Source: a virus. Taken from it: 28,649 nt of DNA. The notes under the pieces were generated by a model. That model searched no databases. It saw only the letters and a list, made by a program, of their open reading frames with translations, and was not told the DNA's origin. The DNA lies in the IMG/VR virus record IMGVR_UViG_3300010297_000060, positions 1 to 28,649 of that record; one strand, written 5' to 3'. The position numbers were made by a program, and so were the translations under genes. Shown piece by piece: positions 1 to 28,649 of this stretch (positions are counted from its first letter, which is position 1; each line of letters opens with the position of its first letter).

Positions 1-1246
1 TACCAGCATACAATGATATGTACACATCGTTGTCGGCAGCTCTGAACTTTAATTCACTCGAATCATAGAGAGGATTAGTTTGAAGTCTGATTTGTTGCCC
101 ATCGCCGGGATGCCCGAATAGCATATCTACCCCTTCTGTTGGGTTGGCGTATATGCTCATTCCTCCATTAGTGGTGATCCCATCACCCGCATCAAAGGCC
201 CCGCCAAGCTGCAAATATACAGCATCGGTACCAAAGTAATCGCTGGCGTTAACGACCAATCCATTAGCTCCTCCGTATTGCATTTTGTCGGAGTCGACCA
301 AGAACTCATTGAATCCCGTTCCTACCGTAATGGATGCCACATTGAAGTGAATATCATCGGAAGCCACTCCGAGGTAATCCCAGTAAGTATCAGACGCGGC
401 GGGGAGCGGTTCCTTGTTTAAGTTGGCCTGTTTCGCAACATATATTCCCCCGCTATAAAATACCGCCGAGCGATAGTTCGCTGAATAGAAGTAGTTCACT
501 GTGGCTTCCCATGTGCCATGAATCATCATGGCTATTCCGTCTGAACCGTCACCACCAGCGCCCCCATCAATACCATCAACTGGCTCAATGGCAAATACCG
601 TGTACTCACGAACCATACCGGATATGGTATCGGTGAATTGGAATACTACTGCTGCTGTTCCATCACCTGTCACAACCGCGGTAATGTCATTGACTGTCGC
701 CGTGAACGCATCGACATCAACTACCCCGGAGTTTCGGGTTATTCCGATAGACCTTGACCGTGTTCCGCTTGGGTCTTCGAACGATACCGTTACGGTTCCC
801 GTTGTGGCAACTGGGGCCCATGTCCCGGCGGCCTTGACCCATCCAGAACCCACATCGCAAGTGACATATCCCACCTTCTCTTGAGGAGGAACGCCCACTG
901 CGATCTTGTCGCCATTAGAAAAAGTTTCACCAACGGAAAACCCGACCAGTTCAAGAATCTCGAATACAACCGTGTCGATATCAGTCACGCTGCTGACCTC
1001 TACATAGGCAGAGTTCCCGGCATTATTTTGAACCATCAACCGATGCCCGGGAACCATCCATTCAGTCGTATCAACATCCACTGATACCGTACCACCAACA
1101 GCCGGGATAGTTGCTGAGGCAGAAACCTCTCCGAATGGGAAGTCCCTTTGCAAGGAGGCCTTCTGGATTTCCTCCAGATGCTCAATTCGCTTGGCGTTGC
1201 TACCCCATGGGGTAATGGCTTGAATCAATTCTTTCCATGCACTCAT
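1..1246 (-). CDS. Tail-fibre/appendage-type structural protein, 3' end cut by window edge
   Basis: An open frame runs from an ATG at 1246 to the window edge without a stop (415 codons visible, so partial). Residues 10-30 carry a short helical motif around KRIEHLEEI that resembles the start of the preceding gene product. Residues 40-220 are beta-rich, low-complexity sequence typical of phage fibres. A short glycine-rich stretch follows at about 223-237 (GIDGGAGGDGSDG), then a W/Y-rich segment at about 245-275 resembling small carbohydrate-binding modules (GTWEATVNYF, then GGIYVAKQ). The ATG overlaps the TGA of the preceding gene by 4 bp, which fixes the start. The role as a fibre or receptor-binding component is inferred from composition and place in the late operon; the C-terminal part is not visible. 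Confidence 0.75.
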   Translation of the reverse strand, partial: MSAWKELIQAITPWGSNAKRIEHLEEIQKASLQRDFPFGEVSASATIPAVGGTVSVDVDTTEWMVPGHRLMVQNNAGNSAYVEVSSVTDIDTVVFEILELVGFSVGETFSNGDKIAVGVPPQEKVGYVTCDVGSGWVKAAGTWAPVATTGTVTVSFEDPSGTRSRSIGITRNSGVVDVDAFTATVNDITAVVTGDGTAAVVFQFTDTISGMVREYTVFAIEPVDGIDGGAGGDGSDGIAMMIHGTWEATVNYFYSANYRSAVFYSGGIYVAKQANLNKEPLPAASDTYWDYLGVASDDIHFNVASITVGTGFNEFLVDSDKMQYGGANGLVVNASDYFGTDAVYLQLGGAFDAGDGITTNGGMSIYANPTEGVDMLFGHPGDGQQIRLQTNPLYDSSELKFRAADNDVYISLYAG

Positions 1247-1695
1247 AGGGTTCCTCCATCAATTTCCGTGGCGACGACAACGACCTGCCACTCGTTCAAA
1301 GCCACCTTGACTAGCTTCATTTCCGACCAAGCGCCGGATGAAGTCACATCGCTTTCATTTCCTCCGGCCTCAGCTGTGCCGTTTAAGGTCACACCAGTTG
1401 CCCCCCGCACGGTTAGGCCGTCATTCGCCTCGACAAGCACATATATAACCGTGCCAATGGGGAATGGGACTGAGGCATTCAGCGGGACCGTCAGCACAGC
1501 ATTATCCATTGAGATGATGTCCATGCCATCGGTGAGGGCCAAGGTGTAATTCCCCGCCTGGGCGTTGATTGTCGGCACTGATAAACTGTTCCCGGCGGCG
1601 GCCAGTAACTTCACGATAGTTTCCAGCAGGTCAATCCGCTTGATAGGATTGGCAAGCGGGGAAATGGAATCAGCCTTTTCTTGAGCCGTACTCAT
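1243..1695 (-). CDS. Small virion-associated beta protein (150 aa)
   Basis: A 150-aa protein without recognised catalytic motifs. It begins with a short helix-forming segment (NPIKRIDLLETIVKLL, about residues 17-32), followed by beta-rich sequence typical of small phage decoration or fibre-associated proteins, and ends in ATEIDGGTL. The N-terminal KRI-x-x-LE motif recurs in the next gene, and the C-terminal TEIDGG motif recurs in the 57-aa protein encoded at 18163-18336. Start and stop overlap the neighbours by 4 bp on both sides, so it is translated as part of the same late transcript. A structural role is inferred from context; the exact function is unknown. Confidence 0.75.
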   Translation of the reverse strand: MSTAQEKADSISPLANPIKRIDLLETIVKLLAAAGNSLSVPTINAQAGNYTLALTDGMDIISMDNAVLTVPLNASVPFPIGTVIYVLVEANDGLTVRGATGVTLNGTAEAGGNESDVTSSGAWSEMKLVKVALNEWQVVVVATEIDGGTL

Positions 1696-2573
1696 CGTGG
1701 AATCTCCTTAAAGATTGAACGGAGCTGTCGCTTGTACTCCGCAAAGTTTACGCCTGCCATGCTTCCATTGCGGTCCACATCCTTGGAAAGACGGCTCCGA
1801 ACATAGTCTGAGCAGGCTGTGATAAAGCGGTCTTCTACTGCCTCCGGAACATGAATCTCATCGTCATCGGCAAACTTTGTCCCGAGCGTTCTGTGGGAGA
1901 TTTGCAAGATTTTCTCGAAGTCGATAATAGGATGAACGATAAGCGTATCCCTATCAGGTGAAACCGCATAAAGAAGGTCACATGAATTAACCAGCCCGTT
2001 GATAATTTGGTATCGGCGATCCCAAGGGATTCGGGTCAATGGGCCAAGGCGGTCGGATGTCTCATAGGTGGCGGTGCTTGCCTTCCGGTAAAGGATTGTA
2101 GAGCCTCCCGCGTCAGACTCAGTGAGGGGCGAACCTCCTGCTGTCTCGGAAACGGTAAGGCTGCCTCCGGAATCAACAATATGCAGAAGTGTTTCAACTG
2201 CCCATCCTGTACCGCTTGAGTCTGAAATGACAATGGTATCGCCGTCAGCAAGGGCCGGAGCAGTCAATACCCCTGAGCCATTGGTAGTGGCCTCTACACC
2301 ATCCTCGTCGTCAAAGGCATATCCGGATGGGATTACCCGCAGTTCAGTCATTGTGATGGCAGCAGGGATACCCACTTCACAAGCGTTGCCGTCGATAATT
2401 ACCTCGGAAGATGGTACATTAAGAAGCGAGTCCGGCTTCAGTGTCGGGAAAAAGCTCAAGGCTTCCAAGAGGGACACGCGGATATGGCGCTCCAAATAGT
2501 TTTCGGTGCCATGAATCTCCCCGTCCTCAAGGAGCATTACCTTTACCTCTGCCTTGAACTCGCTGTATTTCAT
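1692..2573 (-). CDS. Putative head-tail adaptor/connector protein (293 aa)
   Basis: The 293-aa protein opens with a helical region (KYSEFKAEVKVMLLEDGE, then HIRVSLLEALSFFP) and has a beta-rich insert at about residues 60-165. It ends with a helical segment containing VEDRFITACSDYVRSRLSKD. The arrangement of N- and C-terminal helices around a variable insert resembles phage adaptor proteins that dock under the portal (the T7 gp11 or P22 gp4 type), and the gene lies downstream of the capsid gene as expected. I do not see a diagnostic motif, so this is inference from shape and synteny. It overlaps its upstream neighbour (stop at 2570) and its downstream neighbour (start at 1695) by 4 bp each. 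Confidence 0.55.
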   Translation of the reverse strand: MKYSEFKAEVKVMLLEDGEIHGTENYLERHIRVSLLEALSFFPTLKPDSLLNVPSSEVIIDGNACEVGIPAAITMTELRVIPSGYAFDDEDGVEATTNGSGVLTAPALADGDTIVISDSSGTGWAVETLLHIVDSGGSLTVSETAGGSPLTESDAGGSTILYRKASTATYETSDRLGPLTRIPWDRRYQIINGLVNSCDLLYAVSPDRDTLIVHPIIDFEKILQISHRTLGTKFADDDEIHVPEAVEDRFITACSDYVRSRLSKDVDRNGSMAGVNFAEYKRQLRSIFKEIPR

Positions 2574-3136
2574 CCGTTCTTATTCAAAAAGCTCTCCCAC
2601 TCAGGGATGTTATATCCTTGGGTAGACTTGCCAGGGTTGCCTTCTTGCTTAGCCAGGTCTCGCAGTTTAGGCAGGGAAATACCCAGTGTGTCGGCGAGGG
2701 CTGCCTGAGATGTCACATAGTTCTGCTCCGGAGTGGCATCGTCGCGTTGCTTGGTTTCGAGGAGATCATCCATCGAATGCTCCTGCACAGGTTCAGCTTG
2801 GTCAGTAGCTTGGTCAGTCACAGAATCCGCACTTTTTTCGGCGGGGGGCTGGGGAGTAGGCACTTCCCCCGATACGGCTTCCGTTACCTTCCAGGTGTTG
2901 GTTTGCCGGGTTCCCTTTTTTTTTATCCAGATCAAGAAATCTGCTTCGGTAATTTCCGATACACCAAAAGTCCCGGCAATCGAATCGAGTGCGGCACTCA
3001 CCTTCTCGTCCTCTGTGGCGAAGACCCCCCACCACTGTCCTGCGAAGAACTGAACGGGGTCGAATTGAACCTTATAGTCACCAGCTTGGACTGGAAGACC
3101 TTCTATGCAACCTTGTTGGAGATAGTATTTTTTCAT
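2570..3136 (-). CDS. Phage protein with C-terminal Nu1/MerR-like winged-helix domain (188 aa)
   Basis: Residues 1-75 form an unrecognised domain rich in aromatic residues (FFAGQWWGVF). Residues 90-135 are a low-complexity acidic linker with many D, E, P and Q. Residues 140-188 look like a winged helix of the Nu1/MerR type: ALADTLGISLPKLRDLAKQ, then a short wing and YNIPEWESFLNKNG. Such domains occur in small terminase subunits and other DNA-binding phage proteins, but the position far downstream of terL is unusual for a small terminase. The ATG at 3136 overlaps the stop of the glycosyltransferase-like gene by 4 bp. A copy of GTATCACAAA lies just upstream, inside the end of that gene. DNA binding is inferred; the role is unknown. 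Confidence 0.6.
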   Translation of the reverse strand: MKKYYLQQGCIEGLPVQAGDYKVQFDPVQFFAGQWWGVFATEDEKVSAALDSIAGTFGVSEITEADFLIWIKKKGTRQTNTWKVTEAVSGEVPTPQPPAEKSADSVTDQATDQAEPVQEHSMDDLLETKQRDDATPEQNYVTSQAALADTLGISLPKLRDLAKQEGNPGKSTQGYNIPEWESFLNKNG

Positions 3137-4008
3137 AAAGCAATAAGTTTGTGATACTCTTCCTCACTTATTACATGAGGTGTACCACTCCGGAAAGCCA
3201 AAACTTGTTTTTCTATGGTGTCAGCCCGGAGCGTATGCCAGTTCACGCCATTCATATTTACTTTCCTTGGGCTGACCCTGTGCATCCCGCTTTGATTCCC
3301 ATGCCAAAGTAGATGCAATGCCTCCGCTTCAAAGGCTTCATCTTTTAGAAGCCCCTGCGATTCGTTCAAGTATCGGATCAGGCTGCCGTCCTTCACCGGG
3401 TGGAAAGCGGCGCACTCTCCAAGGTGTTCCTTGTCTTTTGGGAATGTTCGGTTCCCGTAGAAATGCTTGAGTGTTTGTGAACTATGCGTTTTCCCCTCGA
3501 CGGAGTGGCGGGAGTATGTGTCCCACGGCCAATGGTCGGGAGCCTTCGCAATGTCAGATTGCTCTGCCCAGTCTGCTGGATAAACAGCAGTCCCATTCAT
3601 ATGGGGAATGTCGTACACATGAAGAACTGGGCCCATGAAAGGCTTACCACACTCCTCGTACTCCTTGACTACCTCATCCATCCATCCCGGCCGGGTTGGG
3701 ATCATGTCGGTTTCCATCCACAAAAACGGTTTACCGGACTTGGCTGCCCGCTCCGCGGTAAAGATGAACATCCGATTCGCGGCCCCTGGATAGCCGGGGT
3801 CTTTTCCAAAGTAGATATCCAGATGGACATGAATCCCTCCTTCTCGATGAAGGATGTGGTGGACCCGGGAAAGCGTGTTATCGTCAACCTTTTGGTCAAC
3901 CGTGAGGTAAATCTCTGTGCCCTCCGACACTCCAACAGCCACCAACCATTTTGCCCACAGAGTAATCAGAGGTATATCTTTCTGGCAAATGGCGATGGCG
4001 ATGTTCAT
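3133..4008 (-). CDS. Glycosyltransferase-like protein, GT-A type (291 aa)
   Basis: A Rossmann-like start (NIAIAICQKDIPLITLWAKW) is followed by FLWMETDMIPTRPGWMDEV at about residues 95-113. There, ETD occupies the place of the metal-binding DxD motif of GT-A glycosyltransferases, followed by the usual hydrophobic and tryptophan-containing stretch. The frame is open further upstream, but ATG 4008 is chosen because it overlaps the stop of the preceding gene by 4 bp, as throughout this operon; the upstream extension is cysteine-rich and unlikely. Glycosyltransferases in virion operons can decorate capsid or fibre proteins or alter host surface sugars; which applies here cannot be told. Nothing in the sequence identifies donor or acceptor. 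Confidence 0.65.
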   Translation of the reverse strand: MNIAIAICQKDIPLITLWAKWLVAVGVSEGTEIYLTVDQKVDDNTLSRVHHILHREGGIHVHLDIYFGKDPGYPGAANRMFIFTAERAAKSGKPFLWMETDMIPTRPGWMDEVVKEYEECGKPFMGPVLHVYDIPHMNGTAVYPADWAEQSDIAKAPDHWPWDTYSRHSVEGKTHSSQTLKHFYGNRTFPKDKEHLGECAAFHPVKDGSLIRYLNESQGLLKDEAFEAEALHLLWHGNQSGMHRVSPRKVNMNGVNWHTLRADTIEKQVLAFRSGTPHVISEEEYHKLIAL

Positions 4009-4334
4009 CCCGTTATTTTCTTTACGATGATTTGGCCTATGATCGTCAGCACAGACCCAACAACTCCACCGACTGCAATTACCCCGGCCCAAAACCCTGC
4101 TAATCGTATCTTGTTTCGCTCAATCGCCCCGAGCCTGCGCATGGATTCGTCGATTTTTTCCTCAAGCTCGTCCAACCGATTCCGATGTATGTCACAGGCA
4201 ACAGAATTTCCTGGCTGACCCACGACATCTTGGCGAGCTAAGTGTCGCTCCAGTCTGGTGTTCAGGGCATTCAATTCTCGGATGACCTCATCAATCCTCT
4301 CGTGAATCCTTATTTTATCTGCTTCTTCAGCCAT
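4005..4334 (-). CDS. XhlA-like coiled-coil protein with C-terminal membrane helix (109 aa), possible lysis accessory
   Basis: A 109-aa protein. Residues about 8-75 are strongly heptad-like and charged (HERIDEVIRELNALNTRLER, then NRLDELEEKIDESMRRL). One hydrophobic segment follows at about 80-103 (GFWAGVIAVGGVVGSVLTII) and the tail is basic (VKKITG). This layout matches XhlA/haemolysin-type holin accessory proteins. ATG 4334 is preferred over an in-frame upstream start because it gives an 8-bp overlap with the lipoprotein gene rather than an 86-bp overlap. A role in lysis together with the adjacent membrane protein is inferred; no endolysin is present in the window to confirm a lysis cassette. 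Confidence 0.6.
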   Translation of the reverse strand: MAEEADKIRIHERIDEVIRELNALNTRLERHLARQDVVGQPGNSVACDIHRNRLDELEEKIDESMRRLGAIERNKIRLAGFWAGVIAVGGVVGSVLTIIGQIIVKKITG

Positions 4335-4881
4335 AGGTTCTTTGCTTCTTGCTAAATATTTCGGGCGGCTTCTTGGCGGCAGTGTGGTGGTAGTACCACG
4401 CAACGGCTCCAATTAAAGAAATAATAAGGGCATAGGGGCCATATTCAGGGATGGCCGTACTGAGATAGGCAGTTGCAGCACCTCCGGCAAAGACCATCGG
4501 GCCTGCCAGCTTGGGGATTAAGGGGAACCAGAACGAGGCTACGAACAATCCGATACCAAGGACACAGACCCCGGCTCCAACATAGCTGAACATCTTGTAC
4601 TGTTCGAGCTTCGCAAGGAATCCTGCGTGTTCATCCTCTCGGCTCGATCCGGTGCTGGCCGTTACTTGTGTCTGGTCAGGTAGAGTGATGGTCAGGGATG
4701 CGCTTTCGTCCGGGTTGCTCGGCTGGGAAACAGTGATTGTCACCTTCCCGTCGTCGGCCCTCTCAACCTGAATCCCGCCACCTAGCGTCTGGGTAACAGG
4801 GGGCTTCCCTGCCTTGAATGGGTTGAGGTTACTGCACCCTGTGACCAGAACCAAAAGTAAGACTGTTGCTATCCATCTCAT
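4327..4881 (-). CDS. Lipoprotein with additional membrane segments (184 aa)
   Basis: From ATG 4881 the protein starts with MRWIATVLLLVLVTGCSNL, a lipoprotein signal with lipobox LVTGC and lipidated Cys16. A soluble beta-rich part follows (about residues 20-75), then two or three hydrophobic segments from about residue 97 to 170 (SYVGAGVCVLGIGLFVASFW; GPMVFAGGAATAYLST; YALIISLIGAVAWYY). A lipoprotein that also has several membrane helices is unusual. An in-frame ATG at 4911 would place the start inside a terminator hairpin and spoil the signal peptide, so 4881 is chosen. Together with the next gene it may form a lysis or membrane module, but no holin or spanin family is firmly recognised. Confidence 0.6.
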   Translation of the reverse strand: MRWIATVLLLVLVTGCSNLNPFKAGKPPVTQTLGGGIQVERADDGKVTITVSQPSNPDESASLTITLPDQTQVTASTGSSREDEHAGFLAKLEQYKMFSYVGAGVCVLGIGLFVASFWFPLIPKLAGPMVFAGGAATAYLSTAIPEYGPYALIISLIGAVAWYYHHTAAKKPPEIFSKKQRTYG

Positions 4882-4886
4882 TGTAG

Positions 4887-4918
4887 AAAAAGGGGCGGGC
4901 GTTTGCCACACCCGCCCC
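4887..4918 (-). terminator. Rho-independent terminator after the capsid gene
   Basis: On the minus strand, GGGGCGGG (4918-4911) pairs perfectly with CCCGCCCC (4899-4892) across an 11-nt loop, followed by five T residues (4891-4887). It lies about 40 bp after the capsid stop codon. The T run ends only 5 bp upstream of the lipoprotein ATG, so downstream genes depend on read-through or another promoter. Confidence 0.85.
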
Positions 4919-4957
4919 CGTAGTTATACTACATACTACCCCAAGATTATCTACGCC

Positions 4958-6706
4958 TTAGGCGCTAACAGAATTAGAATCATTAGCTTCAAAGGCCGGG
5001 CACACCTGTGCGGTGTAAATCGGGCAATCGTCGCTGAAGTTCGTGTAAACGAGGTGGCTGGACTCGTCACCAATCATCGGACAGTAAGTGGTACTCTCCA
5101 TGTCATAGTGCGTGTAGTTCGCCTTGATTACACATTTGAAATCCGGGTCCGTTTCAAGGTCCGGGGTCTTGCTGCGCCGCTTGGCGGTTTCAGCAATACC
5201 GAGAGTGAAGTCACTCCAGTCGATGAACCACATGAAGTTGGCGCGGTTGCGGATAGCAGCCGGGAAATGGCTACGGAAGTCCGTCATCCACGGCTCCTGA
5301 ATCACATGGAGAACAACTCCGACTTCATCGAACTCGTAAGAGCGACGGTACCACATAGTGCGGTTTTCGCCGAACTTAATCGGGTCAGACGGTCCGAAGT
5401 GCTGTTGCCAAGTGATACCGTACTTCTTCTGGTAGTACTGCCCCATGAGGGAATGGATGCGGTTCGCCGTGTGACGGTCCACCATTACATCAATATCCTC
5501 CACGGTTCCACCAGTACGGCCTTCGCGGTAACGCTTCAAAGCGTACAGCTGTTCTTCAAGCACATTGAAGTTCAGCGGCTGGCCCTGATTGTCGATAACA
5601 CGATTACAGGCCTGAAGCTGCGGGTAAAGACCGATGGCATTCGACTTGTAGTGCAAGAAGACTCCGGTGCGCGGGTCCGTGACCTGCGGTAGAGACTGGT
5701 ACGTTTCCACAGTCTGGTTCTCGTCGATGGGCTGGCCCCAGAAAACGGAGGTCATCCACTTGCGGAGATACAGTTGGAACATCTTCTTGTTCTGCTCGGT
5801 CGAGGGAAGCTGCTTGAATTTCTCCAAGTAGATATTGACCTTGCCCTCGAAGATGTAACTGAGGAACTTTTCGTACTCATCATCCCAGGAACGGGTGAAG
5901 CGGCTCGTGCCAAACCAGTAGGCTTGCAACCTGCGGCTCATGTCCACGGGCTGATTCTGACACCAGCTCTCGTAGTCGGAGACAGAGTTCGCACCAATCT
6001 GGGCGACACCAGCTTCCGGCTGGTAAACGGCCTTCTGTCCTGCGGTCCATCCAGCCCATCCAGCCTCAGTGACCAGCGGGCGAACATAGACATAACAAGA
6101 GGTGGCGTCGATGCGCTCGGCATTCTCGATTACGAAGTATGGCTCCTGAGCTGCGGAAGTGGCAGAGAGATTCAGGACAACGATGTGCTCTCCCTTGAGG
6201 AAGAACCGTTGCAACTCCTGAATGTCGCTCTTGTACCGGGCTACATGCTCTGCTTCGCCGAAGGCAATACCATCGGAGTTCGTGACGGTGATACGCCATG
6301 AACCATCGTGATAAGAAACGCCGTCAACAGTTGATCCAGCATTCGGATTGACTGCACCCGCTGTGATTTTGAAAGCGTATGCGTTGATAATGTCTTCCTT
6401 TTCCCGCAGAATGTACGGAAGGAAGAAGGACTTACTTTTTCCAACGGATTGTTCAGTAAGATGGACGCCTTGCTTCTTGCCCTTTGCCCGGGAAAGGAGC
6501 AGGTCAACCAGGTTGCTTTCTCGAACGCCAGAAATTCCACCCATCAGGGCTTGGCGATACAAGAATGCCGCCTCCAGGTAACCGTCGGCTGCCCTATCTT
6601 CAATCCATTGGGGAGTAACCCCGTTAATGTTGGCCTTTGTCAGGCTCGGGTAATCGTCCACATCCATAAGGACTGGACCACATTGGCTGAAGAATGATGC
6701 ACTCAT
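4958..6706 (-). CDS. Probable major capsid protein (582 aa)
   Basis: A 582-aa soluble protein with no signal peptide or membrane segment. I do not recognise a diagnostic motif. The assignment rests on position: it follows terL, portal and a scaffold-like gene in the canonical head-gene order. It is the only gene placed alone between two strong rho-independent terminators with its own promoter region, as expected for the most abundant structural protein. It is longer than a typical HK97-fold capsid of 300-400 aa, so it probably carries insertion domains; the residue 100-230 region is beta-rich and could be one. ATG 6706 lies 13 nt after an operator-like palindrome and has only a weak AGG upstream. 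Confidence 0.7.
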   Translation of the reverse strand: MSASFFSQCGPVLMDVDDYPSLTKANINGVTPQWIEDRAADGYLEAAFLYRQALMGGISGVRESNLVDLLLSRAKGKKQGVHLTEQSVGKSKSFFLPYILREKEDIINAYAFKITAGAVNPNAGSTVDGVSYHDGSWRITVTNSDGIAFGEAEHVARYKSDIQELQRFFLKGEHIVVLNLSATSAAQEPYFVIENAERIDATSCYVYVRPLVTEAGWAGWTAGQKAVYQPEAGVAQIGANSVSDYESWCQNQPVDMSRRLQAYWFGTSRFTRSWDDEYEKFLSYIFEGKVNIYLEKFKQLPSTEQNKKMFQLYLRKWMTSVFWGQPIDENQTVETYQSLPQVTDPRTGVFLHYKSNAIGLYPQLQACNRVIDNQGQPLNFNVLEEQLYALKRYREGRTGGTVEDIDVMVDRHTANRIHSLMGQYYQKKYGITWQQHFGPSDPIKFGENRTMWYRRSYEFDEVGVVLHVIQEPWMTDFRSHFPAAIRNRANFMWFIDWSDFTLGIAETAKRRSKTPDLETDPDFKCVIKANYTHYDMESTTYCPMIGDESSHLVYTNFSDDCPIYTAQVCPAFEANDSNSVSA

Positions 6707-6715
6707 AACAGCCTA

Positions 6716-6745
6716 AAGATATCATTTTGTGATACACCGTGTCTT
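6716..6745 (-). promoter_or_regulatory. Capsid-gene promoter with operator-like palindrome
   Basis: Read on the minus strand: AAGACA (6745-6740), an 18-bp spacer, then TATCTT (6721-6716) preceded by an extended TGA. The palindrome TATCAC-AAA-ATGATA (6734-6720, one mismatch) fills the end of the spacer and overlaps the -10 region. The ATG follows 9 nt after the -10, so the transcript would be nearly leaderless. The -35 and -10 each match consensus at 4 of 6 positions, so the promoter itself is a moderate prediction. The same layout is seen at 18345-18372. Confidence 0.5.
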
Positions 6746-6758
6746 AAATCGGCCTATT

Positions 6759-6798
6759 AAAAAATAAAAATCCCGGCCAATTTCTTTTGACCGGGATT
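6759..6798 (-). terminator. Rho-independent terminator between scaffold and capsid genes
   Basis: On the minus strand AATCCCGG (6798-6791) pairs with CCGGGATT (6776-6769). The stem extends inward through one mismatch to TCAA/TTGG, leaving a short loop. It is followed by a long T-rich tract (TTTTATTTTTTAA). It lies directly after the scaffold stop at 6821 and upstream of the capsid promoter. Confidence 0.88.
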
Positions 6799-6820
6799 CG
6801 AGACCTATGACACCTGAAAA

Positions 6821-8383
6821 TTAACTTGGGAAATCCCAATCAAGAAGTCGGCTTCGTTGTGGCTTTCCGTCCTCTGATGGGCCTCGTTGAGAGGATGAGG
6901 GCGAATCGGTCCCCTTATGCCGAGGCTTATCTTCTTCCTTTGGATTTGCAGGGGTTTGGACTTCCTCCTTAGGGGTTACCTTTTCTTTTCCGTATCGCGT
7001 GAGGATTCGCTGGACTCTTTTTTGGTGGTCAGCCAATTCTTTTTCTGTTCGGTTGAGCGCCTCCGCTGAGAGAAAGTTCAGGATTTCCTCGGTGGAGAAT
7101 GTCCAATGCTTCTCCCTTTGCTCTGGAGTCATCCCGGCAATCTCATGCGCCGTAGCAAACTCTTTCCCGTTGCGGATGCGCTGGTCCTTCATCGCGGGCT
7201 TGTTCATGGCCTGCTCTTGGGCGAGAATCCGGTTAGCAATCTGCTCGTGCATCGGGTTTCTTTCAAAGTCTGGGACGGTCAGGCCTAACCGCAACCGAAG
7301 AAGCTCGTCTGCCATTGCCTTACTACCGCGATGATTGCGGGCAATAATAGCAGCCTCCTCCGGGAACTCATCTGCCATTGCCTCGCCTGCCTTAATTGGG
7401 TCACCATGCTCCTCAACCTGCTTGTTGAATAGCTTCATGGGCTCCTCGGCTCCAGGCACCTTACCGATTTCATCTACAAGGTTCTTTGCATAGACCACCG
7501 ACTTGTCTTGGAACTGAGGGAGAGCAACCCGCTCAATCTCTTGTTGTTCCTTCCAACTGCGAAGCTCCTCAATCTCCTTGTTCTGCTCGCCTTGAATCCG
7601 CTTCTGAGCCTCGTTAATTACGATTTCCCGCTCAAGTCGCTTAATTTCCTGCCGGGTCGCCGTGGGCTTGTTCTTCTTGACCCATGCAATGTACCTCGGA
7701 TTTTCCTCGATGGGGGTTTCCGGGCTTTGCTTCTGAAGCGAGGCTACCGTCCGGTTGTGGTTCTTGATGTAGTCGAGCTGCCGTTTGGTGTAGCCCTTGT
7801 ACTTTTCGTCCACAGATTCGGCATCCCGCCAAAACTCTACGGAGTCTTTAGCTTCTGCGGGGAGGGTGTCGACAAATGCCCAGTCCTCATCGGTCAATCC
7901 AGATAGGTCGTCCTTGGGTTTATCCTCCGGTTTATCCTCGGGCTTATCTTCCGGCTTATCCTGTTTGTCCTGAGGTTTATAGAGGGAGGCCTCATCGTCT
8001 TCTGGAACCTCGAAGGGGTCCTTGAACTTGACCTTCTTCTTCGGCTTCTCGTCCTCCGGCTTGTCTTCCGGCTTGTCTTCCGGCTTGTCTTCCGGCTTGT
8101 CCTCCGGCTTGTCCTCCGGCTTGTCCTCCGGCTTGTCCTCCGGCTTGTCCTCCGGTTTGTCTTCCGGTTTGTCTTCCGGTTTGTCCTCGGTGATGGAGCC
8201 GAATGAGCGATTATTTTTCCAATCCTCCTCTGCCTCCTTATCCTCCTTGTCCAGAAGTTCCTCCTCAGTGGGAGTGGATTCCAGGTCGAGCTTCTTCTCT
8301 GGCTCTCCAGCCATGAGGAATGAAAACTTTACTGGGTCTTGGGTCGGTGTTTCTTGGGTCGGTGTTTCTGTTTCTTGGGACAT
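6821..8383 (-). CDS. Scaffold-like protein with tandem KPED repeats (520 aa)
   Basis: A highly charged protein between the portal and the capsid gene, the usual place for a scaffolding protein. The N-terminal part is acidic and contains 11 perfect KPED repeats (about residues 67-111), a basic cluster (KPKKKVKF), and a shorter second block of PEDK repeats near residues 140-155. The middle (about 225-290) is helical and coiled-coil-like (EIKRLEREIVINEAQKRI). The C-terminal tail is basic and polar and ends SRLLDWDFPS, compatible with the short C-terminal coat-binding region of scaffolds. No protease motif is visible. The scaffold role is inferred from composition and synteny. Confidence 0.65.
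   Translation of the reverse strand: MSQETETPTQETPTQDPVKFSFLMAGEPEKKLDLESTPTEEELLDKEDKEAEEDWKNNRSFGSITEDKPEDKPEDKPEDKPEDKPEDKPEDKPEDKPEDKPEDKPEDKPEDEKPKKKVKFKDPFEVPEDDEASLYKPQDKQDKPEDKPEDKPEDKPKDDLSGLTDEDWAFVDTLPAEAKDSVEFWRDAESVDEKYKGYTKRQLDYIKNHNRTVASLQKQSPETPIEENPRYIAWVKKNKPTATRQEIKRLEREIVINEAQKRIQGEQNKEIEELRSWKEQQEIERVALPQFQDKSVVYAKNLVDEIGKVPGAEEPMKLFNKQVEEHGDPIKAGEAMADEFPEEAAIIARNHRGSKAMADELLRLRLGLTVPDFERNPMHEQIANRILAQEQAMNKPAMKDQRIRNGKEFATAHEIAGMTPEQREKHWTFSTEEILNFLSAEALNRTEKELADHQKRVQRILTRYGKEKVTPKEEVQTPANPKEEDKPRHKGTDSPSSSQRGPSEDGKPQRSRLLDWDFPS
8051..8182. repeat. Eleven 12-bp tandem repeats inside the scaffold-like gene
   Basis: On the plus strand the unit is GTCYTCCGGYTT, repeated 11 times in perfect 12-bp register with only synonymous changes (C/T at the fourth and tenth bases), followed by a degenerate twelfth unit. 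On the coding strand each unit encodes Lys-Pro-Glu-Asp. Such arrays expand and contract by slippage. A shorter diverged block lies near 7918-7962. Confidence 0.95.
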
Positions 8384-8395
8384 AATGTACTTGGG

Positions 8396-10837
8396 TTAAA
8401 GTGGCATACCTGCTGGCATTTGAGGCTGGGGTGCGCTGGTAGCGGGGGCCTGCTGAGGCATTGGAGCCCCACTCCCCTCTCCGGGGGGAGCAATACCCAT
8501 CTTCTCCTGCTTGACCTGCTCTTGGCTCACATAATCTTCGGCAACACCCTCGACTTGCTTCAGTCGCTCATCAATTTGGGTCAAGGCGTCGATGATTTTC
8601 TTTCGAGCCTCAGCCGGGTCGTCGCCAAGCTGACGGGTCATTTCATCCTCATCAAAGTTGACGGGAAGTTTGAGCGTCATTGGGCTTCCGGCCAATCGGA
8701 AGATTTCACTCAGGGACTTCGTAACCTGTTCCATTCCGAACGCTTGGACAAATGCCTTAAAGGTCATCTCGGAAGACAGGATGTAGCGCATAAGCTCCAT
8801 GAGAACCTTTGCCGATTCGGTATTGGAAGTGCGTTCGGCCCCATCGCGGGAGTTGAATACATACTCTCCTGTGAGGGAGTCTTTGGTTCCGATAAGGTTT
8901 AATCCGGTGGCATTGTCTTGCTCGTACAATCCACTCGGCTCAATACTGAACCCGAGGGCTTTGATAACCTCATTCGGGTATCGCTCAGGAACACTGACCT
9001 TCACCTTCTTGCACCCGCAAGCCAGCAGGGATTCGTAAAGGATAATCTTCTGGGCCTGCCTTGCCTCGTCGATGCCGGAAGACTTGTAGGAGTGCAAGTC
9101 GCCTGAGGTGGACGACACTTGCTGAACCTCAGTCGCCGAAGTTTCACGTTCAACGAACTGACCCATTTCATTGGGACTCATCATTTGGTTCCGCTCAAGG
9201 AGGCGAATAGTTTCCCCGATTGTACGCATCAGGTCATTGATGACATTGGTTACGTCGGCTTGGAAAATTTGAATCGGCTTCTTCTGGGAAATATCTTGGT
9301 CGAAGAGTTCTTCTATCTTGGAGTCGAACTCCAGCATATGAACCTTATCGAATAGCTTTTTGCCCTGAACAATCTTCTTGAACTCATCCCTAATTTCCTC
9401 ATTCACCACATCAGCGTCCAGGGCCAAGATAAGGAGGTTCTGGATTTGCATGAGGTAAAGCATCTGCGAGTAGAGGCTGGAGACTTGATCCTGGTATGGC
9501 AGGATGTCGAGGGCCATCGAGTTGTTAAATAGCCGCTCATCATTCTCGTCATAGGATTTGCAGTATCCGGGTCGGGACGGAAGGACTTCTGCAAACACAA
9601 CAGTGTTATCCCCGGCTACGATGAGGTGAACCCACACTGGATAAGGATACCCGCCAAGTCCCTCATTCTTCGGAGTAATCCGCTCGTAATAATGGGTCAA
9701 CCAAAGGCAATCGTCCTGAATTGAGTCAGCGTAATACTCGTAGGCATTCGCATCTCGTGAATTGCGTTCAGCACCTCGTGGCTTGTCTGAGATATTCTTG
9801 ATGGTCGATGCGTAGTAGTTTCCGAAGTAGGCCGAATACTTCGTCTGGAAGGTGTGTAAGCTGGCCGAGTAAGGAATCTTGTCCGTATTAAAGAAGTCCG
9901 AGTTATGCTGGATGTCCTTGTATTGAACAATGTCCCAGAACCCAGCGTACTGACACCCGTTGTCAAAGTTGAGGGAACTCAGAGGGTGATGTGCGTCATA
10001 GAATACGCGGGTCGGGTGAACCTTTTTGAAGCGCACCCCTTCTCGCTCAACTCTTTCCTCCATCCTCCATCCCTTCGGGGTGGATTCGTCGTGAATCTTC
10101 CTCATCTGCTCAGTCACGGCCCATGAGTTTTCAACAAAGGACACCGAATGGGAATGCAGGAACATCCCGCGTATTTCCTGTCCGAGAAGATGCCGATAAC
10201 CAAACTGGTCGGACATGACCTCCACTCGCTCTGAAAGAACATCTGCCCTCAATCGGCCTATCAAGCCTTGCGACCGAGACTCGTACCGCAAGAACGGGTA
10301 AAGATTCTCGTACCTGTTAACCTGAGCTGCCACAGCCCTGCGGACATACGGGCGAACAAGGTCAACGGTGAAATCCGTCAGCTTGGGAGTGTTGATAGCA
10401 GTTACAGTCCCAGTATCCTTGTCCTTCACAAACATTTCGTCGGCAATGGTCTGACCGGAGGACTTTACGATTTCAGTGTAAAGCTCCTCAAAATCCATTA
10501 CCATGTCGCCATTGGCGTACAGCATATGGACGAATCGCTCCGGGGTAACAGGGCTACTATCCCATGCAAGGTCGGCCGCCATGTAGTATTTGTAATGGCG
10601 CATGGACAGTTCCCGTCCGTTCTGAATCCTGTCCTGAATCCGCTGATCCCACTTCTTGCGCTGTTCCCAAAGTTTTTCGGCAAGCTCTTCTTCGGTAACT
10701 TCACTGCCAACCGAAGCGTACTCATCATCAAATAGCCGTTTGCCCGCTGTGCTGAGTTCACTGGCCTCGGCGGTGAAGACTGCTTCCAGCCGGAGGGGAT
10801 GAGTGCCAAAGGCTTCTAAAATATCATAATCAATCAT
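8396..10837 (-). CDS. Portal protein (813 aa)
   Basis: A large, mostly helical protein located between terL and the scaffold gene, the standard portal position. Its central part has a long helical region (LYSQMLYLMQIQNLLILAL, then VTNVINDLMRTIGETIRLLE), followed by FVERETSATEVQQVSS. This resembles the stem-helix region of many portals, where a T-A-T/S-E-V-like motif is common. The tail from about residue 760 is rich in P, Q, A and G. At 813 aa it is in the size range of podovirus portals (P22 about 725 aa). ATG 10837 is chosen over an upstream in-frame start because it overlaps the stop of the preceding HTH gene by 4 bp. The portal forms the dodecameric DNA entry ring that docks the terminase. 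Confidence 0.8.
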   Translation of the reverse strand: MIDYDILEAFGTHPLRLEAVFTAEASELSTAGKRLFDDEYASVGSEVTEEELAEKLWEQRKKWDQRIQDRIQNGRELSMRHYKYYMAADLAWDSSPVTPERFVHMLYANGDMVMDFEELYTEIVKSSGQTIADEMFVKDKDTGTVTAINTPKLTDFTVDLVRPYVRRAVAAQVNRYENLYPFLRYESRSQGLIGRLRADVLSERVEVMSDQFGYRHLLGQEIRGMFLHSHSVSFVENSWAVTEQMRKIHDESTPKGWRMEERVEREGVRFKKVHPTRVFYDAHHPLSSLNFDNGCQYAGFWDIVQYKDIQHNSDFFNTDKIPYSASLHTFQTKYSAYFGNYYASTIKNISDKPRGAERNSRDANAYEYYADSIQDDCLWLTHYYERITPKNEGLGGYPYPVWVHLIVAGDNTVVFAEVLPSRPGYCKSYDENDERLFNNSMALDILPYQDQVSSLYSQMLYLMQIQNLLILALDADVVNEEIRDEFKKIVQGKKLFDKVHMLEFDSKIEELFDQDISQKKPIQIFQADVTNVINDLMRTIGETIRLLERNQMMSPNEMGQFVERETSATEVQQVSSTSGDLHSYKSSGIDEARQAQKIILYESLLACGCKKVKVSVPERYPNEVIKALGFSIEPSGLYEQDNATGLNLIGTKDSLTGEYVFNSRDGAERTSNTESAKVLMELMRYILSSEMTFKAFVQAFGMEQVTKSLSEIFRLAGSPMTLKLPVNFDEDEMTRQLGDDPAEARKKIIDALTQIDERLKQVEGVAEDYVSQEQVKQEKMGIAPPGEGSGAPMPQQAPATSAPQPQMPAGMPL

Positions 10838-11136
10838 GGCAACGCTTTCGCCTTCTCTTGCAAAACAATATCCTGAGCGGTGCCTCGCTGAAAGCGGACG
10901 CCCAGCCTGGAGGACTTTACCCACCGCTCGATATTTTCCAGATGCCCAGCAACCGCCATCGGGAACGAATTCGTCCTGAGATAGTTTCTTAGCTGCGCTT
11001 GAGGAATATAAGCCATGTCTGCGAGTTCTCCTTCGGTCAGTTCTAAAATTTGTGCCAATCTTCGGAAGCGTGCTCTGTTCCAGTTAGCGACTATTTCCCT
11101 ATTCCTGCTCCTTATAATGTGCTGGGTTGGTGTCAC
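10834..11136 (-). CDS. Small helix-turn-helix protein (100 aa), possible small terminase
   Basis: A basic 100-aa protein. The segment RLAQILELTEGELADMAYIP followed by QAQLRNYLRTNSFPMAVAGH resembles a Cro/XRE-type helix-turn-helix. The C-terminus is basic (FQRGTAQDIVLQEKAKALP). It lies between the 84-aa gene and the portal gene, overlapping both neighbours by 4 bp (ATGA). DNA-binding small proteins next to terL are often the small terminase subunit, which otherwise has no clear candidate here, but a transcription regulator is equally possible. Confidence 0.6.
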   Translation of the reverse strand: MTPTQHIIRSRNREIVANWNRARFRRLAQILELTEGELADMAYIPQAQLRNYLRTNSFPMAVAGHLENIERWVKSSRLGVRFQRGTAQDIVLQEKAKALP

Positions 11137-11387
11137 TTCTTTCCAAGGACTAGCTCTGCCCCGGAGGGTTCGTCATCCTCGTACATTTCTGGATTAGGTT
11201 CTTCGGCTTCAGGGATTGCCTCAAGCTCTACGCCCTCGATTGATATTCGAGCGTTCCCCTCTTCCAGCCCGAGAAACTTTCCACTCACGGTAATGGTGCA
11301 ATCTTCTCCCGGTTCCTTCTGCTGAAAGTAATCGTTCAATGATTCATCATCAGCAGTGTTTAAAATAGCAATGTCGGTCTTATTCAT
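11133..11387 (-). CDS. Small acidic protein, unknown function (84 aa)
   Basis: An acidic 84-aa protein (…NPEMYEDDEPSGAELVLGKK at the end) with a beta-like centre (CTITVSGKFLGLEEGNARIS). No family is recognised. ATG 11387 is preferred over a GTG two codons upstream because AAAGGAG (11399-11393) stands 5 nt before the ATG, one of the few strong Shine-Dalgarno sites in this late region. It is co-transcribed between terL and the HTH gene. Confidence 0.65.
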   Translation of the reverse strand: MNKTDIAILNTADDESLNDYFQQKEPGEDCTITVSGKFLGLEEGNARISIEGVELEAIPEAEEPNPEMYEDDEPSGAELVLGKK

Positions 11388-11419
11388 AGTCACTCCTTTT
11401 CTAGTGTTACTATTACTTT

Positions 11420-13147
11420 CTACCCGCTAACCATCGCAAGTTTATTCTTTTTATCCTGCCTGCCAGCGAAGTGTTGTCGGAAATCCATGAAGTAGATTGG
11501 GTAAGATACCGCGTCAAAAGTGTGGATAAATCCGTCGATTGACTTGAGTGGCTTATCCTCGTCCTCTTCCTTGGTGATGCGATCCTTGGCCTTCTTCAGC
11601 CCCTCGAACATTTCAACAACTGGGTCACACCCAGCCCCGGAAACAAAGAGGGTTTCATCTTGGAGCTTGTTCTTCACGGCAATCACCCGCTCCCTAACGG
11701 AATCCGGACCCTTGGGCGGGGCCTGCATCCGAATGGGGGAAAGCATACGGTACTTCGGATTATTCTGTATCATCTCCTTGGACTTCAGGTAATACTCCTT
11801 GTACTCAAACGATCCGTGGGGATTGAATTGGTTCAAGGCCTGACGATCGGAGATGTGGTAGAAGGTAAAGGGGTGGTCGTACCGCTCGCACCACCAAGCC
11901 ATTTTATCCATGAGCAACTTCACCAAAAGATTGATGCTGATTTTTTTATCCGTGAATATGGAGCAGTCAAAGATTCGGTATATTGGTCGGCCATTGCTCC
12001 AGTTCCTCTGCATGAATACTCTGGCATTATTAACCGAGCCAGGGTCATATCCAACGATGATTGGCTCACCCACAACGGGCTCAAGCCCGAACCGTGGAGT
12101 CCCTTTAACATGGATAGTCTTTTCAAAGTAACCATAGAACAGGCTGTTCCCCGTAATCTTCGGAACCCATTTCCCGTGGATGGCCCGCTCCACTTCCGTT
12201 GGGTCACTCCGAGCGGTTTCGTAGATGGACTTTATGTACTCGTCCTTGTCGGGGAAGAACTGATTCTCCGTCATCGGGAGGTGAAATACACCGTAATCCG
12301 GGTGGTACTTCTTGATGTCCTTCTTGAAGTCGAACTCGTGACTATCAACCTTGTCGGAAGCACCCGGATGAAGGTCGTGCGGGAGGACAAAAAATTGCTT
12401 AAACACCCAGTGTTTTTGCCCTATGGTCGCCGGATTGCAAGTTGCCATCCATTGTTGCGCCCTCACCGGAACGGATGTCCGGCGGCCGATCTGCTGAAAC
12501 ACAGCGGTGAAATACGCATCATCGCTTGTATTAGTCAGCTCCTCCATGTGGAAGAGACTGGGCTTGAAGTCCTTGATCCGATTGACGAGCTGTGATGGAT
12601 TAAGCATCGACTTGAACACTATCCGGCTGATGCCACCGTGCTGGTTCTTAATATCAACCCACAGGTTTTTAGCATCATCCCTATATGTAACCCCATGCTG
12701 CTCAGTCAGACCAGATGTGAAATTGCCCCACTCCAGCCCGAACTCCTCTTCCCACATCTTCAAAACACCGAGGGGCTTTCCATCCAATGGCCCCCCGCTG
12801 ATGCGGGCCTCTGTTGTTAAATTCTCCCAAGCCCCACCGATAACACCACCTGAACGAGTGATTGTCACAATCATGTAGAGGGCATCATCGAATTGAACAC
12901 AATGCCGCACCCCCTTGTGTTCAGCCGTCATGGTCTTGGCGCTACCCCGCTCGCCGTGCATCAGCACAATTTTAGCGTCCGAGTAATATGCCCGACGAGC
13001 TGACGGTCCAGGTAGTGGAGGCTCCCACTCTTCGAGTTCCTCCTCGGTTTCTGGCGGCTCCTCAGACTGAGGTCCCGCGAGGGCAATCATTAAGGCTTCA
13101 TCAATTTCTGCTTGGGGAAAGGGCATTTCATTTTGGGAGATAATCAA
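11420..13147 (-). CDS. terL: Terminase large subunit (575 aa)
   Basis: The ATPase-nuclease motor that packages phage DNA into the prohead. The N-terminal ATPase domain shows a Walker A at about residues 65-72 (GERGSAKT), a Walker B with catalytic acidic residues at about 194-205 (FKPSLFHMEEL) and a coupling motif near 233-241 (WMATCNPAT). The C-terminal RNase H-like nuclease shows acidic residues at D368 (IIVGYDPGS), D434 (HISDRQ) and D545 (GFIHTFDAVSY). The extreme N-terminus is acidic and proline-rich. The start is uncertain: TTG 13147 lies 3 bp after the LamG gene stop, whereas ATG 13126, seven codons in, is the next choice. Full length for the family. Confidence 0.95.
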   Translation of the reverse strand: MIISQNEMPFPQAEIDEALMIALAGPQSEEPPETEEELEEWEPPLPGPSARRAYYSDAKIVLMHGERGSAKTMTAEHKGVRHCVQFDDALYMIVTITRSGGVIGGAWENLTTEARISGGPLDGKPLGVLKMWEEEFGLEWGNFTSGLTEQHGVTYRDDAKNLWVDIKNQHGGISRIVFKSMLNPSQLVNRIKDFKPSLFHMEELTNTSDDAYFTAVFQQIGRRTSVPVRAQQWMATCNPATIGQKHWVFKQFFVLPHDLHPGASDKVDSHEFDFKKDIKKYHPDYGVFHLPMTENQFFPDKDEYIKSIYETARSDPTEVERAIHGKWVPKITGNSLFYGYFEKTIHVKGTPRFGLEPVVGEPIIVGYDPGSVNNARVFMQRNWSNGRPIYRIFDCSIFTDKKISINLLVKLLMDKMAWWCERYDHPFTFYHISDRQALNQFNPHGSFEYKEYYLKSKEMIQNNPKYRMLSPIRMQAPPKGPDSVRERVIAVKNKLQDETLFVSGAGCDPVVEMFEGLKKAKDRITKEEDEDKPLKSIDGFIHTFDAVSYPIYFMDFRQHFAGRQDKKNKLAMVSG

Positions 13148-13150
13148 CCA

Positions 13151-14005
13151 TTAGCTAATTCCATACTCTGTTTTTATATTTGCTTCAATAGTTGCTCTTT
13201 CAGAATCTGATATGAGTCTATCAAATACTATGAGTTCTGCCCAATTTACTACAGTGAACTCTGCTCCAGTTCCACCACGCTTACATAAAGTCAATCCAGT
13301 ATCCATTGCAGAAACTCTGTATCCAGTTTCATCCACTACAAGGTTGCCATTAATCCAGAGTTTTACAGCACCTGTCGAAGCCGTATGTTGGAAAACAGCA
13401 ACCTGCCATGCAGATGCGGGGCCATACCCTATCGCTTCATGGGAATTATAATTTAATCTAAGAGGATTTGTACTCTGAATTCCATGAGTTCCACTGCTTG
13501 TTGTAGCTACATTTGCTCTCCAAATAGCCCCGAAAGTTTGGGTGGTATAATCAAAGACTGCCACAACTGTATTGTTTTCTAATCCCCAAGTAAAAGTATC
13601 ACGGCGCATATATTGCTGGGAAGGAGTATAGAGACTGTTCTTTCCGTCATAAGTAACAGGAGTACCGCTACTGGCTACAGGGAATTCAGGAGAGCATGTA
13701 AGACTATTCCCGTTCCCTGTTTGGTCGATCCACAATCGAGCCTTAAGATCGCCACCCGCAGATTCAGAAACAAGAAGGGCATCCTTAGTGCTGGGTTTTA
13801 GCGTTGTGCCGAAACCACCCCCCTCAAGACGAGTTCCAATGATATCGGGATCAGTACCAAATAAATCCCTCCAAGAATAAGCAGCTATTGCGTCACTGAG
13901 ACTTCCTGTAAGTAGAAAACCACCCCCAAGCCCCCCAAGGGGGGCAATTCGTTTATGACGAACCCCTCCCCGGATCAATGGATCGCGCTTCGGTAGGATA
14001 AGCAT
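13151..14005 (-). CDS. LamG-like (concanavalin-fold) lectin/fibre protein (284 aa)
   Basis: After a short basic, glycine-rich N-terminus (residues 1-35) comes a beta-rich domain with the hallmarks of LamG/concanavalin-like jelly rolls. These are WIDQTGNGNSLTCSPEFPV near residue 90, a central strand set ending WQVAVFQHTASTGAVKLWIN, and the typical tail of such domains, WAELIVFDRLISDSERATIE followed by a KTEYGIS end. Proteins of this type bind glycans and are common at phage tails or fibres. It sits in the host-interaction cluster immediately upstream of terL. Carbohydrate binding is inferred from the fold. Confidence 0.7.
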   Translation of the reverse strand: MLILPKRDPLIRGGVRHKRIAPLGGLGGGFLLTGSLSDAIAAYSWRDLFGTDPDIIGTRLEGGGFGTTLKPSTKDALLVSESAGGDLKARLWIDQTGNGNSLTCSPEFPVASSGTPVTYDGKNSLYTPSQQYMRRDTFTWGLENNTVVAVFDYTTQTFGAIWRANVATTSSGTHGIQSTNPLRLNYNSHEAIGYGPASAWQVAVFQHTASTGAVKLWINGNLVVDETGYRVSAMDTGLTLCKRGGTGAEFTVVNWAELIVFDRLISDSERATIEANIKTEYGIS

Positions 14006-14008
14006 CTC

Positions 14009-14305
14009 TTAACCCTCGTGACAAACCAGAACCTTGTCGCCAGTGGATTCGTGGATAGCGTAAATTGCAAGATTTGTGGCGAACCGCTCTCCGGCTCCTC
14101 CTGGCAACTGCCCCATTCCAATCTCTTCTCCGGCGGAAATCAGAATTCCTGGCTTTGCTCCTGTTGATCCGGTGACTGAGCCTCCATCAGAGGTGAAGGC
14201 CACAAAAATATCTACGTCTGATTGGTTCTGTAAGATGAACCAGTTTCTTGCGCGAGCGGCGCTAACTAGAGTCGCCGTTGATTGAACATTTGTTTTTGTA
14301 ATCAT
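14009..14305 (-). CDS. Small beta-rich virion-associated protein (98 aa)
   Basis: A 98-aa protein predicted to be mostly beta strand (NWFILQNQSDVDIFVAFTSD, then GILISAGEEIGMGQLPGG). It has the look of small head-fibre, decoration or tail-associated phage proteins that follow the pattern 'values, units, bias in the instrument'-like beta sandwich folds, but no family can be named with confidence. It lies 3 bp after the DUF4376 gene and 3 bp before the LamG gene. The function is inferred only from neighbours. Confidence 0.65.
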   Translation of the reverse strand: MITKTNVQSTATLVSAARARNWFILQNQSDVDIFVAFTSDGGSVTGSTGAKPGILISAGEEIGMGQLPGGAGERFATNLAIYAIHESTGDKVLVCHEG

Positions 14306-14308
14306 TAC

Positions 14309-14893
14309 TTAAATCGTTAGATCATTCGCCTCAAGTTCCTCAAGGGTTACGGCGGCATCAATCTCTGCTTCCTTCGCCTTGGCAGCGGCATAAGCGGCAA
14401 GCTTGTGGTCGGCAACCGCATCAACCATTCCACCAATCTCAGTGGCAGTCAGTGCAACCCATGCTTCACCACCACCTTCAAGCCCCACCTTTCGGTCAAC
14501 CTTCAGGTTCGCCCGACGACCCATTGCAGTCTGCATCCCTGTCAGCTCAGCAACGGTCTTGTCGTCAGTATTCACCTTAACCCCATTGAGATAGATAGGT
14601 TCATTAAGTTTGGCTTGTAGGTTGGCTAGTACCTGAGCTTTAGCCCTCGCCTTAAAGGAATCCGGGTCCTCGTCAAAGCGGGTTGCTCTTTTTTTTGCCG
14701 CCATGGCTGGCAAAGCTTGGGTTCGGTCCATCGCAACTCCATCAATCAAGAATGCGTTTCCTTCGATTGATTCAATTTGTGCCGCCACTTCGTCCGTGAT
14801 TTGGACAGCAGTGTAGTTGTTTGGGATAAGTGAAGGCTCGCCTTCGGTAATACGGAGAACCCTGCCTCGTGGTGCTAATACTGCATATTTCAT
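14309..14893 (-). CDS. DUF4376-type phage tail protein (194 aa)
   Basis: Residues 1-60 resemble the short N-terminal part of phage tail-fibre assembly-like proteins (KYAVLAPRGRVLRI). Residues about 80-190 match the DUF4376 pattern: a strand with NGVKVNTDDKTVAELTG, then the EAWVALTATEIGGMVDAV segment, and a final helix with H/A/K repeats ending IDAAVTLEELEANDL. DUF4376 occurs beside phage fibre genes and is thought to be virion- or assembly-associated. The ATG overlaps the stop of the sulfotransferase gene by 4 bp. Confidence 0.7.
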   Translation of the reverse strand: MKYAVLAPRGRVLRITEGEPSLIPNNYTAVQITDEVAAQIESIEGNAFLIDGVAMDRTQALPAMAAKKRATRFDEDPDSFKARAKAQVLANLQAKLNEPIYLNGVKVNTDDKTVAELTGMQTAMGRRANLKVDRKVGLEGGGEAWVALTATEIGGMVDAVADHKLAAYAAAKAKEAEIDAAVTLEELEANDLTI

Positions 14894-15687
14894 AACTCGT
14901 TAATCCAGTTGAATTTTTGTTGAAGTACTTGAGAAGTTTGCCGACCAAGGATGTCGTGCCAGTCTGGTTTAAGTGGCTTGACCTCAGGACGTATTTCATG
15001 GTCTCCGTAAGGGAATCCAACATCATGCTCCTGAGTGTATTGCTCCACGTTCTGGGTATTGTGGATAAACGGTTCCTCCCCGAGATATTCCCAGACCCCG
15101 TTCATCGTCCCTTGAGGGTCTTCAGTTAAGTCTTCGGCATGAACAAAGTGTAACTTGTCCTTGAACCGTGAAGCCGCTTCGTGAACTCGTTCGATAGCAA
15201 TTCCCACCGGGGGGTGCGATAACCATCCCTGAACCCTTTTATCGAGCGTTGTCCACTGAGCAGCGTTCTTAACTTCCGTAGCTGTCAGGACGGATGGGTG
15301 CGCCCGGAACTTTTTTTCCATAGAGCAAACAATCCCTCGTACATCCCGAACCGGAACGAGCACCTTAGCATCAGGCCACACCTTGAAGAGTTGGTCTATA
15401 TAACCAACCCATGCCCTGGATTTGTCAACTACCACGGGACGGTCGGTGATGGAGTTGAAAGCGTTCTCACACCCGGCTCGGATGTAATCGCAATACATAG
15501 TCTCCAACTCGGCCTTATTTGCAGACCCAGCCACATCTGAATTGAAGGCTCGACGAGCCTGAAACCCAAATTCATGGAGGGTTGATGTGGGGGTAGCATG
15601 GACACGGGGGTTCTGGGCCAGCAGATTTTGCAGCAAAGTAGAGCAAGACCGGGGTAGCCCGCTGGTGAAATGTAGAATTTTACCCAT
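14890..15687 (-). CDS. Sulfotransferase (265 aa)
   Basis: A PAPS-dependent sulfotransferase that would transfer sulfate from 3'-phosphoadenosine-5'-phosphosulfate to a hydroxyl, probably on a carbohydrate or tyrosine. The 5'-phosphosulfate-binding loop is at residues 8-20 (TSGLPRSCSTLLQ, with Cys where Gly is common in the loop). The 3'-phosphate-binding motif is at about 110-123 (LVPVRDVRGIVCSM, R114 and S122). A further conserved pattern is HAEDLTEDPQGTMNGVWEYL. Length is normal for the single-domain family. The gene abuts the LRR fibre gene (TAA directly followed by ATG). Encoding a sulfotransferase within the fibre cluster suggests modification of a virion or host surface glycan; this is inference. 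Confidence 0.85.
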   Translation of the reverse strand: MGKILHFTSGLPRSCSTLLQNLLAQNPRVHATPTSTLHEFGFQARRAFNSDVAGSANKAELETMYCDYIRAGCENAFNSITDRPVVVDKSRAWVGYIDQLFKVWPDAKVLVPVRDVRGIVCSMEKKFRAHPSVLTATEVKNAAQWTTLDKRVQGWLSHPPVGIAIERVHEAASRFKDKLHFVHAEDLTEDPQGTMNGVWEYLGEEPFIHNTQNVEQYTQEHDVGFPYGDHEIRPEVKPLKPDWHDILGRQTSQVLQQKFNWINEL

Positions 15688-16725
15688 TTATGTGAGGTCC
15701 TTAATGACTGTGATTCCGGTTTTTCCGGCAATGGTTTGTCCCGCCCCTGCTGTCCATGATGCATCTGAGGCCAAGGCGTGGACGGTGGCGATACTTGAGG
15801 AACCAAACGAAGTTGCACCCAGAGAAGTCTGTGGGCATCGCACATCAATAGAGGTCAGGCCAGTACAACCGGTAAAGGCCCAACTGCCGACACTGGTCAC
15901 CGTGCTCGGAATCACAAGCGAGGTCAGGCCAGAAGAGTCGAAGGCACCATAGTCTATGGTGGTTAGACCTTCAGGCAGATCAAGCGTTGTCAGGGCAGCG
16001 CAGTAATAAAAGGCATTGGCCCCGATCTCGGTCACTGTGCTCGGAATCTCAAGCGAGGGCAGGGCACCGCAACCGCTGAAGCAATAATCCCCCAAAGTGG
16101 TTATACTGTTAGGCAGATTAACCGAGGTCAGGGACCAGCATTGTTGAAAGTTGAAGTCGCCGACGGTGTTCGGTAAAGTGACCGAAGTCAGGTCACCTGC
16201 GTGATTGAGGTGCGCTTGCACCAACCCCTCGTGCATTTTTATATCAGTGATCCCACTGTAATAAAAGGCTCCAGTAGCGATGGTGGTCACCCCTGCCGGA
16301 ATCTCAATAGAGGTCAGGTTAGCGCAATTAAGGAAGCAATAACCCCCCAAAGTGGTTAGAGATGATGGGAGAACAACCGATTCCAAGGCAGTCGGAAAAC
16401 CACCACCTGAAAGCCCAGTAACCCCCTCCCCAAGTGCAACTCCTTTTGTTCCAACGGGAAATGTGGTATTGGGATTAATACTGCCAGAATACGGGTACGC
16501 TTTGACGACATTGGATGCGTCAGTGACATAGGTGAGTCGGTCCCGTCCTTCTGGCGAGGGCATCTTGAGAAAATCCTCCGACCGGACCGCATTAATCGGT
16601 CCATCTTCAAGAGCGATCCGAACGCTATCCCCTATAATCTGGAAGAGTTCGCCTTCTTTAATCGGAGTTGAGGACGCTTGTAATTCGGCTTGTGTGCCCC
16701 TGCGGATTCTAATTGGTGTGCTCAT
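15688..16725 (-). CDS. BspA-type leucine-rich-repeat fibre with Mtd-like N-terminus (345 aa)
   Basis: Residues 1-50 (IRIRRGTQAEL, then IKEGELFQI) match the N-terminal virion-attachment domain pattern seen in phage major tropism determinant and related fibres. Residues about 115-320 are consecutive BspA/LRR_5 repeats of about 22-24 aa with the pattern L-x-x-[IV]-x-[IL]-P-x-[ST]-[VL]-T-x-[IL]-G, for example LTSVNLPNSITTLGDYCFSG and LTSLVIPSTVTSVGSWAFTG. The C-terminal end is a short cap. BspA-type repeats mediate adhesion to surfaces and proteins. The combination indicates a virion-anchored adhesin or receptor-binding protein. DNA-level repeats in the gene could recombine and change repeat number. 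Confidence 0.8.
   Translation of the reverse strand: MSTPIRIRRGTQAELQASSTPIKEGELFQIIGDSVRIALEDGPINAVRSEDFLKMPSPEGRDRLTYVTDASNVVKAYPYSGSINPNTTFPVGTKGVALGEGVTGLSGGGFPTALESVVLPSSLTTLGGYCFLNCANLTSIEIPAGVTTIATGAFYYSGITDIKMHEGLVQAHLNHAGDLTSVTLPNTVGDFNFQQCWSLTSVNLPNSITTLGDYCFSGCGALPSLEIPSTVTEIGANAFYYCAALTTLDLPEGLTTIDYGAFDSSGLTSLVIPSTVTSVGSWAFTGCTGLTSIDVRCPQTSLGATSFGSSSIATVHALASDASWTAGAGQTIAGKTGITVIKDLT
15895..16370. repeat. Degenerate direct repeats coding the LRR array
   Basis: Long near-identical blocks recur within the LRR gene. One starts GTGCTCGGAATC at 15901 and again at 16037, each followed by the near-identical CAAGCGAGG. Another, CCCCCAAAGTGGTTA, occurs at about 16089 and 16345. The DNA repeats follow the 22-24 residue protein repeat and would allow in-frame recombination. 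Confidence 0.75.
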
Positions 16726-16744
16726 ATCTAATTGAATTTAGGTT

Positions 16745-18163
16745 TTAGTAAGTGTTGAATGACGATAAATCGACGGGGGTCAAAGTAGAGGAAGGCTTTC
16801 CGTTTGCGGTAGATAGTGAGTCCATCACGGATTGAACTTGAGCTTGGTTGTTGGTCACATCACTACCGCTTCCCCCAAAACCACCATTCCATACAGTGAT
16901 TAAGACGAGTTCCCCATTGATGATGATGAAGGACGGGCTGCCGGAGTCGTATAATTCGATTCCCGGGGAATCCCAGACCCGGTTATCTGCGGGTTGATCG
17001 ACAAATTCATATCGTTTGGCATCGGTAGGATAAGTCCAGGTGCCGAGTTTATTTTGACCATTCAAATCATGCACCATCCCATGCTCCTGCTGGTCCAGCA
17101 ACAAGCCCGGTATTTTGTTAGCGTATGGGCTAACCCACGGGAGGTACGATTGATAGTTAGTGGGAAGAACTTTGGCAGGGACAACCCCCGCGGGGAGGGC
17201 TGAATCAAACAACCCAACCATCAAGTCCGACCCAATTCCGGTATCGTAATAGACCCGCTCTTTTGCAATGGTCGTCCTGTAAATCAGGGTCCCGTCCATC
17301 TGGAGGAAATACACCTTGCTGTTAATGGGCGGGTGGAAAGAAGAATGGTGGCATGACATCCAGTGCCAAGGACTGATAGCTGTGGCGGCCGGAGAACGCC
17401 TATGGGTTGATTCCCCGCTGCGAATGTGGGACGGGCTAATACAAGACAGGTCAATGTCTGCCGCCCAGAAGTTCGGGTTTCGGATGAACTCATCAACCCC
17501 ACCTCTGGTTTCTGAGGCATCCGTATAATTTGAGTTCGACGGGAATGATGTGTATAAATGTCGGGCAACGTCCCGGTCTGTGCCAGCAATACGGGAGTCC
17601 ACTGCCAGTTCGGCATCTCTCATCATACTTCCGGCCTCAAACTCTTTGAAAACATCCACCGTCGACGATACCGATTCCGTCATTGCGATTGCAATATCCG
17701 GGGTGCGGTCAACCCCTACTGACTCAATTTCCGGCAAGAAGCGGGCGTAAATCTTTGCTGTCCCTACGGAAACATGGGTCACAAGCCCCTCCGAATCCAC
17801 CGTTGCAATAGCAGGAGTATCGGAAACCCATTCGATTTCCGACGATTCCGGCAGACTCACCAGACCCCAATCAATCGACAGTTGAAAGTCCTCGACGGAT
17901 GTCGCAGAAGTTTCGCGATCCCAAACCCGGCCATTATATGTGACCTCTGCTGTCGAACCAGGGACTGTTACCCTTGGAATCGGGTCCGATTTGACAATCA
18001 CTGGAATCACGGGGTCCTTCGTAATTCCCCCTCCATTAATTTCTGAGATCAGGGTTGTAGACGGTTCGCTCAGCGATACGCTCTCTCCAAACTGGACGGC
18101 CTTTCTCGGCTCAACCGGGACAGCAATCCTTTTCCCATTCGACTGGGAAAACATTAACTCCAT
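16745..18163 (-). CDS. Virion-associated protein with Ig-like (BIG2) and trypsin-fold domains (472 aa)
   Basis: Residues 1-50 repeat the plan of the 57-aa neighbour (FSQSNGKRIAVPVE, then SEINGGGI). Residues about 65-150 form a bacterial Ig-like BIG2 domain (SEIEWVSDTPAIATVDSEGL, then VSVGTAKIYARF). Residues about 235-430 resemble a PA-clan trypsin-like protease. Possible catalytic residues are His in ISPWHWMSCHH (H272 or H273), Asp in GSDLMVGLFDSALP (D313) and Ser in YDSGSPSF (S407, the GDSGGP position), followed by INGELVLITVW. All three triad motifs are in the right order and spacing. The protease may act on host surface protein or cleave virion components; this is inference. The start forms TAATG with the preceding stop. 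Confidence 0.7.
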   Translation of the reverse strand: MELMFSQSNGKRIAVPVEPRKAVQFGESVSLSEPSTTLISEINGGGITKDPVIPVIVKSDPIPRVTVPGSTAEVTYNGRVWDRETSATSVEDFQLSIDWGLVSLPESSEIEWVSDTPAIATVDSEGLVTHVSVGTAKIYARFLPEIESVGVDRTPDIAIAMTESVSSTVDVFKEFEAGSMMRDAELAVDSRIAGTDRDVARHLYTSFPSNSNYTDASETRGGVDEFIRNPNFWAADIDLSCISPSHIRSGESTHRRSPAATAISPWHWMSCHHSSFHPPINSKVYFLQMDGTLIYRTTIAKERVYYDTGIGSDLMVGLFDSALPAGVVPAKVLPTNYQSYLPWVSPYANKIPGLLLDQQEHGMVHDLNGQNKLGTWTYPTDAKRYEFVDQPADNRVWDSPGIELYDSGSPSFIIINGELVLITVWNGGFGGSGSDVTNNQAQVQSVMDSLSTANGKPSSTLTPVDLSSFNTY

Positions 18164-18336
18164 TACAGGGGGCCCCCGTCAATTTCGGTCGGCAACACCC
18201 GTGGATCATCAACGGTAACGAACTCAGGTTCACCGTCCTCGTTAAGGATAAGGATCGGCTTGTTGGAATCGAGCAGCAACTCAAACCGCTTTCCATCGCT
18301 GCGCTCAAAAGTAAATGCTACTGGCTGACCACTCAT
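18163..18336 (-). CDS. Small protein (57 aa), first gene of the late operon
   Basis: ATG 18336 opens a 57-codon frame with FTFERSDGKRFELLLDSNK at residues 8-26 and the C-terminus VLPTEIDGGPL. The whole protein parallels the first ~47 residues of the next gene product (FSQSNGKRIAVPVEP and LISEINGGGI), so the two look like a duplicated module. Its C-terminal TEIDGG-P-L also matches the end of the 150-aa protein at 1243-1695. It is the first gene after the integrase and follows an operator/promoter by 12 nt. No Shine-Dalgarno is visible. A virion-docking or assembly peptide is a guess from this sharing. Confidence 0.7.
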   Translation of the reverse strand: MSGQPVAFTFERSDGKRFELLLDSNKPILILNEDGEPEFVTVDDPRVLPTEIDGGPL

Positions 18337-18344
18337 AATAGCCA

Positions 18345-18372
18345 GCTATATCACGATGTGATACTCGGTCAA
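18345..18372 (-). promoter_or_regulatory. Late-operon promoter with perfect 15-bp palindromic operator
   Basis: On the minus strand TTGACC (18372-18367), a 16-bp spacer, and TATAGC (18350-18345) preceded by an extended TGA. The palindrome TATCAC-ATC-GTGATA (18363-18349) is perfect and fills the spacer, so a bound repressor or activator would sit on the promoter. The -10 is only 8 nt before the ATG at 18336, implying a leaderless or almost leaderless mRNA. The sequence from palindrome to ATG closely resembles that before the capsid gene. Confidence 0.6.
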
Positions 18373-18377
18373 TCTTT

Positions 18378-19445
18378 TCATAGTTTCCAAAGCATTGACG
18401 CTTCACTGGGGTCAATCTGCCCCTTGTAATGCCTAATGAACGTCCGAGAGTTTTGGTGTCCCATGTTCTCCATCGCCCACTCCATGCCTTTGTGGTAGGC
18501 GCAGGTTCCGAATGTGTGCCTTGATACATCATGGCTCCACTCGTACCCCAGTTGATTGCAGACCTTCGTGATGTTGGTTCGGAAATTACGGTAGGTCATT
18601 GGGCAGACTTTCCCATGCCCTCCCTTGTATAGCTTCCACAAATCCCCGAGGCCGTACAGCGTCCTTGGGGTTCGGGTCTTACTGATGGCTGCCGGAATAT
18701 TAATGATTTTCCGCTTTGGGTCCAGGTCTTCGTGGCGCAACCCCATAAACTCTCCCTTGGGCCGAATCCCGGTCAGGAAAAGGAGGGCGACAGGGAACTT
18801 GATTTTATCCGGGCTGACCTCGATAAACTTCCAAACCATCTCCGGGGTCCAGAATTTGATGTGGTCACGGTCAGTCTTGGGCAATCGCCACTTGATTTGC
18901 TTGGTGTCAATGGTCGTCCAGCCCTGTTCTCTGGCCCAGTTGAAAAATGTCACTAGCCTGGAGCGGGATGTCTCTCGGCTGGTTTCCCCTCCGTGAGCAG
19001 TCAAGCAATACTTGACAACTAAATCGGCAGTAAAAGAGACAACAGGCCAGTCTTCCCGGCTCATCATAAACTGGTCGAGTATATAGGTCGCGTTTTTGCG
19101 GTAGGACTCTCGAACATTTCGCCTCTCCATGTCCCGACAATATGCGTCTCTGGCGTACTGGAGCGTCACTGAGCGGGGGACTATGGCAACCTGTAAGAAT
19201 TCCTTAATAGTTGCATCCATGTCCACCCCTGCCTGCTTGCACCGAAGACGAGCCAACTGGATAAGTAGCTTTTCCTCGTGGGTTACATCAACCACCGGAG
19301 TGAAAGGCTGGAACTCCTGTGCCCAGTCCACAGCCTCCCACTCGGCAGCAAAATACTTCGACTTATCCTTGCCGTCCTCGATATACCGGACTCGCCAAGG
19401 TAATTTTCTCCCCTCTTGCTTCGATATTTTCCTTATTGATACCAT
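18378..19445 (-). CDS. int: Tyrosine recombinase (phage integrase, 355 aa)
   Basis: The site-specific recombinase for integration at attP. The catalytic domain shows the first Arg in TGIRPKGEF (R228), a beta-hairpin Lys in SKTRTPRTL (about K256), the HxxR box HDVSRHTFGT (H305, R309), then GHQNSRTFIRHY with H330 and the nucleophile Y340. The N-terminus (SIRKISKQEGRKLPWRVRYI) resembles an arm-binding domain and a SAM-like core-binding region follows. An in-frame ATG lies 16 codons further up, but that extension is hydrophobic and unlikely. The gene is next to the 49-bp tRNA-Gly segment at 19598-19646, as expected for an integrase/attP pair. Confidence 0.92.
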   Translation of the reverse strand: MVSIRKISKQEGRKLPWRVRYIEDGKDKSKYFAAEWEAVDWAQEFQPFTPVVDVTHEEKLLIQLARLRCKQAGVDMDATIKEFLQVAIVPRSVTLQYARDAYCRDMERRNVRESYRKNATYILDQFMMSREDWPVVSFTADLVVKYCLTAHGGETSRETSRSRLVTFFNWAREQGWTTIDTKQIKWRLPKTDRDHIKFWTPEMVWKFIEVSPDKIKFPVALLFLTGIRPKGEFMGLRHEDLDPKRKIINIPAAISKTRTPRTLYGLGDLWKLYKGGHGKVCPMTYRNFRTNITKVCNQLGYEWSHDVSRHTFGTCAYHKGMEWAMENMGHQNSRTFIRHYKGQIDPSEASMLWKL

Positions 19446-19499
19446 TGTCTCAGCCCAAGCCAGTACCAAAATAGCCCAAATTCCGGCATACAAATGTTG

Positions 19500-19542
19500 C
19501 TATTTGTAATAGTTTGTAACATTGGTTGCACTATTTGTGATA
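19500..19542. repeat. Direct repeats between int and attP: candidate arm-type or operator sites
   Basis: CTATTTGTAATA (19500-19511) and CTATTTGTGATA (19531-19542) differ at one base, and a third related copy, TTTGTAACA, lies at 19513-19521. They lie upstream of int and within 56-98 bp of the tRNA-derived core, where arm-type integrase, excisionase or host-factor sites usually lie. The last copy also contains the window-wide TGTATCACAAA motif on the minus strand. Confidence 0.55.
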
Positions 19543-19595
19543 CAGTTGCTTTCGTTAATAGGCCCAGTGTTTATGCTGGACCCCGCTTGATTACT

Positions 19596-19646
<51 letters not shown>

Positions 19647-19687
19647 AACGGTGAACCCCTTTACTATGCGGGATAAGCAAGACATTG

Positions 19688-19702
19688 GCCCAAGGTTTGG
19701 GC
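19688..19702 (-). terminator. Possible weak terminator hairpin after the 59-aa RHH gene
   Basis: GCCCAA-loop-TTGGGC (19688-19702) forms a 6-bp hairpin with a 3-nt loop, 7 bp downstream of the stop of the minus-strand ribbon-helix-helix gene. The following minus-strand sequence has only a few T residues, so intrinsic termination would be weak at best. Confidence 0.3.
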
Positions 19703-19708
19703 TGAACT

Positions 19709-19888
19709 CTAGGATTCGTGCTCCTGTAACCACTCCTTTATACCCTTCTCAAGGAAAAGCTGTATCTGCATATTGCGTGAACGTGTTTCCTTGTGAGCTA
19801 TCTGCCCAAGTTTCTTAAGGGTTTTCTCCGGAATGGCGATAGATGTCTGTATCACTCCGGGGGCACGGCCGGTTGAGTTTTTTTTCAT
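19709..19888 (-). CDS. Ribbon-helix-helix regulator, Arc/CopG-type (59 aa)
   Basis: A 59-codon gene from ATG 19888 to TAG. After a short basic arm (MKKNSTGRAPG) comes a beta strand VIQTSIAIP, a helix (EKTLKKLGQIAHKE) and a second helix (SRNMQIQLFLEKGIKEWLQE). This is the strand-helix-helix plan and length of Arc/MetJ/CopG repressors. It is transcribed away from the 42-aa protein of similar fold at 20020, with 131 bp between them. A TTGACA (19924-19919, minus strand) stands 30 nt before the ATG with an AT-rich stretch after it. Repression of the divergent early genes is the obvious hypothesis but is inferred. Confidence 0.75.
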   Translation of the reverse strand: MKKNSTGRAPGVIQTSIAIPEKTLKKLGQIAHKETRSRNMQIQLFLEKGIKEWLQEHES

Positions 19889-20019
19889 TAATTTATGATT
19901 TATCTACAAAAACCGAACTGTCAATAAATTTCCTTACACTGTGAGTTTTATAGTTGACTTGTGACATTTCCCATGAGTGAAAATATATAGAACTAAATGT
20001 AAAAAAACCATTCATTCAT
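19889..20019. promoter_or_regulatory. Divergent regulatory region between the two RHH genes
   Basis: An AT-rich intergenic region. Plus-strand promoter candidate: GTGACA (19961-19966), a 17-bp spacer, TATATA (19984-19989). Minus-strand: a perfect -35 TTGACA (19924-19919) with AT-rich sequence at the -10 distance but no good TATAAT. Several short GTGA/TGAC words (GTGAG 19941, TTGACT 19954, GTGAC 19961, GAGTGA 19975) cluster in the middle, as small repeated operator half-sites for ribbon-helix-helix repressors would. None is a confirmed operator. Confidence 0.5.
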
Positions 20020-20148
20020 ATGAACCAAACCATTGTTATAGAAATTCCATTGAGCCTACACGAACAGGTTTATAGGATTGCTCTGATAGAAAATACTTCC
20101 TTCGAAGAAGCCTTTGTCGAGCTTGTTTTACTTGGTATGAAATTGTAG
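20020..20148 (+). CDS. Tiny ribbon-helix-helix protein (42 aa)
   Basis: A 42-codon frame from ATG 20020 to TAG 20148: strand NQTIVIEIP, helix (LSLHEQVYRIALIEN) and second helix (SFEEAFVELVLLGMKL). The spacing fits a minimal ribbon-helix-helix fold, close to the smallest known CopG/Arc-like regulators. No Shine-Dalgarno is seen; a plausible promoter (GTGACA-17-TATATA) lies 30 bp upstream. It faces away from the 59-aa RHH gene and precedes the HTH gene at 20203 by 54 bp. It could be the second (antirepressor or early repressor) partner of the switch. The short length leaves some doubt that it is expressed. Confidence 0.6.
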   Translation: MNQTIVIEIPLSLHEQVYRIALIENTSFEEAFVELVLLGMKL

Positions 20149-20180
20149 ATTTTTTCTAAATATTTCTTTACAGGTATAAT

Positions 20181-20197
20181 GTGATATATAATATCAC
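20181..20197. promoter_or_regulatory. Early promoter region with perfect inverted repeat
   Basis: GTGATAT-ATA-ATATCAC (20181-20197) is a perfect 7-bp inverted repeat with a 3-bp centre. It lies over two consensus -10 boxes, TATAAT at 20175-20180 and at 20187-20192; no convincing -35 precedes either. The halves are those of the TATCAC/GTGATA operator in everted order. TATCACATC here also matches the operator at 18349-18363. The ATG at 20203 is only 10 nt after the second -10. Confidence 0.55.
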
Positions 20198-20202
20198 ATC
20201 AT

Positions 20203-20487
20203 ATGGAAAATACTACGCACCGAGAAATAGCGGTCGCCCTGATTGATAAGATGTTTGCCGCTCCCGGCAGCTTCACTATCAGCCTACAAAAGACGGGTGA
20301 CGTAATTGATATCCTAGCGGGTCGACCAAAAGACTTTCTCACCCTAGAAGCGGTGGCGAGAGAGTTTGGTGTGACCTCAGCCACAATCCGGAGGCGCTAC
20401 ATTGAAAGCGGGGAACTGACTCGGACACGACTTGGGTTCCGTCGCTGCGATGTGGAGCGTGTCAAAACCCGGGAACTGTCGGCATGA
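20203..20487 (+). CDS. Excisionase/MerR-like helix-turn-helix protein (94 aa)
   Basis: A 94-aa protein. The N-terminal third is unassigned. Residues about 46-70 form a helix-turn-helix, LTLEAVAREFGVTSATIRRR, followed by a wing-like segment YIESGELTRTRLGFRRCDVE in which recognition helix and wing resemble excisionase or MerR-type winged helices. It is the first gene of the right-hand operon and lies close to integrase and attP, so an excisionase or early regulator is plausible. Its own promoter carries an inverted repeat, so autoregulation is possible. The 3' end overlaps the next gene by 4 bp. Confidence 0.7.
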   Translation: MENTTHREIAVALIDKMFAAPGSFTISLQKTGDVIDILAGRPKDFLTLEAVAREFGVTSATIRRRYIESGELTRTRLGFRRCDVERVKTRELSA

Positions 20488-20870
20488 AAGACTTCGAGCT
20501 AAGGGAAGTTGCCGCTGTCCTCGCAGCAATGCAAAAGGTTTCCACCGATGGCGAACAGTTTATGGTTGTTCCGGACGGATTCCGACTTGAGAGCATCCAG
20601 GGCTTTCAGCCACGCCCCTCCCGTATTATGGGGCATTTTGCCACTACCGACCCTAAAAGCTGGGGTAAATATGTGGAGAAGTTCAAGGGGCCGGAAATGG
20701 TTGTCTTCGCCCAGAAAGACAAGGCTATTGCCGTGTTCGACTTCCACACCAAAGACAGCCCCGCATGGGGCGATCATATCGCAATTTACAAAGGCGAACC
20801 GCAGGACCTCGCCCCGCACCTCACTGATGTAACCGTCCTACACGGACAATTCGATGGAATCACTTTATGA
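20484..20870 (+). CDS. DUF2303-like protein, short form (128 aa)
   Basis: The sequence VVPDGFRLESIQGF, a tract with P-R-x-x-G-x-F-x-T-x-D-x-x-S (PRPSRIMGHFATTDPKSW), and a final block AVFDFHTKDSPAWGDHIAIY match the start of DUF2303-type phage proteins. Those are usually about twice this length; here the protein ends soon after the WGDH block, so it appears to be a naturally short or truncated form. The overlap of its stop with the next ATG (20867) shows it is part of the operon and not a decayed fragment. The function of DUF2303 is not established; it often occurs in phage recombination or replication regions. Confidence 0.6.
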   Translation: MKDFELREVAAVLAAMQKVSTDGEQFMVVPDGFRLESIQGFQPRPSRIMGHFATTDPKSWGKYVEKFKGPEMVVFAQKDKAIAVFDFHTKDSPAWGDHIAIYKGEPQDLAPHLTDVTVLHGQFDGITL

Positions 20871-22015
20871 ATGACCTAATGACAGTACCATCCCAAGTTG
20901 CCGTCGCTGACCCGGCGGCAGTATCCGCAGCAGAAATCGCCAAGACGCGATTGCAGGCTGCATATCAGGTTGCGATGCACCGACCTCGCAATCAAGAACA
21001 GGCCCGGCAGAATCTGCTGGCGGCGTGCCGTAGGCTCAAGTTCGCAGAGAAGGCCGAGTATTCTAAGCCCGTCGGCGGTAGCCGAATTGCTGGCCCATCA
21101 ATCCGTTTTGCTGAGACTGCTCTACGGGAATGGGGAAATATCCGAAGTGACATTTCTGTGGTGTTCGAGGACGACAAGGTTCGCAGAATCCAGGTCAACC
21201 TGATTGATTTTGAAACCAACGCCCAGTTCACCAAGGAACTGACCATCGCCAAGATTGTGGAACGGAAGTTCCCGAAAGACCGTGAGGTTGTTGGCGAACG
21301 GCAGAATAGTCGGGGTGAAAAGGTTTTCATCGTCAAGGGAACTGATGATGAGATTGCCAATAAGGAAGCAGCCATGATTTCCAAGGCTGTCCGTAACGAA
21401 GGACTGCGCCTCCTGCCTGCTGACATTATCGACGAGGCCCTTGAGGTTGCCCGGGAAACCTTGGCAAAGAATATTAAGGAAGACCCAGAGGGGAACAAGC
21501 GCAAGGTGATTGACGCCTTCTCCACGCTCGGGGTGAAGGTAGCCTCCCTTGAGAAGTTCCTTGGTCACGAGATGGACATCTGTTCTCCCGCAGAGATTCA
21601 GGAACTCCGCAACATTTTCGGTTCCATTAAGGATGGAGAGGCTTCGTGGAGCGATTACATGGAGCTAAAGCGCAAGTCCACCTCGGACAACGAGGAGGAG
21701 CGCAAGAGTGCTGTTGACGCCCTCGCCTCCTTGGGAGCCAAAAAGACGGCCAAGAAAAAGACTGCCACCAAAAAGGCGGCCAAGCCTGCCGAGGCCAATC
21801 CTGCCGAGGAACCGAAGGCAGAAGCGCCGACCGAAACCAAAGGCCAGCTTATCGCCGAGGTAATGGGGCTTCTTCAAACATCGAACCGCGACCAGCAGGA
21901 TTTGATTCGCTGGGCTATTGAAAACAAGTATGTCGAGGAAGCTGAAACCATTCAGGACTTCGACCCTGACTTGCTCAAGAAGTTCATCTCCAACTGGGAA
22001 AAGATCGTCCTGTGA
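20867..22015 (+). CDS. Conserved phage protein beside recombination nuclease (382 aa)
   Basis: The segment GPSIRFAETALREWGNIRSD and the region ERQNSRGEKVFIVKGTDDEI are typical of a widespread phage family usually encoded next to a RecB/Cas4-like nuclease and a DUF2303-like gene. A role in DNA recombination or single-strand annealing is suspected from that association only. After residue 290 comes a lysine/alanine/proline-rich linker (KKTAKKKTATKKAAKP) and then a C-terminal helical segment (about 325-382). Start overlaps the previous stop by 4 bp; the stop overlaps the following GTG start by 4 bp. Confidence 0.6.
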   Translation: MNDLMTVPSQVAVADPAAVSAAEIAKTRLQAAYQVAMHRPRNQEQARQNLLAACRRLKFAEKAEYSKPVGGSRIAGPSIRFAETALREWGNIRSDISVVFEDDKVRRIQVNLIDFETNAQFTKELTIAKIVERKFPKDREVVGERQNSRGEKVFIVKGTDDEIANKEAAMISKAVRNEGLRLLPADIIDEALEVARETLAKNIKEDPEGNKRKVIDAFSTLGVKVASLEKFLGHEMDICSPAEIQELRNIFGSIKDGEASWSDYMELKRKSTSDNEEERKSAVDALASLGAKKTAKKKTATKKAAKPAEANPAEEPKAEAPTETKGQLIAEVMGLLQTSNRDQQDLIRWAIENKYVEEAETIQDFDPDLLKKFISNWEKIVL

Positions 22016-22716
22016 GTGACGAGCGAGGGGGATTTCCCTCTGCCTCCGGACTCCACCGTGTTGTGGAGTGCCGGGGGTCATGGGGGGCCGAAAGGGGGAT
22101 GCCGGAAACTTCCATCGGTGACGACTGGCGGGATGAGGGTTCAACGCTCCACGACTTCGCTGAAAAGGGTGAAGTATCCCACACCCTTTCGGATGAGCAA
22201 CAGTGGGCACTCAGGACAGCTCTCGACCTCAAAGAGAAGTTCTACGAGGACTTCGATATACGGGGCGAGGTCTTTAAGGAAAAGCGACTCTGGGCGCATA
22301 AGCCTAACCTAACTCCCCTCTTCTCTGGTAAATTCGACGAGGCAGTTATTGCGGAATACTTTGCCTCCATCTGCGATTACAAGTTTGGCCGGAAGCCTGT
22401 ACCTCCGGCCCGTATTAATGTCCAAATGCTTTCGTATGCGGTCCTACTATGGCTCAGGTGGCCGGGTCGGGAACGGTACGCTGTCGCCATTATCCAGCCA
22501 AGGGTGGAACCGGAGCTTCGATTCTCTGCCGCATCCTACACCCCTGACGAACTGGAGGAAGCGTACCAGCACTTCCTTGAGGTTTTGACCGAGGCAGACG
22601 AGCCAGGTCAACCAAGGACCCCAAGCTACCACGCCTGCGAATACTGTCGGGCTCTCCATGTTTGCCCGGATGCATTCAATTTTTTCACAAGATTAACCCT
22701 AAGTATAAATGACTGA
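22012..22716 (+). CDS. Cas4/RecB-family PD-(D/E)XK nuclease with Fe-S cysteines (234 aa)
   Basis: The N-terminus PSASGLHRVVECRGSW matches the DUF2800-type phage nucleases. A conserved His (H47), then D109 in FSGKFDEAVIAEY and CDYKFGRKP with D122 and K124, form the PD-(D/E)XK core. INVQMLSYAVL carries the QxxxY box. Four cysteines, C20 and the C-terminal C209-x2-C212-x5-C218, are spaced as in Fe-S nucleases of the Cas4/AddB type. The product is likely a DNA exonuclease in a Red-like recombination module with the preceding protein. The start is a GTG overlapping the previous TGA by 4 bp. Confidence 0.8.
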   Translation: MSDERGGFPSASGLHRVVECRGSWGAERGMPETSIGDDWRDEGSTLHDFAEKGEVSHTLSDEQQWALRTALDLKEKFYEDFDIRGEVFKEKRLWAHKPNLTPLFSGKFDEAVIAEYFASICDYKFGRKPVPPARINVQMLSYAVLLWLRWPGRERYAVAIIQPRVEPELRFSAASYTPDELEEAYQHFLEVLTEADEPGQPRTPSYHACEYCRALHVCPDAFNFFTRLTLSIND

Positions 22717-23149
22717 CCTGACACAACTACCGCCAGAGAAAGTCCGTGAAGCGGAAGCGGACATCATCAAGGAAATCCTGCCAAAGCTGGCTGGGATGAA
22801 GAAGATTATCCAAGTGACGGAGGCCCGAGCTAAGGAACTCCTCGCCGAAGACCCAGATGTTTTTGACGGGGATTGGGTTCTAAAGGACGGGGCTATTGAC
22901 CGTCGCATTGTCAACCAGGAGAAGTTCGTCGAAGAGATGATGGCCTTGAAGAACGCTCTCGAAGAATTTCCCATCTCTGCCCAAGACCTTCTTGAAATTG
23001 CCACCTTCCCTGTGGGCAAGGCCGAGAAGCTCGTCATGGAGAAGTTTGGCTACCCGAAGAAGATGGCCGGAGAAACACTGGCCGAAATGGGAGATGAGGT
23101 CATTTCTATTGGACGCAAGGCACCAACTCTCAAGGAGGTCAAACAGTGA
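22709..23149 (+). CDS. Helical protein of unknown function (146 aa)
   Basis: A predicted mainly helical 146-aa protein. An N-terminal charged helix (PEKVREAEADIIKEILPKL) is followed by a region of alternating charged and hydrophobic residues, and the end is basic. No family is recognised. It overlaps the nuclease gene by 8 bp and the RusA gene by 4 bp, so it belongs to the recombination operon. A partner of the nuclease or resolvase is possible but not shown. Confidence 0.65.
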   Translation: MTDLTQLPPEKVREAEADIIKEILPKLAGMKKIIQVTEARAKELLAEDPDVFDGDWVLKDGAIDRRIVNQEKFVEEMMALKNALEEFPISAQDLLEIATFPVGKAEKLVMEKFGYPKKMAGETLAEMGDEVISIGRKAPTLKEVKQ

Positions 23150-23589
23150 TTTCCTTCCGTGTTTATGGTGATCCCAAAGGCCAACCTCGCCCCAAGGCTT
23201 TTGCTCGGGGTGGTCACGCCGCGGTTTACGACCCTGGGACAGCAGAGGGATGGAAGAGTCTTGTGGCTATGGCTGCAAAAGAGGTGATTCCGGCTACCCC
23301 GCTAACCGGGCCATTGCAGGTTGATATTGAGTTCTACTTCAAACGACCGAAGAGCCACTTTGGTTCAAAGAAAGGCGTACCCTACCTGAAAGATTTTGCG
23401 CCGTACTGGTACACTCGAAAGCCTGATAGGGATAATTTGGATAAGGCGGTACTCGATGCCCTGACTCAGCTGGGGGTATGGGAGGACGACCAACAGGTTG
23501 TCGCTGGGACAATCGTCAAGCGCTATATTTTAGGACCGGAGAAGCCGGGTGCAACTATCACAATCAAGACACTAAGAAATGGAAATTAA
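23146..23589 (+). CDS. rusA: RusA-type Holliday junction resolvase (147 aa)
   Basis: Endonuclease that cuts four-way junctions made by recombination. The N-terminus (YGDPKGQPRPKAFAR) and the core TRKPDRDNLDKAVLDALTQL with D94, D96, K100 and D104, plus VWEDDQQVV with D114, are the RusA catalytic aspartates and lysine in the right order. Length is normal for the family (about 120-150 aa). The GTG start overlaps the previous stop by 4 bp. It fits the recombination set with the Cas4-like nuclease. Confidence 0.9.
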   Translation: MISFRVYGDPKGQPRPKAFARGGHAAVYDPGTAEGWKSLVAMAAKEVIPATPLTGPLQVDIEFYFKRPKSHFGSKKGVPYLKDFAPYWYTRKPDRDNLDKAVLDALTQLGVWEDDQQVVAGTIVKRYILGPEKPGATITIKTLRNGN

Positions 23590-23914
23590 AGGTAAGATTA
23601 AAAAGATACTTCCGCGTCAGGATTTCCCGAGCGGATTCTACAAGCAAACAATGGTTGTAACGATTGGGGGGAGGTATCCACAAGATATCCCCATCGAGTT
23701 CAACAAGGAGAAGGCCGATCTTCTCAACGGTCTAGGGGTAGGCAATGAGGTTGTCGTCCATTACGATCTGCGTGGCAGGGAGTATAATGATCGCCACTAT
23801 GTTGATTTGAATGGTTGGAAGGTGGAAGCCTTTGGAGGGTCGCAACCCGCTCCAGCACCTACCTCACGGCCCGCTCAGGATTCACAGATTGATGATGAAG
23901 ATATACCATTTTAG
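23579..23914 (+). CDS. DUF3127/SSB-like OB-fold protein (111 aa)
   Basis: The first ~85 residues (EIKGKIKKILPRQDFPSGFY, then YPQDIPIEFNKEKADLLNGL, VVVHYDLRGREYND, VDLNGWKVEAFG) fit DUF3127, an OB-fold family. The tail is proline- and serine-rich and ends DDEDIPF, the acidic tip typical of single-stranded DNA-binding proteins that recruits other replication factors. It is therefore a likely ssDNA-binding protein for the recombination/replication module. It overlaps the RusA gene by 11 bp. DUF3127 is known mainly from Bacteroidota and relatives, a faint host hint. Confidence 0.75.
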   Translation: MEIKGKIKKILPRQDFPSGFYKQTMVVTIGGRYPQDIPIEFNKEKADLLNGLGVGNEVVVHYDLRGREYNDRHYVDLNGWKVEAFGGSQPAPAPTSRPAQDSQIDDEDIPF

Positions 23915-23943
23915 ACTTTATCTAAATTTGTAGTGAAAATTTG

Positions 23944-23974
23944 TTGACAGGTCACATTGTATCACTTTGTGATG
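23944..23974 (+). promoter_or_regulatory. Promoter/operator ahead of the replication genes
   Basis: TTGACA (23944-23949) is a perfect -35; at 18 bp follows TGTGAT (23968-23973), a 4-of-6 -10. The palindrome TATCAC-TTT-GTGATG (23960-23974, one mismatch) overlaps the spacer and -10. It matches the operator family seen at 6720 and 18349. It precedes the 34-codon leader ORF and the replication initiator gene. Confidence 0.5.
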
Positions 23975-23979
23975 TTCAC

Positions 23980-24084
23980 ATGGTTCACCGCCCCGAGCTT
24001 CAACTTTCATATCACACCTCCCCAGCAGACGAACAAGGTTCGGGGCACACTGCTGGGGAGGTATTTTTTTATTTGGAACAATGA
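23980..24084 (+). CDS. Leader ORF (34 aa) spanning a terminator hairpin
   Basis: ATG 23980 opens a 34-codon frame (starts MVHRPELQLS, ends GEVFFYLEQ) whose TGA overlaps the initiator ATG at 24081 by the 4-bp ATGA arrangement used across this phage. It lies just after an operator/promoter and reads completely through a terminator hairpin (24017-24061). No family is recognised and no Shine-Dalgarno is visible. It may be an attenuator leader peptide whose translation affects the hairpin, or simply a small gene; conservation would decide. Confidence 0.4.
   Translation: MVHRPELQLSYHTSPADEQGSGHTAGEVFFYLEQ
24017..24070 (+). terminator. Strong hairpin terminator/attenuator before the replication initiator
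   Basis: CCTCCCCAGCAG (24017-24028) pairs perfectly over 12 bp with CTGCTGGGGAGG (24050-24061) and is followed by TATTTTTTT (24062-24070). It is downstream of a promoter and immediately upstream of the initiator ATG 24081. GCCCCGAGC (23990-23998) can pair with GTTCGGGGC (24038-24046) in the hairpin loop (9 bp with one G-U), a candidate competing or pseudoknot pairing. It may instead only close the upstream operon, but its position after a promoter suggests regulation. Confidence 0.75.
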
Positions 24085-24971
24085 CCAACGGTGGATGGAT
24101 AAAATTACATCGAAAGATGAAAGACTGGGAGTGGTACGACCACATACCAACCAAGGTCTTGTTCCTGCATTTACTTCTTTCTGCACACTACAAAGACCTG
24201 AATTGGCGAGGCATTGAGTTGAAGCGTGGGGACGTCCTGACTTCATACCGGAAGCTCGCCAAGGAGACTACGCTCTCGCTGAAACAGGTACGCACTGCAA
24301 CCCGCTATTTATCGGACACTGGCGAAATCGTCATAAAAACGGCACGCGCAGGGGCACAGGTGTATAGCGTCATAAGTATCTGTGAATACGCATCTTACCA
24401 ATCAGACGAAGAAGTAAAGGGCACACAGAAGGGCACACCAAGGGCACACGAAGGGCACACGGGGGGCACAGCAATAATAGAAGAAGGAGAAGAAGGAGAA
24501 GAAATAAAGAACCCCCCAAAGTCCCCCCAAGGGGACGAATCTCTCATTTTGAAATACCCCACTCTCGACACACCGGAATTCCACAGGGCATGGGCCGACA
24601 AGATGCAACACCGCAAAGAGCGCAGGGACAAACCTTTAACGGCTATCGGGAAGAAGAGGATGTTCAAAGAGTTCGCTGAGTGGGGAGTAGTCGCTTCCAT
24701 CCAAGCACTCGAAGAGTCGATTCGCCAAAACTGGACAGGCGTGTTTTTCCCGAAGGGCCCTCGGACAAATGGCAAGCCCGTCATTCTCAAGCAAGAGCTT
24801 GCGGAGCCGATTGGCTGGCGGGAGTGCCTGACCCAGCTCAAAGAATTTAATCCGGGCGACCGTCATCTCTTCCAATCCAACCCAGACTGGGATTGGGAAG
24901 ATCAACCGAAGGCCGTCCAGAAACTAATCAACAAACAACTCAAGAGGGAAAATGAGTCTACCGCACAATGA
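24081..24971 (+). CDS. Replication initiator with N-terminal winged helix (296 aa)
   Basis: The first ~100 residues (WIKLHRKMKDWEWYDHIPTK, then LFLHLLLSAHYKDLNWRGIE, RKLAKETTLSLKQVRTATRY) match the N-terminal winged-helix domain of phage DnaD-like or O-type replication initiators. The middle (about residues 112-150) is low complexity and encoded by the iteron-like direct repeats. The C-terminal part (about 165-296) is helical and charged and may contact the helicase encoded next (20-bp overlap). It probably binds the origin inside its own gene and loads DnaB, as with the lambda O/P type of arrangement; this is inference from domain, order and repeats. Confidence 0.75.
   Translation: MTNGGWIKLHRKMKDWEWYDHIPTKVLFLHLLLSAHYKDLNWRGIELKRGDVLTSYRKLAKETTLSLKQVRTATRYLSDTGEIVIKTARAGAQVYSVISICEYASYQSDEEVKGTQKGTPRAHEGHTGGTAIIEEGEEGEEIKNPPKSPQGDESLILKYPTLDTPEFHRAWADKMQHRKERRDKPLTAIGKKRMFKEFAEWGVVASIQALEESIRQNWTGVFFPKGPRTNGKPVILKQELAEPIGWRECLTQLKEFNPGDRHLFQSNPDWDWEDQPKAVQKLINKQLKRENESTAQ
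24419..24511. repeat. Five GGGCACA iterons plus purine-rich tract: candidate replication origin
   Basis: GGGCACA starts at 24419, 24431, 24442, 24453 and 24464 (periods 12, 11, 11, 11), the first four as AAGGGCACAC. They are followed by a purine-rich, A-rich tract (24477-24511, e.g. AATAGAAGAAGGAGAAGAAG). Iterons followed by a strand-asymmetric AT-rich segment inside a replication initiator gene are the layout of the lambda ori inside gene O. The coded protein stretch is low complexity, consistent with the DNA being what is selected. Confidence 0.7.
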
Positions 24972-26334
24972 TCAAATCGAAAAAGGAATCCTTGCCGCTT
25001 GCCTGCTGGATTCTGCAAAACTGAACCAACTCGGGGAAGAGGGTATCACCCCTGAGTTTTTCTACAACGCAAAGCACCAGCTCTTATGCGAGGTCATGCC
25101 TCAAGTTCACCGTGAAAGGGGCGTAGCCGACGACCTGACCGTAATGGAATGGCTGATGGAGAAACCTATCCGTGGAACCGTAGCCGCTCAGAATGCACGG
25201 CGTTCGGAATGGGATGACAAGCTCATCAAAATTCTTCCGATTGACTACCTGACGGGAATCACCAGCAACATCGAGAGTACCGCCAATTTTTCTTCATGGG
25301 TACAAATCCTGCGGGAGTTGCATCAGGCACGCGAATTTGCCCAGCACCTGAACGAGCAATACCAAGCCGTGTGCGACCAGCCCAGCACGATTCAGGATCG
25401 GGTTGAAGAAACTGCTTCATGGGTTATCAACCAGAACACACATGAATCTGAAACGCTCAAGCTCGTGAGTGAAGTAGCCCACGATGCCTACCACAGGCTT
25501 GAGCAGACTCGCACTGGCGAAATTCCTCCAGGTGTCCGGGTGGGGTTGACCGACCTTGATAGGTTCTTCTCCATGAAGCCGGGAAGCATGACTGTGCTGG
25601 CGGCCCGTCCCTCGATGGGCAAGAGCGCCCTTGGGTTGATGGCTGGCTACAATAACGCACGCAGAGCGATTCCAGTTCCAACGCTCATCTTCTCACTGGA
25701 GATGACCAATATCGAACTGACCCAGCGAATCTTTGCCATGCACGGGAATGTGAACACCAAGCTCTACGAGGACGACCGTAGCCATGTAACCCCTTTCGAG
25801 ATGCAGTCGATTGCTGGAGAGGTAGAGAGCATCGGCCAACGAATTATCTTGGAAGAGGCTGCCCCGATCAATGTTTTCCGAATCCGCGCCACCGCAAGGC
25901 GCATGAAGCTCCATCACAATATCGGGCTGATCGTCATCGACTACCTCCAGCTCGCCGATGCAGACAACACACGCCTCCCAAGGGAGCAGGCCATTGGGGA
26001 AATCAGCCGGAACTGCAAGCTGATGGCCAAGGAGCTTAATGTCCCTGTGCTTGCCCTTGCCCAGCTCAACCGTGAAGTCGAGAAGCGGGAGCCTCCCCGC
26101 CCTCGCCTGTCCGATCTGCGGGATTCTGGGACGCTTGAGCAGGATGCCGACAATGTTATCTTCATCTCCCCCAGCACAAAAGATGAGGACGGGAAATTTA
26201 TTGCTGGAGGAAGGATGGTTATTGATGTAGCAAAGCAGAGGGGCGGTCCCACTGGTTCGTTCCCCGTCTTCTTCCGGAAGGAGTTCGTGAAGTTTGAAAA
26301 TTACACCAGACACGAGGCAAATGACGAAAATTAA
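24952..26334 (+). CDS. dnaB: DnaB-type replicative helicase (460 aa)
   Basis: Hexameric 5'-3' helicase of the replication fork. The N-terminal DnaB domain (NDQIEKGILAACLLDSAKLN, residues about 6-120) is followed by the RecA-like domain. That domain has Walker A ARPSMGKSALGL (about 218-229), the catalytic Glu in FSLEM (E250), Walker B IGLIVIDYLQL (about 324-334) and the RecA-like block LAQLNREVEKREPPRPRLSD with DSGTLEQDADNVIF. Full length, complete motifs, no intein. The ATG lies 20 bp inside the end of the initiator gene, so the two are coupled. Confidence 0.93.
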   Translation: MSLPHNDQIEKGILAACLLDSAKLNQLGEEGITPEFFYNAKHQLLCEVMPQVHRERGVADDLTVMEWLMEKPIRGTVAAQNARRSEWDDKLIKILPIDYLTGITSNIESTANFSSWVQILRELHQAREFAQHLNEQYQAVCDQPSTIQDRVEETASWVINQNTHESETLKLVSEVAHDAYHRLEQTRTGEIPPGVRVGLTDLDRFFSMKPGSMTVLAARPSMGKSALGLMAGYNNARRAIPVPTLIFSLEMTNIELTQRIFAMHGNVNTKLYEDDRSHVTPFEMQSIAGEVESIGQRIILEEAAPINVFRIRATARRMKLHHNIGLIVIDYLQLADADNTRLPREQAIGEISRNCKLMAKELNVPVLALAQLNREVEKREPPRPRLSDLRDSGTLEQDADNVIFISPSTKDEDGKFIAGGRMVIDVAKQRGGPTGSFPVFFRKEFVKFENYTRHEANDEN

Positions 26335-26551
26335 AGCCACAGTCTTCGGAGGCCGATACGACGGCCTGCTCCTTTCGCTCAATATTTCAGGCGATTACAA
26401 CGGCAACGGAAGCCTTGTTCGCATCAACACCGACGTTCTTGAGGATTTGCTTGGAGCGTCCGACGACCAGGAAAACCTGCCGTCAACAACCGTATTTCGG
26501 TACACTGAAAGGCCGTCAGGCAGCCCTGACCTTATTTCTTTAGATTTATAG
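26321..26551 (+). CDS. Small unknown protein (76 aa)
   Basis: A 76-aa protein (from ATG 26321, overlapping the helicase stop by 14 bp; a start nine codons earlier would overlap by 41 bp and is less likely). Hydrophobic-strand segments KATVFGGRYDGLLLSLNIS and SLVRINTDVLEDLLG suggest a small beta/alpha fold. No family is recognised. It is followed by a 40-bp gap containing the recurrent GTATCACAAA motif. Confidence 0.55.
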   Translation: MTKIKATVFGGRYDGLLLSLNISGDYNGNGSLVRINTDVLEDLLGASDDQENLPSTTVFRYTERPSGSPDLISLDL

Positions 26552-26561
26552 ATTTTTTACT

Positions 26562-26581
26562 TCACAAACTGTATCACAAAC
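26562..26581 (+). promoter_or_regulatory. Direct repeat and operator-like motif before gene 26592
   Basis: TCACAAAC occurs at 26562-26569 and 26574-26581 (12-bp spacing), and the second copy is part of TGTATCACAAA (26570-26580). TTCACA (26561-26566, 5 of 6 to -35) with 17 bp to TAGTAA (26584-26589, 3 of 6) is a weak promoter candidate, very close to the ATG at 26592. No full palindrome is present here. Confidence 0.35.
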
Positions 26582-26591
26582 GCTAGTAATT

Positions 26592-27200
26592 ATGTCACAT
26601 AGTAACCCGCATAGACCATTGATTACTTGCTATCCCATTCATCCCAAACTTGCCGCCAGAATGAACACCCTCATCGCCCTATTTCAGGGGTATTCCGCTT
26701 TTTCGAGCGTAGCCCAGATTGAATATGTGGGGCAAAATGCGGGAATCCGCGTCAAAAGCGCAAGGGCCGGCCGCGGTTCGCCAATCGTTGCTGAAATACT
26801 GGACGCATGGAGTGAATTCCCCCCATTGTACGAGGCAGACTTGTGGGATGACCTCATTGAAGAGAAGATTCCAGACCCAAGACTGAGAAACTGGGCGGGT
26901 TCGATCATCTGGTGGGACAATTCGGGTAAGACAAAGGGGCCACACAGGGAAAAATGGCGGTTATTCGAGAATAAATACTGCGTTCCCTTTGATATTTCCC
27001 CCGAGGAGTTTATAAATCTGGCAGGGGAGGATGCTACACGGGGTGAAAGAAGCCGGATTCAGGCCTCTATGCCTGTTCGACCGAAGATAATCGACGATTT
27101 TCGCCGCCGTTCCCGCGTTATGAGGCGGGTTTATCGCTGGCAGGACCAGCTATTGACCGAGGCATTGACGACAATCGGCTACAAAAAGGTGCAAAATTGA
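26592..27200 (+). CDS. Unknown phage protein (202 aa)
   Basis: A 202-aa soluble protein with a proline-rich start, aromatic clusters near the middle (LRNWAGSIIWWDNSG, then FENKYCVPFDISPEEFI) and a basic C-terminal third (PKIIDDFRRRSRVMRRVYRW). No recognised domain. The basic end could bind nucleic acid, but that is speculative. Its stop overlaps the next gene's TTG start by 4 bp. First gene after a short intergenic region carrying a repeated motif. Confidence 0.6.
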   Translation: MSHSNPHRPLITCYPIHPKLAARMNTLIALFQGYSAFSSVAQIEYVGQNAGIRVKSARAGRGSPIVAEILDAWSEFPPLYEADLWDDLIEEKIPDPRLRNWAGSIIWWDNSGKTKGPHREKWRLFENKYCVPFDISPEEFINLAGEDATRGERSRIQASMPVRPKIIDDFRRRSRVMRRVYRWQDQLLTEALTTIGYKKVQN

Positions 27201-27502
27201 AATTATTCGGCCTCAGATTGTCTCGTGTTCCTGAATTTCTGGAGTGTGTAAGGCTCGCAGCCTCCACCCCGAAGGCGTATTGGAAGCTCATCAAGGGAGC
27301 ATGGGGTGTGATTCGTTACCGAAAGGAGATGCCGCCCCGCGGATTGGTGAAGTGGCGGCTCAAGACCTGCCTGAAGTGCCCCCATGCTACGAGGCTCCGG
27401 TGTGATAAGTGCGGATGCTACATCCCGTACAAGGTTTCCTCCCTTCCTTACGGAAACCCCTGCCCTATCAACGAGACTGACCCTGAGAAAGGATGGCAAT
27501 AG
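27197..27502 (+). CDS. Small cysteine-rich zinc-ribbon-like protein (101 aa)
   Basis: Residues about 58-90 hold Cys58-x2-Cys61, Cys69-x2-Cys72-x-Cys74 and Cys89 (CLKCPHATRLRCDKCGCYIP, then KVSSLPYGNPCP), a zinc-ribbon-like pattern found in small phage-encoded proteins. The N-terminus is basic with W/R residues, consistent with nucleic-acid contact. TTG start overlapping the previous TGA by 4 bp. Function not assigned. Confidence 0.6.
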   Translation: MKLFGLRLSRVPEFLECVRLAASTPKAYWKLIKGAWGVIRYRKEMPPRGLVKWRLKTCLKCPHATRLRCDKCGCYIPYKVSSLPYGNPCPINETDPEKGWQ

Positions 27503-27506
27503 CTTT

Positions 27507-27932
27507 ATGAAGACCAATACTTACCGAGACCCCAAGCATCCGTGGAACCACTTCAAATCAATGGAAGATGCGTTCAAAAAAATCCTCACTGGGATGTCCA
27601 ACGAAAACCTTGATAAGCACTGGGAATTGATCCCCCCGGATGATCGGTTGGAGGTAGTGCCGACATGGGACAATAATTCCCGCAAGGAGAAGATACACAT
27701 TCTCATGCTCCACTGGGAGCGCAACTATCGGGAGCAGTTCGAGGCCATCAACGGCTTCCCCCTCGACGAAACCCAAGACCCGAAGAAGTTCAAGGCACAC
27801 TTCAAGCGGTTCCGTCGCCAGGTCAAGTGGCGGCTGTTCCTTGGCCGCATCGTCATTTTCTTTGAATGGATCAACCCGTTCAAAAAGCGCCAACCGAAAC
27901 AGGCAGAGGTAATCACCTTTCCAAAGGGATAA
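27507..27932 (+). CDS. Unknown protein (141 aa)
   Basis: Beginning at ATG 27507, 5 bp after the previous stop; the frame is open further upstream but that would overlap the zinc-ribbon gene by 119 bp. Residues about 1-60 are charged, the centre has LHWERNYREQFEAINGFP, and the end has an aromatic/basic stretch RQVKWRLFLGRIVIFFEWIN that could be a membrane-associated or amphipathic helix. No family recognised. Confidence 0.55.
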   Translation: MKTNTYRDPKHPWNHFKSMEDAFKKILTGMSNENLDKHWELIPPDDRLEVVPTWDNNSRKEKIHILMLHWERNYREQFEAINGFPLDETQDPKKFKAHFKRFRRQVKWRLFLGRIVIFFEWINPFKKRQPKQAEVITFPKG

Positions 27933-28387
27933 TGTATGGCGAACTGTTCAACAATGAGGATAGGACGGCGATCCATGAGGGCCAATCGTCTCAAAGGATT
28001 CTGTCGGAGAACCATGACGCTGTTGGCATGGCCGGGGAGTGGGCGTTTGGCGAACTCTCTGGATTGTGGCCGGACACGGAGGAGAGGCCGGGGGGTGACG
28101 GGGGGAAAGACTTTGCGCTCCCGTTGCGCTTCACCGTTGACATCAAGACGGCTCGCAAGCCGTACAACCTCATCCATGAACAGGGCAAACCATTCGCCGA
28201 CATTTTCATTCTCGCCCAATACGACGAGGAAACAGGAAAAGCCAACCCGATCGGGTGGCAATGGGGGGCTGCCCTCAAGAAAGCCCCAACCAAGGACTTT
28301 GGCTACGGGGTGATCAATCACTACATCCCCGCCGATAAACTCAAACCAATAGAGGAACTACAATCCCGAATCATTAAACTCGTATGA
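27932..28387 (+). CDS. PD-(D/E)XK-fold nuclease-like protein (151 aa)
   Basis: The pattern GMAGEWAFGELSG (E36), GGDGGKDF (D60) and FTVDIKTAR (D70-x-K72), followed by FADIFILAQYDEE, is the arrangement of the catalytic residues of PD-(D/E)XK nucleases (E, D, D-x-K). Whether it is an active endonuclease or a degenerate relative cannot be seen. ATG 27932 shares one base with the previous stop (TAATG); an upstream start would overlap by 67 bp. Such small nucleases may take part in recombination, host DNA degradation or anti-defence. Confidence 0.65.
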   Translation: MYGELFNNEDRTAIHEGQSSQRILSENHDAVGMAGEWAFGELSGLWPDTEERPGGDGGKDFALPLRFTVDIKTARKPYNLIHEQGKPFADIFILAQYDEETGKANPIGWQWGAALKKAPTKDFGYGVINHYIPADKLKPIEELQSRIIKLV

Positions 28388-28649
28388 ATAACACCGTCAC
28401 CCAAGAACAAATCAACGACACCCTTGCCCATTCTGAGTTCCGCATGGGAACCGTATTCGACAAGGTTACTGTCCTCCACTGCCGACTTCCCAATGGGTTT
28501 GTCTTATCCGCGGAGTCTGCCTGCGTGGACCCAGCCAACTACGATCCTGTATTGGGCAGGGCACTCTGCGAAAAGAAAATCGCCGACAAGCTCTGGGAGC
28601 TGGAAGGCTACCGCCTCGCCTGCGAACTGGAGCCAAAACCTATCGAGGA
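28384..28649 (+). CDS. Phage gp49/Sf6 gp66-family protein, 3' end cut by window edge
   Basis: A frame from ATG 28384 runs open to the edge (88 complete codons). The pattern QINDTLAHSEFRMGTVFDKV, then LPNGFVLSAESACVDPANYD, and IADKLWELEGYRLACELE matches the N4 gp49 / Sf6 gp66 family of small phage proteins of unknown function, usually found in early or accessory regions. Start overlaps the preceding stop by 4 bp. Partial, so full length is not known. Confidence 0.8.
   Translation, partial: MNNTVTQEQINDTLAHSEFRMGTVFDKVTVLHCRLPNGFVLSAESACVDPANYDPVLGRALCEKKIADKLWELEGYRLACELEPKPIE

Follow-up and report, generated by a model that had tools for sequence, protein, structure and literature searches.

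The predicted protease gene and its locus

The window, by which we mean the whole stretch of DNA analysed, is an IMG/VR virus record of 28,649 bases. An open reading frame claimed at 16745-18163 by an earlier note, which was made from the sequence alone, is real and lies on the minus strand. The features of the locus that bear on its product, hereinafter P0001, are the following:

16745..18163, minus strand: 472-aa Ig-like plus chymotrypsin-fold protein P0001, ATG start
17738..17998, minus strand: N-terminal Ig-like (Big_2-type) domain, approximately residues 56-142, drawn from the strands of the model, extent approximate
16748..17644, minus strand: predicted chymotrypsin-fold protease domain, residues 174-472 (predicted structure, and family profile with E 3e-91, the P0001 row being itself part of that profile)
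17345..17347, minus strand: codon of H273, predicted catalytic His (chymotrypsin H57), placed by alignment register, invariant 76/76
17225..17227, minus strand: codon of D313, predicted catalytic Asp (D102), invariant 76/76
16943..16945, minus strand: codon of S407, predicted nucleophile (S195) in YDSGSP, invariant 76/76
18378..19493, minus strand: tyrosine-type integrase, directly upstream of the protease gene (Pfam, PHROGs)
15688..16725, minus strand: LRR protein of the BspA type, probably a receptor-binding fibre; its N-terminus weakly resembles Mtd_N (Pfam, E 0.053, short of the cut-off)
14890..15687, minus strand: sulfotransferase (PF13469, E 1.9e-17)
14309..14893, minus strand: DUF4376 protein (PF14301, E 8.3e-8; weak match to phrog_10508, tail fiber protein, E 0.0036)
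11420..13147, minus strand: terminase large subunit (phrog_2, E 2.5e-15), which marks the phage setting

The gene order after the integrase is protease, LRR protein, sulfotransferase and DUF4376 protein, and the earlier placement of the gene in a fibre cluster holds good in view of these succeeding genes. Given that a tyrosine-type integrase lies directly upstream, the phage of the window is probably temperate. Elsewhere in the window, the product at 6821-8383 (minus strand) contains a long DKPEDKPE repeat, and its position among head-type genes is typical of a scaffold protein.

The BIG2 Ig-like domain that had been read from the sequence is borne out by two Pfam models, PF02368 (E 1.1e-5) and PF22359 (E 1.8e-6), each of which passes its curated cut-off over approximately residues 108-140, the former with a score of 25.7 against a gathering cut-off of 22.8 bits. 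This domain is the only Pfam match in P0001, and in PHROGs the protein matches, for the most part, structural and tail proteins that bear Ig domains, including a 'structural protein with Ig domain'. The Ig-like fold is common to P0001 and BIG2-containing virion proteins such as phage decoration and major tail proteins; those listed in BFVD, among them a BIG2 protein of phage JWAlpha and decoration or major tail proteins of other phages, match P0001 over the Ig-like stretch only and not over the protease.

Predicted fold and active site

With P0001 alone no protease profile was matched in Pfam and no PDB entry by phmmer. A single-sequence AlphaFold2 model was unusable (pLDDT 32); the model built from a 50-row alignment reached a mean pLDDT of 83.2 and a pTM of 0.76. 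In structural searches, which bear on the protease part of the protein, every one of the 50 best Foldseek matches from the PDB was an S1 peptidase (lowest E 1.5e-6), and VIA-align 2 superimposed alpha-chymotrypsin on the model range 190-450 with Z 16.4 and rmsd 3.1 over 186 residues. A predicted fold without a double β-barrel had been named beforehand as one outcome that would refute the trypsin-fold protease reading of this region; on that point the prediction is a chymotrypsin-like double β-barrel with high confidence (AlphaFold2, Z 16.4), which supports the reading. Among the best structural matches is the bacterial S1-type Esp serine protease of staphylococci (PDB 4jcn, 6q24; Z 15.4-15.9), which differs from P0001 in being secreted and bacterial, shows 11-12% identity to it, and is without an Ig-like domain in the matched chain. 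In a viral structure library the best match (E 8.6e-20) comes from an uncultured Caudovirales phage and is itself uncharacterised.

Profile comparisons point in the same direction. The matches shown for a profile of twelve members searched against the PDB were trypsin-fold proteases, the best being tissue-type plasminogen activator (E 0.0023), with whose H57/D102/S195 the three boxes are in register. Weak matches to picornavirus VP1, obtained with a two-row profile, do not recur among the hits of the twelve-row profile, and we take them as noise. Against the Pfam Trypsin model (PF00089) single members came close (E 0.0044) but stayed below the gathering cut-off, the best one shown, L017, scoring 17.3 bits compared to 20.6; P0001 had no PF00089 match of any kind. 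The protease domain has no corresponding family in PHROGs or NCBIfam, and a Pfam search of P0001 with E up to 1 gave no match to the Peptidase S74-type auto-proteolytic fibre chaperone.

In P0001 the boxes that had been quoted for His, Asp and Ser were located at residues 266-273, 311-320 and 405-412. They exceed chance, because they align with the AAH, GTD and GDSGSP boxes of homologs and because all 76 distinct family domains retain the H, D and S. The predicted triad is H273/D313/S407: the serine stands as the earlier note had it, and the catalytic His is the last His of 'SCHH' in the box concerned. The 76 distinct domains have a mean pairwise identity of 43% (minimum 18%), with identical sequences alone removed, and as the locus sets hold near-duplicates such counts do not equal counts of independent events. 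Among them, strict invariance is confined to five of 304 columns, namely H273, D313, S407, G408 and P410, and the invariance of the Ser, Gly and Pro is partly selected because the retrieval pattern includes DSG[SN]P. The largest retrieval scan used as patterns either an 'AKVLPxN' stretch or [GY]DSG[SN]P, and the catalytic His and Asp are in neither of these. All three catalytic residues are also kept in 18/18 strong genome members found by profile search.

A departure from the canonical active site is seen at the position equivalent to Gly193, where 68 of the 76 domains have Gly and the other 8 have Tyr. Glycine at this position is a usual, not absolute, criterion for chymotrypsin-like proteases, and in P0001 Tyr405 stands in for this oxyanion-hole residue, as a Tyr does in 7 other rows. 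This subgroup retains the full H/D/S triad, and the tyrosine may lower or alter activity. The position corresponding to 189 of trypsin, six before the Ser, is mostly Asn or Ser with no Asp189 consensus; hence, trypsin-like Arg/Lys specificity would not be expected for the family. We also looked for a trypsinogen-like activation site, but no basic site is conserved ahead of the barrel, where I, V or L occupies column 203 and columns 201-202 vary.

Taken as predictions from the model and the alignment, the chymotrypsin fold and the triad are well supported. The phage family has in common with peptidase family S1 of the PA clan the double-barrel fold, the H-D-S order and the [G/Y]DSG[S/N]P elbow, but it differs in being phage-encoded, in its N-terminal fibre-type or Ig-like domains, in the lack of an Asp189 consensus and of a conserved activation site, and in falling below the Pfam cut-off.

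A family of predicted proteases in uncultivated phages

Single-query searches with P0001 or P0002 found no relatives in viral contigs, and reaching them required alignments of two and three sequences in which the emphasis was shifted. The retrieval path led from P0001 and a phage homolog as a pair to L003 and L004, from these to L007 and L008, and then to 15 viral and 3 genome loci. IMG/VR pattern scans eventually confirmed at least 175 viral loci of the family, of which 80 were kept for analysis. A first scan of genome contigs gave no relatives and no plasmid was found to carry the family; the genome loci from the pattern scan come from MAGs titled Phycisphaerae, Bacteroidales and Kiritimatiellae. 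Profile matches among sampled genomes amount to 47/387 in the phylum of the Kiritimatiellae MAG, 6/392 in that of the Phycisphaerae MAG and 13/395 in that of the Bacteroidales MAG, and many of the weak genome matches may be ordinary trypsin-like proteases.

Among 50,697 named phage records, tblastn found the family in one, where it is annotated as a 'hypothetical protein'. This member, UOF78081.1 from the uncultivated podovirus Caudoviricetes sp. ct3Et533 (MW202510.1, Manatee Spring), is 25% identical to P0001 over residues 166-472 (65% of P0001) and has canonical boxes (HILSVAH, GSDQTIG and GDSGSP). Its gene lies in the podovirus structural region, with a next gene annotated fN3; in contrast to P0001 it has no Pfam match whatever, and so no Big_2 domain was detected in it. 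The earlier view that the architecture is not a common one is therefore right as far as named phages are concerned (1/50,697), but not for uncultivated phages, in which it is recurrent. This recurrence makes the protease a family rather than a singleton. We found no description of such a phage protease family in the open-access literature, and what emerges is a large, previously undescribed protease family of uncultivated phages.

Domain architectures and gene neighborhoods

In 37 of 83 distinct proteins the protease domain is at the extreme C-terminus, preceded by an N-terminal part of 100-200 aa. P0001, with 173 residues ahead of the domain, is near this layout, and other members show long N-terminal fusions (639-1359 aa in all) or C-terminal extensions. 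Big-type Ig domains with a Pfam match are seen in P0001, L074, L047 and L138, and one below the cut-off in L009. A simple hydropathy scan, with N-termini read by eye, detected signal-peptide-like N-termini in 4/78 proteins (L010, L011, L063 and L049), of which L010 and L011 are bacterial-genome-derived and predicted to be secreted surface proteins; by the same scan P0001 has no such N-terminus. One protein (L022:4815-6716) contains two protease domains in tandem, and in both L033 and L050 a single gene separates two distinct protease genes. The bacterial relatives in L107, L112, L115 and L118-L120 form the C-terminal parts of long proteins, with the next gene encoding a protein of approximately 200 aa with a signal-peptide-like start; these gene pairs are possibly a cellular version of the system.

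Turning to the neighborhoods, the Mtd_N (major tropism determinant N-terminal) domain was matched by 15/100 neighboring proteins, and the proteins with this pattern are mostly encoded directly before the protease. PHROGs matches of neighbors with a named function are mostly to structural, tail and tail fibre proteins. In the prophage L137 the gene for an Mtd_N/LRR protein is followed, in order, by those for a 299-aa DUF4376 protein whose N-terminal part looks sulfotransferase-like by eye, the protease, a 111-aa protein and the tape measure protein, and in L138 the protease is flanked by probable fibre genes on one side and lysis-like genes on the other (by eye). In L037 and L053 the protease comes directly after sulfotransferase and DUF4376 genes of the window type, a related sulfotransferase comes after it in L056 and L069, and sulfotransferase or LRR genes adjoin it in several further loci. 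Other peptidase-like products also occur nearby. In L008 a subtilisin-like protein (L008:6323-8875, with GTHVAGT and NGTSMASP) directly follows the protease, giving this phage two unrelated serine proteases side by side; Pfam recovered a single Peptidase_S8 match among the neighboring proteins. Downstream of the protease in L003, the product of L003:8291-9214 has a QTLGDCTSHS motif with the look of a papain-fold cysteine peptidase and no Pfam match, and several other loci have a gene of comparable length (307-317 aa) downstream of the protease.

The sulfotransferase has a wider setting of its own. The family of the window gene (14890-15687, minus strand) was confirmed in 362 IMG/VR loci, and among the best 80 of these (L140-L219) an LRR protein is directly upstream in 69/75 and a DUF4376-like gene directly downstream in 45/78. 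It thus belongs to a recurrent LRR-sulfotransferase-DUF4376 cassette, in which it may modify the LRR fibre, e.g. by tyrosine sulfation, or the host surface. An obligate pairing of protease and sulfotransferase was considered and discarded: the protease occurs within 6 kb in 0/80 sulfotransferase loci and is therefore not an obligate part of the cassette.

Potential function of the protease

We propose that P0001 would be a catalytically competent PA-clan (S1-like) serine protease, which a temperate tailed phage carries in its tail-fibre or receptor-binding module. Its Ig-like domain, at the N-terminus, may anchor it to the virion or fibre, or else to the surface of the host, and its chymotrypsin-fold domain, at the C-terminus, would cut proteinaceous host-surface material during adsorption, making P0001 a proteolytic counterpart of the tailspike depolymerases. 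It is the gene setting that suggests a virion location. On balance we regard a virion- or fibre-associated protease that cuts a host surface protein during adsorption, and so assists that step, as somewhat more probable than its negation. Consistent with an enzyme domain working outside the cell, the signal-peptide-like proteins L010 and L011 are surface proteins derived from genomes.

The frequent C-terminal position of the domain, including that in the fusions of 639-1359 aa, and its common adjacency to Mtd_N-type genes would suit a role in maturation, in which the domain cleaves itself or a neighboring fibre protein such as the Mtd_N/LRR protein during assembly, like C-terminal auto-proteolytic fibre domains. 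However, the domain is conserved while its neighbors vary, and we consider this role unlikely because a basic activation site ahead of the barrel is not conserved and because the domain also occurs in the secreted-looking bacterial proteins L010 and L011, where phage maturation is irrelevant. The evidence hence favours an extracellular target over self-maturation. The secreted-looking relatives encoded in bacterial genomes speak for another reading, a lysogenic-conversion (moron) protease that the prophage would express to its host's advantage and that would have nothing to do with the virion. We retain this reading, at a rather slim probability, because the integrase directly adjoins the protease gene, a classic position for cargo; against it, P0001 has no signal-peptide-like N-terminus, the L137 gene is inside the tail module ahead of the tape measure, and relatives lie beside structural genes in large phage contigs.

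Catalytically dead S1 homologs are known from other systems, and the Tyr at the Gly193 position in the P0001 subgroup raises the possibility that the trypsin-like fold serves solely as a binding domain of the fibre. We disfavour this, and hold it to be very improbable, because the triad is invariant, in 76/76 domains with the Tyr193 subgroup included and in 18/18 strong genome members too; Tyr193 is the remaining doubt.

Biological significance

Phage depolymerases described so far are mostly directed at polysaccharides. We tentatively suggest, as a possibility that falls short of being probable, that the large, undescribed family of S1-type proteases of the phage adsorption module might represent a proteolytic depolymerase in phages of environmental bacteria, i.e. 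a chymotrypsin-fold enzyme of the tail or fibre, accompanied by Mtd_N/LRR receptor-binding proteins, that would cut a protein layer or protein receptor on the host cell. The family is nearly absent from named phages and lies below the thresholds of standard family libraries, and well over a hundred contigs of uncultivated phages have the protease as a neighbor of receptor-binding genes. It offers a testable enzyme, for which S407A is the obvious control. Such a family would point to protein layers as a common barrier in the hosts of these phages.

Follow-up and report, generated by a model that had tools for sequence, protein, structure and literature searches.

Results

A divergent module between the integration genes and the early operon

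The DNA analysed here (the window, meaning the whole stretch) is a linear virus record of 28,649 bases with a GC content of 0.511, and it may be incomplete, a fragment of a genome. Its left part carries minus-strand structural genes, a terminase gene among them; the sole terminase relative found (72%) is on a 4.4-kb contig. Between the structural genes and the early operon the order is int, attP, a small ribbon-helix-helix (RHH) gene that we call RHH-A, a 131-bp gap, a 42-aa ORF (RHH-B), a 54-bp gap and an HTH gene. The sequence-only reading of this DNA had described two small divergent ORFs, an AT-rich gap between them and an HTH gene with its own inverted repeat, and all of these were confirmed at their coordinates. 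Elsewhere in the window, the phage gene at 14890-15687 matches PHROG_27463 and is probably the source of a Sulfotransfer_3 match (E 1.9e-17). A leucine-rich-repeat-like protein is encoded among the structural genes at 15688-16725, probably the one with the BspA-type LRR_5 match, and one whose sequence includes a stretch of PEDK repeats at 6821-8383.

RHH-A (minus strand, 19709..19888) is a basic protein of 59 aa (pI 10.0), and we propose that it could be the maintenance repressor. Its match to the Pfam model RHH_5 is sub-threshold (E 0.0014), as are its matches to the Arc-like PHROG families. An HMM built by leave-one-out from the other verrucomicrobial RHH proteins, several of which reach the Pfam gathering score, recognised RHH-A significantly (E 4.7e-14), and single relatives in Verrucomicrobiota genomes gave E values down to 3e-6. 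Moreover, the profile of the family matches RHH proteins of solved structure: the EndoAI antitoxin (3.7e-8), NikR and CopG. Judged from these profile comparisons, the RHH nature of RHH-A is secure. Note that in the Verrucomicrobiota genome loci L053-L056, L058 and L059 a small RHH gene adjoins a sucD-like (succinyl-CoA-synthetase-alpha-like) gene; these chromosomal relatives show how common the protein family is in Verrucomicrobiota.

The 42-aa ORF may encode a second, RHH-like protein

RHH-B (plus strand, 20020..20148) would encode the Arc/Cro-like partner of RHH-A, or a modulator. Searches with its product against Pfam, PHROG, NCBIfam and the PDB sequences gave no match, and in the leave-one-out HMM of the verrucomicrobial RHH proteins it obtained an E value of 23. 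When aligned by hhalign with the RHH profile, it scored 19.4 and ranked first of 701, above all 700 random ORFs. The runner-up, at 19.3, was the RHH-B of locus L048, a true RHH protein, and the known Arc and Mnt scored 26.4 and 23.8 on the Opitutia RHH profile. The AF2 model, for which the alignment held only four sequences, shows both helices of the RHH fold (13-23 and 28-41) with a pLDDT of 88. The Foldseek list obtained with this model includes AmrZ, Arc, NikA and CopG, none of them a significant match.

The nucleotide composition of the ORF also points to a coding sequence. Across the three codon positions its GC content is 0.49, 0.21 and 0.40 (p=0.012 for the first against the second), and its overall GC of 0.364 is higher than that of both flanks. 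The length of the ORF proves nothing, since a 40-aa ORF is present on the opposite strand of the 131-bp gap. Whether genes as short as these two would be missed by annotation varies with the gene caller. RHH-B lacks a Shine-Dalgarno sequence, but this is uninformative because only 4 of the 24 window genes checked have one. Relatives carry an RHH gene at the place of RHH-B. Thus, its existence as a real gene is supported by the predicted fold, the position, the codon bias and the rank test. The earlier claim that both small proteins are RHH proteins stands for RHH-A by significant HMM match; the 42-aa product, whose HMM match is not significant, may be RHH-like, judged by its rank, fold and position.

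The putative protein is acidic (pI 4.5, charge -4.4), and its counterparts in the relatives are basic. An alignment with Arc made by eye puts Thr-Val-Glu at the DNA-facing ribbon residues, so that a Glu would occupy a place in the ribbon that is normally turned towards the DNA.

The strongest candidate operator is located at the HTH gene

The divergent control region between RHH-A and RHH-B (19889..20019, 131 bp) has a GC content of 0.267. It contains a minus-strand promoter-like sequence, TTGACA-18-AATCAT, upstream of RHH-A, and an operator-like half-site, TGTGACAT (19960-19967), which differs at one position from an arm of the palindrome described below and could be a chance occurrence. A second promoter-like sequence, TTTACA-16-TAATAT (plus strand, 20167..20194), precedes the HTH gene. 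It overlaps a perfect palindrome, ATGTGATAT-ATA-ATATCACAT (20179..20199, 9-3-9), which is our candidate operator. The palindrome has a p value of 0.003 within the 54-bp gap that forms the leader of the HTH gene, and it is the only perfect inverted repeat of the window with arms of at least 8 nt and a spacer of 3-5 nt. Note that this strong palindrome is outside the divergent region. The evidence for the previously reported promoter elements in both directions is weak: the minus-strand site is present before RHH-A, and the consensus promoter scan scored none for the 42-aa gene. Moreover, the two promoter-like sites found represent no excess over the 2.2 expected by chance.

The divergent regions of L164, L211, L212 and L048, loci from other genomes that carry RHH pairs, have shorter palindromes near a TTGAC-type hexamer. 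Only the one in L048 is significant (p 0.0015; the others, 0.10-0.38), and comparison of these palindromes revealed no evident common motif.

The HTH gene heads the early operon

The HTH gene (plus strand, 20203..20487, 94 aa) is the first gene of a long early operon and is HTH_17/excisionase-like. Its product matched HTH_17 below threshold (E 0.0012; 19.4 bits versus a cut-off of 27) and scored 13.1 bits with TIGR01764, under the curated excisionase cut-off of 28.8. The match to PHROG_66 (excisionase/regulator) had an E value of 1.3e-5, and on the profile of the HTH genes of the relatives it ranked first against 400 random ORFs. The AF2 model of this protein was uninformative (pLDDT 40). Downstream, all on the plus strand and assigned by family matches, are DUF2303 (20484-20870, 128 aa), a PHROG_3657 protein (20867-22015) and a PD-(D/E)XK exonuclease (22012-22716), followed by RusA, SSB, a helicase loader and DnaB. 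At the start of the operon (20484..22716) the genes are joined by start/stop overlaps. The DUF2303 protein looks shortened, since its match is confined to roughly the initial 40% of the profile.

attP separates RHH-A from int

The integrase is a tyrosine recombinase of 371 aa (minus strand, 18378..19493; Pfam Phage_integrase 2.8e-7, PHROG_1 3.3e-20). The attP core (minus strand, 19598..19646) is the 3' part of a tRNA-Gly(GCC) gene, from the anticodon stem to the CCA, present once in the window. Exact copies of this 49-mer are present at 28 genome loci; by title, every one is from Opitutia or its members, except one titled only Verrucomicrobia. ARAGORN named the matching gene of a host locus tRNA-Gly(gcc). 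A repeat search found two direct repeats, TATTTGTAATA and TATTTGTGATA (plus strand, 19501..19542), which are candidate arm-sites of the integrase. The phage is a temperate one of marine Opitutia, and we count both the attP and the host group as established.

The attP core is located past the stop codon of RHH-A and before the start of int. Thus, RHH-A and int are same-strand neighbours in the free phage but would be far apart in the prophage, one at each end, and integration would cut any read-through from RHH-A into int. Integration would also put int behind the reconstituted host tRNA-Gly gene.

Divergent RHH pairs recur in other genomes

The pair was sought in relatives, as had been proposed, and divergent RHH pairs were present in the prophages L042, L164 and L212 and at L211, which is chromosomal; L048 has one too, next to a gene of the CI type. 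A profile of RHH-A proteins matched the two genes of a divergent pair in 3 of 384 genomes, when about 0.0007 were expected from the density of hits. Several RHH proteins of the recurring pairs exceed the Pfam RHH cut-offs.

L042 is a prophage in an Opitutales MAG in which the same tRNA-Gly sequence is present. Its order is RHH-A (91 aa), a 153-bp gap, a divergent RHH-B (59 aa), a 141-aa gene, whose HTH was recognised only by eye, and a PHROG_3657 homologue. In L164 an integrase gene is followed by RHH-A, the divergent RHH-B, two small ORFs and an excisionase-like HTH gene; L210, in IMG/VR, looks like the same prophage. L212 has RHH-A, a divergent RHH-B and an HTH_17-like gene, with integrase-like and terminase-like genes near. 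Hence, in both L164 and L212 the RHH-B operon has an HTH_17/excisionase-like gene as its first gene or close to its beginning. In L048 the divergent pair scores above the Pfam cut-offs and adjoins a CI-type HTH_3 gene; such a pair is therefore not necessarily the primary switch. L218 and L044, with weaker support, have tandem RHH-like genes and then HTH-like genes.

The chromosomal pair of L211 (3732-4250) is flanked by typA-like and TlyA-like genes and has no phage genes in its neighbourhood, and genome G019 (L190) keeps an RHH-B-like gene at the equivalent place. In L228 (G358:C1), an RHH-bearing stretch is repeated four times (4511388, 4547108, 4582828 and 4618566) with a spacing of about 35.72 kb, which suggests four tandem copies of one element. 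L228 may hold a divergent RHH pair as well. Scans of IMG/VR with RHH-A, the HTH gene and the PHROG_3657 protein found no close relative of the module. The PHROG_3657 alignment scan gave 80 loci; the few examined, which included the closest, L063, were all in other contexts.

No CI/Cro-type repressor was found in the window

The sequence-only reading had noted that no CI/Cro-type pair was in view. In agreement, a Pfam scan of 29 window proteins detected no HTH_3, CI or S24 domain, and the same was true of 46 proteins from the regions of L042, L164 and L212. The only DNA-binding regulator domains matched by the window genes scanned were RHH_5 and the HTH families on the one HTH gene. To our knowledge, the repressors of Verrucomicrobiota phages have hardly been studied, and our search of the literature on these phages gave the same picture. 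If the RHH genes do form the switch, this would explain why gene finders and CI-centred searches have left repressors unreported in such phages; with 59 and 42 aa, it would also be a very small switch.

A proposed immunity switch and its alternatives

We propose, with a probability of roughly 0.55, that the region is the immunity (lysis-lysogeny) switch of a temperate Opitutia phage in which RHH proteins replace the CI/Cro pair. We infer the binding of the proteins to their sites, the direction of regulation, the roles of RHH-B and the HTH protein and all expression in the scheme that follows. RHH-A, expressed from the minus-strand promoter, would maintain lysogeny by repressing the rightward promoters, which would jointly drive the HTH gene and the recombination/replication operon. 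It would act at two places, in the divergent region and at the palindrome that overlaps the HTH-gene promoter. RHH-B, as the first rightward product, would be a counter-regulator that either binds the divergent region like Arc or pairs with or antagonises RHH-A. The HTH_17-like protein, in all likelihood an excisionase, would be the regulator that opens the lytic programme. A more specific version, which we consider rather improbable, is that the acidic 42-aa protein, instead of binding DNA, joins RHH-A in mixed dimers and strips it from the operators, acting as a built-in antirepressor in an undescribed two-RHH primary switch of Opitutia phages.

The idea of a lysogeny decision module, already raised from the sequence, gains support from the absence of CI/Cro/S24 genes among those scanned in the window and from the recurrence of the pair in independent prophages; it is weakened by the possible incompleteness of the window, by the lack of a significant sequence match for the 42-aa gene and by the L048 pair with its CI-like gene. 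The L048 pair is also one of the reasons to consider that the module is a secondary immunity or antirepressor-control circuit, with the primary repressor being another protein or encoded in an unsequenced part of the genome. Such a role would agree with P22 immI, which has the same geometry and controls the antirepressor, not the main repressor, and with a window that may be incomplete. However, the pair here is directly at the early replication operon and beside int and attP, no antirepressor follows it, and CI-type genes are missing from the window and from the scanned regions of L042, L164 and L212. We consequently regard a secondary role as unlikely.

Somewhat less doubtful, though still clearly behind the proposed switch, is a two-gene arrangement in which RHH-A and the HTH gene are the sole regulators and the 42-aa ORF is untranslated, its DNA serving as leader or operator within an extended control region between the two genes. 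The most evident operator and promoter immediately adjoin the HTH gene, and the ORF combines low GC and an acidic product with the lack of a significant sequence match, including in the leave-one-out test. Against this stand its RHH-like fold, its first rank by hhalign, its codon-position GC bias and the RHH gene that relatives have in its place. The proximity of RHH-A to attP and int, together with the excisionase-like HTH gene, could also mean that both genes govern only integration and excision (control of int, recombination directionality) and not immunity. We find this very unlikely: RHH-A is divergent from the entire early operon, and the palindrome is at the promoter-like site of the first gene of that operon. 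Finally, some relatives weakly match the VapB, RelB, BrnA and HicB antitoxin models, as toxin-antitoxin or stray antitoxin-like genes might. Every NCBIfam score was under its cut-off, however, and two RHH genes are repeatedly divergent beside an integrase or early operon. Since no toxin-like gene adjoins either RHH gene, we reject this explanation as highly improbable.

Comparison with known switches

In the lambda-type CI/Cro region, a divergent repressor and the first rightward regulator are situated between the integration genes and the early operon. The module described here has the same layout; it differs in having the RHH fold instead of HTH_3, with no S24/CI domain found. As in mycobacteriophages with integration-dependent immunity, attP is next to the repressor gene (here a proposed one), so that integration would change the downstream context of that gene. 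The site in the present phage, however, is past the stop codon of RHH-A, on the way to int, and not inside the repressor gene.

A precedent for a small RHH protein as a lysogeny regulator is F55 of SSV1, a 55-aa protein that has been described as the main viral player in the maintenance of the carrier state, demonstrating that such a protein can keep a virus dormant (PMC9608457). Unlike the RHH-A proposed here, F55 is single, with no divergent RHH partner described, and operates in archaeal transcription through repeated 11-nt sites.

The earlier comparison with Arc/Mnt immunity regions proved apt. The annotated P22 record has mnt on the minus strand, promoters and operators, and then arc and ant on the plus strand, a region known as immunity I that controls the antirepressor (PMC2629481). 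In both phages two small genes for RHH or RHH-like proteins diverge from a control region that is short, with 90 bp separating mnt from arc in P22 and 131 bp in the present module, and a third gene lies behind the plus-strand RHH gene. By contrast, no Ant-like antirepressor is present here, its place being taken by the HTH_17/excisionase-like gene, DUF2303 and the replication/recombination operon. Moreover, PF03869 (Arc) was unmatched among the window proteins and only weakly matched by relatives (E 0.048-0.14). The module is at the early operon beside int, whereas that of P22 is in the late-region 'ant moron' (PMC2629481). Its rank in the regulatory hierarchy likely differs from that of P22 immI. 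If our proposal is correct, an immI-like RHH pair, known as a side circuit, would be the main immunity region in one group of phages of marine bacteria.
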